A stretch of DNA of 64,000 nucleotides from Stentor roeselii (Eukaryota; Ciliophora; Heterotrichea; Heterotrichida; Stentoridae): positions 23,139 to 87,138 of the forward strand of contig RSEH01000209.1 of assembly GCA_006503475.1 (NCBI GenBank), in the 5' to 3' direction. Position numbers and translations under genes: made by a program. Position 1 is the stretch's first letter. Every line of letters starts with the position of its first letter. Of the stretch, positions 1-64,000 are shown in pieces. A model generated the notes under the pieces. That model worked only from the letters and a program-made list of their open reading frames with translations, did no database searches and had not been told where the DNA came from.

Positions 1-1
1 G

Positions 2-213
2 ATGGTTAATATATTCATTATAGAATTTAAAACTTATGTTTATTAAGATATATCTTAGGATAATTTAGATTTAATTGGTATCTAGATGAAAAACAAATTT
101 ATCAAGGGGACTCTCATTTCTAACTCTCATATTAACTTCAAGGTAAACCCTAAACTAATAGCGATGTAAAATTTGATAGAATTGATGCTAAAGGCCTTTT
201 TGCATTTTAGTTA
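2..213 (+). pseudogene. Decayed casein-kinase-1-like remnant
   Basis: Read in the frame starting at base 2, this stretch shows scattered landmarks of a casein kinase 1 catalytic core. A D-I-x-x-D-N segment sits where CK1 has HRDIKPDN. It is followed by an I-x-x-K-x-N-K-x-I-x-G-T segment and then S-x-I-N, which match the CK1 run I-P-Y-R-E-N-K-x-L-T-G-T and A-S-I-N. About 25 residues around the DFG loop are missing. Stops (TAA, TAG) interrupt the frame at about one codon in ten, which is close to the random rate for such AT-rich DNA, so it cannot encode a protein under the standard code. The window begins inside it. The similarity is weak and judged by eye. Confidence 0.33.
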
Positions 214-716
214 ATATATAATCATTCCAAAAAACTGACTTATATTATAGATGATAAAAGTTTAAAAGAAAAAATTTCATGATGATTATGTTTGATGGCA
301 TATGGGTTACTTGTCTAACTGATTATTCTTCAAAAAAAAGGAATTCTATTTGATGTGCCAAATTAAAAATCCTACTTGTACTAACTAAATATTAAATCTC
401 TAAGTTTTAAATATAATATTAACCCCTGGGAAGGTTAACTCGAATTTAATGCTTTGATGAAATCCTTCAATAATTTCCTCAGATAATCTTTCAAAGCTAT
501 CTATTTTTAATAATATTTCATTCACAAAAGAACTCTAAAATTATAATAAAACTTAGACTTCACTCAAGATTCCTGAAAGAAAAAATAAAATTTCAAAAGT
601 CTCTTAATCCAAATCATTAATTTCTTAAAATAAACCTATAAATCTTTAACCAAACCTAAAAACACAAATCATTAATTATCCAAATCATCATAATCATCTC
701 CATAAAAATAACCAAT
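214..716. other. AT-rich spacer upstream of the DHHC gene
   Basis: No sustained open frame on either strand. The frame of the kinase relic continues with many stops and no recognisable motif. The last 100 bases are very A/C-rich on the plus strand, as is common just upstream of start codons in this window. Confidence 0.6.
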
Positions 717-1475
717 ATGAAAATATCTCCCAAACCTCGAAAACACGGTTTAAGCCTTCCATTAAGTGCAATCCAAATCCTCTGCTGGCTTCTCTACTTA
801 TTCGACACCTTAAACTTCACATTCCTGGTACTTCCTGAGTATTCCAAATCGGAAAAACTATTTCTTTCACTGATTTATCTGAGTTTATTTATCCTACTAT
901 TCGTCAGCTGCTTGCAGCTGACCCTAACAGACCCAACAGACCCTCTAATAAATATTTTCCAGTCTTCAGAGAACCAAGAGTAAATTCTAAACAGATTCAA
1001 AGAGTCTCTTAAAGTTCAATTCAAAAGATTCTGCCAGATCTGTCAATCTCCAGTTTCCTCAGACAAGACAAAGCACTGCATGAAATGCAATCGATGCACA
1101 CAAGCCTTTGACCACCACTGTCGTTTCGTGAATAATTGTGTGGGGAAATCGAACTACAAGGTCTTCGTTCGACTTGTTTTGAGTATTGAGCTGATCGAAA
1201 TTTTTAATATTTCTGTTATTATTTTAACAGGCGTAAGAAAAAATTTCTTGATAACGCCGAAAGATGTGACTTTAATTCTCAGTTTCTTGAAAAGTTTAGC
1301 CTTTTTTGTTATGGCGAGTCATTTGACTGGTTTTCACATTTTTTTGAGTTTTCGTAAAATGACTACTTTGGACTTCATCATGAGGAACAGAAGTAATCAA
1401 GTATCGCCGAGGGATCAGGCGATTGACACGAATTTCAAGCAAGGAGATGACCTGAATGAAACTTCTAAGCTTTAA
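717..1475 (+). CDS. DHHC-type protein S-acyltransferase (palmitoyltransferase)
   Basis: Two exons (717-979 and 995-1475) join across a 15-nt intron to give 247 residues. DHHC enzymes transfer palmitate to cysteines of membrane proteins, usually at the Golgi, endosomes or plasma membrane. Two hydrophobic segments lie in the first 75 residues. The Cys-rich domain follows, with C-x2-C, HC-x2-C and an intact D-H-H-C active site, then C-V-G-x-x-N-Y. Two more hydrophobic segments follow, and a T-T-L-D near the end resembles the TTxE motif. At 247 residues it is compact for the family. The second exon completes the zinc ligands only if the intron is removed, which supports the splice. Its substrate cannot be told. 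MUL1 is its convergent neighbour. Confidence 0.93.
980..994 (+). other. 15-nt intron in the DHHC gene
   Basis: The sequence GTAAATTCTAAACAG separates two frame-compatible halves of the DHHC protein. If retained it gives an immediate in-frame TAA. Confidence 0.93.
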
Positions 1476-1540
1476 TAAAGTTTTTAATGAATGACTTTTG
1501 ATATTCTGAGGTTAACCTTTAACTATTTGCTTTAATTGTC

Positions 1541-2431
1541 CTAATAATCTATCTTAAACTGATGAGCTATTCTTACTCTGCACATCGGGCACTTAGTGAT
1601 TTTATTGTTGAAGCAAACGTCACAAAGACACACGTGCTTGCAAGGCCACAAGACAATATTCTTCTTTCTACTCAAACAGACACTACACTGCAGGTCAGCA
1701 GGGACTTCTTCAGGATTAGGCGCAATTGAAACCTTATCCTTAACCACAACAAATCCAATAATCAAAGTAATCGATGCACAAATAGCTAAAACAACAGCAG
1801 GAGTTTTGATTTTCTTGAAATAATAATCAACAATCGCTTCTTTCGAACTAGCAACGATCTCCGCATTTAAAACTTTACTTGACTGGTCAACAGTACCAAG
1901 GCAAATGACGTGTTTTCCACTGATGATGCGAGTTGTTTTGTTTTTATAACTTCTTTCAGGCTGGAAGTCTCGTCGAAGCATTGCTGATGAGATTTGTTTG
2001 AACAGCAGGAACAAAGCTTCAAAAAAGTTATACTCAATGATTTTGTGAACGATTTCAGGCTGTTCACAACGAATTTTAAAAGAAGGACTTAGGTTAACTG
2101 TGAGATTTGATGAAGGGTCTTGAATGTCTGAGATTTCAAAGGGCTTCTAAGCAGATCTTACCACGTGATTCGATACTCTTTTGTTAAGCACTTGTCCGGA
2201 ACTTGAAAAAAAAGTCTTTTTCACTGAAGAGATTAGAGTTTCTCGCTGGTTTCTTGGAACTGTTAGTCCTCGGATCATCAGGACTTGAGATGAACTCTTT
2301 CCTGGGACTTCTGAAACTTCTATCGTCGGGATGTCCTTTATTTTCAGGTAGTTTATCACCCTGTAAGAAGTGTAAATTCCACAGACCATAGTCACACATG
2401 CTGAAAGATTTAGAAGAAGCGAGTCCGACAT
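1541..2431 (-). CDS. MUL1/MAPL-like mitochondrial-type E3 ubiquitin ligase
   Basis: Exons 2431-2162 and 2146-1541 join across a 15-nt intron to give 291 residues. The layout matches MUL1: a hydrophobic segment near residues 8-25, a central domain with an M-I-R-G-L-T-V segment like the BAM domain, a second membrane span before the end, and a C-terminal C3HC4 RING (C-S-V-C ... C-K-H-V-C-L-C ... C-P-M-C). MUL1 proteins sit in the outer mitochondrial membrane and ubiquitinate or SUMOylate factors of mitochondrial shape and stress signalling. All RING zinc ligands are visible. Mitochondrial location is inferred from the family. The gene converges on the DHHC gene with 65 nt between stop codons. 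Confidence 0.85.
2147..2161 (-). other. 15-nt intron in the MUL1-like gene
   Basis: On the minus strand it reads GTAAGATCTGCTTAG. It falls between codons, and its last codon would be an in-frame TAG if retained. Confidence 0.92.
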
Positions 2432-2623
2432 TTTAAGACGATTTATAACCTTTAATTTTCCATGATTTGAAAGATTTTCCTCGGATTTAATTATCTTCAG
2501 GTAAAAAATCTAAAAATTCCAGAAAAAACTGAAAAATCTTCCAAAACTAAAAAAAAAAATTTCAATTAATTCTTCAATAAAGTTATTTTCACAAAATAAT
2601 TTCAATTGAATCACTATTCAATA

Positions 2624-5600
2624 ATGCTCCTCTTAATTCTCTTAAAAGTTCAAAGTTTAGAATTCGGGTCAAAGGACAACATGGACCCAGGACCCATCAG
2701 CTGGCCGAAGTCGGACTGGAGCGTGAACCCGATTGAGTTGTCCTCAAATCATGCAGGTGAAACAGTTGACGTCAAGTTCACATTTAACCCATCGACCACT
2801 TTGGCCTCAGGGATATTTCTGGTGAACTTTCCTGAAGGCTTTGTTGAAAAGTCCCGATTTGTGTCAGGCGTTTCGTTGATTTCAGGACAAGACATAACAG
2901 TAATAGTGCCTTCTGTTCAGCTACCAGATGATAAAGGAGTTTACGGCCCGGTTTCCATAATGACAAGGGTTTCAGAGCATGGAAACATCATCGACTTGAA
3001 TAAAATCTTCTCAACTATCCTGGTATCAGATAAAAAAAGATCTGCAAAGGCGAATTCCTTGACAATCTCATTTGAAAACAGCGACTCAGCAGTAGTATCC
3101 AGTAATCAATTCCTTTATTTCTCATTTATCCTCAGTCAAGACCTGTGGAAACACGACCTGCTTCTTCTAACAATCGATGAAAAATTCTTCCTTCAAGATG
3201 AAAAATGCTGGACTCTTGTCGACTTCCTCCGAGGTTCAAACAGTTCCACGATCGAATGTTCCTTTTCCAGCGCTGAGAACTTTCTCTATATTTACGGCCT
3301 TTCAAATGACCTGCGTGTTTCAGACGTTAGCACCACCGGGTCAGTTGAAGTGAAGTTAAAAGTCGCGACTTTCACAATGCCTGATTCAGCTTACGCGGCA
3401 AGTGACTTCAATTGGAACTTATCAATTTTTCGATATGGAACCAAAACAATAGTTGAAGAGTTCACCGGGAAAGGCCCCAGCATTATCCATGGCGAGGTCT
3501 TGATCAAGTCTTGGCAGCCTGCGAATTATGTCCCTGTGAGTGAGATTGTTTCAGGAATGACCACTTTTATGGACTTGAAGTTCAGTTTAAATCATAAAGT
3601 GCCGAGATCAGGGAAGATTGTTGTCAAGTTTAGTGGAGTCGATGTTAAAAAGACTGTTTGGAAGTCAGATGAAAGTCAGAGCACGTCTTCAGGAACTACG
3701 GAGTATTTGATGGTCAGTCCTTTTATTGGAGGAGTTTGCAGTTTGACCACGAGTCAAGTCACGTGTAAGGACTTTGAATCGGATATTGAACCTGGGAGTC
3801 TTTCTTTCACTTGTCTTACTCGGTTCAGTGGAAGTTCCGCTAAAGTCGCTTCAATACTCACAATGAACGAAAACGGAGATATCATTGATAGGAACTTAGA
3901 AGGTGTTACTCTAGTCTACGCCATTGCAGTTAAACAGCAACTTCTCAGTCACTTTTCAATGGTTTTCGCAAGTGACTCTTCAGGGACACTGGTTTCTTCA
4001 ACTATGACGCCAGTCATCGGGTACCTTTGTTTTAAAACAGTTTCTCTTCCCAAGTCCACAGTGCTGACGTTATACCTGCCGATTAACGCAGGTGCTGAGA
4101 AGGACTTCACATTAGGCCTGGCCCAAACGACTTTAAAAGCGAAACTTTTGTCATCTTCAAGTCTTTTAACATCAGGTTACAGTTTCCTTACAAGTAGTTT
4201 GGTGAGTCTTTCAGACCCTTCGATATCTTCAAATAAACTATCGATATCCTTATCAGGTCTTTCCTCATCGACCACTGCATCAGACTACATTTACATATTT
4301 CTGACTTCAGACACTGCTGCGGCTTCTCCAGGACTGAAACTTCCTCGTTCCTCGTCAACTTACGCAACGAAATACGAAACAATTTTAAACTTTTCAGTGA
4401 ACGGGCTGATTTACAAGTCATCTCAAGTATTAACAATCACTCCTTCAAGTTTAGGAGCCTCAGCAAGTCTGTTGTGCACTGACAAGTCTCTTGCTGGAAT
4501 TCCTTTAACTGTCTCTTTTTTACCTACTCTTGCATATGCCCTGGATTCAGGCTCGAAACTGATCGTTGAAGTCAAGTTCGACTCAAGTTACTCAAATGAC
4601 TTAGGAAGTGGCATATCTGGGGCATACCCAGTTTTCACTTTACTAGAAAAAGTCACATTTGACCTCGTTCAAGACTCAGTCGCTCGGCTTCAAATGACTG
4701 GCTTGACAACGATTTTTACTACCAAGACCTACAGCTTCACTTTCCCTGTTGGAGCAGCTTCTACTGATCGAGTCTTGGAAATTAGGCTTTTTTTCGTTAC
4801 CAGTGATAGAACTGACATCGAATATGAAGTAATGAAAAATCTTGTCAACATCGCAGCGACAACTACTGCAGACTCTTTTTCAAGTATCACTTTTAACACC
4901 GTGCCTAACAATGGAGTGACTGTTGCAGATCCTGTCATTGGAGAAAAGTTTTCATTGCAAGTCTCTCCTTTTGTATCAAGTGGAAATTACAACTCTGGGT
5001 ATTTAGGAGTTATTTTACCTGCAGGGTTCTCTTTAGAAGATGTTGAAGTTTTTTTAACTTCAGATTCAGGAATTGTATCAACAGTTTTGTATTCTTTTTC
5101 ATCAATAAGTGCTGAGTTCAAGTTGACAAGTGTTTTCTTTACCTTGACTAGCTCGATATCAGTTTCTTCATTCACTCCTGCGATTACTGTTAAGACCTGG
5201 AAGGCGCCTGGGTATAGTCTTTCAGCTAAAGTTGCAGTGATTATGGCCCCAAGCTCAACTGGAGCTTGTCTTGCACAAGGAGAAGAAGAAGGGGTCGATG
5301 TCGTTCCTGCTGCATTGGAAGAACCGACTTTTTCACCTGATAAGGTCCAGGCAAGAAGCGCGAGTTCTTTAATGGCTGATGTCGAACTTTCTTTTACTAT
5401 CTCTGTCAAGGTCCCTGGAGGTATTTCTCTTAGTTTGAACGAGGACTGGCTTGTCACTGACTTAACCAGTTATGAGGTTGAAGGACTTTCTGGAGAGTTT
5501 CAGGTGAGTTTAAGTGGAAACAGTTATTATATTTCAGGATTCACTGAAATTAAAGCACTCACTGCAGTCACTTTTACTCTTAAAAACTTAAGTCCTCCTG

Positions 5601-8600
5601 AAAACACCGGAAAAACAGGGTATTTTAAAAGTATTTCAACGTTTCAAGACAAATCTTTCCAGATCCCAATTGAAACCTGGACAGATCAAACATCAGACTC
5701 ATGTGAAATTTTAACAGGAGGAGTTTCATCAACTTCAACAATAAAAGAAGTTTCGGTCTTTCCAAACGCAGCAGGTGCAAAAGACATTTATTTATATTTA
5801 AAGTTTACTCTTCCTCACTCAATCCCTCTGACAGGGCAGGTCCAGATTTCAAGTCCAATCAGGTTTTCCGAGGTGGGAGACCAGAGTGAAAACTGTTGGA
5901 GCTCTCTTAAGTACCAGTCTTGTGAAATCATTGAAGGGTTTCTTTTTTTAACTTTAGCTGAAAAGTACTTGCCTGGCAATGATATTGAGGTTTTGCTTGA
6001 TAATGCTTTTGACTTGCCTGAAAGTGGCTTGACTCAAGATGGCTTCGCTATTTTGTCCTCTTATAACGGCGTTCAAATAGACCAGGATAGTCTTTTTGAA
6101 TATAAAGATTCTCAAAAACTTGAAGTTGGACCTGCTCCTGAAGCTACTTTCACCTTGGGACAGTTGCCTTTGAGAGTCGATCCGAGTACTGAAGGGGAAT
6201 TGGCTTTGTATTCTTTTAGCTTTAGCATCAATTGCTCGGTTGATATTGGTGATTCGATTTTATTCAGCTTTCCGTTTGAGTTTGACCATCTTTTGGGAAA
6301 TGCGTGGCAGAAGTTTTCATGGGGTGACCCTGACTCATTTTACCTAAACTGTTCAAGCCAAGCTCTATCAACAGTGACATGTAAAGCAGATCACTGGAAC
6401 CTAGTCATATCTTCATTATCCCATTCCCTCCCAGCAGACACATTGATAGATTTAAACATTTCCTACATAAAAAACCCTGAATACACCGGACGAGTATTCA
6501 ACAACATAGGTGTCTACCTCTACAACTCAACTCACATAAAAGCAGTTCACAGCGAGTACTCAGGAGTGACGATTTCCGCTGCAGCATCAGCATCCAGAAT
6601 AAAATCGATTGACTCAAGCAAAAAGAAGCTTCAGTCCTCATCAACGTACACAATAGAGTTCTTTCTAGACTGGACCCAACTTGACCAAGGCGACTTTCTC
6701 CTTTTCCAATTCCCAGACCAATACGACCTGATGCTTGACAACTGGGAATCTTCCAAATCTTTAAAATGTCAGGCATCTTGGAAAGATCAGTCACCGACAA
6801 GTCTAAACGAGGACTGGGAAGATTGGAATTCAGAAAGCCTTGATTGCTTTATTAATGAGTTAAATCAAGTCGTTTGGCCAGTGCAGCAGTCAAAGCTTTT
6901 CCTTCAAACTGACCTGGTCAAGGCAACTGTAGAAGGTTTAAAGAACCCAGAATGGGGCTTTACGAGAAATATCGAAAAATATCTGGGAGACCCTAACGTG
7001 TTTGGTGATTATGACGTTTGGGTGCAGAAGGTGGAAGTCCTTAGTTACAGTGGAAGGTACTCCAGGTACATCTCTAGAAGTTACAATTTGCTTCATTCAG
7101 CATTTTTAGGCTTTTATTCAGGTGGAGCTTCTGCAGTTGTTAACTCTTTCAGTGCCCAGACCGGTGAAGGCTTTATTACTTTAGAACCAGGAAGACAATC
7201 AGAAGATCTAGTCATTGCAATTTCTTCTGATTACCTTAAAGCGAAACGTTTGCGGTTTTTGCCTTCGAATCACGGTGCGAACGAGGTGAAACTTGAATTT
7301 TCTTCAGATTTGAACAGGTTTTTAATGACACGCGACTTGACATCGATACACTTCCGGGTATCAGCGCCGTTATCAGCCTCTAACAGCGTGAACTACATTG
7401 AATGGGTTTTAGAAGAGGTGCCACTTGACGGCCTTGTGAGTCCTACTTACGTCTCACCAGTGAAAACTCGAGTAGAAGTCTACCAAAAGTCCTTAGAGTC
7501 CTTCGTAGTCGGAATAATCAACACAGTCTACCTCAACATCCAAAGCCTGCCAATAAAAATATTCACATCCCATGCCCCAACAAATGAAGTCATCGTCGCT
7601 CTTGGACTAGTAGACGATTCAATTCAAGGAGTGACTTTTTCACCTCCAGCTCTTCTTTTCACCCAAGATATAAACTCCCTTTACTTTTCCATTCTAGTAG
7701 ACAATGAAACTTTTACAGGAAAACTAGAAACTCCTGTTTATATCGCTTTTACTGTCACTGAATCCAGTCGGTACTCTTCGATAAGCCCTGTTGCTTTTGA
7801 AGTGAAAGACAAACCTGCCTTCTTCGCCAGTCAGATCTCGTTATTAACCTTTGCAGACCTGACACAAACAGGCCTGTCTCTAAGAATTAAGCTGAACACT
7901 GCTGCTGTCGTCTTCTGGGTCTTCGGGCCGAGTAGTTCAGAATTTCCTGACCTTGAAAATGAAGACTTTCCTCGACTGGAAGACTCGAGAACTGACTTGT
8001 TTACTGAACAGGTTCGGGAGTTTTATAGTGGTTTGGATAATACTCCTGATAATGGAGAAAGTTGGGAAGAGTTTCAGAGAAGACTTTTTAAAGAGTTCCT
8101 TGGAAGGATTTGGACTGGAGTGTCTTATGTTGATGCAGGGGTCACTACTGACCTTGTCACTTTCAAGTGGCTCTGGGCTGGAACTTCTTATTCGGTGAAG
8201 GTTTTGACTGATAATAAAAGTGGATACCTCAGCAACTCGACCTACACTCAAGAAACTCTTGAAAAAAACCCTGCTGTTGAAATTTCTTTGAAATTTAATG
8301 AAAAAGTTTCAGAAGTTTTTATACCTGTTGTGAAAAATGCACTTGCTCTTGCATTAGGAGTAATCTCTGATTTACTTGTTGATGGAAAAAGTGATGGAGA
8401 GTTATTCCAATGGGTACTCAGTGCAGATAGAGCCTCACCTTTATCCCCTTCTACAATAATAACCAAATTAGACAAATCTATCTTGAAAGCAAATCTCAAA
8501 TATGCTGAAATTTTTCAAGATTTTTCTATTGAAAGCAAGGTGTTACCCCAAAGCGCCTTCGAAGTACCTGAGTGGAAAACTGAGCCTGACCTTGTTTTAG

Positions 8601-8983
8601 CTGGTGAGACTTTTGTGACTTTCAATCTTTCTATTCAAGGAAAGGGTAAAACTTGTTGCCAAGTCGTTTTCAACTCGAGTGAAGACGTGGGGAGCAGTGA
8701 GCAGGTCTATTCCGGTGTCAACAAGTTGAACTCACCAGTTCCCAGCTTGTGCTTCAACAGCTTGAACGACACAGTCGACGAAAAAACAATAGAAGGCCTT
8801 TCAGATGGAAATCAATACTCTTTAGTCTGCACCTTGTGCAGTTCTTACCCGCAGTGGCCTGAATGTTCTTCGAACTTTTCCTATTTGGACTTTTCATCCG
8901 CAGCGAAAATTCTGATAAAAGATGAAAAAAGTGCCTCGATTATGATTTCATTCTCGATTTTATTAGAAGTTGTTTTAAACTAA
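2624..8983 (+). CDS. Giant secreted or surface protein, probably lipid-anchored
   Basis: The first in-frame ATG is at 2624, giving 2119 residues in one exon. The N-terminus is a short signal peptide (about a dozen hydrophobic residues). The protein ends in a 15-residue hydrophobic stretch after a charged segment, which looks like a GPI-attachment signal. The middle is rich in Ser, Thr, Leu, Val and Phe with many N-glycosylation sequons. A loose pattern recurs in which a hydrophobic strand leads into F-P-x-x-F or a similar turn, suggesting a dozen or so beta-sandwich modules of 130-160 residues. A short Cys-rich patch lies near residues 2010-2090. I do not recognise a family. It is probably a cell-surface coat or adhesion protein; the module count is an estimate. 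Confidence 0.75.
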   Translation: MLLLILLKVQSLEFGSKDNMDPGPISWPKSDWSVNPIELSSNHAGETVDVKFTFNPSTTLASGIFLVNFPEGFVEKSRFVSGVSLISGQDITVIVPSVQLPDDKGVYGPVSIMTRVSEHGNIIDLNKIFSTILVSDKKRSAKANSLTISFENSDSAVVSSNQFLYFSFILSQDLWKHDLLLLTIDEKFFLQDEKCWTLVDFLRGSNSSTIECSFSSAENFLYIYGLSNDLRVSDVSTTGSVEVKLKVATFTMPDSAYAASDFNWNLSIFRYGTKTIVEEFTGKGPSIIHGEVLIKSWQPANYVPVSEIVSGMTTFMDLKFSLNHKVPRSGKIVVKFSGVDVKKTVWKSDESQSTSSGTTEYLMVSPFIGGVCSLTTSQVTCKDFESDIEPGSLSFTCLTRFSGSSAKVASILTMNENGDIIDRNLEGVTLVYAIAVKQQLLSHFSMVFASDSSGTLVSSTMTPVIGYLCFKTVSLPKSTVLTLYLPINAGAEKDFTLGLAQTTLKAKLLSSSSLLTSGYSFLTSSLVSLSDPSISSNKLSISLSGLSSSTTASDYIYIFLTSDTAAASPGLKLPRSSSTYATKYETILNFSVNGLIYKSSQVLTITPSSLGASASLLCTDKSLAGIPLTVSFLPTLAYALDSGSKLIVEVKFDSSYSNDLGSGISGAYPVFTLLEKVTFDLVQDSVARLQMTGLTTIFTTKTYSFTFPVGAASTDRVLEIRLFFVTSDRTDIEYEVMKNLVNIAATTTADSFSSITFNTVPNNGVTVADPVIGEKFSLQVSPFVSSGNYNSGYLGVILPAGFSLEDVEVFLTSDSGIVSTVLYSFSSISAEFKLTSVFFTLTSSISVSSFTPAITVKTWKAPGYSLSAKVAVIMAPSSTGACLAQGEEEGVDVVPAALEEPTFSPDKVQARSASSLMADVELSFTISVKVPGGISLSLNEDWLVTDLTSYEVEGLSGEFQVSLSGNSYYISGFTEIKALTAVTFTLKNLSPPENTGKTGYFKSISTFQDKSFQIPIETWTDQTSDSCEILTGGVSSTSTIKEVSVFPNAAGAKDIYLYLKFTLPHSIPLTGQVQISSPIRFSEVGDQSENCWSSLKYQSCEIIEGFLFLTLAEKYLPGNDIEVLLDNAFDLPESGLTQDGFAILSSYNGVQIDQDSLFEYKDSQKLEVGPAPEATFTLGQLPLRVDPSTEGELALYSFSFSINCSVDIGDSILFSFPFEFDHLLGNAWQKFSWGDPDSFYLNCSSQALSTVTCKADHWNLVISSLSHSLPADTLIDLNISYIKNPEYTGRVFNNIGVYLYNSTHIKAVHSEYSGVTISAAASASRIKSIDSSKKKLQSSSTYTIEFFLDWTQLDQGDFLLFQFPDQYDLMLDNWESSKSLKCQASWKDQSPTSLNEDWEDWNSESLDCFINELNQVVWPVQQSKLFLQTDLVKATVEGLKNPEWGFTRNIEKYLGDPNVFGDYDVWVQKVEVLSYSGRYSRYISRSYNLLHSAFLGFYSGGASAVVNSFSAQTGEGFITLEPGRQSEDLVIAISSDYLKAKRLRFLPSNHGANEVKLEFSSDLNRFLMTRDLTSIHFRVSAPLSASNSVNYIEWVLEEVPLDGLVSPTYVSPVKTRVEVYQKSLESFVVGIINTVYLNIQSLPIKIFTSHAPTNEVIVALGLVDDSIQGVTFSPPALLFTQDINSLYFSILVDNETFTGKLETPVYIAFTVTESSRYSSISPVAFEVKDKPAFFASQISLLTFADLTQTGLSLRIKLNTAAVVFWVFGPSSSEFPDLENEDFPRLEDSRTDLFTEQVREFYSGLDNTPDNGESWEEFQRRLFKEFLGRIWTGVSYVDAGVTTDLVTFKWLWAGTSYSVKVLTDNKSGYLSNSTYTQETLEKNPAVEISLKFNEKVSEVFIPVVKNALALALGVISDLLVDGKSDGELFQWVLSADRASPLSPSTIITKLDKSILKANLKYAEIFQDFSIESKVLPQSAFEVPEWKTEPDLVLAGETFVTFNLSIQGKGKTCCQVVFNSSEDVGSSEQVYSGVNKLNSPVPSLCFNSLNDTVDEKTIEGLSDGNQYSLVCTLCSSYPQWPECSSNFSYLDFSSAAKILIKDEKSASIMISFSILLEVVLN

Positions 8984-8991
8984 CTAGTTAA

Positions 8992-9930
8992 CTAAACTGT
9001 GGAAAAGTGTTTTTCAGGATTTTCCAGCATTTCTCGGATACGGTTCTGGATCACGATTGCACGCATTCCATCGATGAAACGATGGTCAACATTGCAGCAG
9101 ATGTTGAGAACTTTCTCTACTACGACCTGCCCGTCAACGACAAGTGCCTCGTCATAAACAGAAGCGATGCAAAAAAGAGCAGGACATCGAAACAAAGGCA
9201 CAAGGGGAGGGTACCCGACTTTAACATTAAGCATTCCAACACTGGTCACTACAAATGCACCGAATTCATGTCTTTTCAAATTAAACATCGGCAAGGGGAT
9301 CCCCATGTTAGAAGAGATGAAACCTGAGACCTCAAAAATGATGGCAGTGATGCAGGTTGGTAGAAATTTAAAGATATTTGTTGATTTTTCTTTTAACTCT
9401 CTGTCCTTTCCACGTCTTAACGACTCAGCTTTTTTCTTGACTTCACTCGAAATGGCAGTCAAGTTTTTATTAGGAATGTCATTGATAGGAACGTAGTACA
9501 AGTCAACGCCGTCATCCATGCTAACAAGTAAAGTCCCATTAACACTCTTATGGTTGATATAATTTCCAAAAGCAATCTTCCCATTCACATCTGGAAAGTC
9601 CTTCATCACAGTTCCAATCGCCTTAAAGACCAGATGTGTCAAGGTAATATTTTCGCCTTTTTCCTTTGAAATTTTATCTAAAAAGTTAAGCGAATTTGCA
9701 ATCTTCACCTGAAAATATCCTAAAATATTAGGACGCACTGGGTCTGACCATGTCGCGATCTGTACTTTTCTCCTGATCGAATTGAACTTCGCAGCTGAAG
9801 AAGGGATCAACACCCAGCTCAAAATAAAGTAAATCGTCACAAAGAACAAGATAAAGTAAACCGGAGTCAAGTTGAACAAGAGAAAGTAAAGAATCCCGGC
9901 AAGAATACCACAAACGGCCAGTCCATTCAT
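8992..9930 (-). CDS. Membrane-anchored 2-oxoacid dehydrogenase-type acyltransferase domain protein
   Basis: The 312-residue product has two membrane spans in the first 45 residues, followed by the catalytic domain of E2 acyltransferases (chloramphenicol-acetyltransferase fold). Near the C-terminus, D-H-R-F-I-D-G supplies the HxxxDG catalytic motif, followed by the usual helix. An upstream segment resembles the fold's early helices. There is no lipoyl domain, no peripheral-subunit-binding domain and no obvious mitochondrial presequence, so it is unlikely to be the core of pyruvate dehydrogenase. It may be a membrane acyl-CoA-dependent transferase of unknown substrate. Its ATG overlaps the TGA of the upstream PROPPIN gene by four bases (ATGA). 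Confidence 0.8.
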   Translation of the reverse strand: MNGLAVCGILAGILYFLLFNLTPVYFILFFVTIYFILSWVLIPSSAAKFNSIRRKVQIATWSDPVRPNILGYFQVKIANSLNFLDKISKEKGENITLTHLVFKAIGTVMKDFPDVNGKIAFGNYINHKSVNGTLLVSMDDGVDLYYVPINDIPNKNLTAISSEVKKKAESLRRGKDRELKEKSTNIFKFLPTCITAIIFEVSGFISSNMGIPLPMFNLKRHEFGAFVVTSVGMLNVKVGYPPLVPLFRCPALFCIASVYDEALVVDGQVVVEKVLNICCNVDHRFIDGMRAIVIQNRIREMLENPEKHFSTV

Positions 9931-10952
9931 TTTTTAATATTACAAAAAGAAGTCAACTTCCCTGCTTGAATCACTCGACTTTCAAAAGTCTCGAAAGAAA
10001 GAATCAGAAAATCTGAGGAGTGACTCACGGCAAGGATTGAATCATTTTTACTGCTCAGGGTTGCAAGAAATCTTGAGGAAAAACCTGTTTTAAACGAAAA
10101 TATGCTTCGACTTGCCTCGAATCGGTCTTTTAAAGAATCTGAAAAAAAGTAAGTCGCTGCTGATGACAGGGTCTTTGAGACACTCCAGGTTGATGGTGAT
10201 GAAGAGTGTTGCAGTGAAAAAATGTGAAGACTTCCTGATGAACTTGTACAGACCAAGTAGTTGCTGTCGAAGGAAAAACGAAGGGAATAAGTTTGAGCCG
10301 GGTAAAGACCTCGTTTGAATGTGAAAAGTTTTTCACCTTCAGGAAGCGAAAAAACCCGAATTATTGTACCTTTAGTAGAGGAAGTAGCAAGAAGATTCCC
10401 TGAATAAGAAACTCCAACAACAGCTAAACTGGTACTATGAGCTTCAATCACTCCTCTCATCTCCATCGAAAAGCAATCACAGACCTGCACAGAGCCTTTT
10501 TCCAAACTTGCAGGAAACACCAAAAAGCAATTTTCAGAAGAAGGTGACAAATCCAAAACCTTATTCAAATTCTCAACAGTGCGAAAAACATGCTGAGTTT
10601 TCATGGTCGTAGTATTATAAACATAAATCGCATCAATAATAGCAACGACGATTCTTAATCGATTCATTCTGACAGCTAAAATCGTTTCAGGAAAAGAGGT
10701 CTCACAAATAGGCGCTCTTTCAGAAATATTCCAAATAGTCAGTCGTTTCGGAGAAAAAGCTGGATGTTCCCCCGACCCGACCAGAAGGAGCAGTTGAGTC
10801 ATTTCGTAGATTTCGACAATGCGGAAACCTGCTCTTTCGTCTTGGTTCAGAAGTTCAAAAGGCTCGATTTTAAAGACTGAGAAACCTGAAGCTGAACCTG
10901 TTGTTAGCAAAGTTGAGTCCTGGTTGAAGCTGACATGTTGCAAGTTTTCCAT
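9927..10952 (-). CDS. PROPPIN (Atg18/WIPI-like) WD-repeat phosphoinositide effector
   Basis: The 341-residue protein has weak WD-type blades throughout. It carries the PROPPIN signature: F-K-R-G in place of the usual F/L-R-R-G PI3P- and PI(3,5)P2-binding motif, followed by a blade reading L-R-F-S-F-D-S-N-Y-L and then S-G-S-L-H-I-F. Such proteins recruit autophagy machinery or act in endolysosomal recycling. The Arg-to-Lys change keeps charge but may weaken lipid binding. The gene ends in TGA inside the start codon of the next gene, and its own ATG is only 9 nt from the divergent golgin start. Confidence 0.88.
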   Translation of the reverse strand: MENLQHVSFNQDSTLLTTGSASGFSVFKIEPFELLNQDERAGFRIVEIYEMTQLLLLVGSGEHPAFSPKRLTIWNISERAPICETSFPETILAVRMNRLRIVVAIIDAIYVYNTTTMKTQHVFRTVENLNKVLDLSPSSENCFLVFPASLEKGSVQVCDCFSMEMRGVIEAHSTSLAVVGVSYSGNLLATSSTKGTIIRVFSLPEGEKLFTFKRGLYPAQTYSLRFSFDSNYLVCTSSSGSLHIFSLQHSSSPSTWSVSKTLSSAATYFFSDSLKDRFEASRSIFSFKTGFSSRFLATLSSKNDSILAVSHSSDFLILSFETFESRVIQAGKLTSFCNIKK

Positions 10953-10961
10953 TATGAATAA
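10953..10961. promoter_or_regulatory. 9-bp divergent gap between two start codons
   Basis: The PROPPIN start (minus strand, 10952-10950) and the golgin start (plus strand, 10962) are separated only by TATGAATAA. Any promoter for either gene must lie inside the other gene's coding sequence, or transcription must start almost at the ATG. Confidence 0.8.
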
Positions 10962-12833
10962 ATGTGGAAACTCAACAAATTAGCCAATAAAGCAGCTGAA
11001 GCGATTCAAAATGCGAAAAAAGGAATTGAAGATATCGCGAAAGAAACTCCTAACAGAAAAGAAGGAAATAATGAAGAGATACTTAAAAATCAGTGTAGTA
11101 AGTATCGAGAACAGGTGGTAAAACTGAAGGAACTCAATCAAAACTTGGAAAAGGAAGTTGAAAGTTTTAGGGAACGTCAGGGATTCGTTGATTTTAAGGT
11201 TTTTATTGGAAGAATCGAACCTGATGATATTGTTTTTGAGTCTCATGCTGCCAAATTTAAGGAAATTGGAGAAGAGTTGCAGAGAAAACTTGATGAAAAA
11301 ACTTTTGAATTTGATGAAGTTTTAAAAGAGTTAGAAAAAAACAGGACCCGAAATGCTGAATTAGATGAAAATTTAAAAAATTCTAGAATTAAAGAAGAGG
11401 AAGTTACTGAAAAAGTAAAGGTTTTAAATGAAAACCTTTCACGGGTCTTGGAAAAAAATGCGAGAGTGGAAAAAGAGATTTTTTTTAGTTTAAAGACCAG
11501 TTTTGAATCGATTGGACTTAGTATGGCTGGTGTCAAGGCTGAAGAGCTCGGACTTGAAGATATCCAAGAATTTGTTTTTACACAGACAAGGTATATTGAA
11601 GACTGTTTCAAGGAAATGAAGAATGTTTGCAGTCAAATTGGACAAAACCCTGAAAATTTAAACGATTTTCGAACTATTTTTAAGGATTTTCTTTTAAATT
11701 CTCAAAAAACTGTCAAGGCCTGTGAAGAAAATGTGAAAAATCTCATCGTTGAGAATGAAAAAATAAGTAAAGAGAAGGACGAGGTCAGCAAATTGAATAA
11801 AAAATTATCTGAAAGGGTAAAAATTTTGTTTGAAGAGGTTAAAAAAGCTACTGAAAATGCTAAAGTTTTGGAAAAGTTGAAGGAAGATAAGGCGCAGAAT
11901 GAAAAAATGTTTGAAGAACAAAAGAAAAAACTAGAACAAGTTTTCAATGAAAACCTTTTATTAAAAGAAAAAATCAAGGAATTCGAAAACAACTTCAAAC
12001 ACCTTGAAGCCCGAAATATTAAAAATGAAGAATCTTCTGAAAATCTAAAAAAACGTGTTAAAACCCTGAGTTCTGAACTCTTTTCAAAAGAAAAACTGCT
12101 GAAAGATGAAGAAAATAAAACTAAAACTTTACTAAATGACTTGGAAAACTTTAAAAAATTATCGGAAACTGAAATCACAAAAATAAAAACTGAAAATCTT
12201 CAAAATGCAAAAACTTATGAAGAGTCAAGCTTGCAAAAAATAGAAGAAATCTCAAAGAAATTGAAAGAGACTCAAAATGAATTAAAAGATTTGAGAGTCG
12301 AAAACATTCAGCTTATCAATAAAATAAAAAAATTTGAAGAAATAGAAAAAAATTACGAACTTTTATGTTCTCAAAACAAAAAAAACCTCGAAAAAATCGA
12401 AGATCTTTTAAAGGAAAACGAAAAAAACAGCGAAAAATTAAAAAAAATCCAAGAAAAGCACAGAGCCTTAAAAAACAACACAGAACTCTTAAACAAAACT
12501 CTAGAAAATTCCCACCTTGAACATGAGCGATCATTAAAAAAGCTAGAAGAACAAGAAATCCTAAAAAACTCTTTAATCCTTCAAAACGACATGCTTTCAA
12601 ATAAACTAAAATTCAACAAAGAGCTAGTCTCGGGAATGGTAGACAAAAGAATGATCTCCACATTTTTACTAAACTTTTTAAACGAAAAAAACTCATCAAA
12701 CTCTAAGAAACAAATGTTAAGAGCGATGTCAGAAGTACTAGAGATGTCTCCAGACCAAAAAGAAAAACTTTGTCTCCAAGTTGACCCATCTTTTATCTCC
12801 CAAGTAAAGGGTTACTTAACAAGAACTCACTAA
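10962..12833 (+). CDS. GRIP-domain golgin-like coiled-coil protein
   Basis: The 623-residue protein is nearly all coiled coil (rich in K, E, L and N) after a short amphipathic N-terminus beginning M-W-K-L-N-K-L. The last 80 residues resemble a GRIP domain: V-D-K-R-M-I-S-T-F-L-L-N-F-L, then a Lys-rich turn and M-L-R-A-M-S-E-V-L-E-M. GRIP domains bind GTP-loaded Arl1 and place tethers on the trans-Golgi. The conserved Tyr that contacts Arl1 appears to be Met, so Arl binding could be altered. The N-terminal amphipathic helix might sense membrane curvature, as in GMAP-210. The family call rests on the C-terminus only. Confidence 0.7.
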   Translation: MWKLNKLANKAAEAIQNAKKGIEDIAKETPNRKEGNNEEILKNQCSKYREQVVKLKELNQNLEKEVESFRERQGFVDFKVFIGRIEPDDIVFESHAAKFKEIGEELQRKLDEKTFEFDEVLKELEKNRTRNAELDENLKNSRIKEEEVTEKVKVLNENLSRVLEKNARVEKEIFFSLKTSFESIGLSMAGVKAEELGLEDIQEFVFTQTRYIEDCFKEMKNVCSQIGQNPENLNDFRTIFKDFLLNSQKTVKACEENVKNLIVENEKISKEKDEVSKLNKKLSERVKILFEEVKKATENAKVLEKLKEDKAQNEKMFEEQKKKLEQVFNENLLLKEKIKEFENNFKHLEARNIKNEESSENLKKRVKTLSSELFSKEKLLKDEENKTKTLLNDLENFKKLSETEITKIKTENLQNAKTYEESSLQKIEEISKKLKETQNELKDLRVENIQLINKIKKFEEIEKNYELLCSQNKKNLEKIEDLLKENEKNSEKLKKIQEKHRALKNNTELLNKTLENSHLEHERSLKKLEEQEILKNSLILQNDMLSNKLKFNKELVSGMVDKRMISTFLLNFLNEKNSSNSKKQMLRAMSEVLEMSPDQKEKLCLQVDPSFISQVKGYLTRTH

Positions 12834-12913
12834 TAACTTTCCAATAAAAACCTGATAAAATATATCATTCTTCACCTTCCATAAATCTAACTTTTAAATT
12901 CACTTCCATTATA

Positions 12914-13900
12914 ATGAAAATGTGGTCTTTGTTTCTTGTTATTTTAACAACCTCCTCAGTTGCCAGTGCCAAATGTCGAGTTCTGGTCATGTCAGGAGGT
13001 GGATCTCATGGCGCTTATGAAGCTGGAGCGATTCAAGGCCTTGTTTCTTCCTTGCAGCTCTCAGAGGTCTCCTACGACGTCGTTTCTGGAATCTCTGCCG
13101 GTTCGATTAACTCTTTAGGATTCTCTCAGTTTCCCAAAGGCCAAGAAGTAGAAGCTGCAAATTACCTCAACCGCCTTTGGCTGAGCATAAACGGCTCAGA
13201 GACCATTATGAAGAACTGGCCTGGAGGGGTAATTCAAGGAATCACATTGGAGTCCGGCCTTTACGACACTACTCCTCTTAGAAACTTTTTAACTGCAAAT
13301 GTTGTGAAAAATTTGACCAGGACTACAATTATCGGAGTCACGAATTTGAACACTGGAAAATACAATACTTTCACTAATAGAAATTCGATTCCTGATTGGA
13401 TTACTACTACAATGGCAAGTTCTGCTATTGAAGGTGTTTTTCCCACTGTTAAGTACCAAAATGATGTATTTGGTGATGGAGGAGCTGTTCTTTCTATGGA
13501 TGTCATGGTCGGTGTTGAGGCTTGCTTGAATTCGGGAAGTGCTGAAAGTGATGTTGTTGTTGATATGATTTCTTGCTCGAGTAAAACGATTAATAATGAT
13601 GCTAGTGAAATGAAAACTTTGGATGTTTATAACAGGGCAAGAGATATTAAGGATTATTATGGAACTTTAAAGCATATTGCTTGGGCTGTTAATGCTTATC
13701 CTTCGGTTGAGTATAGGTATTATTTACAACCTTCTGAACCACTTCCTAGTAATGGATTTTTGGATCTTTCAAAGGCTGCTATTGAAGGCACTCTTGCTAT
13801 TGGGCTTAAGGATGCTACTTATGTCGTGAATAATGATATTTTTATGGATGATGTCCTTCCTTCATTGGCTAATGATGATGGAATCGTTTATATTGCTTAA
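12914..13900 (+). CDS. Secreted patatin-like phospholipase (copy 1)
   Basis: The 328-residue protein starts with a signal peptide of about 19 residues. It then shows the patatin core: the oxyanion-hole loop G-G-G-S-H-G-A-Y (28-35), the nucleophile elbow G-I-S-A-G with Ser61, and the catalytic Asp in D-G-G at 188. Patatins are Ser-Asp dyad lipid acyl hydrolases. The signal peptide suggests release into food vacuoles, lysosomes or the medium. A close paralogue lies 447 nt downstream in the same direction, so this is a tandem duplication. Copy 1 has several N-linked glycosylation sequons. The start context is TATAATG. Confidence 0.92.
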   Translation: MKMWSLFLVILTTSSVASAKCRVLVMSGGGSHGAYEAGAIQGLVSSLQLSEVSYDVVSGISAGSINSLGFSQFPKGQEVEAANYLNRLWLSINGSETIMKNWPGGVIQGITLESGLYDTTPLRNFLTANVVKNLTRTTIIGVTNLNTGKYNTFTNRNSIPDWITTTMASSAIEGVFPTVKYQNDVFGDGGAVLSMDVMVGVEACLNSGSAESDVVVDMISCSSKTINNDASEMKTLDVYNRARDIKDYYGTLKHIAWAVNAYPSVEYRYYLQPSEPLPSNGFLDLSKAAIEGTLAIGLKDATYVVNNDIFMDDVLPSLANDDGIVYIA

Positions 13901-14347
13901 AGGAATTAAATTAGTTATTCGATAATAGTTGTTGCAGGATATCTATTAGAATTGTAAGGTTATTAATATGCTTAATTAAATTTCATAAATTATTTCACTG
14001 ATTTGTGAAAATATTGGAAATATGAGATATTTGTTTTATGTATATTATGCAAAAGGTATTTTAAGAAATATCCCAAAGATTTCGCTTTGATATAAATTTG
14101 TTCTTTTCAAAGAATAATATCATGTGAATCCCTGAACTACTATCATTCATTATAATAAAACTGTAACTAAATTACAATGATCTATCCTTATAAATAATAT
14201 CCTTCACTGATTAATAACAAACTCAATCAATTGAAGTAATCCAATAAAATTTAATTCATAAAACAATCTTTAATAAATCAACCAACATATTTACTCCTTC
14301 AACATTTCCTTAAACAGTCATAATCCAATTCCTCAACACAAATATAA
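13901..14347. other. AT-rich spacer between the patatin genes
   Basis: No open frame, repeat or RNA-like structure is evident. It carries the 3' end of copy 1 and the promoter of copy 2. It does not look like a duplicated copy of the spacer upstream of copy 1. Confidence 0.6.
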
Positions 14348-15328
14348 ATGCTATTAATCCAATTTCTTCTCCTCCTTTCCACCCCAGTCCAATCCAAGGA
14401 ATGCAAAGCCTTAATCCTCTCAGGAGGTGGTTCATACGGCGCCTACGAGGCAGGGGTTCTAAAAGGTCTGGTTGACAATGCATTAGATTCAGACATCGCC
14501 TACGACGTAGTAACAGGAATATCAGCAGGTTCCTTAAACACCTTGGGCCTTTCAATGTTCCCTCCAGGTCAAGAGTCAGCAGCTGCTGATTTCCTGAAAG
14601 ACTTTTGGTTAAATCTCAACGGGCGAGGCAACGTGATGAAAAGTTGGACGTTCGGAGTATTCCAAGGGTTAATTTTCAAATCTTCAATTTATAACAACTC
14701 GCCCCTCAAGGCTTACTTGAAAAAAAAAATCACCCAGAAGCCAGTGCGACCTTCAATCATCGGGACCACAAGTTTAAACAGTGGAAAATACGTGACTTAT
14801 GATAATAACAGGACTATTGGGGAGTTTATCGATGCCAGCATTGCGAGTTCTACACTTCCAGGAATTTTTCCTCTTTCTCATTTGAATGGCGATGTTTATG
14901 TTGATGGAGGAGTTGTTTTTCATATGGATGTTGTTAGTGGGATTGAAAAATGCTTGGAAATGGGAAGTGAATTAGATGAAATTGTTGTTGATATGGTTTC
15001 TTGCTCTGCTAGAAAGATTGAAAAAGACAGAAGTCACATGACGCCTTATGATGTGCTTGAAAGGGCGAAAGAGATAAGGGATTATTATGATGATATTAAG
15101 CATATTGCTTGGGCGAGCCATGTCTATTCTCAGGTTAATTACAGGTATTATATTATGCCTTCAAGGGATTTTCCTGGGTATATTTCTTTGGAGTTTGAAA
15201 AGGAAGATATTGAGTTTTGCTATGATCTTGGATATCTCGATAGTTCTTTTGTGGTCCGTAATAAGATCATGGCAAGAGACGTCTTTCCGAAAATGTTTAA
15301 CTCAGACGGGACAATCTACGTAAATTAG
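14348..15328 (+). CDS. Secreted patatin-like phospholipase (copy 2)
   Basis: The 326-residue paralogue has a 16-residue signal peptide, the loop G-G-G-S-Y-G-A-Y (26-33), the elbow G-I-S-A-G with Ser59, and the catalytic Asp in V-D-G-G near residue 185. The two copies align along their whole length, including the shared C-terminal C-S-A/S and Y-R-Y-Y regions, but differ at many positions, so the duplication is not recent. Both keep the full dyad, so both are probably active. The start codon sits in TATAAATG. The protease gene begins 88 nt downstream in the same direction, making a run of three secreted hydrolases. Confidence 0.92.
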   Translation: MLLIQFLLLLSTPVQSKECKALILSGGGSYGAYEAGVLKGLVDNALDSDIAYDVVTGISAGSLNTLGLSMFPPGQESAAADFLKDFWLNLNGRGNVMKSWTFGVFQGLIFKSSIYNNSPLKAYLKKKITQKPVRPSIIGTTSLNSGKYVTYDNNRTIGEFIDASIASSTLPGIFPLSHLNGDVYVDGGVVFHMDVVSGIEKCLEMGSELDEIVVDMVSCSARKIEKDRSHMTPYDVLERAKEIRDYYDDIKHIAWASHVYSQVNYRYYIMPSRDFPGYISLEFEKEDIEFCYDLGYLDSSFVVRNKIMARDVFPKMFNSDGTIYVN

Positions 15329-15416
15329 TTATTTCTTAGACAATAAATCTTTCCATATTCTAATAAACTAAGTCAATTTTCATACTTTCTCTAGTAGTCG
15401 TTTTACACAAAATAAA

Positions 15417-16595
15417 ATGATGAGTCTTTTATTGTTACTAGTCCTTTGCAAGTCATTTCATTTAGACCACGACAAATTCATAAAAATTCCTCTAGAAAAG
15501 CGAGAGCTTGTTCAAACAAGTTCAAAAAAATCATTATCTCCTCTTCGTCACACAACGTACCCATCATTCATATCTTCGAAAAGCACAATTCTGCTAGAAG
15601 ATTATAACAACCAGCAATTCGTAGGTCAAGTAGGAATAGGAACTCCTCCTCAATACCTCTCAGTGATTTTTGACACAGGCAGTGGAAACTTCTTCTTGAA
15701 CTCGAATCTTTGCATGGCAAAATCATGTCTTTCCCGAGAGTCTTATGACCATGAGCAGAGTTCAACTTATTCTAGTCTTGAACTTGATCTTCAAGTCAGT
15801 TTTGGGTCAGGAGTGATGGAAGGCAATTTGTGTAATGACACTCTTACCATGGGAGGAGTGGAAATACCTTCACAGAACTTTGCTGAAGTTATTTATGAAG
15901 TCGGGTCAGTTTTTTATGGGGCGAAGTTCAGTGGAATCATGGGACTGGGATTTAGAAGCTTGGCTCATGAAAGTACTGTACCGGTTTTTGATAATATTAT
16001 ACAGTCTAAAATACTTGAGTGGAATGTTTTCGGATTTTATTACTGCTTGGATGAGAAAAAACACTCTGAGCTCATGATTGGGGATATTGATAATAGGAAG
16101 TTTACTGGGAAGATTCATTGGGTGCCAGTAACCCCAGACCCCTACTACTGGACAGTAATAATCGACGAAGTGCGTTTCGGTCACAAGAGCACAGGACTCT
16201 GCAAAGAAGGTTGCATGGTAGCAATAGACACAGGGACCACTTTAATGTTAGCTCCGTCTAAAGCCATAGACATTCTATACGATCACTTACCATCAGGTTG
16301 CAATTTCAAAAACATGCCAGACTTAGTCTTCATAATAAAAGGCAAGTCCTACAGTATCCCAGCGACATCCTACATGATAAGTGTTGAAAACGGAGTCGAA
16401 GAAGACCCAGGAGTCCACAACGAGAAAGTCCCGGACGACTGTGTATTCGCTTTCGGTTCTCTCGACATAGACCCTCCATTCGGTCCAGTCTGGGTATTCG
16501 GGAATATTTTCATGAACTCTTACTACGTCGCTTTTGACAGAGACAACCTTTCCGTTGGTTTCGGAAGGTCTGTGAACTGGCATGACTCAAACTAG
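15417..16595 (+). CDS. Pepsin-family aspartic protease (cathepsin D-like), secreted
   Basis: The 392-residue protein has a signal peptide, a propeptide of about 50 residues, and both catalytic motifs: F-D-T-G-S-G (Asp86) and A-I-D-T-G-T in the second lobe. The flap Tyr of pepsin appears as Phe (F-G-S-G), and the Trp that usually follows the first motif is also Phe. The C-terminus has the typical V-F-G-N-I-F-M ... Y-Y-V-A-F-D-R pattern. A lysosomal or food-vacuole digestive role is likely from family and context next to two secreted lipases. The end overlaps an upstream ATG of the next frame, but that gene probably starts 19 nt later. Confidence 0.92.
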   Translation: MMSLLLLLVLCKSFHLDHDKFIKIPLEKRELVQTSSKKSLSPLRHTTYPSFISSKSTILLEDYNNQQFVGQVGIGTPPQYLSVIFDTGSGNFFLNSNLCMAKSCLSRESYDHEQSSTYSSLELDLQVSFGSGVMEGNLCNDTLTMGGVEIPSQNFAEVIYEVGSVFYGAKFSGIMGLGFRSLAHESTVPVFDNIIQSKILEWNVFGFYYCLDEKKHSELMIGDIDNRKFTGKIHWVPVTPDPYYWTVIIDEVRFGHKSTGLCKEGCMVAIDTGTTLMLAPSKAIDILYDHLPSGCNFKNMPDLVFIIKGKSYSIPATSYMISVENGVEEDPGVHNEKVPDDCVFAFGSLDIDPPFGPVWVFGNIFMNSYYVAFDRDNLSVGFGRSVNWHDSN

Positions 16596-16614
16596 TGTAG
16601 AATATCTGAATAAT

Positions 16615-17967
16615 ATGGAAAGTGAACTCTGCTGCACGATTTGCAATTTAAAATACGAAGAACCTTCGAGAACACCACTGATGTTGCCCTGTGGACACAC
16701 TTTCTGTGCACACTGTCTTCAGACTTTGCTTAATTCCTCACAAGTGACCTGCCCGGAAGACCAGGAGCCTCTGAGTGTCTCGTCAGTCTCTGAACTTCCG
16801 AAGAACTTTTCTTTGATTCGCTTACTTAGCCGCTCATCGTCTAACCCAAATGTCTGCAAAGATCATAAAAAACGACTGGAGTTTATTTGCATGGTCGATA
16901 AAGCAAAGGTCTGTGGAACTTGCGCCTTGTTTGGGAAACATCGAGGACATGAAGTGAAACCTATTGAAGAAATCGTCTCAGATATCGCTAGTAAAGCGGA
17001 ATGTCTCATGGAAATGCTTCAGCTTGTTGAACAAAGCCAGGAAACTGTTATGAATGATAAGACCAAGGCGAGAATGGACAGACTGTATGAAAGGTATATC
17101 AAGAAAAAAAGTCAACTTGAAGGAGAAATTCGAGAAGGCTTTGAAAATTTAAGGAAAAGACTCAAGGAAATGGAACTTGAAGCACTTGAAAGTATTAATA
17201 ATAACTTCAAGGTTATTGAAAGTCACCTTGTCAATGTCAGGGATATTCCTAAGTTGATTGATAACTCAGCGAGTATTTGGATTGGCAAGGTTAAGGAAAA
17301 GTTGAATAAAGTCAGTCAACTCTCTGAAGATTTGAACTTCGACTCTTATGATTTACTTGGAAATGACTGTACTGACTTATTTCAAGCAGGGGAAAAAGTC
17401 CTTGTGGAACTTGACGGCTTGAAAGATATTCGCCTTGACCCTTATGAAGACATGATCACTACTTTTTTAGTTGACTTTAAAAAAGTTCTACCGAAAGATC
17501 TCTGCAAAATCAACTTCTCGAATAATGTCAGCAAAAATAATGATGAACCTGATGCTTCGAAAGGACTTAATGAAAAAATCTTTGAACAGACTTTAGATTC
17601 TCTTAAACAAAGAAATGTTCCTGAAGTCGACTTCTCGGCAGCTGGAGATCTTGGAGACCTAGCAGGCAAAATCGCTGCTTATTTACCAGAAAATGAAGTA
17701 CTTATCAGGTTAAAACTCGTAAAAAATAACATTTCTGACTCGGCAGCTGTTGATATTTTTAGAGCTCTTGCTGATAACTTTACCTTACAAGAGATTAATT
17801 TGAGTCAAAACTCTTTAAGTTCATCAGCTCTTGATGAACTTGTGGAAACTTTGAATATTAACACGACTCTTAAGGATATCAACTTGACAGGCAACCCGAA
17901 GATGACTGCTGAGTTTAAAGCGAAATTTGCTGGAATGACTTCTCGGTTTAGAAAAATTCATACTTAA
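16615..17967 (+). CDS. TRIM-like RING and B-box protein with leucine-rich C-terminus
   Basis: I chose the ATG at 16615 (450 residues) because the upstream in-frame ATG at 16582 lies inside the protease gene, and the chosen start has an AATAATATG context. The order is a C3HC4 RING (about 6-50), a B-box (C-K-D-H ... C ... C-x2-C ... H-x2-H), a long coiled coil, and a C-terminal segment of two or three leucine-rich repeats of the ribonuclease-inhibitor type. RING plus B-box plus coil is the tripartite arrangement of E3 ubiquitin ligases. The LRR end would be the substrate-binding part, replacing the B30.2 or NHL domains common elsewhere. Confidence 0.85.
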   Translation: MESELCCTICNLKYEEPSRTPLMLPCGHTFCAHCLQTLLNSSQVTCPEDQEPLSVSSVSELPKNFSLIRLLSRSSSNPNVCKDHKKRLEFICMVDKAKVCGTCALFGKHRGHEVKPIEEIVSDIASKAECLMEMLQLVEQSQETVMNDKTKARMDRLYERYIKKKSQLEGEIREGFENLRKRLKEMELEALESINNNFKVIESHLVNVRDIPKLIDNSASIWIGKVKEKLNKVSQLSEDLNFDSYDLLGNDCTDLFQAGEKVLVELDGLKDIRLDPYEDMITTFLVDFKKVLPKDLCKINFSNNVSKNNDEPDASKGLNEKIFEQTLDSLKQRNVPEVDFSAAGDLGDLAGKIAAYLPENEVLIRLKLVKNNISDSAAVDIFRALADNFTLQEINLSQNSLSSSALDELVETLNINTTLKDINLTGNPKMTAEFKAKFAGMTSRFRKIHT

Positions 17968-18205
17968 TAAAATTGGAATAAGGTTAAGTAATGAGCAGGA
18001 AATGATTAGTTTAAGGTCTTGATTAGATTACTTATTAACAATTTTCGTTATTTCAACAAATATTTCAAATAATCGACTCCATCTTAATAAAATAACAATT
18101 TCAAGTACTACTGATTTTCTGTTTATTTAAAAAAATCCCTTTTTCATCTCTTCGTTTTCCCGATTTATTCACTAATATAAAACCATTAATTAAATCCCTT
18201 TATAA

Positions 18206-19762
18206 ATGTATTTGAAGCTCTTTCTAATCCTTTTAGTTTTATCTAATGCTGAAGATTCTTGTTTTTCCGACAGTGACTGTATGGAACTAAACACTTGTGT
18301 TAACAAGACTTGTAAGCATAAATCCCTTTTCCCTTTAGCAACAACCGAATACATCGGCTTAGTTGTGATGATCATTGTATCGATCATTGCAAATGCTGGT
18401 GGCGTGGGTGGCAGTTCGATGACAATCAGTCTGATGCTACTCATGCACAAGTTCGGACCTCATAGCTGTGTGGCTTTGACTCAAGTCTTCATATTCGCCG
18501 GCACTGCCACAGCCACTTTGCTGAAAATAAAAGATCGGCACCCCACCCGTGACCGTCCATTGATTTACTATGATGTTTTAATGCAAATTGTTTCACCGAT
18601 TCTCTTGGGAGTCAGCATCGGAGTCATGATTAATCCAGCTTTTCCAGGATGGTTGATTCTAAGTCTTCTTACTCTTATTGTAATAGTCCTTGTCTGGGAC
18701 GTATTGAAACGAAGTCTAACACTTTACCGAAAAGAAAAGTCTCAAAATTCAGTGAAACCAGACGAACCATTAGACAACAAATCCTTAAAATCAGCCAACA
18801 TAAGTTCATCAGCAGGAGCCAGACCAGTTGAAAACCTAGAAGCCAACAAAGAAAATCCAGAAGAACAAAAAGAAGACCTTCCAATATCCCTACCTGAAGT
18901 AATCAAAGTCCACAAAGCTCAAGACGGTGAAGGTCAAGAAGGCGGTGCAAGTGCCTCTAAATCCTTAATAGAAGATGAAAATGCTGGTAACAATGCAAGT
19001 TTATCAATCACTGAAGTGAAACCCGAACTTCTCAGAAAAATAACAACGATTTACCAAGAAGAAAAGAAAATAATCGCCTGGGCTCCTTTAACTTATTTCA
19101 TAGTTTTAGCAGCGACCAGCATTGTCTTCTCATTATTCAAAGGAAGCTCTTCATCGAAGTCAATAGTTGGTATAAAGCAATGTTCTTCGGAGTACTATGG
19201 ATTGACTTTCAGTTATTTCATTTTCATGATTTTCATGTCGATTGTGGCCTCTTTGTACTTGGTGCGAAAGACTTATGTATGTGAAAATACAAATTATATT
19301 TTTGATGAAGGAGACATCAGGTGGAATTATAAGAAATGTATCATTGTTAGTACTGCCTCTCTTTTCGCTGGAATCGTTGTTGGACTTCTAGGAATGGGAG
19401 GAGGTAATCTCATTGGACCCATTTTGTTGTCTTTAGGAGTTAGACCTGAAATTGCTACTATTTCTTCGAGTTTCACTATTTTTATTAGCTCTGGAACTGC
19501 TGCTGCTCAGTATTTTATTCTAGGAAAAATTGACTTGCAGTACTCGGGATGGTTTTTTATGCTCTCGATTACTGGAAGTTTAATTGGAATTCTTGGGTTG
19601 AGGAAAATTGCGATTAAGAAACAACGGGTTTCCTTGTTGATATTTTGTTTGTTTTTCATATTGTTTGCATCGCTTATAATCATACCTACTATTGGAATAC
19701 TCACAGCGATAAAACAGTCAAATGAAGGAACATTCCAATTAGGGTTTAAATCTCTTTGTTGA
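18206..19762 (+). CDS. TauE/SafE-family membrane transporter (sulfite/organo-anion exporter-like)
   Basis: The 518-residue protein has an N-terminal hydrophobic signal and a small Cys-rich luminal patch (six Cys in about 25 residues). It then has two groups of four to five membrane spans separated by a charged cytoplasmic loop of about 130 residues. Each half contains the glycine-rich motif typical of TauE/SafE (A-N-A-G-G-V-G-G-S and L-L-G-M-G-G-G-N). Family members move sulfite, sulfonates or other small organic anions; plant and ciliate members often carry the Cys-rich start. The substrate is not evident. The start is TATAAATG and the stop is TGA. Confidence 0.85.
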   Translation: MYLKLFLILLVLSNAEDSCFSDSDCMELNTCVNKTCKHKSLFPLATTEYIGLVVMIIVSIIANAGGVGGSSMTISLMLLMHKFGPHSCVALTQVFIFAGTATATLLKIKDRHPTRDRPLIYYDVLMQIVSPILLGVSIGVMINPAFPGWLILSLLTLIVIVLVWDVLKRSLTLYRKEKSQNSVKPDEPLDNKSLKSANISSSAGARPVENLEANKENPEEQKEDLPISLPEVIKVHKAQDGEGQEGGASASKSLIEDENAGNNASLSITEVKPELLRKITTIYQEEKKIIAWAPLTYFIVLAATSIVFSLFKGSSSSKSIVGIKQCSSEYYGLTFSYFIFMIFMSIVASLYLVRKTYVCENTNYIFDEGDIRWNYKKCIIVSTASLFAGIVVGLLGMGGGNLIGPILLSLGVRPEIATISSSFTIFISSGTAAAQYFILGKIDLQYSGWFFMLSITGSLIGILGLRKIAIKKQRVSLLIFCLFFILFASLIIIPTIGILTAIKQSNEGTFQLGFKSLC

Positions 19763-20029
19763 GTAGTTGAATAATTTAGTTATGATTAATAAGTTTAAGT
19801 CTTTAACTGAGAAAAATAAAGAAAATTTGAATAATTCTTAACGATCCCATCAACCTAGAAAAAACTTCAAAAATAGTGATAACAACTGATTTCCCCTTCT
19901 AAAATTCAACCATTCCAAATAAAATCTTCCTACAAAGCCTTTCCATCTAAAACTATCATATTCTAAAATATTCTTTAAAAACATTCATTCTAAATCCAAC
20001 AATTCAATAATAAATTCTTCTTTTTCAGT

Positions 20030-21325
20030 ATGCAAAAAATGTTTGCCACTTTTTTGCTGGTGATCGGAGTCACGTCGGAATTCGTAGGAAACGTGACAAC
20101 GCTTCCCGACAACAAGATATTTAAGGGACTTCATTGTCTAAGCCGTATTTGCAGTCGAAACATCGACCCAGTGCACCTGAAAGTCCAGATCTGCCGTTCA
20201 TCGAACTGCACGAATCAGACAATTATTTATCGGTCGAGACAGTTCTACTTTGAGCACTCAAAAGAACAGAACCCTCTACTGTCGATCATTCTAACCAACA
20301 ACTACTCAATGATCAACTCTAGCCAGTTGATATTTGCACTACCTGAGCGGCATTCAGCTGGTTTGATGAACGAGTCTGTCGAACAACTTGATATTCGTTA
20401 TAACTTTGATTGTAACTTTTATTTAGTTCATTGTTCTGAGAAGGTTCCGTCGTTTGTGTTGAAAACACTATTTTTGGCCTTGTGGGTAGGAATTACTGGT
20501 CTATGGATTTATAATAACCACACAACCAACAGTGCAGATGCTGAGTTATTTCACAAGTTCTCAACAGTAATTCTAGTATTCAAGACACTGAATCTATTAG
20601 CCATGTTTTCAGCTTCAGTATTTTGTCCAATAAGAAACATGATGACCTGGGAGTTTTTAGAGCTCTTCGAAAAACAGACTCGATCCTTATACGAGACGAG
20701 TTTCTTCGCATATTTATTACTTCTAAGCAAGGGCTGGGTGTTAGTCGTGAATACAATGGACAAAAAAGAGTTCAATTACTTGATAATCGTTATCATCTTC
20801 ATCTACATCCTAGATAGTGCCGTGAATATCATAGGTCTCGGAATCATTTATCTCGTTTATTTACTCTATCTTGTCGTCATCGTCCATGTGGCATCATTTT
20901 CAATCACAAGCTTAAAACTGATAAAAGCTCAAATCTTGCTAATACAAGAAACTGGAATCGACTCACTTCTTCCTGTTTCTAAAGAAAAAAGACGACAGTT
21001 TTTAATATTCTTGGTCGTTAGTTTCTCTTACTTCATCAGTGAATTTTGCGTCCACTGGATCTTCAACGAAGTAAAAGAACTAGACTTCAAAAAGCAAAGA
21101 CTTTCTTATTTATCCCATGAAATAATCGAGTTAATTCCAATCGCAACTATTTTTTACTTATACCGAGCACGGAAACTAGGAAGGTTTTATTCAGTAGAGC
21201 TTCAAAGTTCTCCAGGATTTCAGCGAATTTTACCTTTTTACGAGGCGAAAAAAGACTGTTCCTCTGGGATTCTTCTGGCAGTGACTCTTCCAAAAGGCAC
21301 ATTGAAACTCGGAAAATTAGTTTAA
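20030..21325 (+). CDS. GOST-like seven-transmembrane protein
   Basis: The 431-residue protein has a signal peptide, a luminal domain of about 125 residues with several Cys and N-glycosylation sequons, then seven hydrophobic spans and a short basic tail. The first span (L-W-V-G-I-T-G-L-W-I-Y) and the overall plan resemble GOLD-domain seven-TM proteins (GPR107/TMEM87/Lung 7TM), which act in Golgi and endosomal traffic. The assignment rests on topology and the first helix, so another GPCR-like family is possible. Phosphatidylserine synthase starts 21 nt downstream in the same direction. Confidence 0.6.
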   Translation: MQKMFATFLLVIGVTSEFVGNVTTLPDNKIFKGLHCLSRICSRNIDPVHLKVQICRSSNCTNQTIIYRSRQFYFEHSKEQNPLLSIILTNNYSMINSSQLIFALPERHSAGLMNESVEQLDIRYNFDCNFYLVHCSEKVPSFVLKTLFLALWVGITGLWIYNNHTTNSADAELFHKFSTVILVFKTLNLLAMFSASVFCPIRNMMTWEFLELFEKQTRSLYETSFFAYLLLLSKGWVLVVNTMDKKEFNYLIIVIIFIYILDSAVNIIGLGIIYLVYLLYLVVIVHVASFSITSLKLIKAQILLIQETGIDSLLPVSKEKRRQFLIFLVVSFSYFISEFCVHWIFNEVKELDFKKQRLSYLSHEIIELIPIATIFYLYRARKLGRFYSVELQSSPGFQRILPFYEAKKDCSSGILLAVTLPKGTLKLGKLV

Positions 21326-21346
21326 TAGCTAAACTTGGTTATATAA

Positions 21347-22591
21347 ATGAAAGAGGTGGCTGTTCAAACTGTGTCGGATACTTCAGTGAGTCCACAGGTC
21401 TTGTCCAAGACACCTCTTCCGGAATATGAGTTTCCTCAGATCCTTTACAAGGCGCATACAGTTCTTTGGCTGCAAGCTTTGGTGGTGTTTTTAAGTTATT
21501 TTACTTATACAAGGACTGATGATGATACTGGTAAAAATCTTAAACTTGGAATTTTGTTTGCGATTTTTACTTTTGTGTTTATTTCAGCTGTTCATTTGCC
21601 TAACTCGGTTTATTTGTCTAGACCTCATCCTGTGTTTTGGAGAATGCTTCAGGGACTTTCCTATGTGTACCTCACTTTACTTGTTTTTGTTTTGTTTCAA
21701 AATGTTAATGATACTCGTGGAATGCTTAAACTTATTGATAATGATTTAGGGAAACCGCTACCTGAAAGAGAATATGCCAAGGATTGTGAAGTGTTTACAC
21801 CGGACCACCCAGAGTCTTACTTTTTCCACCTAAAGCAAAACATATTCGACTTCTACGTGATTGCCCATTCGATAGGTTGGTGGTTAAAGATGCTAATAGT
21901 TCGAGACGTAAAACTCTGTTTATTCCTAAGCGCTTTATTCGAATTCCTAGAGATATCTCTTCAACACCAGCTTCCAAATTTCAAAGAATGTTGGTGGGAC
22001 AGTTTAATCCTCGACTTCATCATCTGTAACGGCGGAGGAATATTTTTAGGCTGGTTGACTTGCAGAGCCTTCGAGGTAAAAGAGTACTACTGGGGCATGG
22101 GCGACGACAACCGAAGCCGGAACGAAAAGTTCAACGCATTGACTCGTAGTGCAGAGCAATTGACTCCTTATTCCTGGTACACTTACAAATGGGAGATGTT
22201 TACTTCAAGTAAGAATTTCGTGACAACAATTTGGTATATCACCTTCGTTAACCTTGTAGACCTTGGGTACTTTTACTTGAAGTTTCTGTTGTGGATCCCT
22301 CCAAATCACTGGATTATTGTTTCAAGAGTAGGATTTTGGGCGATTTTCGCAATTGCTTCGACGAGAGAGTACTATGAATATGTTAGTTCTGGATTTAAAA
22401 TTAGACTTGGAGCTCATTGTTGGACTGCTCATGTCATAATCGCTGTGGAATGGATGATTGTTTTTAAGAATAGTGAAGGACTGTTTAGTGCTCAGGCACC
22501 TCTTTGGCTTTCTTTTATCTGGAGTCTTGTTGCGGCTTTTCTTGTAGGAACGGGTTTGTGTTTGTTTTATAAGGATCTTAGTAAAAAATAG
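21347..22591 (+). CDS. Phosphatidylserine synthase (base-exchange type, PSS1-like)
   Basis: The 414-residue multi-span protein carries the family's hallmark block: E-I-S-L-Q-H-Q-L-P-N-F, C-W-W-D-S, D-x-x-x-C-N-G-G-G, and then the W-G-M-G-D segment. PSS enzymes swap the head group of phosphatidylcholine or phosphatidylethanolamine for serine in ER membranes. Length and topology (about eight to ten spans) are normal. The N-terminal 30 residues are polar and cytosolic. The gene starts at TATATAAATG just 21 nt after the GOST-like gene and ends 5 nt from the convergent EF-hand-like gene. Confidence 0.93.
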   Translation: MKEVAVQTVSDTSVSPQVLSKTPLPEYEFPQILYKAHTVLWLQALVVFLSYFTYTRTDDDTGKNLKLGILFAIFTFVFISAVHLPNSVYLSRPHPVFWRMLQGLSYVYLTLLVFVLFQNVNDTRGMLKLIDNDLGKPLPEREYAKDCEVFTPDHPESYFFHLKQNIFDFYVIAHSIGWWLKMLIVRDVKLCLFLSALFEFLEISLQHQLPNFKECWWDSLILDFIICNGGGIFLGWLTCRAFEVKEYYWGMGDDNRSRNEKFNALTRSAEQLTPYSWYTYKWEMFTSSKNFVTTIWYITFVNLVDLGYFYLKFLLWIPPNHWIIVSRVGFWAIFAIASTREYYEYVSSGFKIRLGAHCWTAHVIIAVEWMIVFKNSEGLFSAQAPLWLSFIWSLVAAFLVGTGLCLFYKDLSKK

Positions 22592-22596
22592 CTCAT

Positions 22597-23328
22597 TTAG
22601 ATTAGGTGTTTCCACAGCAGGAAGGATAATCTCGCTGTAGTGTTTAATGATTGGCTTAGGTTATGGATGGTTAAGCAAGGTTTTAATTTACGAGGATGCA
22701 GAAGTTTCAGGTCTTTTTTTAAGGATTTTTTTAAAGAATCTTTTAGAAATTTGAGATTTGATGATGAATCGTGTAAGGAGGTGGATTCGAAGGAGCTTGT
22801 TCTTCGACTTGTTGTTGGGATTTCTTGGTATTCAACGATTTTAGAGTCGAGTAAGTTGAAACATGATTTTCTTTTGGTAAGTTGAGAGTTTTTACTTTTC
22901 GATGATTTTTCAAGTTTTAAGTTTAGTGATTTGTTTATGTGACTTTTTATTATTGTCGCTCGACTGGAAGTTGTAGGGGGTTTTATCGGCTTTGGCTTTG
23001 ATTTGGTCGTTTTTAGGAGGATCCCGTAGGAGTTTAATGCAGGGGTTTTTAGGTAGTTGAAAAAATTTTTAGAAGGGTCTTTAGAGGATTGGCTGGTGAA
23101 CTTTAATGCAAGTTTTTTTACCAGTTCTTCGAATTCATCGAGGGTTAGTCTGGACCCCGCAGCCGTTGCTCTGAACAAGTTTTCCAGATCCGATGCTTGA
23201 GCAAGGTCAGGATAAATCTTAAGCGACGTTGCAATATTCAAGAAATCCGGCAGCGTTAGCTGCCCTTTAAACTGATGCGTTTCAAAAATCTTCAACAAAC
23301 TAAGACGGTTGACATCAAAAAGGTTCAT
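22597..23328 (-). CDS. EF-hand-fold protein with basic low-complexity tail
   Basis: The 243-residue protein begins with an EF-hand-like helical domain of about 80 residues. Acidic loop ligands are poorly kept, so calcium binding is doubtful. The remaining 160 residues are basic and rich in Ser and Lys. N-terminal domains of this type are common in ciliate cytoskeletal proteins, which suggests a cortical or axonemal role, but the function is unknown. It lies 16 nt downstream of the coiled-coil gene on the same strand. Confidence 0.7.
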   Translation of the reverse strand: MNLFDVNRLSLLKIFETHQFKGQLTLPDFLNIATSLKIYPDLAQASDLENLFRATAAGSRLTLDEFEELVKKLALKFTSQSSKDPSKNFFNYLKTPALNSYGILLKTTKSKPKPIKPPTTSSRATIIKSHINKSLNLKLEKSSKSKNSQLTKRKSCFNLLDSKIVEYQEIPTTSRRTSSFESTSLHDSSSNLKFLKDSLKKSLKKDLKLLHPRKLKPCLTIHNLSQSLNTTARLSFLLWKHLI

Positions 23329-23344
23329 ATTTAATATCTAAAAT

Positions 23345-24058
23345 TCATTGGGAAAAAGAACCCGTTAGTCGTTTATCTACTCTTAAAAGTTCTTCAAGTC
23401 GATTGATTTCAGAGTTTTTCTCATGAATCCTTTTATCAGCGACTTCTTCTGCCTTCAATCTATTAGCTTGTTCATTTAAAATCTTATTACAAAGACAAGA
23501 AGCGAGACTTTTCCAGTCATTTTCATCTTTCTGAAGGACCTGCTCGACTGTTTCACTGACTTGAAGGTGATAAGCACGGGTCTTGGGAAATCTTTTCAAT
23601 GGAAAAGGTTTTAATGAGTCTGAAAGTTCTTTTGCACTTTTCGAGTACTTGTGAATAAAACCGCTGATTGATAAAATCTCAGATTTCAGCTGCTTCTCGT
23701 AACTTGTTGATAGTTTATTGTCTACAATAGATAAAGTCATTTCAGCGAGAAGGGTCTTCATTGCTTTGTTTGATTTGCTTAATTCTTCGATTTTTTTCTC
23801 TTTTCCTGCGATTTCTTCTGCTGATTTTTTCATTAAAGGGCTGCAGGAAAAGTCGGTCCTTGATTTTGTTTTGAACTTTTCTTGTTCTAGACCTGTTTGA
23901 AGGGTTTTTAACATTTTTGACTCTTTTTGAGAGTATTTCAGAAGGGTTTGTTCCTTGTGGTCTTCTAGGCATAGCAGCTGGGATAGAATGTCTTGAATTG
24001 TTGATTGTAATTTTTCTGGTGGTGAAATTTTGGGTTTTGAAGATTTTCGTAGCTTCAT
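23345..24058 (-). CDS. Coiled-coil protein of unknown function
   Basis: The 237-residue protein has a basic N-terminus, two predicted coiled-coil stretches (roughly 15-115 and 190-235) and no recognised domain. It ends in TGA 16 nt before the ATG of the EF-hand-like gene. Reading through that TGA reaches another stop about 20 codons on, so the two are separate genes. The short gap suggests a shared transcript or a promoter inside this gene. Confidence 0.7.
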   Translation of the reverse strand: MKLRKSSKPKISPPEKLQSTIQDILSQLLCLEDHKEQTLLKYSQKESKMLKTLQTGLEQEKFKTKSRTDFSCSPLMKKSAEEIAGKEKKIEELSKSNKAMKTLLAEMTLSIVDNKLSTSYEKQLKSEILSISGFIHKYSKSAKELSDSLKPFPLKRFPKTRAYHLQVSETVEQVLQKDENDWKSLASCLCNKILNEQANRLKAEEVADKRIHEKNSEINRLEELLRVDKRLTGSFSQ

Positions 24059-25397
24059 TTTTAGGATGATTTGGATAATGAGAGATTTTCTTGATTTAGT
24101 TGAAAATGGTGTTTTGGGCTTGGAAGTTGAATTTTTAGAATAGGATTAATAAAGTTTTAGAAATGGTTTTGGTTGAAGGTCTAGGGTTTATCATTTTTTA
24201 GGGTTTCTGTGATAATTGTAGTTTGATTAGGTGAATTGATTTAAAATAAAATAATTATGAGTGTTTTAATACACTTAATTCTTGTTAGTTGAATCAATTT
24301 AAACCATAATTAAAGGATCATTCTAAGTTTTTTATATATAAACTATGAAAAAACTTTAAGATTTACACAAAGATAAAGAGATTGTTTATTTATCTGAAAT
24401 CTTAAAAAAAATTAAATAGTATTTTAGGATTTACTCTGAGTATGAAGTCCATCAAATATTTATGTCAAATATTCTAGTTGTTATTGGTTCATTTTCATGA
24501 TGCTCGGAATATTTCTATAGTTACTGGTGGTTTTATTAAGTTGAAAACTCGTGCCATAATTTTTTATTTTAAGGCACATCAACACCTCGGAGTTCCAATT
24601 TTTACAGAAAATAATCTCTAAAAGGGTATTTTTCTATTATCTTTCTGTTAACCTGCAGAATTCAATGATTTTTTATTTCTCGTTTTTATTATGAATAATT
24701 TCTGAAAATAATGCTTTGGTCCCGATAGTAACTCAATAAAGTCTGGTGAAAACTTTGTTTTTTTTTAAGTTTATGCTACTTTTTACGTTTACTACGGTGA
24801 ATGTGAAGATCTTTTACATAGAAAAAAATGTGCTGATTCATTTAAAATCTTTAATAACTGTCTATAGTTTAGTCAAGTTAGTCTTTAATGTTATTCTTCC
24901 CTTAAATATAATTAAATTTTGATTTGAAAATCTTTACCTTCTTGATAAAGAAGCTGAATTTCATTTAAGGTTAGAGGAGTCTTCCACTTACTCTCAATTA
25001 ATTAATTAACTTAAATTTTACATCTTATTAATTAATACCTTAAAAATAATTGGAAAATTCTTAAATATTTAGTTTAAATTTACTCCTTGAGCCAGTTTTA
25101 ATTAGGTTTTCAAAACGAATCAAGTAAATGGCCAGCGAATAAACAGGATTTAATTTTTATGAATCCGAAATCTTAACTAGGGTTAGTTTCGACTCATGAA
25201 ACGTAAAAATATTTAAACTAGATTTGAAATTTTAGCTTAAACTCTTGGTTATCATCTCTTGAATAAATGCCAGGGACTAATTAAAAAATTAGAACTTTTT
25301 TGTTTTTTACTTTTTTGATCGGTTTAAGATTGTTTAAAACTTTTTATGTGTTTTGGGTTAATTTAAATTTACTGAAGTTTATGAACAGAGGAAAAAC
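24059..25397. other. AT-rich gene-poor island, left part
   Basis: No open frame of useful length on either strand. From 24345, a frame beginning ATG-A-A-A-A-A-A is protein-like for about 35 codons but contains TAA, TAG and TGA and then becomes random, so it may be another gene relic. Nothing else is recognised. Confidence 0.55.
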
Positions 25398-25403
25398 TCT
25401 AAG

Positions 25404-26700
25404 ATGAAAATCAGAATAATTAATATGAATATTAGGAAGATTAAGAGTGAAATTCAATAGATCAGGCCTGAACGAGAAATTTTTAAGCAAAAGATTTTTA
25501 TAGAACAATTAGAATCTAAAGGGAATTTCGAGCTACTCTAATTAAGACCTTCAGGAATGCTTATAATCTCATACCCAATTAAATCCATCGAAATCGAATG
25601 CATGAGAAAAGTTCTTATCTTTATAAGCGAAACAAGAAAATAACTTTTCTATCAGGTTTTTCTTCAAATCTATTATCATAGGAATTCATTATAATTTGAT
25701 AGCAATTTCAAAACTTGGAAATATTAATTTCTTTTGCGATTTTGAAGGCTACCTTGAATCCACTAGCTTCTCAAATGATGGGAAAATGGTTTCTTTTGGG
25801 TTATCCAAACAAATCTAAGATTATTCTTTATTTAAGACAATAAAGAATATTCATATATTCAATATCAAAACTAGGTTCTCAACTTGTTTCAGTAATTTCG
25901 GAAGACATTTGGCTTCAGGTTCTCTAGAGTTAATAATTTCTCTATGGAAACTTGAAGAAATATTCGAATATTACAAATTACTTGGCCATTAATCTGCAGT
26001 TAGGTATATGTGTTTTTCATTTGATGATGAATTACTAGCTTTTGGTTCATTTAATAGGATAATAAGGGTTTGAAGTGTGCAAGAGAGACTAATAAAATTT
26101 CATATAGATGAAAACGTATATTAAATTAGTTTTTTAACTAATCCAAATATAATTGATTCAGGATCATCTGATAGCACAATTATTATAATTAACAAAGCAT
26201 TTAATATTTTAATGGATTTGTGCTTCAAATATAAATCCAAGTAATCTGAGTTGTTTTCATGATCATTCAAGAAAATGATATAAAAGAGTAGTGAGAAAAA
26301 TAGGGAAGATTGAATGAATATGATAAAAAAGTTTTTAATACTATTCAATAACTGGAGGATTAAAATAATGTCATATCTAGTCCTTTGAATATTTTGTTGT
26401 GTAGCTATTCCTCTGACCATCGAGAGCGAATTAAGCATCAAATGGTATATAGGAATTAATTTTCAAATTTCTAAGTATGCTCCAAACAGACAGTATTGCA
26501 TCAACGATATTCCAAGTATTGAAGAAATATTTTTGTATTTAGATCTATAAAATTTCCTAAATAAATATCAAACAATAAGTTCTCCAGAATGGGAAAAAAT
26601 TTGTTTATTATATTTTTTAAAGACTAAAAAATATTGTGAAGCAAATTTACCTTATCCAGAATACTTATGTATCTTAATTACTCTACTAATAATCTTAAAT
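25404..26700 (+). pseudogene. Decayed WD-repeat protein gene with in-frame TAA and TGA
   Basis: From 25681 to 26700 one frame runs for 340 codons with no frameshift and only ten stops (six TAA, four TGA, no TAG), about a third of the number expected in DNA this AT-rich. The first half has clear WD-repeat patterns: F-S-N-D-G-K, F-G-R-H-L-A-S-G-S ... L-W-K-L, then G-H-stop-S-A-V ... I-I-R-V-stop-S-V, where the second stop is a TGA exactly at the motif Trp. A further repeat reads S-G-S-S-D-S-T-I. The second half is a polar region and two hydrophobic stretches. From 25404 to about 25650 another frame looks coding but is shifted, so the gene appears broken. It is a recent relic, or a gene read with a different code. 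Confidence 0.62.
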
Positions 26701-28498
26701 TGATGTTTTAGTAGTGATCTCATTTTTAAGTGAAATAATATTAATTTTTAGCAAAAAATCTTAATAATCCATTTAAATTATTTCTTAAAAATAACTATTC
26801 CCAGCTTTCAAAGTTAAAAGAAATCATGAACTCAAAAAATAATCAGTTTACTAATATCTGCTTTTCAATTAAATAACTACCTTCGATAATAAACACATTA
26901 AATTTAACAAATACTTTCAAAGACATTTTTAAAATGTCTATTAACAGTCCAGTTACCAGAAATTAAGCCTTGAAAAAAAAAACGAATTCTTAGTAATACA
27001 CAATTCTTTCGTCCATTAAAAGAATAAATAGAAATATTTTAAATTCATGCTTAGTCTATTAAGATGCCTATTCGTAATTTTTTGAAACTTTAATCTAAAA
27101 CAACTAGAATGTTAAATTTTCCAATAGCGTCCCTTAATCTAACTGAAAATCTAGATTTCAAAATTTTTAAAAGAAATTCAACTCTTTTAAACACTTGATA
27201 CAGTTTTCCATAGACTCATTAATGAGAAATTAAGTTAGTTGAATAATAATCTAGAGAGTATGAGGATATGTAATATATAGAATAAGTATATAAATTGACC
27301 TTCAAAGCCATTCAGGGTATATGGAAATATCTGCATATCTTCAATAAAATTATTTCGTTAGTATATCAAAAGAATAGTAAATTATTGAATGATTAGGAAT
27401 TCAAAATAATAGTAAATCAATTCATTATTAAGAATTTAAAAGAAAAGGATCTTTCTGTGCTGAATAAGCATCAAAATTATAGTAATTGTATCAATATTTC
27501 TAGAGACATATCAAAAGCTTAACAGGTATCGTATAAGTGCTATTATTTTGTTGATTTATTTAGATTTAAAGAAGAATTTCTGTTTCAGGTAATTGTTATG
27601 TGTTTATTCAGTAAAATATACAAGAGGTGGAAAATTCGATGACACTTAAAGAATAATTTTGATGAAATGAAAGAGAAACAGTATTTTTATTAGCATGGCC
27701 ACAGATAATGAAAAAGCTATTAGCATACTGTTTCAATTTTAAAGCATTTGTTGACTGAGAATTAAATTATTATACTGGGTGAAATTATTATTTAACCAGG
27801 AAAATTTTATAAATATTTAACGAATAATCATGGTTTGTTATCAGATATCAAACTTTTTAAGAAGCTTCAGTTTTTTAATTTTTTTTTATTTGGATTTGAT
27901 ATTTCTATATTTCAAAAGATTTACGATTGCATGGCTTATAGCTGATATTAAAAGTAAAATTTGAGATGATTTTTTAGATAGATTGAGATAATTTTTAATA
28001 TTTAATGAGAATAAAAATCTACAACAAGGTGTTAGATTATTATCCTAAATATCAGATAGGTAGTATTTATTACTGTAGAAATTCAATTTAGAGCACGAAA
28101 ACTATAATTTACCTTATCGTGAAAGTATTTATTCAAGAATATAACTAATCTAAACATTAAGATAATTTATTTCATTTCTAAATATAACTTTAACCCAAAT
28201 ATCTACTTATATAATTTATGAAAATTATAATCATTCTATAATTAAGTCAAACAGATTATTTCTAATAATTATAACATCAATACTAAGATAATATTTTTGT
28301 AAGAATCATAATAAAAATACTAACCTTACATAAAATCCTCATATCTTAAAGCTCTATAAAAACCTTTCAATAAAATAAAAATATTAAAATATCCAAAACA
28401 AAATCTTAAACTCTTCTCAACCAAAACTATAAAATTCCAGATCCACTTCAAAATCCATTCAAGAGCTCATCACATCTAAATTCTGTTGACCCATATAA
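26701..28498. other. AT-rich gene-poor island, right part
   Basis: No open frame under the standard code. Frames starting near 26770 and 27319 look protein-like when stops are read as Gln or Trp. However, their stop density is close to random for this base composition and they carry no motif I recognise, so I give them no function. The last 250 bases form the upstream region of ARL8. Confidence 0.55.
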
Positions 28499-29056
28499 AT
28501 GTTTAAAAAATTCGTCAACTGGTTCCAGTCAATCTTCTGGAACCAAAACCTTCAACTATCAGTTCTCGGTCTTCAAAATGCAGGAAAATCCACTTTTATA
28601 AACGTTCTGACAGGTAATGAGTTCAGCGAAGATACAATCCCGACAATAGGTTTCAACGAAAGACACATAAACAAAGGTCGAGTTCATTTTCAGCTTTGGG
28701 ATTTAGGAGGTGACCAAAAGTTCCGAAATATGTGGGAAAGGTTTTCTAGAGACGTTGATTGCATCATCTTTGTTGTAGATTCTGCCGACTTTAGGCAACT
28801 TGACAACTCAAAAGCTGAACTGCATCGATTATTAGCCTGGCCTTCTTTGAAAAATACTACTTTGCTTGTCCTTGGGAATAAAAACGATTTGGAAGGCGCT
28901 TTAAGTGAAGAAGAATTAATCAATGCACTTGACCTGCAGTCGATTAAAGGAAGAGATGTGGCTTGTTACTCGGTAAGCTCGAAGAGACAGACTAATATTG
29001 ATACGGTTTTAAACTATCTCAGTAGTTTGAGGAATAAAAGAAAAGGTAAAGCTTAG
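28499..29056 (+). CDS. ARL8-type small GTPase
   Basis: The 185-residue protein matches ARL8 in length, in its N-terminal amphipathic helix ending W-F-Q-S-I-F-W, and in the G1 loop G-L-Q-N-A-G-K-S. It also has the switch segment S-E-D-T-I-P-T-I-G-F, the G4 motif N-K-N-D, and the late C-Y-S-V-S-S motif. ARL8 links lysosomes and related organelles to kinesins and tethering complexes. The catalytic Gln after W-D-L-G-G is replaced by Asp (G-G-D-Q), which may slow GTP hydrolysis or shift the catalytic residue by one. There is no myristoylation site, as expected for ARL8. The start is ATATAAATG. Confidence 0.9.
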   Translation: MFKKFVNWFQSIFWNQNLQLSVLGLQNAGKSTFINVLTGNEFSEDTIPTIGFNERHINKGRVHFQLWDLGGDQKFRNMWERFSRDVDCIIFVVDSADFRQLDNSKAELHRLLAWPSLKNTTLLVLGNKNDLEGALSEEELINALDLQSIKGRDVACYSVSSKRQTNIDTVLNYLSSLRNKRKGKA

Positions 29057-29530
29057 TGGAAATTTTAGTTAAAATGAAGAAATATTGGTTTATTTGGTTG
29101 GAATGGTTAAGATGGAGTTTATAGATAAGTTCATTAAAGTGCTTTGGGTTTAAGGAATTTCGTAGTTTTTACTGTAGTTTTTATTCACATTTTCTCAATT
29201 TTGATATAAAGAATCTGATAATACATTTTTATACTTATCTCACTACCAAACCTCAACTTTACTTATTCTAAAATCCCTAAAATCCAATAAGAAACCAATT
29301 TAAATCATAAAACTCTCTAAAATCCCAAATCCTCCAAAAATCTTAACACCCTAAAAATCCAAGCTCTTCAAAACCAAAAAACCATTCCATTTTCCTGAAT
29401 TGCAAAAAAAATCCTGAATTTTCTGAACCATTTGAAAACCTATCTAATTTTCCATAAATTATATAAAATCAGCCCTTTTATCCCTGAGCCATTTAAAACT
29501 TCAAAATTTTTTCTAACTTTCTAATAATAA
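29057..29530. other. Spacer between ARL8 and the PH-domain kinase
   Basis: The left half is ordinary AT-rich DNA. The right half (about 29250-29480) is unusually rich in A and C on the plus strand, with short imperfect runs of AAATCC and AAAACC. No gene or structure is apparent. Confidence 0.5.
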
Positions 29531-31396
29531 ATGGGATCTTGTCCAATCAGTTCAGGTAAAAGGTCAACTCGTAGACAAGTAAGCACGAAAGTTCAAACCG
29601 AAAGAAGTACTCATCATCTAGTGAACACAAAAGAAATGGAATTATTGCAACATTTATTTAAAGACTTAGCCCTTCGCAACTCCGCTTTTGACTACCTAGA
29701 AAAAAGCACTTTTCTTAACTTCTGTAAACTTCCAGTATCTTCTATTCAGGGCTTCCTCGGCGAGAGACTCTTCGATATGCTTGCAGAATTCGAGGAATTT
29801 ACAATAAAACTTGAAAAATTCACGTATATCTTAGAAGTCATGTGCAGAGCAAATGAAAGTGACTCAATTTCAGTCATTTTTCAGCTGATTGACTTGGAAA
29901 ACTCGAAACTTTTAACAGTGAATTCATTTAAGATGTTGGTAGTTCTTAAATAGTGCTACAGTTTTTTTTCCTTCTTGAAAAATCACTCTTTTGACCAGCC
30001 TCCAGAAGGATTTAGAAAAAATTTGAATTTTAATGAAGAACTTTTTAATAATTTTTCAACGAATTTGAAAAAAATCGATGAAAGTCTTGTTTTAGTTGAA
30101 TTGGATCAGGTTATTGAGGCTCTTTTTAAAAGATACTCTAATGGGGCACATGGAGTGACTTTAGAGAAGTTTTATCTGGTGGTTAAAGAATTTCCTTGTA
30201 TTTTTGAGCAGATTGGTAAATGTTTCACTCATGATTTATGGTCAACCAGTTCTGTTCTAGGTGTAAGGAATGCTAATGTAGGAGGGCAAAGGTCAAGAAG
30301 AGATCTAGAGACAGTCTTTATATTGAAAGACCACTCTTTAATCGAGTACTATGCTGAAATAAAAGGATCCTTGTTAATCCTCATGTCCCAAGGCAAGTCT
30401 TCTAAAATCGAGCAAGTTCTTTTCCTTGAAAACTGTTACATCAAAGAAAATTCCCGCTTTTCAGTCTGGATCCTGAGCATTTTCCATTCCACCCAATACG
30501 ACCCTAAAGTAATCCTTGCCTTTCGATCAGAAGAAAAACAAGTGAAATGGTTAGAAACCCTATCAAAAGCAGGAAACATGCGAAAACTAAAAGACTATTA
30601 TCGAATCGAAAACAAAATCTCACATGGAAAGTTCTCTGAAGTCTTCATAGCAATCAACAAAACTTCAAAGGAAAAATTCGTAGCGAAATTAATCCGCAAG
30701 AGAAAATTAGACTACGTCGAGCGAGAGATGATGCGAAACGAGGTACACATCTTATCTTTGCTGAATCACGAAAACATCATCAAGCTTTTCGACTACTTCC
30801 ACAGTCAAAAGTCCTTAATTTTGATTTTAGAAAATGTTGAAGGTGAAGAGTTGGTAAAAGTGATAAAGTCTTCAAGTCTCTCAGAAATGCAAGTCAAGTC
30901 AATAATCTTCCAATTATTAAAAGCTGTTGATTTCATGCATGGTTTTGGAATCTTACATCGAGATATCAAACCTGAGAATATTATTTTAAAGAAAAAGACT
31001 GTAGATGATTTTTCTTTAAAACTCGTTGATTTTGGCTTCGCTTCTTTTGAACTACAGAATTCTTTGAACATGATTCATTGCGGGACTTTCGGGTACTCTG
31101 CACCTGAAATATTGAAAAAAGAAGCTTATGGCAGATCTGTCGACATGTGGTCCATCGGGATAGTGGCTTATTCAACGATTACAGGAAAACTTCCGATTTA
31201 CGATTCAGATCATCGAGTAGTGTACAACAAGACAATCAACTTGGAAATCGACTATAAAAGCGAAGCTTGGTCGAAAGTGTCTCCAGAAGGCTTGGATTTC
31301 GTTCAAAAGCTGCTGAAAAAAGACCCTAAACAACGACTTGACAGTTCTTCTGCTCTTTCTCATCCTTGGTTTATCAATTTAAATAAAACCTTTTAG
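29531..31396 (+). CDS. N-myristoylated protein kinase with EF-hand-like and PH domains
   Basis: Exons 29531-29938 and 29954-31396 give 616 residues. The N-terminus M-G-S-C-P-I-S fits N-myristoylation at Gly2 with a palmitoylatable Cys4. Residues 40-240 look like helical EF-hand-like pairs with poor calcium loops. About 255-345 form a PH domain (beta strands ending in a W-L helix). About 350-608 form a Ser/Thr kinase with V-A-K, H-R-D-I-K-P-E-N, D-F-G and a P-E motif all present. The glycine loop is reduced (I-S-H-G-K-F-S). A lipid-anchored, phosphoinositide-sensing kinase related to the CDPK/AGC-like kinases of ciliates is likely. It ends 3 nt from the convergent CaaX gene. Confidence 0.88.
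29939..29953 (+). other. 15-nt intron in the PH-domain kinase gene
   Basis: The sequence GTAGTTCTTAAATAG lies between codons. Retention adds an in-frame TAG as its last codon. Removing it joins the two open frames. Confidence 0.88.
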
Positions 31397-31399
31397 TCT

Positions 31400-31768
31400 T
31401 TACATTATATGACACTCGCAGGAGGACTTTTTTTCATTTAAAAATTTTGCCTGGTTAATGTTTTGCTTTAAAAAAAGGTTTTCGACTTCTTTGTCTTGCA
31501 TCCTGATTAGAGCTGAGTCGATTTGAAGGTTTAGGTCAAAGATTTCGCTTTGAAGGTTTTGGACTAGTTTTATGATTTCTCTTTCTTTTTTCACGTCTTT
31601 TGAGGCATTTTCTAGAAGAAGGCAAGACTGTGAAGCGAGTTCTGATCGCATTTTAAGAAGTTCCTCGCAGATCAGGCTGGTTTCTCGAGTTAGTTGATGA
31701 ACCGTGGGACTAGCGTCAGGAGGACCTTGGCGATTTTCTAGGCTTTTTGAGAACTTTTCACTGTCCAT
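31400..31768 (-). CDS. Small coiled-coil protein with C-terminal CaaX box (CHIM)
   Basis: The 122-residue protein is mostly one coiled coil (about 25-110) and ends C-E-C-H-I-M. The last four residues fit a CaaX prenylation box with terminal Met, which usually favours farnesylation. The Cys two residues upstream could be palmitoylated. It therefore looks like a membrane-tethered coiled-coil adaptor. No homologue is recognised. It lies head to head with another coiled-coil protein ending in a C-x-CaaX sequence, across a minisatellite. Confidence 0.7.
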   Translation of the reverse strand: MDSEKFSKSLENRQGPPDASPTVHQLTRETSLICEELLKMRSELASQSCLLLENASKDVKKEREIIKLVQNLQSEIFDLNLQIDSALIRMQDKEVENLFLKQNINQAKFLNEKKSSCECHIM

Positions 31769-31892
31769 GAAGTTAATTTTAACTATTCTTTATGTTTAGG
31801 TTTTGAAAGTGGAAATGACTGAAAGGACTGAAGGACTAAAGGACTTTTCCTAAGATGATAAATATTTAATTATCTTGAAGAATGTTTAAAAG

Positions 31893-32204
31893 GTTATCAA
31901 TTGAAACGTTATGTAAAAGAATTTATAAAAGGTTATCAATTGAAACTTTATGTAAAAGAATTTATAAAAGGTTATCAATTGAAACTTTATGTAAAAGAAT
32001 TTATAAAAGGTTATCAATTGAAACGTTATGTAAAAGAATTTATAAAAGGTTATCAATTGAAACTTTATGTAAAAGAATTTATAAAAGGTTATCAATTGAA
32101 ACTTTATGTAAAAGAATTTATAAAAGGTTATCAATTGAAAGGTTATGTAAAAGAATTTATAAAAGGTTATCAATTGAAACGTTAAGTAAAAGAATTTGGA
32201 AATA
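31893..32204. repeat. 39-bp minisatellite, eight copies
   Basis: Eight head-to-tail copies of a 39-bp unit begin at 31893, 31932, 31971, 32010, 32049, 32088, 32127 and 32166; the last is diverged and a partial copy starts near 32216. Each unit contains CAATTG and is almost identical except at one site (ACGTT, ACTTT or AGGTT). Because 39 is a multiple of three, all frames stay open for long stretches, giving false 95-107 residue open frames on both strands. It lies between two divergent CaaX genes. Confidence 0.95.
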
Positions 32205-32286
32205 GAGGAATAAAGGTTATCAAATTAATAACTTATGTATGATAAAGATTCTAATCACATTAATAAGCAATTCTAATTATTATTTA

Positions 32287-32895
32287 ATGCACAGTCTCAG
32301 AATCCCGTCATCTCTTCAGCCTGACAACTCAACCACTCAACTAAGCTTCTCCACTCTGCCCATGAAAACAATCAAAGATGTCAAAGAACACTCATCTTCT
32401 CAGTCTTTCGACTCAAGTGAAGAAGAAGTTTCAGTCGACTCAGAAGTCTTAAAAATCAAAAAAATCACTGCGGATCTTTCACTTGAATGCAAAGAAAACC
32501 TGAAAAAACTTAAAAAAGTTCATAAAATATTCACAAGTCAAACTGAAGAACTTGCCAAACAAATGAACAACTTGACTGAAAAGAAAAAATTTATCACTCC
32601 AATCAACAACTTAAAAGAAAAAACTTGCGAAATCAACCAAATCTTGGTTAAAAGTCTACAAAACACGAAAAAAATCTCAGATGATGACCACTTCAGCCTA
32701 AACGATGGAAATTTTCATGAAATTTTCACAAAACTTCAATTCGGCATCGAAAGCGTCAATGAAAAGTTCGAATTAAGCCAGAAAGTTATAGAAAAATGCA
32801 CTGAGACCACCTCAGCAAATCAAACTTTCAAGGAAAATAACGCAAAACTAGAAAATGAGTCTAAAAATGAGGCTTGTTCATGCGTTTTGCTTTAA
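32287..32895 (+). CDS. Coiled-coil protein with C-terminal CaaX box (CVLL)
   Basis: I chose the ATG at 32287 (TTTAATG context), giving 202 residues. An upstream in-frame ATG at 32239 would add 16 mostly hydrophobic residues and is less likely. The protein has a Ser/Glu-rich N-terminal region, a coiled-coil middle, and ends C-S-C-V-L-L. The final four residues fit a CaaX box with terminal Leu, which favours geranylgeranylation, with an extra upstream Cys for palmitoylation. No family is recognised. The matching tail of the divergent neighbour suggests a related membrane role. Confidence 0.68.
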   Translation: MHSLRIPSSLQPDNSTTQLSFSTLPMKTIKDVKEHSSSQSFDSSEEEVSVDSEVLKIKKITADLSLECKENLKKLKKVHKIFTSQTEELAKQMNNLTEKKKFITPINNLKEKTCEINQILVKSLQNTKKISDDDHFSLNDGNFHEIFTKLQFGIESVNEKFELSQKVIEKCTETTSANQTFKENNAKLENESKNEACSCVLL

Positions 32896-32923
32896 AATGA
32901 TGGTTTTCCTATAATAGACTCTA

Positions 32924-33319
32924 TTAAATATCGCAGTTTTCATCTTCTGAGTCTTCAGGATCGTTTTTAACTTCTTTGATTTCATCGTCTTGAACGATTT
33001 TAACACTTGAACCGACTCCTGAATTGCAAATATGCACGTCGCTCAGGACTTTATCCATTTCTGGATCGTTTTTTATCGCCATTTGGATGAAATTAGGACT
33101 TATTCGCTTTTTGCGAAAGTCAATTGCGGCTTGTCCTGACATTTCAAGCATTTCGCAGGTTAGGTACTCGAGGACTGCCGCTAAGTACACCCCTGCTTTT
33201 TTACTCACCCTTTCAGCGATTTTGGCCTTTTTGAGGTATCTCTGCACTCGCGATGCGGGGAAAAGAAAGTCTTGGCTGGTGGGAATGGTTTTAGAGAAGT
33301 TGGTGCAGTCTCTGTTCAT
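32924..33319 (-). CDS. Highly divergent histone H2A variant
   Basis: The 131-residue protein contains a recognisable H2A histone fold: F-P-A-S-R-V-Q-R-Y-L, A-E-R-V-S, then V-Y-L-A-A-V-L-E-Y-L-T, and I-S-P-N-F-I-Q-M-A-I-K-N-D in place of the usual I-x-P-R-H-L-Q-L-A-I-R-N-D. The N-terminal tail is short and nearly lacks Lys. The C-terminus is acidic (D-D-E, E-D-S-E-D-E-N-C-D-I) and has no SQ phosphorylation motif. Most Glu residues of the nucleosome acidic patch are kept, with one Glu changed to Pro. This is not a canonical core H2A. It could be a ciliate-specific variant or an H2A-fold subunit of another complex. The start is TATAATG. Confidence 0.75.
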   Translation of the reverse strand: MNRDCTNFSKTIPTSQDFLFPASRVQRYLKKAKIAERVSKKAGVYLAAVLEYLTCEMLEMSGQAAIDFRKKRISPNFIQMAIKNDPEMDKVLSDVHICNSGVGSSVKIVQDDEIKEVKNDPEDSEDENCDI

Positions 33320-33663
33320 TATAGGGGGACTTGGTAAAGGGGATGAAGGATTAAATATGAAAGGTTTATGGGGATTGTTTAGGTTGTAAAGGGGTTTTTT
33401 TAGGAGTTTTGGGGGGTTATAGTGAAGATTTTTAGTGGATTTTAGAGATTTAGGGTTTGGGTTTTTTGGATTATAAGTTAGAAATTGATTGATTTAGTTG
33501 AATTGATCGTTTATTTCAGCAGGGTTTGTATTTTGAGAAGTGGCTTGTTTAGGATTATCATTTGTTAGAATTTTAGGTGGTAGGTTTAAAGGGATTTGGA
33601 ATTACTAGACTTAGGTTCTGAGATATAAGTATAGATATCTTTAGGTTTAGGAGTTTGATGTTA
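33320..33663. other. Spacer upstream of the H2A variant
   Basis: G/T-rich on the plus strand with no open frame. It presumably holds the promoter of the minus-strand H2A variant. Nothing else is seen. Confidence 0.5.
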
Positions 33664-33756
33664 GAGAGGCGGGAGGCCGTCTAAAGAGACAGCACAATAA
33701 ATCTCTATTGCTTTGTGCACCTGTTATAGCAGGCCAAAGGCCCAACAAGCGCCATT
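33664..33756. ncRNA. Candidate structured RNA, GC-rich island with serial hairpins
   Basis: A block of about 90 bp is clearly richer in G+C than its AT-rich surroundings and folds into several short stems. GTCT pairs with AGAC (33679-33690), GCACAA with TTGTGC (33692-33718), CCTG with CAGG (33720-33733), and an outer pairing of GGCG (33668-33671) with CGCC (33750-33753) plus GGCC with GGCC would close a cloverleaf-like shape. There is no T-loop motif, so it is not a normal tRNA. I do not recognise a known small RNA on either strand, and the strand is undecided. Confidence 0.35.
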
Positions 33757-33784
33757 TATATCCTATCAATTTACCTATTTTTCG

Positions 33785-34678
33785 CTATTCAAACTTGCTG
33801 ATAAAGAATCCTAAATCATATCCAAAGTCATAAAAGTACCCAGCTTTAAGTGCATCTTTCGCTTTCTGTACATCATTAGCAATAGCGACTCCATTGAAAA
33901 GTATATCTTTTGCGATAAGCAACTTATACCTGAAAGGATGACTGAGTACATACAAAGCAGATTCAACTTTCGCGACTTCATCAGCAAAACTCGTATCACA
34001 AGACTTGACCTGACTCATGACAGCCATTCCCGCGAAAGCGATTTTCTTGAGTCCCATTGCGACAGTCCAAATTCGAAAAGATTCCAAGTCCTTCAGGCCT
34101 TCTTCGAACTGTTTAATGGAATTTTCAGGGTTTTTAAGACATCCTCTTACATTCGAAGTCAGTCCCACGCCTCTAACGAACCCTTCAAAGAAATCTTCTA
34201 GTTCTTTTTCGCTGGTTTCACGAAAGAGCATCTTGCGGACTAGTCCTCCTAGAGTCAAACTTACCTGATAAAGGTTGTTTTCAAGTAAATTAGATTTAAT
34301 CATATTCAAGTCATCGTTGATCACCTTTCCTCTGAGTGAAACAAGACCTGTTATCGACAAGTTAAAATCCTGTGGCTGTTGAAAGACCTTAAAAGTCTCA
34401 GTAAACCTTCTACAGTCCTTTGAAAGTTCAGACTTACAAGAGCTGATTTCATTCGGCACTGATTCCAAGGCAGAACTGACAGAATTCAAACAATTCTTCA
34501 CATTTTCAATATTTTTCCCATCAAATTGTCTAAAAGGTGCAATTTTTCCAATCACGTCCTGGATATTTTTAACACATTTCTGAGAATCTTGAGGAAGTTG
34601 AAGGCCGATAACAAGTCCTAGTTCAGGTGACAGGTCTTTGGTAAATACTTCCGAGATGATGAAAAGAAAGAGAATCAT
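33785..34678 (-). CDS. Secreted helical protein of unknown function
   Basis: The 297-residue protein has a short signal peptide (about 13 residues) and is otherwise predicted mostly helical, with six or more scattered Cys and an F-x-x-G-F-x-x-G-x-G motif near the middle. The C-terminus (A-G-Y-F-Y-D-F-G-Y-D-L-G) looks like a conserved family end, but I cannot name the family. Its TATAAATG start lies 6 nt after the TGA of the upstream same-strand gene, so the two may share a transcript. Confidence 0.72.
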   Translation of the reverse strand: MILFLFIISEVFTKDLSPELGLVIGLQLPQDSQKCVKNIQDVIGKIAPFRQFDGKNIENVKNCLNSVSSALESVPNEISSCKSELSKDCRRFTETFKVFQQPQDFNLSITGLVSLRGKVINDDLNMIKSNLLENNLYQVSLTLGGLVRKMLFRETSEKELEDFFEGFVRGVGLTSNVRGCLKNPENSIKQFEEGLKDLESFRIWTVAMGLKKIAFAGMAVMSQVKSCDTSFADEVAKVESALYVLSHPFRYKLLIAKDILFNGVAIANDVQKAKDALKAGYFYDFGYDLGFFISKFE

Positions 34679-34684
34679 TTATAT

Positions 34685-35542
34685 TCAACAAATTCCTAAA
34701 GATAAAAACTGGTCTTCAGTCATTCTGCCTTTCATGATAAGTTCCAGGCGACTTCGGTAGTCTTCCTCGATTTTTCCTAATTTCCTTGAAAACCCTGGAA
34801 CGTTCTTCGAAAACAGCTGCCCTGCTGAATGAATGACCATGCTCGGCGAGTCTTCTAAATACAAAAGTCCGTATTTTTTAAAGATCACTTGTTTTTCCCC
34901 TTCAACTAGTTCCTCAATTTCAATTTCCACCAGGTTCATTTCAGGACTTCTAAAGTCAATTTTTACTCCTTTTTTCTTAAGATCTTCGATTTTATTATAA
35001 GCTGTCGTCAATGTAAAGCAGTAAATTTCGTCTAGAACTGATAAAACTAGGCTTTCATTGACAAAGGATGGGACTGAATTTTCAAGTCTTGGGATTTCTC
35101 CGCGATAAGCGGATTGAATCGCGGTTTTTATTTCTTGGACGAGACTCTGAATGTCTCTGATTGTTTCTTACAAATCATTCAAGAATTCTTCTTCTAATGC
35201 TGACTCGACTTGAGACTTGCTGAGGTTGTACCTTAAAAAGATCCTTTCTTGAATAAGTTCGATTTGTTGAATGAAGTTGCCTGAGAAGCGGTTACAGTTG
35301 TTTCTGATAACGTTTTCAATGTCGCTCTGGCGGGAAAAATTGTACTCGGACTTGACCCATTTTGACATGTTGGCCAAGGATATGAGGGGACCAGTAAGTT
35401 CACGTTTGAGTTCTTTCAACAATGACAACAAAACAGTTTTCGACAAAGCCATGGTTACCTGTTTTTTTTCTTCTGAAAGCAGATAAATCAAGGTGCACCC
35501 TCCGATTCCTACAAGAGCAGCCCCTATAGCCCATTTTTTCAT
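34685..35542 (-). CDS. Membrane-anchored helical protein of unknown function
   Basis: Exons 35542-35172 and 35156-34685 join across a 15-nt intron to give 280 residues from the ATG at 35542 (an ATG five codons upstream at 35557 is possible). One N-terminal membrane span (about 4-21) is followed by a helical, charged soluble region; the rest has no recognised motif. The layout suggests a tail in the cytosol or an organelle lumen. It sits between CHMP5 (28 nt upstream) and the secreted protein (6 nt downstream), all on the minus strand. A PEX3-like role was considered but the sequence does not fit. Confidence 0.72.
35157..35171 (-). other. 15-nt intron in the membrane-anchored protein gene
   Basis: On the minus strand it reads GTAAGAAACAATCAG. 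Retention creates an immediate in-frame TAA. Removal joins two open frames in phase. Confidence 0.88.
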
Positions 35543-35570
35543 GATATGTATAATCATAATCTAAGATTAA

Positions 35571-36176
35571 CTAAGTCGTATGCATCTCTGCATTCTTTTC
35601 TTGCGTCTTGGGCAAGTACGAAGGGACTTCCATGGACTCCCGATTTAAGTCATCAAATAAATCAGCTTCATCAAGTTCATCAAGTTCTCTTTCAAGTTCT
35701 CCTTCATCCACTTCACAAGCGTAATTTCTGCTCATTATTTCATTGATTTCTTCAGTGTCCATCATCATATCAGCCATATCGTCCATCATCTTCTCGACGT
35801 CGCCGACTTTTAATTGTTTCAACTGCTGGGTCTGGACCTTGTGGGCTTCTTTCATCGCTGTGACCGTGTTGATCGTGTCTTGAATGCTTTGCGCTGTGAA
35901 GGTCATCTGCTCGATGTTGAATTGAGTCCCCATTAGACCTTCAAGTTGACTTGCGTACATCTTTCGACGCTTTAGAAGTTGAACTGCTCGTTGTTTGTTC
36001 ATCTGTTGAGTACTTCCTCGAGAGTTTTTTATCGCCTCTCGTAGTTGGACCAGTTCTCGGTCGCATTCGGAGACTTTCTCTTTTAAGGACTGTACTCGGG
36101 TGTCCATACTTGCGTTCGCTTCTTCTAAGGTTGGACCTTTCGCTGGTTCTGGTTTTTTTTTTCCGAAGAATCTCAT
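35571..36176 (-). CDS. ESCRT-III subunit CHMP5/VPS60
   Basis: The 201-residue protein matches CHMP5/VPS60: N-terminal M-R-F-F-G-K-K-K-P, the basic helix with L-K-R-R-K-M-Y, the Q-F-N-I-E-Q segment, and the late acidic region E-I-N-E-I-M-S-R-N-Y followed by L-E-R-E-L-D-E-L. ESCRT-III proteins remodel endosomal and other membranes; VPS60 binds the VPS4 cofactor LIP5/VTA1 and tunes disassembly. Length is close to the family norm. It is the first gene of a close-packed three-gene minus-strand run. Confidence 0.92.
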   Translation of the reverse strand: MRFFGKKKPEPAKGPTLEEANASMDTRVQSLKEKVSECDRELVQLREAIKNSRGSTQQMNKQRAVQLLKRRKMYASQLEGLMGTQFNIEQMTFTAQSIQDTINTVTAMKEAHKVQTQQLKQLKVGDVEKMMDDMADMMMDTEEINEIMSRNYACEVDEGELERELDELDEADLFDDLNRESMEVPSYLPKTQEKNAEMHTT

Positions 36177-36901
36177 TTTTTATTTGGGGGTTGATGAGTA
36201 GAGGATTTTGGGAAAGTTGATTGGGTTTGGATTTTTTGGGGTTTTTGGTATTCTGATCAGGTCTGAAAAATGAAATTTTTGGAGGTTATTAGGGATGTCT
36301 AAGTTTTTAGAGGCTTTAGAGTTTAGGTTAGGAGATCTTTTGGTATTTGGATTTTTTTATTAGTTTTGAAAAAAATTGAGATATTATTTTGGTATTTTAT
36401 TCTTTAGTGTTTGTGATTTTTAGACTTGAAGGATTATTCATATCAATTTCCTAAAATATGCACAAAACAATTTAAATCATCTTAATACTCCAAAATAAGC
36501 AAGCCCTTCTGATGTCACACAAAATTTATTAAGAATTAAAACGATTTCAAGTACCAAACTCTTTCTAAAAAGCCACGTTTACGAGATTTTGGATAAAATA
36601 TCTTATCTAAAATCAATGTAAAAAAAACTAACAGTAACCACAATCCTAGTTTCCAAAAAAACCTAATATCAGTATATTTTTTTAATCTAATGTTTTTAAC
36701 CGAGAAAAGCCACAACTTCAGCAACCCTAACATATCAATGCCATACTTCGAGCTTTATTTTCAAAAGATGAAAAACTCTGAGATTTAACAAAACAATAGA
36801 ATCACTTCTTCAATACCTGCCAAATGAAAAAAAAGAGTTAGTCAAGTTGAAACAAACAAGAAAAAATAATCCAAGTTCGAACTTTCAATTTCATTGAAAA
36901 A
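36177..36901. other. AT-rich spacer upstream of CHMP5
   Basis: Mostly featureless AT-rich DNA. On the minus strand an open frame at 36733-36536 could encode 65 hydrophobic then basic residues with one membrane span. Its ATG lacks the usual upstream A/T motif and nothing supports it beyond length, so I do not call it as a gene. Confidence 0.45.
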
Positions 36902-37500
36902 ACCTGAAAATTACTTGAATGGCAGTCTTAAGCAGGTCAGTTCTTTTTCTCTTTGGAAGGGCAGAACCTGATATCATTCATGTTCAAAGAAATTTCAAAA
37001 GAACTCGAAATCAAGATAATTAAAGCTGAAGCTTAAAAATTTACTTGGAAAGGCATGTAAAAATTGACTCAGAAAAAAAAATTGGCCTATTTCTATCGAT
37101 TTTTTAATGGGATTTGTGGAGAAGATCAGAAAAAATGTAAAATCGTTTTGAAAGCTCCTCAGAAGGCTGCTAATTACATGATTTTACTTTGGGATAGCAT
37201 TTTAAATCACTTAAGTGAAAATAAGTGTTTTTATTGAACTTTGATGGGTTTGACGAAATTCTTCTGGTTTTTAGTCAATGCAAAAGGTGATCATGGGTTT
37301 TGATGATTTCGATTGAAGAACATGCGATTTGGCGAAAGCTGTTTGATTAGCTCTTGCTAGACCTCTCGTGAAAAATTATGACCTTTACCTTGGTAAAGTT
37401 GATATCGAAAAATGGTTCAAGTCTTTGAAGGTCAGACCAGAGATCAGAGGTTTGAGATTCAATTTAAATACCTGAATAAGGAGCTAAATATATCAAAAGT
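36902..37500 (+). pseudogene. Decayed gene relic, family unknown
   Basis: In the frame through 36932-37234 the sequence reads like a real protein (for example L-E-G-Q-N-L-I-S-F-M-F-K-E-I-S-K-E-L and K-A-P-Q-K-A-A-N-Y-M), with only TAA at 37034 and 37058 and TGA at 37235. From about 37293 a different frame becomes the protein-like one (L-A-R-P-L-V-K-N-Y-D-L-Y-L-G-K-V-D-I), so at least one frameshift is present, again with in-frame stops. The relic lies directly upstream of the DUF3050 gene and is not homologous to it by eye. No family is recognised. Confidence 0.5.
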
Positions 37501-37984
37501 TTCTTTAAAGTTTGAATACAAATAAAAATTAGTTTTAGCATGGATTAAATTTATTTCTGATGAGTTTAAGAAATTTTTGTGGAAATTGGTATTCGAATTA
37601 AAACTTAAAATTAGCTGCATGAGTCTGAAGATTTTCATGAATACAGAAAAAATAGTTATATATTTACTTTTGACATGTTGAATAATCTAATTAGCTAATC
37701 ACAAAAAACTTTAAGAATATTATAAGGTTCTATAATTAATGGATTCACCTGTCTAATCTTTTTGATTATCTTGAGTATATAGGCAAGTAGGTTGAATTAA
37801 ATTATAGAAACTTCCGAATTTTCTATAATGACCTTGCTTAATCGATTTTCGATCTCTATATTTTCTTCATTCAAAAGAATCTTATATAATTGCCTATGAA
37901 AATATATGTGAGTTTATAATTCACAAAGCACTTATTTCATTCAAATTCATCACCTTGATTTAATCTTATTGGAAATCAATATAA
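37501..37984. other. Spacer upstream of the DUF3050 gene
   Basis: AT-rich, with a possible further piece of the relic to about 37680 and then no coding signal. The last 8 bases before the next gene read ATATAA up to the ATG. Confidence 0.5.
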
Positions 37985-39079
37985 ATGGAACACTTGGCTA
38001 AAGTTCTTCAACAAATAAAGCCTTCAAGAGACCTTCTCTTGAATCATAGACTATACCAGTCTGTCAAATCCATCCCAGATACAAAGGTTTTCATGAAAAA
38101 TCACATTTTTGCAGTCTGGGACTTTATGTCATTACTAAAATCCATGCAGCTGAAATTAACTGGAACAAAAATTCCTTGGGTGCCGTGTAATGACCGAATT
38201 TCTACTTATTTTGTGAACTCAATAGTTCTTGCTGAAGAAAGTGATGACCTTAGTATTTGCTCAGACAGCTCCATATCTCATTATGAGCTGTACTTGGAAG
38301 CTATGGCAGAACTTGGAGGATTTTCAGAACCGATTGAACGGCTCATAAAAGACCTGAAACAAGATATAGCTTTTGGACCAGCCATTAAGCAGAACATTAA
38401 GGACTATTCAAAAATTATTTCAAAATCAACTTTTGAGTTCACTAGAAAAAACCTCGAAATTTCAACTATGGGAAATATTGAACAAGTGACATCTTTTTTC
38501 ATATTCGGTAGAGAAGACCCAATTCCTGAAATGTTTACTTCGATTATTAAAGAAATCGATAAAAATAATATAAAAGCAGAAAAATTTAAAAAATATTTGG
38601 ATCGACATGTAACCCTGGATGGTGATGAGCATGGGCCTATGTCTATGAAATTATTGTGTAGAATATGTGGAAATGACTCTCAGAAATGGAATATTGTTTT
38701 AGAATCAGCATTAGAAGCGATTCAGGAAAGAATTAAACTTTGGGATGGCATCCTTTTAGAATTAGGAAAAAAACCGACATTATATGAAACTGCTGGAGGT
38801 TTCAATGGGATTTATAAAGCTCTTAGTGAACATAGAGAAGATATCATAATCGGAAGTGAAAATATAAATAATAGAGTGATTGAATTAGCGAAAGCTATCG
38901 GTTCTATTATTGGAGGTCCTTCTTTTGAAAATCAAGTTTTTAACGCTGGAAAATTGGATTATGAGGAAGCTGGAGAAGTGATTGGGAATGAAGTGAGGAT
39001 AAGGAATGTTGAGTTAGATCCAAAAGTTATTGCGATGGAGGTCAATAAAATGAAAGGACTCTTGAAAGCAAGAGTTTAG
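37985..39079 (+). CDS. DUF3050 protein (heme-oxygenase-like fold) with C-terminal extension
   Basis: The first 245 or so of 364 residues match DUF3050: H-x-L-Y ... F-M-K-N-H-I-F-A-V-W-D-F-M-S-L-L-K, P-W-V-P, N-x-I-V-L-A-E-E-S-D, S-H-Y-E-L-Y-L-E-A-M, and later R-H-V-T-L-D-G-D-E-H-G-P. The Glu/His/Asp set is typical of heme-oxygenase-like diiron oxidases, so an iron-dependent oxygenase activity is plausible but unproven. The last 110 residues are an extra helical domain with no recognised match. The family is known mainly from bacteria, so lateral transfer is possible. The start is TATAAATG. Confidence 0.85.
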   Translation: MEHLAKVLQQIKPSRDLLLNHRLYQSVKSIPDTKVFMKNHIFAVWDFMSLLKSMQLKLTGTKIPWVPCNDRISTYFVNSIVLAEESDDLSICSDSSISHYELYLEAMAELGGFSEPIERLIKDLKQDIAFGPAIKQNIKDYSKIISKSTFEFTRKNLEISTMGNIEQVTSFFIFGREDPIPEMFTSIIKEIDKNNIKAEKFKKYLDRHVTLDGDEHGPMSMKLLCRICGNDSQKWNIVLESALEAIQERIKLWDGILLELGKKPTLYETAGGFNGIYKALSEHREDIIIGSENINNRVIELAKAIGSIIGGPSFENQVFNAGKLDYEEAGEVIGNEVRIRNVELDPKVIAMEVNKMKGLLKARV

Positions 39080-39140
39080 TTAGATATAAGATTATTAGAT
39101 TTCATAAATTTACCTAAAAGATTCATTATTTAAAATATTA

Positions 39141-40496
39141 ATGGATGAAATAGAATCTTCACTAAAAATTGAGGGATTTTTCAACGAGATGAAACATTTG
39201 ATATATAAAATTGATTCACCTCAAGGTAATTTATTAACATTCAAGTGAGTTAAACTTAGAGTTGAATCAGAAAGATTTACATATATTGACCTCTCTTTTT
39301 CCGATTCCGAAGAATTGATTAAAACATGTACTTAACACAAAGGCAAAACAAAGCTAAGAAAAACAGGAAAAAATCAAGTAGTCCTTTACATCTACCCAGA
39401 ACAACACAGCCCAACCTCTTTCATCGGTATAAAAACCAGCAAAGGCGATCATTCTCACTTTAATCTAACATACACAAGCCACCCAGCCCCTATCCTCCAA
39501 GAACTCCATTCAACTCAATCCCTAACCCTTCAGTCACCCTCATATTTTTTTCATTCAATCGATCCTGAATGCAAAAGACTAGAAATTCTTCTATTCCCAT
39601 CATCAGTAGAAATATGTTTCAGCTTTGAAGACCGTTATCCTGAATCCAACAACATCGAATCACTTGACTCTTACCTAAGCCACGAACTCGACAAAACAGA
39701 CCAAATCAAAAGTTTAATTGACCAGGTCTGCCCCTTGGCCTATCCAAGCGACTCAAATCTTCACCAATCCCCAGATCCTCTCTCCAGATACTGCATAAAC
39801 CCTTCAGATCTCGGAAAACCCGCTGAAAAGCTTTTCTTAAAATTAACGCCCTTACACCCTGGGCCAGTTTCACTAACTATAAACAACTATCAAGAAAAAG
39901 ACCTGATATCTGCTGAGATTTTAAAGCTCAAGTCACAGTTTCAAGAGATTTTTCAAAATGACCTAGGATATGAGTTGTCTTTAAAGGAGAGGAAGTCAGA
40001 AGAAGTGATGAATAAGCCAGAGTTTACTTATGGAGAAGTTGAATTTCTGCCAATTATTCCTGTTTTTCAAAGCCTGCCAGTGCAGGCCAATGCGCGAGTT
40101 TGGGACCTGGGATGTGGAACAGGAAAGCTTTTAGCGACATTGTCGTTAGTTTTTCCATCATTCGAACTTTCAGGAGTTGAGTACCTGGAGTCCCTTTACC
40201 AACAGTGCAGGTCAAACCTATCAAAGTTATCCCAAGGGTCATTAATTTCCCTGATTCACGGCGATTTGCTATCAACAGACTGGTCTTCAGGAGACGTTGT
40301 GTACTGTGCAAACCTGTGTTTTCCCGAGTCTCTAAACAATCATCTATCCCTTCAAAGCACTTCATTAAAGCCAGGAAGTTTTTTGATCCTTTTAAAGCCA
40401 GTTGACTTGAAAGGTTTTACAAAGTGGCGAGAGTCTTCAATAGAAATGTCCTGGGGAAGTACTTCACTTTACATCTACCAACGACTTAATAGTTAA
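39141..40496 (+). CDS. DOT1-like class I methyltransferase with novel N-terminal domain
   Basis: Exons 39141-39244, 39260-39327 and 39343-40496 join to 441 residues. The C-terminal half has T-Y-G-E-V-E-F, like the DOT1 entry motif, then V-W-D-L-G-C-G-T-G-K-L-L (motif I) and G-V-E-Y (motif II acidic residue), so it is an S-adenosylmethionine methyltransferase related to DOT1. The substrate could be a histone Lys or another protein. The N-terminal 220 residues are a beta-rich domain with no recognised family. Both introns are needed to keep the frame open. The stop is only 2 nt before the next gene's ATG. Confidence 0.78.
39245..39259 (+). other. 15-nt intron 1 in the methyltransferase gene
   Basis: The sequence is GTGAGTTAAACTTAG, the only one of the eight introns starting GTG. 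Retention gives an immediate in-frame TGA. Confidence 0.85.
39328..39342 (+). other. 15-nt intron 2 in the methyltransferase gene
   Basis: The sequence is GTACTTAACACAAAG. Retention gives an in-frame TAA; removal joins T-C with K-T in phase. Confidence 0.85.
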
Positions 40497-40498
40497 TC

Positions 40499-41320
40499 AT
40501 GAAAAAAAAATGCCCTCTGACCTCAGTCACGCCACTTCCAGTGGACTTCGCAGATCGGGTGCTTCGACTTGAAATAAGCGTCGACGTCGAATGCTCAATC
40601 GAGTCTCTCCGGTCATTACTCGAGCTGTACTCCGTATGTTCCACTTAGCAAGCAATCGAGTTTTACGAGTCCATCAACGACCTGAAGTTCAAATACTACC
40701 AGGACCGCATGATCGAAATCCTTCAAAAGCAAAACAACCTGCTTCTTAAAAGCAAAGAAGAAGAATCACCTCCAAGACCTGCTCAACCCACTTTGATAGA
40801 AAAACGACAGGCTGACCAGACAATCAAAAAAAATGAAAATGAAACTCGCATGGTCACCAGACAGGTTTCAATGGACCTGCAAAATCAAAACCTTTCTTTT
40901 ATGAATCGCTTTAACAGTCGAAAAACAAGGAATATCAGCGCTGAGCCGAAAAATAAACTTCCTAAACTTAAACAGTCTTTAAATGTTCAGCATAAAAGAA
41001 GAAGCTCAGAAGGCGAATGTGATAAATCCGCAGGGTTGAGTATCACGAAAGAAGCTGAGGCTTTTGAGAAGGAACTGGAAGAAATCATGGAAAAGTCGGT
41101 GATGGAAAAGATTGAAAAAACAATGGAAATCAAGAAAAAGTACCTTGATGAAATCGATGAAATACAGAAAATGGGAGCAGGGCAAATTATTGACCAGCTG
41201 GTCAACCAGATGAGAAGTGCGATGGAAAAAGAACTGTTAGAGCTTGATGCTGGTTTAGAGGAAAAGAGAAAAGTTGCTATTCAGAAGATCCGTGACTTTA
41301 TATATACTAAAAATAAGTAG
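40499..41320 (+). CDS. Coiled-coil protein of unknown function
   Basis: Exons 40499-40633 and 40649-41320 give 268 residues. The N-terminal 45 residues are followed by a helical region, a basic middle rich in Arg, Lys and Ser, and a strong C-terminal coiled coil (about 170-260). No family is recognised. The start is fixed by the intron: exon 1 is open from the ATG at 40499 and joins in phase. That ATG begins 2 nt after the methyltransferase stop, so this gene has no room for a separate promoter unless it lies inside the methyltransferase coding sequence. Confidence 0.72.
40634..40648 (+). other. 15-nt intron in the coiled-coil gene
   Basis: The sequence is GTATGTTCCACTTAG, lying between codons; its last codon is TAG in the retained frame. 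Confidence 0.88.
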
Positions 41321-41373
41321 TAAATCTCGGACCAACACAAAAATTCACCACGAAATGGAAACCATTCATATAA

Positions 41374-42858
41374 ATGTCTGATCAAAAGGAGTCTAGGGAA
41401 ACACGACCTCGTGAAAAAATTACTCTGGACACCGTCATCCCACCTCTTCCGTCTAAAACTGAAAGACTTCCTCAACCTGATGAAGACCGGTTTGAAAGAG
41501 AGGTAAAGAACGTTGAGGCAAAGATTTCTAAACTAAGGGATAAGAAGAAGGGGGTGAATGATCAGATCAAAGTCAAAATCCAAGGAGGAAAAATGGAAAA
41601 CCAAGACCTTTCAGTGAAAGACTTCATCGACTCCAAAGTAACAAGTCGCAAAGAAAAATTTGCAGCAAGAGGCAAGCTCCGAGACGAGCTAAGCACCTTA
41701 AAGCACTCATTCTTCGAAATGATCGATGAACAAAAAAGAATCCGTCCTAAAATCAAGATATTCGACGTTCAAAAGACCCAAAACAAAATCGACGAGATCC
41801 AGAAACGCATCGAGACAACTTCTCTGACCCTTCAAGAAGAAAAAAAGTTAATTTTTGAACTTTCTGAACTCCAGATCTCTCTTCCACTCATCGATTCGCA
41901 CAACACCCGGGCCAAGATGATTGACGACAACAAAGCAAAGCAAGAAGTCTTAAAAAAGCAAATTGAAGCAATAAGCCTTGAAATTGACGACACCAACGCA
42001 GTGATCGACGACACACATGCGAAGATTAAAAGTTCTAAAGACCAGAGAGACACTGAAATTCCTCAAATGAAGAAGGAAAGAGAAGCAATTGATAAGGAAA
42101 TCGAAGAATTTGAAGCTGAAAGGAAAAAACTCTTTGATGATATGAGGGAAAAAAGACAGGCTTATAAAAAACAACAGTCGGAAATTAAACAGATTGAATG
42201 GATGACGAAAATGAAACAAAGACTCGTTGATCAGGAGGAAAGAAGGAAAAAAGATGAAGAAAGGGCAAAACTTGAAGAAGAAAATAAGCCTCATCCTTAT
42301 GCGAATGAAATTTTGTCTTGTGACGCTTTTGTCGCCTATCTTAACAAATACGTTCCTAAAGGTGAAGAGGAAAGGAAAGAAAGTGGAAATTCTGAGAAAA
42401 ATGATTATTTGCCTAATAAAGTTGACGCCGGAGCTAAAGAGTCAGAACAATGGTTCGGCGCTGTTACGAAAAAAGAGAAAAAAGGAAGGAAAAAGGTAAG
42501 AAAACCTGAAGGAATCACTCATCCTATCGACTTGCTTAATTTCTTTTCTTTACATGGACTTAAAGTTCCTCATTCCGGGCAAGAAATCAAAGAGTCCATC
42601 TTGAAACTTAATGAAATGAAAAATCATTGGGAAAAACTTGATACTAGGGAGGAGGTTAAAGAAAGCAATAAAAAGAAAGAAGATGCTGGTGAAAATAAGG
42701 GAAATGACGTCGCACTTAATCCTGTCGATTTCCCTGCACCGGCTGCGGTAGAAAGGGTGGAAAGCTTTGGAATCTTTGTTGATCAAGGACCTAGACCTGC
42801 ACAGGTTGAAGAGAATGTCAGGGGAAGAAGAGGAAAACGAAGGGGAGGAAGAAAGTAG
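41374..42858 (+). CDS. BFR1-like coiled-coil mRNP protein
   Basis: The 494-residue protein has a long K/E-rich coiled coil with repeated I-x-x-L-R/K patterns (about 40-310), a Lys-rich region, and a C-terminus of R-G-R-R-G-K-R-R-G-G-R-K. The order and composition resemble yeast Bfr1 and related nuclear-segregation-type proteins, which bind mRNPs and polysomes at the ER. The call rests on pattern, not on a sharp motif. The ATG is in TATAAATG, 53 nt behind the coiled-coil gene. Confidence 0.6.
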   Translation: MSDQKESRETRPREKITLDTVIPPLPSKTERLPQPDEDRFEREVKNVEAKISKLRDKKKGVNDQIKVKIQGGKMENQDLSVKDFIDSKVTSRKEKFAARGKLRDELSTLKHSFFEMIDEQKRIRPKIKIFDVQKTQNKIDEIQKRIETTSLTLQEEKKLIFELSELQISLPLIDSHNTRAKMIDDNKAKQEVLKKQIEAISLEIDDTNAVIDDTHAKIKSSKDQRDTEIPQMKKEREAIDKEIEEFEAERKKLFDDMREKRQAYKKQQSEIKQIEWMTKMKQRLVDQEERRKKDEERAKLEEENKPHPYANEILSCDAFVAYLNKYVPKGEEERKESGNSEKNDYLPNKVDAGAKESEQWFGAVTKKEKKGRKKVRKPEGITHPIDLLNFFSLHGLKVPHSGQEIKESILKLNEMKNHWEKLDTREEVKESNKKKEDAGENKGNDVALNPVDFPAPAAVERVESFGIFVDQGPRPAQVEENVRGRRGKRRGGRK

Positions 42859-43054
42859 GTGTCCTTTAATAGAAAAATTTAATATTCGTAGGGTTTTGGA
42901 ATTTAGTTGTTGGTTGAGAGGGGTTATTTTGAGGATTGGAGGTTATTTTTGTATGATTTGTTAATGATCTCATTTTTGGAGGTTTATTTATAATGATTTA
43001 AAATGGATTTACTTTATCATTTTTAATTGAATTCCAAATCATGCAATTACCTAT

Positions 43055-46000
43055 CTAATTCCTAACCCTCTCAATTTTTTTCTTTTTCAATAGTTTTTTC
43101 TTCTTATTCTTCTTTTCCTTCAACTTCGCAGCAAGTTCAGGTTGACTAACCATCCTCAACTTACGTTTAACTTTTTTCTCTAATTTAACTTTTCCTCTTT
43201 CCTCTTTAACATTTGAGTATTCCTTCAAAAACTCTTCCTGCGAGCGTCCAACATGAAGTTCTTTAAAAATTTCCTGCAAGACTTCCTTAATCTCAATTGC
43301 CTGACACGAGCTAAATACTAAAAGAGTTTTAATCAAGGCAGTTCTATCAAATTCCGAGTTATTCACAATAACAAGCAGTCCCTTCAACAGATTCAAAACT
43401 CTTTCATCCTCCAATCCTCTTCCAAAAAGCTTTCTACAAACAGCAGAAACCTTTCGAGAAGCCCGAGTCCCTGAAGCCTTTGAAACAATGTTAAAAACTC
43501 CTCTTGTCAAGGTGTTATTCTGAACAGCTTGCAAAGTAGCAGCGAGGAGTTCATCAGGACAAGACTGAAGCCATTCTAAAGTATTTTCATTCAAATTTTC
43601 TCCTTTTTCCAGGACTTTTTGAGTGAAGTCTAAGACTTCTGAGTAAACTCCTCCGAATCTCATCTGCCAGGCTGATAGAAAAGAAAGACTCACAAGAGAA
43701 GCTTCTGATTTTTTCACTTTTGAGAGAATTTCAGAGGATTTTATTTGTGACTCGAGAAGACCTTCTGAAATGCAGGAAGATAAAAAACGAAGGCATCCAA
43801 GATGAAGAGCTTTTTGGTTACTTCCTGCCCATTCAATGATTTTTATGAAGACTGAGGAATTTTGGTTGATTTTTACTGTTTTTAGACTGAGTTCTAAGTA
43901 TTTTTTTCGGTATTCTTCGATTTCCTCGTTGCAAAGAGCTGTGATCAGGGTTAGGAGGAGAAAATCGTAGTATTCTTTTAAAGCGTCGAAGGGAAGTTTG
44001 TCTAAAATTATGTGAACTGCCTGAAGAATCACTTCATTTGCGGAAGAACTTAAACAACCGATGTTTTTTACCAGGAAGTCCAGGTGGAAGTCTTTACGTT
44101 TTTCGGATAATGGATAGGTTAGAAGGAATTGGATGTAAAGGTTGCAGACTTGACTTGTTAGTGTCGCACTTGAAAGGATTATCCTTGGAAGTTCTTCGAT
44201 TGCGTCGTAGATTAACTCGTCCATCACTTTTAGACTGATGAAAAGTTTTAACAGTTTTAGAGATGAGCCTTGCATCTCCGGATTCTGCAAACAAAAAATA
44301 ACTTGACTAAGAACAGGCCTACAGATTTTTTCAGCATCAGTTGAATGTTTAATAAGAGCGCAAAGTGTTTTAAGTGCATGAATTGTGACTTCTTCTCCAG
44401 CCCTTTCAGCAACCGAAACAATCTTAGGCACTTCTTGAGAACTTCCCAAAACTTTCAGCACGTCAAGCGCTCCAATCACTGCCTCGTCTGAGTCAAGATC
44501 AAGACATTCCAAGGCTGCTTCTTTGCACTTGTTTGAAATTTCTGGATCGATTTCTACTGATTTTTGAACTCCTTGTTTCACAAGTCGCATTCCGAAGATT
44601 TTATGTGCTTTTGAAGTGGTTTCTTTTGGATTTGTGCGTGGTCTGGACCCGCTTGCTGCTCCAGGTTGGATTAAAAAGTTTTGGTTTTTAGGGGTTTCTT
44701 GGTTTTCTTGATGGGTTTTTTGTGTTGGTCGGTGAGAAATGAGAGAAAGTCCGAGACTTATATGGTCTTCTGGAGTGACTTGTTTGTTTTCTGACAACCC
44801 TTGTGCAACGAACTGCAAAGTTCTAGTAGAAGCCAGAAGTTCAGGAATAAGTCCAGGATCAATATTTTTCGATAAATGATAATAAGTCGAATACTGTTCA
44901 TACTCTAAAAGTACCTGATGAATAACCGGTAACATCTGTTTAGTCACCTGAATCGAGTCAGTTTTCAGCACACGTGTTAAAAACAAAGCAAAAAGTTCAG
45001 GATCTAAGCTATGATTAAACTCTTTCAACAAAAGTTCCTGTTTACACCCAACTTTCAACAACTCAAGCACAGCTTTCAAGACAGATTCTCGAGTTTCATC
45101 TTCTTTCTTTTTAAATTCATTACAAAGAATTAACAGCAATTTTGCAGTTTCAATATTTTTAGTCCCTTTCGACTGCAAACTGATAATTTTAAACAAACCA
45201 GCGACAACATATTTCCTTACAACAGGTCTTCTTTTATCCTTTTTGTCAATAATTCTCTTTCTCAGCTTAGGCATGACTTTGGAGTACAAAGTCTGACAAG
45301 ACCTTTCATCAGGAGGTGAATAAGAAACCAACATATTTGCAATAGCCTTGGTAACCAAATGTTCATCATTATCAAATTGATTCATAAGATTTTTAAGAAG
45401 TTTGTAAAAATCATGCCAGGAGAGTTTCGACGAATAATCCGCAATCAAAGTGCTTAAAGCATGTGTAAAGTTGTGCTGGTAACTTGACTTACTTGAAGAC
45501 TTAAACATGTAAAAGATAAGCAAAGGAATTATCAGTTTTTTTATCAGAGGAACAGGCGCTTCAGTGCTGTTCGTCAATGAACGGATCCTTCGATGTATCT
45601 GAAGATGACCAAAGTTTAAAATCGCGCTGAGGTCTGCCTGGACATTAGACAAAGGACCTGCTAATTTATTCCAAACATTTAAAACAGACCTGACCTGTTC
45701 TTCATCTCTGCATCTTTTCAAGCAATTAGAAAGAACATCTTCCAATCCATTTAGATTTGAAAAGCTGACAAATGCATTCCCTGCAGCAGTTCTAATTCCA
45801 AGTTCAGAAGAAATAACAAAGTGAGTCAAACACGAAACAACTGCTTTCGGCTCATTAAAAGATTCAGTCTTCATTAGATGTAGAGCTTCTAACTGACTTT
45901 CATAACATTTTTCAGTGATCAGGCCCTTTCGTCGTGTCGCTGATAGCTTTTCCAGCACGTTTTTATCAGGCTCGTCTAAGGCGCAGGCAAGTATCGGCAC

Positions 46001-48994
46001 AAAGTCCTCATTTTTCATAACGACTCTAGAAAGGTCCTCAACAGGCCGGGGCTCGCAAAGCGAGACCCACTTTTTAAGCAGTTCTCTTACTTCTTGTTTT
46101 ACGATCGCAGGTTTTATCAACTTGACGGCCAAAGGAGTCACTTCGTTCGTTGCCTGCAGGTTGGAAACTACTGAGAGGAAAGAAGGGCTGCAGGAGACTT
46201 TAGAGAAAGCTTCTAAAAGTAATGAAATTGTTTCACTTGTGCAAGGTAATACGAATTTGCTGAGACTTTCAAGTACTCGGTGAATTACGGAGGCTTCAGG
46301 GTTGGTTAGCAATGAAAGGAGGTAAGTTTTTATTTGGTCGAGAGAAGTCGATGATGGGTAGTTGGAAACTATTGATTGAACCAGTTTGAAGACTTTTGGT
46401 CGGAAGTGAGAGGATGATAGGATTTGAAGAGAGGTTAAAACATGTTCGAGGAAATTTGATGGGAATTCAAATCGGGTCATTAGTTGGCAGAGGCAGTCAA
46501 GGGTCTTACCTTTTAACTCTCGTGAGTCACTTGTGTTGTGAATGACTAAAAGAGACTCTCCTAGTTCGAAAAGGTCAGGAAATAGCTGTAAACAATGTTT
46601 TATCACGTTTTTTAATGTTCTTAGGAAATTTCCAATGAAACTTGTACTACGGTTAAAGAGTTTTATTACTTCTGTACGAGTCAAGGCCACAGGTAACAGC
46701 TCCAGGATGAAATTTCCTTGATGTGAGTTTAAAATGAAGTTTAAAGCACTTGTTGTGTGTTGTGACTTGTGGAAAACTCGAGCTGCACATAAAGCGACAG
46801 CTGCAGGTCCTCCTATTTGACTTAAAAGTGAATCTTTGAAACCTTCATCTTTTGCAAGGCTTCTTAAGAACTTTTTGCATTGGGCTTCGGTTTCTTTGAA
46901 CTGAATCAAGACTTCAAGACTTAGTTTTCGTATTTCTTCATTTTTATCAGTTAGAAGCGAAAGAGCGACTTTTTTTAGGAAAATTCCTGATTCATGGGTT
47001 TTCAAGGTTTTCAAACTTTTACCTTGAGATAATACTTTTAGAAAACTTAAGAGTTTTATTGTTGGCTTTGGGGTTGAACCTTGAATTTCAGGGAGAAGTG
47101 GAAATAGAGGGAACCAGGATGAACCGAGGTACTCAGTATTGAAAAAAGTGATGAAAAGTTCGGTTATTGGAATTATTTCTTGGGTTATCAGAATGGGGCT
47201 TGAAGCCAAGGCTTCAAGCAAGTTTCGGTAAAAGTAATCGCATGGTGTCCAGTCACGCATTTGGCTAAACTTCAAATAATACTCAGGGTACATCGGCGGT
47301 TCCGCCGGACTTAATAAGAGACTACCCAGTACTGACCAAAGCACATCAGGAAACTTTTTACTCAGAAGAGTTAAACTCGAAGTAATATGAGGCCATAAAG
47401 TAGAGAACCTTTCCCAATAAAGCCCAATCAAAAAGTAACATAATCCTTCAGGGTCCTCATCAAAATAATGCTCTAGTCTTTTAAGGTCAGTGATTTTATT
47501 TTTTTCATTCTGAAGACTTGCAGGTTCTTTCACGATTTCCCAGGCCAGCTTGAAAAGCTGGCTCGAACTACTCAAAATTTTACAAGCAGGTACTCTTAAA
47601 GTTGGATGAAGCAGATATTTTTTATCAGGAATCAAATTTTCTTCATTTTTCAAAGGAAATAAAAGAGATGCAGTCCAAAGCTGTTCACCGACTAGTTCTT
47701 TGACTTGCTTTTTAATGACTCCAAGTTCTCTTAAAATGAAATCATCTTCTATTTGCACCTCAGGACACCCTTGGTTTAGAGTTAATTGAAAAACTTTCAA
47801 ACCCAGCCAAACTTCTTCAGGGTCTAAAGAAACTTTCAGCACTTTTTCGATATTTTTTATTATTCCTGATCTGCAGGAGTGATTTTGAAAGATGAACAAA
47901 GTAAGATAAAATACTTCTTTCGAGTTATTTTCCAAATTCTCATCTAAAATTTCAAATAAAATCTCTGAATAATTAGAAAAATCGATGAATTGTAGTTTGT
48001 TTTTATAAGAATTTTTCTGTAAAAATTCGTGAAGAGTCTCTTCAGGATGATCATCTTGGTACCCAGAGACTATTTTTAAGCATTGAAATCGATTATCAAG
48101 TCCAAAAAGCCATTCAATAAGATCCCTGCATTCTTGATGATACTTCACGAAATAGCTCATAACCTCTCCAAGTTTCTCTTCTCTACAAATTTCTTTAACA
48201 AGTGGCAGAAAAGATTTAGGAAAAGTGCTTCCATTGCACAAAACAGCCCAATCCCTTAAAACATTCCATCCTTTCTTCTCACAGATGCTCTCCCAGACCT
48301 CTCTTTCAAATTTTCTGTCATAAGCCAGGTTCAAATGGACTTTTTTCGCGAGTTCAGGGTGATTCCAGCTGAGTCTCAAAACATCCACCACATAAAACTG
48401 GTTAATCGTAAACTTGCATAATTCCCAGGCATCATCACCAATCATCTCTGTAAGTCTTTCTAAAAACTTCAAATCTTTTCTAGAAATAAAAGCAAAACTT
48501 TGACTTGCCAAATGACGAGCACCTGAGTCTTGATGACAAAGTAAAGGAATTGAAGCTTTAAGAATTTCTTCTAAATTCAGACTTTTAATTGAGTACTTCA
48601 AACAAACAGAAATACAAGAAAAGATACGTTCGAGTAAAGAGTTTTCAATGCAGAGATTGGTTAAGTTTTGAAGGATTTCAAAGATAAAAGGGCCGAGTTC
48701 TTGTCTTACTTCTCGAGCAAGGGCAGGGAGAATTTCAAGGACTGAGATAGGACAATGAGGAAGGTTTTTAAGACAAACTTTCACCACTTCTTCTAAGTTA
48801 AAAATAAGCAGAGGTAATGACGCACTTAGTGGATAAAGAGTTTTTTTCACCTCTTTAAAGCTGGTTGATGTGTCAGGGTCTAGGGTCAGGATGTCTGAAA
48901 TGCTTCTGGAATTTTCGACTCGAAGTTCATGCGCGACTCGAACATCAGTTTCTTGCAGTTTTTCAGTCCTGCTCTGAAACTTGTATCGATTCAT
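43055..48994 (-). CDS. UTP20-like HEAT-repeat protein of the small-subunit processome
   Basis: The 1979-residue protein is HEAT-repeat-like throughout. Its N-terminal region matches UTP20 (N-R-Y-K-F ... and later L-C-H-Q-D-S-G-A-R-H-L-A-S-Q-S-F-A-F-I-S-R-K), and it ends in a long poly-Lys nucleolar-type tail. UTP20 wraps the 5' domain of pre-rRNA in the 90S pre-ribosome and is needed for 18S rRNA processing. It is shorter than yeast and human UTP20 (about 2500-2800), so some repeats may be missing or compact. It is read from one open exon. The neighbouring RCC1 gene is divergent with 41 nt between starts. Confidence 0.82.
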   Translation of the reverse strand: MNRYKFQSRTEKLQETDVRVAHELRVENSRSISDILTLDPDTSTSFKEVKKTLYPLSASLPLLIFNLEEVVKVCLKNLPHCPISVLEILPALAREVRQELGPFIFEILQNLTNLCIENSLLERIFSCISVCLKYSIKSLNLEEILKASIPLLCHQDSGARHLASQSFAFISRKDLKFLERLTEMIGDDAWELCKFTINQFYVVDVLRLSWNHPELAKKVHLNLAYDRKFEREVWESICEKKGWNVLRDWAVLCNGSTFPKSFLPLVKEICREEKLGEVMSYFVKYHQECRDLIEWLFGLDNRFQCLKIVSGYQDDHPEETLHEFLQKNSYKNKLQFIDFSNYSEILFEILDENLENNSKEVFYLTLFIFQNHSCRSGIIKNIEKVLKVSLDPEEVWLGLKVFQLTLNQGCPEVQIEDDFILRELGVIKKQVKELVGEQLWTASLLFPLKNEENLIPDKKYLLHPTLRVPACKILSSSSQLFKLAWEIVKEPASLQNEKNKITDLKRLEHYFDEDPEGLCYFLIGLYWERFSTLWPHITSSLTLLSKKFPDVLWSVLGSLLLSPAEPPMYPEYYLKFSQMRDWTPCDYFYRNLLEALASSPILITQEIIPITELFITFFNTEYLGSSWFPLFPLLPEIQGSTPKPTIKLLSFLKVLSQGKSLKTLKTHESGIFLKKVALSLLTDKNEEIRKLSLEVLIQFKETEAQCKKFLRSLAKDEGFKDSLLSQIGGPAAVALCAARVFHKSQHTTSALNFILNSHQGNFILELLPVALTRTEVIKLFNRSTSFIGNFLRTLKNVIKHCLQLFPDLFELGESLLVIHNTSDSRELKGKTLDCLCQLMTRFEFPSNFLEHVLTSLQILSSSHFRPKVFKLVQSIVSNYPSSTSLDQIKTYLLSLLTNPEASVIHRVLESLSKFVLPCTSETISLLLEAFSKVSCSPSFLSVVSNLQATNEVTPLAVKLIKPAIVKQEVRELLKKWVSLCEPRPVEDLSRVVMKNEDFVPILACALDEPDKNVLEKLSATRRKGLITEKCYESQLEALHLMKTESFNEPKAVVSCLTHFVISSELGIRTAAGNAFVSFSNLNGLEDVLSNCLKRCRDEEQVRSVLNVWNKLAGPLSNVQADLSAILNFGHLQIHRRIRSLTNSTEAPVPLIKKLIIPLLIFYMFKSSSKSSYQHNFTHALSTLIADYSSKLSWHDFYKLLKNLMNQFDNDEHLVTKAIANMLVSYSPPDERSCQTLYSKVMPKLRKRIIDKKDKRRPVVRKYVVAGLFKIISLQSKGTKNIETAKLLLILCNEFKKKEDETRESVLKAVLELLKVGCKQELLLKEFNHSLDPELFALFLTRVLKTDSIQVTKQMLPVIHQVLLEYEQYSTYYHLSKNIDPGLIPELLASTRTLQFVAQGLSENKQVTPEDHISLGLSLISHRPTQKTHQENQETPKNQNFLIQPGAASGSRPRTNPKETTSKAHKIFGMRLVKQGVQKSVEIDPEISNKCKEAALECLDLDSDEAVIGALDVLKVLGSSQEVPKIVSVAERAGEEVTIHALKTLCALIKHSTDAEKICRPVLSQVIFCLQNPEMQGSSLKLLKLFISLKVMDELIYDAIEELPRIILSSATLTSQVCNLYIQFLLTYPLSEKRKDFHLDFLVKNIGCLSSSANEVILQAVHIILDKLPFDALKEYYDFLLLTLITALCNEEIEEYRKKYLELSLKTVKINQNSSVFIKIIEWAGSNQKALHLGCLRFLSSCISEGLLESQIKSSEILSKVKKSEASLVSLSFLSAWQMRFGGVYSEVLDFTQKVLEKGENLNENTLEWLQSCPDELLAATLQAVQNNTLTRGVFNIVSKASGTRASRKVSAVCRKLFGRGLEDERVLNLLKGLLVIVNNSEFDRTALIKTLLVFSSCQAIEIKEVLQEIFKELHVGRSQEEFLKEYSNVKEERGKVKLEKKVKRKLRMVSQPELAAKLKEKKNKKKKLLKKKKIERVRN

Positions 48995-49035
48995 TATTAA
49001 TTTCGATGAAATTCATATTTGAATATAAACGTTAG
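48995..49035. promoter_or_regulatory. 41-bp divergent gap between UTP20 and RCC1-repeat starts
   Basis: Only 41 bp separate the two start codons. It contains ATTAATAATG on the minus strand and AATATAAACG before the plus-strand ATG. Both promoters must overlap here or extend into coding DNA. Confidence 0.65.
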
Positions 49036-50904
49036 ATGCCTGTGAAAACGGAAGTTTATTACTGGGGAGACCATCGACACATTGATAAGGAAATTTTTTT
49101 ATCACGTCAATGTGCACCGAGATATCTCACTGTTCCTATTCGAGTTGTTTCAGTGTCTTCGACACTGTGCTCGGCTTATTTCTTATCAGAACAAGGAGAC
49201 TTGTTCTCCTCGATGAGTTTGAATACTCCGCTGTTTCCTCAATTGAGTTCTCAGAAAATTGTGGCGGTCTCATCTGGACTTAATCATTCTGTTCTGCTGA
49301 CTATGGCCGGTAATGCCTATTCCTGGGGCAAAGGTGATTTCGGTGTTCTAGGTTTAGGCGATATCAAAGACGTAGTATTACCTGAGAAACTACCCCTATC
49401 AAAAGCGTTACAAGTATCATGCGGTCTAAGACAAACCATCTGTTTGACAACAACAGGTGTATTCTTCTGGGGCTGCGACTATTCCACCCCCCTTTCAGAA
49501 TCCGACTCAAAGCGTGTTTCATCCAAGGCCCACCCATGCCCGACCTTTACAATTCGCTTATCACCAATAAAAATAAACGTCGAATCCATAAAATCCGTAT
49601 CAGCAGGTGACCAGCACTGCTTAATGATAGACGAAAACCAGGACATATGGGCCTTCGGAAGTAACTTAAACGGGCAACTAGGTATCGGAAGCAAGAAAAA
49701 CGCAAACATTCCAGTAAAAGTAAAAACAGACGGTCAGAAGTTCCGAATAACTGCTGCCGGGTCACATTCAGCAGCAGTCTCCTGCGATGGAAGTCTTTAC
49801 ATTTGGGGAACTGGACTATTCGGTGAGTGGCTTTCACCAAAACTAGTAGTTCAAGGCGATTTTATTCAATTAAGCCTCTCTTCAGGTCTCGGTCTTGCAG
49901 TGGACCACTCGGGAAAAGTCCATTCTTGGGGAAATAATACGGAAGGTGAATTGGGACTTGGCGACTTCGACCAACGCACAGGGATTAATCAGGTAAAACT
50001 ATTGGAAAAAAGAGGAATTAGGAATATTTTTTCTTTTAACTCTTCAGTCATCGCTATTGGGAAAACTTTAGAACCAAGTAAAAAGTACAGAAGAAGTCAA
50101 CAAATGAACAAGGAAAATATCGAGCCTAAGGTTAAAGAAATTGAAAATCTTAGAAATATCTTGGAAAATAAAGACATGCAGATTAAAACGCTTCAAAATG
50201 GAGTTGATGACTCGAGTATCTTGAAGATTCAGAAGGAAAATCAGTACTTTAGAAATGCCTTTGAAGATATGAAGAAATTTAAACAACAGTGTTATTATTC
50301 ACTTACCCAAGAAGCTGAGAAAAGGAAAATCGCTGAAGGGTTCGTGAAAGAGCTTCATAATGAACATAAAATGCTTGTTGGGACTATTGAAGAACTTGAA
50401 AAAACCATGGCGAAACTTTCAAAACAATGTGAAGTTTACCAGGAAAAAGCTGAAAAACACGATGTTTTACTTGAGAGGTTTCAAAGAGTTATTGTGGAAA
50501 ATGAGAGGTTAAAGGAAAGAAATGAAGGATTTTCTTATCGATATAAAAATGACTTTTCTTGTGAATCGATTACTTTAGCCAGTCCTGATATCTCACTTGT
50601 TGATGACAAAAGAAATAAAAAAGATTCTAGTCCTGAACTCAGGCTTAGGACTTCTAAGTCTTCGAGTGAACTGCTTAAGTTGTTTGATCCTCAGCCTATC
50701 AGGTCTGCTTCTCCTGTCGTCGTTGAAAATAACAACGACCCACAAACACCTCCGACATTCAGAGACCGAGGAATCAACAACAGTGGAAATGTGAAGAATA
50801 GTTTGAATGAAATCAGAGCAAGACTCAACCAGCTTCAAGAAAACAAAAAAGATTTAGAAGGAAAAATGAGTGATTTTGAAAGAAGGTTGAAAGAAGAAGT
50901 GTAA
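49036..50904 (+). CDS. RCC1-repeat protein with C-terminal coiled coil
   Basis: The 622-residue protein has an N-terminal RCC1-like propeller (about 1-345), shown by repeats such as S-W-G-K-G-D-F-G-V-L-G-L-G-D and W-A-F-G-S-N-L-N-G-Q-L-G-I-G-S, each ending in the usual H-S/T. The rest is a long coiled coil (about 370-510), a Ser-rich linker and a final short coil. RCC1 repeats are protein-interaction blades; this arrangement occurs in cytoskeletal and ciliary proteins as well as in exchange factors, so Ran exchange activity cannot be assumed. Confidence 0.82.
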   Translation: MPVKTEVYYWGDHRHIDKEIFLSRQCAPRYLTVPIRVVSVSSTLCSAYFLSEQGDLFSSMSLNTPLFPQLSSQKIVAVSSGLNHSVLLTMAGNAYSWGKGDFGVLGLGDIKDVVLPEKLPLSKALQVSCGLRQTICLTTTGVFFWGCDYSTPLSESDSKRVSSKAHPCPTFTIRLSPIKINVESIKSVSAGDQHCLMIDENQDIWAFGSNLNGQLGIGSKKNANIPVKVKTDGQKFRITAAGSHSAAVSCDGSLYIWGTGLFGEWLSPKLVVQGDFIQLSLSSGLGLAVDHSGKVHSWGNNTEGELGLGDFDQRTGINQVKLLEKRGIRNIFSFNSSVIAIGKTLEPSKKYRRSQQMNKENIEPKVKEIENLRNILENKDMQIKTLQNGVDDSSILKIQKENQYFRNAFEDMKKFKQQCYYSLTQEAEKRKIAEGFVKELHNEHKMLVGTIEELEKTMAKLSKQCEVYQEKAEKHDVLLERFQRVIVENERLKERNEGFSYRYKNDFSCESITLASPDISLVDDKRNKKDSSPELRLRTSKSSSELLKLFDPQPIRSASPVVVENNNDPQTPPTFRDRGINNSGNVKNSLNEIRARLNQLQENKKDLEGKMSDFERRLKEEV

Positions 50905-50998
50905 TTTAAATAATTCTCCATATAAAACAGCGAATTTATCTAATTTTTCTTCACTTTCATAATATTTTCATAAATTTAAAAAAAATCAATATCTTGAA

Positions 50999-51255
50999 AA
51001 ATCTTCATCAAAACTTTAATAATCCCTTTAAAATAAATCACAATTTCAATAAACTAATAAACTTAACATGGCTCAATCTTCACTATCCTCAACTCTAAAA
51101 ATCACTCAAATCTTTAATAATCCCTTAAAAATAAATCACAATTTCAATAAACTTAACATGCCTCAATCTTCACTATCCTCAACTCTAAAAATCACTCAAA
51201 TCTTTAATAATCCCTTTAAAATAAATCACAATATCAATAAACTAATAAACTTAAC
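50999..51255 (+). repeat. Tandemly repeated promoter and start-codon region
   Basis: Two extra copies of the upstream sequence plus the first 15 or so codons of the next gene begin at 51068 (90-bp unit) and 51158 (98-bp unit); the real gene starts at 51256. The first two copies also start with ATG and the same M-A/P-Q-S-S-L-S-S peptide. They read into an upstream frame that ends at 51286, beyond the true ATG and in another frame. An older partial copy starts near 51015. Confidence 0.9.
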
Positions 51256-52077
51256 ATGGCTCAATCCTCACTATCCTCAAGTCTAAAAATTACTCAAATC
51301 GATTCCGCCAAACCCCGTCCATCTTCAGCAGTTTCACGTTTTTCAAATCCAAAAACCCTTTCTCATTACATTTTTCCTCTAAGCCGTTCAGAGCAGAACT
51401 CATCCCTTCAAAAGTTCAGTCCTCACATGATGCAAATAAAAAGTATAAGCGAGAAATCTCTTCCAAAAGACACCCAAAACACAAAAACCTTTGAATTCTA
51501 CACAAAAAACTTCGAACAAGTCTCTAAATCCGGGCCAATAAAAGGAAAACATCAAGAAGTGATTTCAACTCTCGCCCTTCAAAGCATTCCTGAGAAAAAA
51601 GACTTTATTGATCAAAAATTCAACCCTGGCATATCTGAGTCTATCTTCCGCCCGAAATCTTCTGATTTTAAAACTTCTCGGCCAGGAACTGCGAGAACTG
51701 CCCGAACTTTCAACTCAGAATCATCGATTTTTTCCATTGAAAGGACCTTTTCAACTAAAATCCTTCCGAAACGAGGACTTGAATGCGCCATTCAGGGAAA
51801 AGAAGTTTGGAATAACCCGAACAATACAAGGAAAAGTGTTGAAGAAAGTCAAGATCTTATCATTCAACCTGAAAATCTTTCAAAATTCTCAGATTTTCAG
51901 AAGTTTGTGAATCTTGAGACGGAATCTTCGAAATTGTGTCCTTTGTTGAAACTTGCAAGACCGAGTAGGTCTTTGCAGAGGTTTGAGTCTTTTAGTAACT
52001 TTGGAATGACGATATCGGCGAAGCCTTTGACTCAGAGGCCATTATCGAGAATTCAGAATAGTTTTAAATTAAAATGA
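51256..52077 (+). CDS. Low-complexity Ser/Lys-rich protein of unknown function
   Basis: The 273-residue protein has no recognised domain. It is rich in Ser, Lys, Pro and Phe and probably largely disordered, with R-P-x-S-A-V and S-R-P-G-T-A-R-T segments of the kind seen in ciliate axonemal or microtubule-associated proteins. I choose the ATG at 51256 because the longer open frame continues from it; the two upstream ATGs belong to duplicated copies. It ends in TGA. The kinase-RING gene follows in the same direction with 23 nt between them. Confidence 0.68.
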   Translation: MAQSSLSSSLKITQIDSAKPRPSSAVSRFSNPKTLSHYIFPLSRSEQNSSLQKFSPHMMQIKSISEKSLPKDTQNTKTFEFYTKNFEQVSKSGPIKGKHQEVISTLALQSIPEKKDFIDQKFNPGISESIFRPKSSDFKTSRPGTARTARTFNSESSIFSIERTFSTKILPKRGLECAIQGKEVWNNPNNTRKSVEESQDLIIQPENLSKFSDFQKFVNLETESSKLCPLLKLARPSRSLQRFESFSNFGMTISAKPLTQRPLSRIQNSFKLK

Positions 52078-52100
52078 TTATATAGACTATAATTGTAGAC

Positions 52101-53597
52101 ATGAACCAAAGGTATCAATTTTTGGAATCGCTTTATAAACTTCAGGCTGTTGAAGTCTGCAAATGCTTTGATATCCAGACGAATAAGCTTGTTTGTATTA
52201 AGTACTTGAAAGTGCAGGACATTGAAGATTTGAAGTATATGTTCAATGAAATTATGGTTCTTTTTAGCTTGAATCAACATGAGTACTTCTTGAAGATTAT
52301 TGACTTTAATTTGATTCCTTCTGATAATGAGTATTCTCTTTCGAATGAAGTTGAACGGGTTATGATTATCACTGAGTTTTATGCTAAGGGGGATCTTGAA
52401 CGAGAGATTATTATAAGGAAAAAACAGAATAGGTACTTTACTGAGCACGAACTAATGACTCATTTTCTAAGACTTCTAAAAGCTTTCAAAGTCCTTCAAG
52501 AAAAAAAGTTAGTCCATCGCGACATAAAAGCTGAAAACATTTTTATATCCGACGAAAATGAACTAATAATCGGAGATCTCGGATCATCAACCGTAAAACG
52601 AGAAACAGAAGTGACTTTGATCGGTAGTCATTACTACATGAGCCCCGAAGTAAGTTACCATTTCATGCAATATCGAGGAGGAGTAGGAGAGCCTCGAGTT
52701 AACTATTCGCCACTCAAGTCCGATGTCTGGTCACTAGGAGTGACTTTTTACTATTTAATCACTCTAGAAAAGCCCAACAAGCTTCTCGACCTAAGAAACC
52801 TTGAGCAAGGAATCAAAGACGTCCTTTTCCAGATAAAAAACCCTTTCTTCCAAGACTTAATCAGTAAAATGCTCCGAATAGTCCCAGAAGACCGTGAAGA
52901 TTTTATAAATCTCTGCAAATTCTTAGAGTCTCACTTATCCAGTTGTAACAGTCCATTAATCCCACCTCCTTCTCAAACAGAATCACAAGAAACACTTTGC
53001 TTCTCATGTAAAAAACATTCAAATTTCATCGAATGTGAATGTAAAGCCAAGATTCACCCAGAGTGCCTCGCGTCTTCCAACTATCTCTGCAGTTGTTGTT
53101 CAAAAAACTTAGCAGATCTTGAATCAATGTTCATTTGTGTCAGTTGTAATAAAAAATTTCCACTGGCTAGTTTGAATGGAAAATGCAATCATAAATTTTG
53201 TTTAGAATGCAAAGCGAAAAATTATGATTGTTTAAATTGTTTAGGTTTCCGCCTGTTTTCTTCGAAACCTGAGGGCTTCGAAGAGCTTTACATGCTCAGC
53301 TGTCCAACTGACGGGATCACGATGAGTCGAAGGGAAAAGACTTTAGTTTGCAACACGCATGGGGATTACCGAATTTGCATAGTATGTAAAAGTCCTGAGC
53401 ACAATAAAAGTTGTGTATCAGTCAATTCAAGTAATCGAATATTCTGCGTAAAATGTGGAGTTCTTACATATAGAGACCCTTTTTGCTTCTTATTCAAATG
53501 TATTAACTGTAGCGAGTCCTACTGTTATGTCTGTCTTAAGTCAACCAACGAGACCTCTCACTTAAAATGTGCGAATTTATTCACTTGGGCGAATTAA
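52101..53597 (+). CDS. Protein kinase fused to a Cys-rich RING/IBR-like region
   Basis: The 498-residue protein starts with a kinase domain (about 1-285). It has V-C-I-K for the catalytic Lys, V-H-R-D-I-K-A-E-N, D-L-G in place of D-F-G, and M-S-P-E; the glycine loop is not recognisable. Residues 305-498 carry about 38 Cys/His in pairs, including a C-x2-C ... C-x-H-x-F-C-x2-C ... C-x2-C block like a RING finger and a later C-x2-C ... C-x2-C ... C-x2-C block like an IBR or treble-clef finger. Kinase activity is plausible but the loop loss is a concern. Ubiquitin-ligase activity is possible, not shown. Confidence 0.78.
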   Translation: MNQRYQFLESLYKLQAVEVCKCFDIQTNKLVCIKYLKVQDIEDLKYMFNEIMVLFSLNQHEYFLKIIDFNLIPSDNEYSLSNEVERVMIITEFYAKGDLEREIIIRKKQNRYFTEHELMTHFLRLLKAFKVLQEKKLVHRDIKAENIFISDENELIIGDLGSSTVKRETEVTLIGSHYYMSPEVSYHFMQYRGGVGEPRVNYSPLKSDVWSLGVTFYYLITLEKPNKLLDLRNLEQGIKDVLFQIKNPFFQDLISKMLRIVPEDREDFINLCKFLESHLSSCNSPLIPPPSQTESQETLCFSCKKHSNFIECECKAKIHPECLASSNYLCSCCSKNLADLESMFICVSCNKKFPLASLNGKCNHKFCLECKAKNYDCLNCLGFRLFSSKPEGFEELYMLSCPTDGITMSRREKTLVCNTHGDYRICIVCKSPEHNKSCVSVNSSNRIFCVKCGVLTYRDPFCFLFKCINCSESYCYVCLKSTNETSHLKCANLFTWAN

Positions 53598-53661
53598 TCC
53601 TTTAAAATAACTCTCTTTGCCTTGACTATCAATAAAATTTCATCTGCCACATAATAAACAA

Positions 53662-56600
53662 ATGGGAATCCCAAAATTTTACCGATGGCTGTCAGAGAGA
53701 TATCCTTTGATAGGTCAGCCAATCTCGAATATCCCCGAGATCGACAACTTATACCTGGATATGAACGGAATCATTCACTCATCTTCTCATTCGAATACCT
53801 TGAGTCACTTGATTCCTCATCTCTCCTCAGCCAGCGAGATTCACGAGATGCTTCGAAAGGCCTTCGCTTACATCGAGATGCTATTTCAAATAGTAAAACC
53901 CAAAAAACTCTTTTACCTCTCTTTAGACGGAGTGGCTCCTAGAGCGAAAATGAACAACCAAAGAGAGAGACGGTATAAGTTTATTCATGAAGTTCAAGAA
54001 TTTATTGCAAAGGAAAGAAAAAGTGGAAAACAAGTTGTTGATGACTGGTTTGATTCTTGCAATATCTCTCCTGGAACGAATTTCATGAAAGACTTGAATC
54101 ATTACATTGTTTGTTTTATTCGGTGGAAGATGGCGAATGATGAAAACTGGAAGAAAATTAAGGTCGTTTTTAGTGGAAGTAATGTTCCAGGTGAAGGGGA
54201 ACATAAAATAATGACTTATATTAGGAACAACCGTCATTCTCCTAACACCCGGCATTGTATTTACGGCCTTGACGCTGATTTGATTTTACTTGCTTTGATC
54301 ACTCATGAGCCTTTCACAGTCATTTTAAGAGAAGAAGTCCAAATCGGCTCTGTTCGGTCTTTGCCGCCTCGAAAGAACATGACTGACTTGCCGAAGTTCG
54401 AAGTCCTTTTTGTGAACCTTCTTCGTGATTACTTGTCTCTTGAATTTCAGAGTATTTCGGGAATTGACCTTGAGAAGCTCATTGATGACTTTGTTGTTTT
54501 AATGCTCTTTGTGGGAAATGATTTTATTCCTAGACTCCCCACGTTTGAAATAAATGAAGGCGCAATTGATAAGTTGTTTCAGCTTTATAAAGCTAATTGG
54601 GCGAAAATCGGGTATTTGTCTGATGCTGGAAGAATCATTTGGCCTGCTCTTCACTCGTTTATTGTCGAGTTTCCAAAATATGAAGCTGAAATTTTGTCTA
54701 CTCGCATCAGGTCCACTGGAGGAAGAAAGGCAGAGACTCCTATTGTCCCCACTAGTAAAACTTTAAATATTAAGGAAATCATTGCAAATGCCAAGAAAAG
54801 TGAAGAGGAGACTAAGGAAGAGACGAATGAAGTTCATAATGAATCAGCTGCTACTAAAAGTTTAAAGGAAACTTTAGAGGTTTATTTGAAACGGGGAATG
54901 GAACATTTGAAAAAGTTTTATTATTCGTTTGTTTTAGGACTTGATTTGGAGAATAGCAATGATCGTGTCGCGCAGATGGTTTTTAAGTATATGGAAGGGC
55001 TGCAGTGGGTTATGAATTATTATTTTAAAGGAGCGAGTGATTGGCAGTGGTTTTACCCTTTTCATTATGCTCCTATGATTTCGGATTTTGTTAACTTTCA
55101 GATACCTAATATTCAATTTGAAAGAAGAGAACCCTTCATGGCACTTGAACAACTCTTAGGAGTTATACCGCCTGGCTCTAAAACTTTGCTACCTAAACCT
55201 TACGCTCTTTTAATGGAAGACCCAGAACTAGTTTCATTCTTTCCAGAAAAGCCAGGCATTGAATATGACCCTATGTGTGCAAAGATAGGGTGGGAATCAC
55301 TGAAAATAAAAGTTCCATTCGTTCCTTATGAAGAAATTATGAGAAAAACACGTAACTTTACAGAATCTTTTGAAAATAATGCAGTTGGAGGTGATCTGCT
55401 TATAGAATACAACCCACGAGAACCAGTCCTCTTCGTAGCCAGTTTAATCCCATCGCTATTCCCAGATTTCGACTGCCGTATAAAAGAAGAATTATTAACC
55501 TACTCACAAGACTCAAGTTTCTTGCCCTTATTAATCCAAGGAACTTCAGAAACTCTTCCAGGTTTCCCAAATCTAAATTCAGTTCCATTCATCCACAATT
55601 TACGTGCAGTGGGTGTAAACAAATTCCAAGGAAGTTCATCAAGAGAGTCAATAATTTTAGAGTTCCAAAGAAGTGAGATGTCATTTAAGCAAGCCTGCGA
55701 CACTCTTTACAACAAGACCTTTTTCTTCGAGTACCCGAATGCAGAGTACGGTCTTGTGATGGGTCTTTCAACAGAGACTGAAGTTTACCCGAAGTTGACT
55801 GCGAAGGACCTTGAGTACTACGAGATGACTGAAGAACAATACTTACAGTCAGTGCGTTCAAGTCTTGAAAGCCAGTTGCTCTTTGCCCAGGGGATTCAAA
55901 TAAAGCCGGTCTTGGGGATCGTGGTTCATTACTACCCTTTATCCCAGATTAAAAAGACTTTAAAAGGGAAATACACGGCCGAATGGAGTAACTCTGAAAA
56001 CTTCTCTCCTCTTGAACTGATTATTCACAACCGCCTCCCTGGACACCCTAGAGACTTGGCTAGTCCATCATCGATTCAAGAAGAGTTCCCTCTGCAGTCC
56101 CGTGTTATTCTTCTTAAAAAAGAAAAACAAGGATATTTAGGAGAAGTCGCTGGATATGCAGGCCCTAATGTCCAAATAAGAATCATAAAAAAACCCAAGT
56201 CAATTATTTCAGATATTCAGAAACTTGCCACTTTTCATGAAGAAAAATATTATTCTGTAAAAGAAGTCTCTCAAAAAGTGCATAAACCAATTGGCCTGGT
56301 TAATAAAGTCATGAGCAGCATCAAGATCAAGATAAAAATTCCTGGAAAAACTAAAGTTCTTGAAATAGGACTTAACTTGAAACATGATCGTGATTATGTC
56401 TCGGCTCTTAGATGGGCTAGGTGGGGAGCGTATTGGAAAACTTCTGATGATTGGGAGTATTCGGCTCAGGCTTTGCATATTTTAGAGTCTTATATTGAAA
56501 ACTTCCCTGGACTTTGGAGTAGACTTGAGAACTGCTGGAGTAAAAATAAGAGGAATTTTAATGTTGATGATCTTTTTAATTACTCAAAACCTGCTTCTAG

Positions 56601-57273
56601 GGAAGCGGAAAGGGTGGCTCTTTGGGTTTGTAAACAACCTTCTTATAGGGAACCTTGGGCTACTTTGTACTCGGAGTATTTGTGTGAAAGTGTTGTTGAT
56701 AATTTGGCTAAACTTGCTTCTACGGCGAAGAATGAATTGGCTGATGAGATGGAAACTGTCAATCCTAGTCAGATCTATTCACCTACTCTGCCTTGGTGCC
56801 CAGTATTCTCAGATAAAGTCCTTGATTTCAAACTTGGCCATCGAGTAATGAACCTAAATCCTTACTTCAATCATTACATTCCTTTCGCAGCTGAAGGGAC
56901 AATCACTGCATTACTAGACTTAATGCATGCAGAGGTGCTTTGGGATGACTACATAATCAAAAACAAGAGAATAGTGGTTCCAACTCAGAACTTATTCAAC
57001 TTAAGTGTCAGTTTTTTGGTGCTTAAAAGAGGAAATATTGAAAAAATGCCTCTTTTTAGGGCAAATAGTTATAACGATTCCAACTTTCGACCTGAAACTT
57101 TCAAAAAAAAGGCTGGAGAAACTCCTGAAGAAATCTTGACTAGAGCCATGAGTGACTTGAAAGTTGGAGAACTTAAATTGAATCCTGATGCGAATGAGTT
57201 TATTCTACCCAGAAGTGAATCGGAAATCGTTCCGCCTTCGGGCTTGGAGTTTCCGATACCATCTTTTAAATAA
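53662..57273 (+). CDS. XRN1 5'-3' exoribonuclease
   Basis: The 1203-residue protein starts M-G-I-P-K-F-Y-R-W-L-S-E-R-Y-P and carries the XRN1/XRN2 catalytic set: Y-L-D-M-N-G-I-I-H (Asp33), a conserved L-S-L-D-G-V-A-P-R-A-K-M-N, G-E-G-E-H-K-I, Y-G-L-D-A-D-L-I and F-V-G-N-D-F-I-P. Its length and long C-terminal extension fit cytoplasmic XRN1 rather than the shorter nuclear XRN2. It degrades decapped mRNA. It is read from one exon, which is long for this genome. Its upstream neighbour is the kinase-RING gene, 64 nt away. Confidence 0.95.
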   Translation: MGIPKFYRWLSERYPLIGQPISNIPEIDNLYLDMNGIIHSSSHSNTLSHLIPHLSSASEIHEMLRKAFAYIEMLFQIVKPKKLFYLSLDGVAPRAKMNNQRERRYKFIHEVQEFIAKERKSGKQVVDDWFDSCNISPGTNFMKDLNHYIVCFIRWKMANDENWKKIKVVFSGSNVPGEGEHKIMTYIRNNRHSPNTRHCIYGLDADLILLALITHEPFTVILREEVQIGSVRSLPPRKNMTDLPKFEVLFVNLLRDYLSLEFQSISGIDLEKLIDDFVVLMLFVGNDFIPRLPTFEINEGAIDKLFQLYKANWAKIGYLSDAGRIIWPALHSFIVEFPKYEAEILSTRIRSTGGRKAETPIVPTSKTLNIKEIIANAKKSEEETKEETNEVHNESAATKSLKETLEVYLKRGMEHLKKFYYSFVLGLDLENSNDRVAQMVFKYMEGLQWVMNYYFKGASDWQWFYPFHYAPMISDFVNFQIPNIQFERREPFMALEQLLGVIPPGSKTLLPKPYALLMEDPELVSFFPEKPGIEYDPMCAKIGWESLKIKVPFVPYEEIMRKTRNFTESFENNAVGGDLLIEYNPREPVLFVASLIPSLFPDFDCRIKEELLTYSQDSSFLPLLIQGTSETLPGFPNLNSVPFIHNLRAVGVNKFQGSSSRESIILEFQRSEMSFKQACDTLYNKTFFFEYPNAEYGLVMGLSTETEVYPKLTAKDLEYYEMTEEQYLQSVRSSLESQLLFAQGIQIKPVLGIVVHYYPLSQIKKTLKGKYTAEWSNSENFSPLELIIHNRLPGHPRDLASPSSIQEEFPLQSRVILLKKEKQGYLGEVAGYAGPNVQIRIIKKPKSIISDIQKLATFHEEKYYSVKEVSQKVHKPIGLVNKVMSSIKIKIKIPGKTKVLEIGLNLKHDRDYVSALRWARWGAYWKTSDDWEYSAQALHILESYIENFPGLWSRLENCWSKNKRNFNVDDLFNYSKPASREAERVALWVCKQPSYREPWATLYSEYLCESVVDNLAKLASTAKNELADEMETVNPSQIYSPTLPWCPVFSDKVLDFKLGHRVMNLNPYFNHYIPFAAEGTITALLDLMHAEVLWDDYIIKNKRIVVPTQNLFNLSVSFLVLKRGNIEKMPLFRANSYNDSNFRPETFKKKAGETPEEILTRAMSDLKVGELKLNPDANEFILPRSESEIVPPSGLEFPIPSFK

Positions 57274-57330
57274 GGATAAAGTTTGCATGCGGAATTAATG
57301 TTTTAGTTGGTTTATGTGAATAGAGAACAA

Positions 57331-57485
57331 TAAAACCATAAATTCTGGTAAATATCACAATAAAAAATACTCAAACTCCCAAATTCTCCAAAAACTTCAA
57401 GAGAACTATAAACCATAAATTCTAGTAAATATCACAATAAAAAATTCTCAAACTCCCAAATTCTCCAAAAACCTTCAAACTTTAA
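57331..57485. repeat. Two-copy 77-bp tandem repeat
   Basis: Two copies of a 77-bp A/C-rich unit (starting near 57336 and 57413) lie between the convergent 3' ends of XRN1 and the FOP-like gene. They differ at a few positions. No coding or structural role is seen. Confidence 0.85.
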
Positions 57486-57506
57486 ATCCACAATATTCTA
57501 ATTATT

Positions 57507-59051
57507 TTAGCTATTAGAAGATCCTTCCTCCTCCTCATCAGTTTCAACATACTCAGCATCTTGAACAATATCATAATCATCAAGAAATTCACTATGCATG
57601 CTAGGATCATCAGAAAGATCCTGATAATAATCTTCTGAATTTTCTTCATACGACCCGCTCTGTTCATAGTTATCAAACTCAAACTTTTTAGAAGACACGT
57701 CTTCTCCAAGTTCATCCATATAATTTCCATAGTTCTGAAGCCTTTTCTTCACATCAGCGATTGCTTCTTTATCATTCGAGTCTTCAAACCTTTCACTGGA
57801 CTCAGGAGAGTCGATGTCAGGAAGTAAAATATTTGGAACTTTTCCTTTGTTTTCTTCAACTTTTTTGCCTTTTGGGTCAATTTGACGTTTAGGGTCTTCT
57901 GATTGTTTTCCTTTAAAGTCTGGAATTTGGGCTAAAGGCTTTTTTTCTTCTGTTACTTTTCCTTTGAACTCAGGGATATTGGATGGAGCTTTTTTTTCTT
58001 CTGGCTTGCCTTTGAAATCAGGGATTTGAGCTAATGGCTTCTTTTCTTGGGGCTTTTCTGAAGGCTTTTCTTGAGGCTTTCCTTTGAAATCTGGAATTTG
58101 GGCTAAGGGCTTTTTTTCTAATGGCTTTTCTTCGGGTTTTCCTTTGAAGTCGGGGATTTGGGCTAAGGGTTTCTTTTCTAATGACTTTTCTTCGGGTTTT
58201 CCTTTGAAGTCGGGGATTTGGGATAAGGGTTTCTTTTCTGCAGGTTTTTCCTCAGCCTTTCCTTTAAAATCAGGAATCTGCGCTAAAGGTTTCTTCTCAA
58301 CAGGTTTATCCTCCACAGGTTTAGCCTTAACATCCACAACAGGTGCTGAATTTTTTTTTTCCTCCAAAACTTTCCCCTTAAAATCCGGAATCTGTGCTAA
58401 AGGTTTCTTTTCTTCAACACTTTTCCCTTTAAACTCAGGAATTTGCGCCAAATTCTTTTTTTCAGGAGGTTTCTCTTCCACAGGTTTCGCTTTAAACTCC
58501 GGAATTTGCGCCAAAGTTTTTTTTTCAGGCGGTTTTTCTTCCACAGGTTTTGCTTTAAACTCCGGAATTTGAGCCAAAGGTTTCTTTTCCGGAATTTTAC
58601 TTTCATTTTTTCCTTTAATATCAGGAAGGTTTCCAAGTAACTTAGGTTCTTTAACCTCTTCTTTTTTCTTGAAATCATTAGAACCTTCCCCATCCTTCAT
58701 CAAAAACTTGAGGATGTAAGCAAGAAAAGGTTCTCCAGGTTCCGGCGTGAATTTTAATTCTTTAGTCAAAAAAGCCCGGACATCTTGAGTTTGGGACAAG
58801 TGAAACTCAGGGACAAGTACGTTGAGAGAGTATTTCATTTTGTAGCACTCCAGGAAATCTCTTAATAACTCGACCGCTAAAAGGCCTTCTGGACTTTGCG
58901 CCATTTTGACCGGCTTCGAGTTTTCATTCTGCATCTTGCCTTCGTCGTTTTGAACTGCTTTAAAGACTTGTAGTCTTAACTGAGCTCTGATTTTATCCAA
59001 TACTCCTTGGGCGTCCAGGGTTTGAATGATTAGTTCTTTTAAATCTTCCAT
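57507..59051 (-). CDS. FOP/CEP43-like centriolar protein with IPDFK repeats
   Basis: The 514-residue protein begins M-E-D-L-K-E-L-I-I-Q-T-L-D, followed by a V-L-D-K-I-R-A-Q-L-R segment and a LisH-like region, matching the N-terminal TOF/LisH domain of FGFR1OP (FOP), a basal-body and centriolar-satellite protein. The middle has about eleven copies of a Q-I-P-D/E-F-K-G-K motif plus one degenerate copy, spaced about 18-22 residues; this appears to expand a single K-I-P-R-Y-K-G-type motif in animal FOP. The last 120 residues are acidic. A basal-body role is inferred from family. Confidence 0.8.
   Translation of the reverse strand: MEDLKELIIQTLDAQGVLDKIRAQLRLQVFKAVQNDEGKMQNENSKPVKMAQSPEGLLAVELLRDFLECYKMKYSLNVLVPEFHLSQTQDVRAFLTKELKFTPEPGEPFLAYILKFLMKDGEGSNDFKKKEEVKEPKLLGNLPDIKGKNESKIPEKKPLAQIPEFKAKPVEEKPPEKKTLAQIPEFKAKPVEEKPPEKKNLAQIPEFKGKSVEEKKPLAQIPDFKGKVLEEKKNSAPVVDVKAKPVEDKPVEKKPLAQIPDFKGKAEEKPAEKKPLSQIPDFKGKPEEKSLEKKPLAQIPDFKGKPEEKPLEKKPLAQIPDFKGKPQEKPSEKPQEKKPLAQIPDFKGKPEEKKAPSNIPEFKGKVTEEKKPLAQIPDFKGKQSEDPKRQIDPKGKKVEENKGKVPNILLPDIDSPESSERFEDSNDKEAIADVKKRLQNYGNYMDELGEDVSSKKFEFDNYEQSGSYEENSEDYYQDLSDDPSMHSEFLDDYDIVQDAEYVETDEEEEGSSNS
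57898..58590 (-). repeat. Protein-coding tandem repeat, IPDFK units
   Basis: About eleven diverged units of roughly 55-66 bp encode the Q-I-P-D/E-F-K-G-K repeats of the FOP-like protein. They also leave long false open frames on the opposite strand. Confidence 0.85.
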
Positions 59052-59077
59052 ATTTATGAGCGAATTCTAAGAAATTA

Positions 59078-59863
59078 TCATTTTTTGTTACGAAGACGGT
59101 TTAATAGGTTCCAGTTTTCTTTCTCGAGTTTTTCTATTTGAAGAGATTTTAAAGAGTTTTCTTTTTTTTCGTGTTCTAGACTTGCCTTTAGACGCTGGTT
59201 TTCAACTTGGCCCCAACTTGTCACTTTTGAATCTAATGGCTCGAAGATTTTAGATGGGGCTGGAAAATTGCTGGGGCAGGGGTTAGGAACATTAAGACTT
59301 TGAGAGTCGCTTTTTCTAACAACTCGATCTTTTTCTTTGACAAGAATCGCAATATGGCGGTCACTATGTTCTTTCGACTTGGTCAGAACTTCAATTTCAT
59401 GTATTTTTGAATTAAGTTCCTCAGAAAGGCGTTGGTTTTCTTGTTCAAGTACCGCGCGAATGGTTTCTCCTTGTTTAATTTCTTCTCGTAAGGCTTTTTC
59501 CAAGTTAAAACTGATTTCTAAAGAGTTCTGACTCTCTTGCAGTTTGTTTTGCAGATCAAATAAGTTATTCTTTAGTTGAGATAATTCAAGTTCAAGAGAT
59601 GATTTTATTTCTGCAAGGTCTGAAATGATTTGCTCTTGAATTGTTGAAGTTTCAAGAAGTTTAGAGTATTCAGAAGACACTGTTGATATTTGGCTCATTG
59701 CTTTGTTTTTACTTGCTGTGTTTTGCTTCATTTCAAGCTCGAGAGCGGAAAGGGCTGCTTGGGTTTTGGAGAGTTCTTCACGAAGTTCTTCTTTTTCTGC
59801 TTTGAGGTTGGCGATTTCTTCGACTTTATTACCCCAGAGCTTTCCCATAGTGATTGAGACCAT
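59078..59863 (-). CDS. Coiled-coil protein of unknown function
   Basis: The 261-residue protein is coiled coil for most of its length, with a Pro-rich gap near residues 190-215. The ATG at 59863 gives the longest product; an ATG five codons later is possible. No family is recognised. It ends in TGA 26 nt before the FOP-like start on the same strand, so the two may be co-expressed, and a basal-body role is possible by association only. Confidence 0.68.
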   Translation of the reverse strand: MVSITMGKLWGNKVEEIANLKAEKEELREELSKTQAALSALELEMKQNTASKNKAMSQISTVSSEYSKLLETSTIQEQIISDLAEIKSSLELELSQLKNNLFDLQNKLQESQNSLEISFNLEKALREEIKQGETIRAVLEQENQRLSEELNSKIHEIEVLTKSKEHSDRHIAILVKEKDRVVRKSDSQSLNVPNPCPSNFPAPSKIFEPLDSKVTSWGQVENQRLKASLEHEKKENSLKSLQIEKLEKENWNLLNRLRNKK

Positions 59864-60303
59864 GCGGATTAAATAATATTCTTACTTAAATGCTACTTTT
59901 CGTGGTCTTGATGACCGCCTTGTCTTCAAATCGAATTTGTGCGGATACGAGTTTCTTATTATGATGTGATAATTAGATAAAATCTTGGAAACTTGATTTG
60001 CTTCCAGACGTTTTTTTCTCGTTTTGCCTTTTCTATTAACTTTTTTACTGCCTTTTTCTTAAAGATTCTAAAAACAGTTGGATAAAGTTCATCAGTATCA
60101 AAAATTTCGAAAAAATCAGTATTTCTTTGAAATCGCTGGTTAAAAAAGTGTTAAATTTAATGAGTTTACTTTTTTCTCTGAGAAAAGACTTGATTTTTTC
60201 ATTGATGTATTTACTGATTTAAAAGTGTTGAATGGTTTCGAAAACCTTTTCACCTTTATTCAATTGAATCCACATATTTCTCAACACAAACTTGCGATGC
60301 TTC
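59864..60303. other. Spacer with protein-like fragments on the minus strand
   Basis: On the minus strand three short pieces look protein-like in three different frames: one starting M-K-K-S-S-L-F-S near 60215, one of about 55 codons (60160-59985) containing F-F-E-I-F-D-T-D-E-L-Y-P, and a basic one ending near 59887 (T-R-R-S-S-R-P-R-K). No 15-nt intron joins them. This could be a small broken gene; I do not call it. Confidence 0.35.
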
Positions 60304-60537
60304 ATGATAAAGCTTGATTCTAGTCTGGACATGCTTGACTCGTGGGCTGCTGAAAATTCCCACATGTTTGAAGAATTTATTTCTTTTGAAGTTACTTTTT
60401 TTCAGGTTCTTAGAAAGTGTCTGAAGATGCTTGTTCAGGTGGACTTGGATTACTTGAAGAAAGAATCGGGGAAAGTTTTGAGTCTAGGGTTGTGTTCATA
60501 TACTGAATTGGAAAAGCCAGCTGGATATTTAAAGTAA
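60304..60537 (+). CDS. Small open frame, possible gene
   Basis: From the first real ATG at 60304 the frame gives 77 residues and ends in TAA. The product is helical and mildly amphipathic with no recognised motif. Composition is protein-like, but there is no start motif of the usual kind and no neighbour support, so this is a weak call. Confidence 0.3.
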   Translation: MIKLDSSLDMLDSWAAENSHMFEEFISFEVTFFQVLRKCLKMLVQVDLDYLKKESGKVLSLGLCSYTELEKPAGYLK

Positions 60538-60826
60538 GGAAATTTTGAATAAATCTATTTTTAATTTGAAGATTACCTGCAGTTGTTGAAATATAACTGT
60601 CAGTAGTTTTATTGCTTTTGGTGATTTAAAAGAAAATAATAATTTTTCGAATATTCAATAGAGATTTCTTATTATTTATCAACAAAAATTCTAAATTCAT
60701 TTAAAAAGACCTGCATATTTCTACCCTAAATCCCAGATAGAGTTCTAACTAAATGAAAACCAACTAAATACTTCTTAAACCATAATAACCCTATAAAATG
60801 AATTAAATATGCTTAAAAGGTGGTCT
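60538..60826. other. Spacer downstream of the Ca2+-ATPase gene
   Basis: AT-rich sequence with no open frame, repeat or RNA-like structure evident. Confidence 0.5.
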
Positions 60827-63800
60827 TTACGTAGTCTTCTTGTCCAAAGTAGTTAATGAGCTTTCCTTTAAATTAAAGCAAGCAAAAATGCTTGTCGGAA
60901 CAAGTCTGAAAACAATTCTGAAGAAAATTCCTCCAACTCCTACAGCCACAGCAAAAAGATGCTGATAAAGACTCAAGGGAGTTGTCTGGAAGATAATTCC
61001 TCCATACTGGACAATACCGATTTGAATAACAACAGTGGTGACAACGATTAAGATGAACATCCTGTTATTGAAGAGGCCAGAGAATACATTCAATTCACTA
61101 GACTTCAACTTTCTGCAGTTAATTTCATTGAAAACTTGCATCATGACGAATACCTGGAAAAATAAGGTATATTCAAAGCATTTGCCATATGAAGAAATAG
61201 CATCATCATGTAAAGCGACAATATCTTTGCCTTGGGCGGGTTCAACGACTTTTCCTCTTTCATGAGGGCATTCCAGGTAAATAGTGGAAAAGATTCCGTG
61301 CTTGAAATGACTCATTCCGTATAAAATAAAGAATAACCAGGTGATTTGGTAAATGCTTTGACCAGTGATCGTCTTGATCATGTCAACAGTAAACAGAGAG
61401 TCATCGTGCTTCACTGGAGGTCTATCCAACAAGGTGTTGTTTGGAGGCTCAGTGGTGAGGGCAAGAGCGGCGAAGGTGTCCATGATGAGGTTAACCCAAA
61501 GCATCTGAATTGGGGTAATCGGTGAGTCTCCACCAACAACAGATCCAACAAAGCACATTGTTAAAGCCACGAAGTTGACAGTGAGTTGGAACTGAATGAA
61601 TTTCCTGATGCAGTCATAAATATTTCTTCCCCAAATAACAGCCACTACAATCGAGGCGAAGTTGTCATCAAGCAAAATAATATCAGAAGCCTCCTGAGCA
61701 ATTTGAGTACCTGCGATGTGCTTCGAAAATCCGACGTCGGACTTCTTCAAGGCTGGGGCGTCGTTGCTACTGTCACCTATCACAGACACTACTTCGTTCA
61801 ATTGTTGCAGTCCAGTCACGAGAATCAGCTTGTCCTGAGGCGAAGACCTGGAAAGCACTCTGAGTGACTTAACGATGTTCTGGAATACGTTCAAATTATG
61901 CACAACCTTATCCTTGGATCCTGGCTTACGGACCAACTCTTCACCGACTTGGGTTCTGAACTCTTGTCCAGTCATCACAATATTGTCTCCTTTTTCATAT
62001 TTGTAGTTACGTGGAAGGATTCCACATTGTCTTGCAATTGTAACTGCGGTTTCTTCGCTGTCTCCTGTCACCATCCTCACAGTGATTCCAGCTTTTTGGC
62101 ATATGGTAACTGCTTCTGGGATGGAGGATCTGAGTGGGTCTGGAATACCGACAATTCCTAAAAGAATCATTTTGCTGTCAAGTTTTTCAAAGTTGATTGA
62201 CCCGTAGTCATCAAGGAACTGTTGCCAGTCTCCATTTTTTACGATCTTATAAGCAAGTCCAAGAGTTCTGTAAGATTGTTGTTCGTATTTCATGATAATT
62301 TTTTCATTAATTTCTTTTTTTTCATTATCTTCAAGCACGTGAGTGTGTCCATGTAAGTTGATATGCTTGTGACACATGTTAACAATCACTTCAGAAGCTC
62401 CTTTCGTGAAGACATAGACTTTATCTCCTTCGGTGACAACAGTTGTCATTCTCTTGATCTGTGAGTTGAAAGGGATCTGAAGGTTGATCTTGTTTTGATG
62501 TCTGACTTTTTCATAGTCATATCCCCAAGTCTTTCCTAATTTCAACAAAGCGATTTCAGTCCTACTGCCTGATAAGACTTCTTCACCAGCAATGATTTTA
62601 TAGCTGGCGTTAGTATTATGACAGAAGTGAAGTCCAAGGTATTCAAGAACTTCAGGGCAGATCATAAACTTGTCAAGATTCTCCAAAAGTCCATCAGGCT
62701 TTCCAATGCAAATGGACTTCACAGTCATTGCGTTGTTAGTCAAAGTTCCAGTCTTATCCGAGCAGATGTTTGTGACTTGTCCCATAGTTTCAGAGGCTTT
62801 TAAATTTTTGACGAGGTTATTTTGTTTCTTCATCCGGTTGACTGAGAAGGCAAGACTGAGAGTCACAGCAAGAGGAAGACCTTCAGGAACAGCGACGACG
62901 ACGATGGTGACAGCGATGATGAAAGGATGAAGAAAAGCGGTGAAGGTGTTTTCGAACTGAAAGCCTTCTTCACTTCTACTGACAGCTAAGAGCTTCTGCA
63001 CGAGACAGACGATGAAAGTGAGAAAAGCGACAGTAAGTCCGATTTTTCCAATGAATTCAGCGATATCGTTCAACTTCTGTTGAAGAGGAGTGTCAGTTTC
63101 TTCGACATACATGATACTTTCCAAGTTCTGTCCCAAGTAGGTTCTAGTTCCCACAGTTAAAATAACAGCTCTGGCAGTTCCATTAACGATATGAGAGCCT
63201 GAAAGCAAAAAAGGACTTTCATGAGCGTCTTTTTTCTGCTGGTCCGGTTCTCCAGTGACAGTGCTTTCATCGACTGACAAGTTCATTGACCAAAGGACCA
63301 AAGCGTCGACAGGCATCACGTCTCCAATGTTGATTTTCGCGATGTCTCCCACAACAAGATCAAAGACAGAGATGGTCTGTTCTTTCGAGTCACGATAGAC
63401 GGTGATGTTCCTTTCTTGCGATTCTTCACTCAACTTGCGGAACTGCAACTCTTTGGAGTAGTTGTTGATTGAAGTGACGAGGACAACAATCAAGATTGCC
63501 ATGAAAATTCCGAGTCCTTCGACGTATTTAGGCTCTCCAGTCTTAATAGTTTGGTAAATTCCGATGATTTCAGAGATAAAAGACGCGACTAACAAAATTA
63601 TCAAGGTCAGATCTCCGAAGCATTCCGAGAAAAACTCGAAAAAAGTCGTCGCTTTTTTGACCATTGGCTCATTTTTGCCGAACTGAGTGTGACGGAGACT
63701 GATGGAAGAGGCTGCGATACCTTCTTTTTCGTCGGTTTTTAAGATTCTTAGAAGGCCTACGGCTCCGCCATATTTTTCCTCTACGATTTTGTTGCTCTCT

Positions 63801-63916
63801 TTGTCTCGGATCCTGTATATATCGAATAATTTCCTATGTTTCGCTTACGTCAAGTCATCTGCTGAAACATTAAAGTTTGCTGTCCCTTTTGACAGCGGTT
63901 CATTTGCACCAGACAT
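60827..63916 (-). CDS. Plasma-membrane-type Ca2+-ATPase (P2B ATPase)
   Basis: Exons 63916-63849 and 63833-60827 join across a 15-nt intron to give 1024 residues. Motifs include the actuator T-G-E-P, the phosphorylation site C-S-D-K-T-G-T-L-T, and ten predicted spans ending I-F-A-C-F. The E-P/transmembrane segments and length fit PMCA, which pumps Ca2+ out of the cytosol or into alveolar sacs. The hinge motif reads G-D-S-S-N-D instead of the usual G-D-G-x-N-D. The C-terminus is short, so there is little room for a calmodulin-binding autoinhibitory tail. The start context is CATAAATG. Confidence 0.92.
63834..63848 (-). other. 15-nt intron in the Ca2+-ATPase gene
   Basis: On the minus strand it reads GTAAGCGAAACATAG. 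Retention gives an immediate in-frame TAA; removal joins the first 22 codons to the body of the pump. Confidence 0.9.
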
Positions 63917-64000
63917 TTATGGACTTATTTTTTTGAATTTTTACCTGGACTTCGAATATGGCCTGATTTGGGTCAAGGACTTTTATGGGTTTTGATGGGA
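63917..64000 (-). other. Upstream edge of the Ca2+-ATPase gene, possible end of another gene
   Basis: On the minus strand one frame is open through this edge and into the Ca2+-ATPase first exon, ending at a TGA. Its product (for example V-L-D-P-N-Q-A-I-F-E-V-Q-V) is protein-like and could be the last residues of a gene that begins outside the window and overlaps the pump's start. Too short to confirm. Confidence 0.25.

Follow-up and report, generated by a model that had tools for sequence, protein, structure and literature searches.

Two decayed gene relics lie side by side in the window, the stretch of 64,000 nucleotides of Stentor roeselii DNA that was analyzed here (Table 1). Both sit in a 4,439-base gap (24060-28498) with a GC content of 0.247 and without any open reading frame (ORF) of at least 150 amino acids, between an ORF on the minus strand (23345..24058) and an Arf-family GTPase gene on the plus strand (28499..29056); the genes around it are closely packed. 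With the second relic adjoining the first, much of this gap consists of dead genes. Near its two ends (28065-28296 and 24215-24472), weak DNA matches of 60-61% identity to sequence downstream of a channel gene on contig C427 may be further remnants or AT-rich chance similarity. Elsewhere in the window, same-strand ORFs overlap by 4 bases within 8992-10952 (9927-9930) and by 14 bases within 15417-17967 (16582-16595); in both places the mechanical assignment may have misplaced the starts, or the genes may be packed extremely tightly. Rfam and ARAGORN searches of the window returned no matches. The assembly comprises 44.4 Mb in 522 contigs, and repeats of GTGTTAGG were present at three of the seven contig ends or starts printed.

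Table 1. Features of the two relics, in window coordinates
Feature	Position	Strand	Basis and remarks
Unrelated second relic, from the C-terminal end of a gene in the kelch/transmembrane-type family	24435..25515	+	Many stops and frameshifts
Decayed WD-repeat part	25597..26193	+	Paralogue residues ~1054-1253; tblastn, DNA comparison, frameshift-aware alignment
Out-of-frame stretch between two shifts, holding TAA 25833 and TAG 25872	25810..25878	+	Frameshift-aware alignment
TAA, mostly a Gln site	25990..25992	+	Gln in L031-L034 (4/7); Lys in L029, Glu in L035, Asn in L038
TGA on a WD-repeat Trp	26071..26073	+	Trp in 7/7 paralogues aligned; 4/4 frameshift-aware alignments
TAA at a Ser site	26122..26124	+	4/4 alignments
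Inverted part of the channel region	26207..26794	-	Paralogue residues ~1754-1906; tblastn, blastn, frameshift-aware alignment
C-terminal codons of the channel gene, SQLSKLKEIMNSKN vs SQLSKLLEIMNSKN	26797..26838	+	Alignment to one paralogue, L033
3' flank of the channel gene	26839..27120	+	DNA comparison

The first relic has close relatives elsewhere in the same genome. When the genome was searched with the translation of a low-stop frame across the relic, with X at the stops, long open frames turned up at six other places, 53-57% identical across as many as 214 residues and lying in ORFs of 1,110 to 2,104 aa. Two long paralogues that were scanned contain 27 and 28 WD40 stretches. In the C-terminal parts of two paralogues, Pfam detected ankyrin above its cut-off in one (locus L031) and a channel family in neither, and phmmer comparison of the L031 C-terminal part with the PDB gave a weak match to TRPV3 (E 0.0047), for which reasons "TRP-like" and "channel" are used as weak labels only. 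A single ORF of about 2,100 aa that joins about 27-28 WD40 repeats to ankyrin repeats and to a channel part of weak TRP likeness is found at L031:1451-7699 (minus strand), L032, L033, L034 and L038. The L031 channel part as query had 131 matches in the genome, five of them with in-frame stops (contigs C80, C31, C374, C288 and C239). Among the papers listed in literature searches, none describes this relic or a WD40-TRP fusion in ciliates.

By tblastn the forward, WD-repeat piece, matched from 25612 to 26193, was 51-54% identical to six paralogue ORFs and 40% identical to L038, and its DNA identity was 77-78% to L029 and L031-L034, 74-75% to L035 and L036, and 64% to L038. Frameshift-aware alignments to four paralogues, reliable for this piece from 25625, agreed in all four cases that one base was lost near 25810 and that a second shift, at 25872 or 25878, restored the frame; upstream of about 25700 the placement of further shifts differs among the four. 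In the gene's own frame TAA 25833 falls on a Gln site in all four alignments, and TAG 25872 on a Gln site in three, the fourth placing the shift there. The site of TAA 25990 is Gln in all four of these paralogues, and TAA 25624 lies at a Glu site in three of the four alignments.

The next piece of the same gene is inverted. By tblastn, 26592 down to 26223 matches the channel region of the paralogues (residues ~1770-1900) on the minus strand, split between two frames. Most paralogues give minus-strand blastn matches as far as 26592, while L033 extends them to 26633 and L035 alone to 26794. Alignment to the four paralogues located frameshifts at about 26454 and 26443, together with a TAG at a Trp site (26559), a TAG at a Gln site (26547) and a TAA at an Asn/Ser/Lys site (26541), each in all four alignments; stops at 26607, 26610 and 26619 were found in three of the four and are less securely aligned. 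Homology of the inverted piece is based on local comparisons, whose E-values refer to small databases, and on antisense matches to L019 and L020; the piece was absent from the matches listed in the genome-wide protein search with the L031 channel region. Forward sequence resumes immediately beyond it, where the tail and 3' flank (26797-27120) are 69-77% identical in DNA to eight of the 11 loci compared. Protein matching, DNA comparison and alignment thus agree on an order of forward, inverted and forward pieces with large deletions between them. About 280 bases beyond the last codons match paralogue 3' flanks, which would speak against a processed pseudogene, depending on how far the mRNA tail reaches.

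This anatomy accounts for a frame to which an earlier note on this DNA had drawn attention. Between 25630 and 26700 this frame (25405+3k) comprises 357 codons, of which 10 are stops, six TAA and four TGA with no TAG, and the note's estimate that about 30 would be expected was borne out: a first-order Markov model of the gap gave 30.7 +/- 5.3, with a minimum of 15 in 2,000 simulations, and the best of three frames under the segment's own model had a minimum of 11 (n=500 simulations). The note had read it as one coherent frame of 340 codons. The low stop count and the WD-like motifs are real, as are a TGA on the Trp of a WD motif (26071) and a TAA after Gly-His in another repeat (25990), both as described. 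The frame nevertheless spans pieces on opposite strands and is not one coding frame, sense-strand coding being confined to 25597-26193, which is itself broken by two compensating frameshifts. Only three of its ten stops (25990, 26071 and 26122) belong to the gene; TAA 25816 is out of the gene's frame, inside the shifted stretch, and six are antisense to the inverted piece. That all stops were TAA or TGA holds for the frame as read and results from the wrong frame having been followed, since the gene's own frame has TAG at 25872, 26559 and 26547.

Because the inverted piece was coded on the minus strand, the plus-strand frame across 26207-26794 is antisense, and its openness across 26223-26592 is within chance, its 123 codons holding 6 stops where 10.4 would be expected (P 0.10). 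Over 26223-26441, where the frame has 5 stops in 72 codons, it follows an antisense register in which six paralogue ORFs are likewise poor in stops, with 3-6 stops against 11-17 in the two other registers (113-130 codons). Over 26455-26592 it follows a different antisense register, with 1 stop in 46 codons.

Constraint on the relic is relaxed, its changes being spread across codon positions. At columns where the compared paralogues agree, and with columns dropped where the relic has a gap, where fewer than five paralogues are present or where paralogues are out of phase, the change rates at codon positions 1, 2 and 3 were 0.161, 0.094 and 0.105 in the forward piece and 0.187, 0.078 and 0.159 in the inverted piece, the second position being changed least in both. 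The forward reference set of six ORFs is not purely intact, as L029 on contig C80 has a TAG in its channel part and L035 is cut by a contig start. With the pieces pooled, third positions accounted for 22 of 80 changes in the relic and 68 of 152 paralogue singletons (Fisher P 0.011); by piece, this deficit was not significant for the forward part (P 0.13) and had P 0.029 for the inverted part.

Other members of the family have also decayed. At L036 (C403:12299-15335) two shifts, a TGA and a TAG at Trp sites, and TAA at Ser and Lys sites were found, and in L037 (C175:66137-67578) there are six shifts, stretches of inserted sequence and numerous TAA, TAG and TGA stops. The C403 copy is much less decayed, and the printed end of both contigs is telomere repeat. 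The coding-like piece upstream in another frame, which the earlier note had taken to favor a pseudogene, belongs to the second dead gene at 24435-25515. This relic is 65-66% identical in DNA to L048 on contig C325, whose ORF contains Kelch domains, and its translation aligns with the C-terminus of the kelch-domain protein there; "transmembrane" in the name of the family is our reading of the sequence. The kelch-type family matched 103 places in the genome, of which 100 had no internal stop. The three with stops were one copy on C262 (one TAA) and two overlapping matches to the window relic.

Several Gln and Trp sites of the WD-channel relic do carry TAA, TAG or TGA, as they would if the gene were alive and translated with a Condylostoma-like code (UAA/UAG as Gln, UGA as Trp) in a genome otherwise using the standard code. 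To that extent the relic resembles Condylostoma magnum, in whose nuclear code all three stops are sense according to excerpts of PMC4967479. The resemblance ends there, and with it goes virtually all of the probability of a recoded gene. A Condylostoma-type gene would have a continuous frame. Here frame-breaking indels, which the earlier note had named together with lack of expression as evidence against a living recoded gene, stand at matching places, give or take a few bases, in four of four paralogue alignments of each coding piece, and there is the inverted segment in addition. Stops of that type would be confined to Gln sites (TAR) and Trp sites (TGA), whereas the relic also has a TAG at Trp 26559 and TAA at Ser 26122, Glu 25624 and Asn/Ser/Lys 26541. 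The paralogues spell these residues in the standard way: their seven ORFs contain 281 CAA and 80 CAG (361 Gln codons), 268 TGG and no in-frame stop, ORFs being by definition stop-free until their end. The seven end in TAA or TAG, the end on C80 being the TAG in the channel part. Suppressor tRNAs, which had been proposed as a check, were not found either, with no anticodon tta, cta or tca among the 60 tRNA genes read of 63 found, an incomplete set that lacks Leu, Glu, Tyr, Pro and His; the Gln anticodons read were ttg and ctg, and that of Trp was cca. Anticodon-arm patterns matched 10 times for Gln (8 for the reversed-pattern control) and 27 times for Trp, above its control of 10. Two of the Gln matches and one of the Trp matches are known tRNA genes, and none of the 34 others (8 Gln and 26 Trp) was called a tRNA by ARAGORN.

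The wider window and related genomes bear on the same question. Thirty window ORFs end in TAA (13), TAG (12) or TGA (5), and the five ending in TGA have another in-frame stop 0-19 codons later. As a probe for a genome-wide reading of TGA as Trp, of the kind used by Blepharisma, window frames split solely by a TGA flanked on both sides by over 60 open codons were sought. Four places were listed (61865, 57751, 12583 and 41283), each of which, by its coordinates, is covered by a longer listed ORF that runs in a different frame or on the opposite strand. For Blepharisma stoltei, extracts of PMC9942806 give UGA as Trp, a genome of 41 Mbp, CCCTAACA telomeres and introns of 15-16 bp; the genome here is similar in size and has the same telomere unit in permuted form, but differs in the absence of TGA within the seven paralogue ORFs, against 268 TGG, and in the 5 of 30 window ORFs that end in TGA. 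Stentor coeruleus, with a standard code and introns of 15-16 nt according to PMC9505925, is similar in its dense genes and standard code; the assembly here amounts to 44.4 Mb. Two further explanations concern the DNA rather than the code. A chimeric assembly, or contamination by DNA of a different ciliate with a variant code, would have nothing but AT content to recommend it and is highly improbable, both relics having family members in the assembly and the first having close relatives there (53-57% in protein at the six best other places, up to 78% in DNA). Somewhat less improbable, though still unlikely, is that the AT-rich 4.4 kb around the two relics represents a germline-limited, IES-like segment that stayed in the assembly, the decay having taken place in DNA normally removed from the somatic nucleus. 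Ciliates do have such segments, as extracts of PMC9942806 describe, and the low GC and lack of longer ORFs amid closely packed genes would suit one; long neutral decay could also give the low GC, and such an origin would leave the verdict of a dead gene unchanged.

The locus is almost certainly a dead, decayed and rearranged duplicate of a WD40-ankyrin-TRP-like channel gene. It is homologous to paralogues with long open frames, and its own frame is broken by stops and by indels of non-triplet length, both as expected of a pseudogene. The earlier note had already favored a pseudogene, and was right in kind and wrong in anatomy. Its proposal that CAA and TGG codons decayed by C-to-T or G-to-A changes is right in kind for four stops, three that replace CAA or CAG in the paralogues by TAA or TAG (25833, 25872 and 25990) and one that replaces TGG by TGA (26071); other stops, listed above, fall on Ser, Glu and Asn/Ser/Lys sites and, as TAG, on Trp. 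The history may have begun with duplication of a channel-gene copy and its 3' flank into this locus, or with a formerly live gene there; the duplication would have been at the DNA level, because the 3' flank is homologous as well. In its present state the copy is missing the first ~1,050 codons and, within the gene, two stretches of ~500 and ~180 codons; an internal segment is inverted, and point stops and small frame-breaking indels have accumulated, although the order of these events is a reconstruction. Judging from its sequence, the relic would yield no protein of the ancestral kind and is presumably not expressed. In having paralogues in the same genome, flanking DNA, stops, frameshifts, deletions and an inversion, it resembles a duplicated (non-processed) pseudogene, and it is unlike a typical one only in the detail that the inversion makes the wrong strand seem to continue the open frame.

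A frame with few stops, and with those stops on Gln and Trp sites, can therefore arise from an ordinary pseudogene, since C-to-T and G-to-A decay creates such stops and an antisense register of a coding piece can be stop-poor as well; a false lead toward recoding is thereby removed. Looking for an inversion, and for TAG in the frame guided by paralogues, is a fast safeguard before local recoding is claimed. Of 10 close relatives in the family that are located outside the window, nine are no more than 17 kb from a contig end, a count that includes two contigs only 14-17 kb long and ends that may be assembly breaks. It is possible, though rather unlikely, that the relic is a long-dead inland copy from a large WD40-ankyrin-TRP-like channel family, the closest members of which are grouped near the ends of contigs and have been duplicated, rearranged and killed there again and again, in a birth-and-death turnover at somatic chromosome ends. 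If that were true, the decay series formed by the C403 copy, the C175 copy and the window relic would serve as a clock for turnover of the channel family at chromosome ends.
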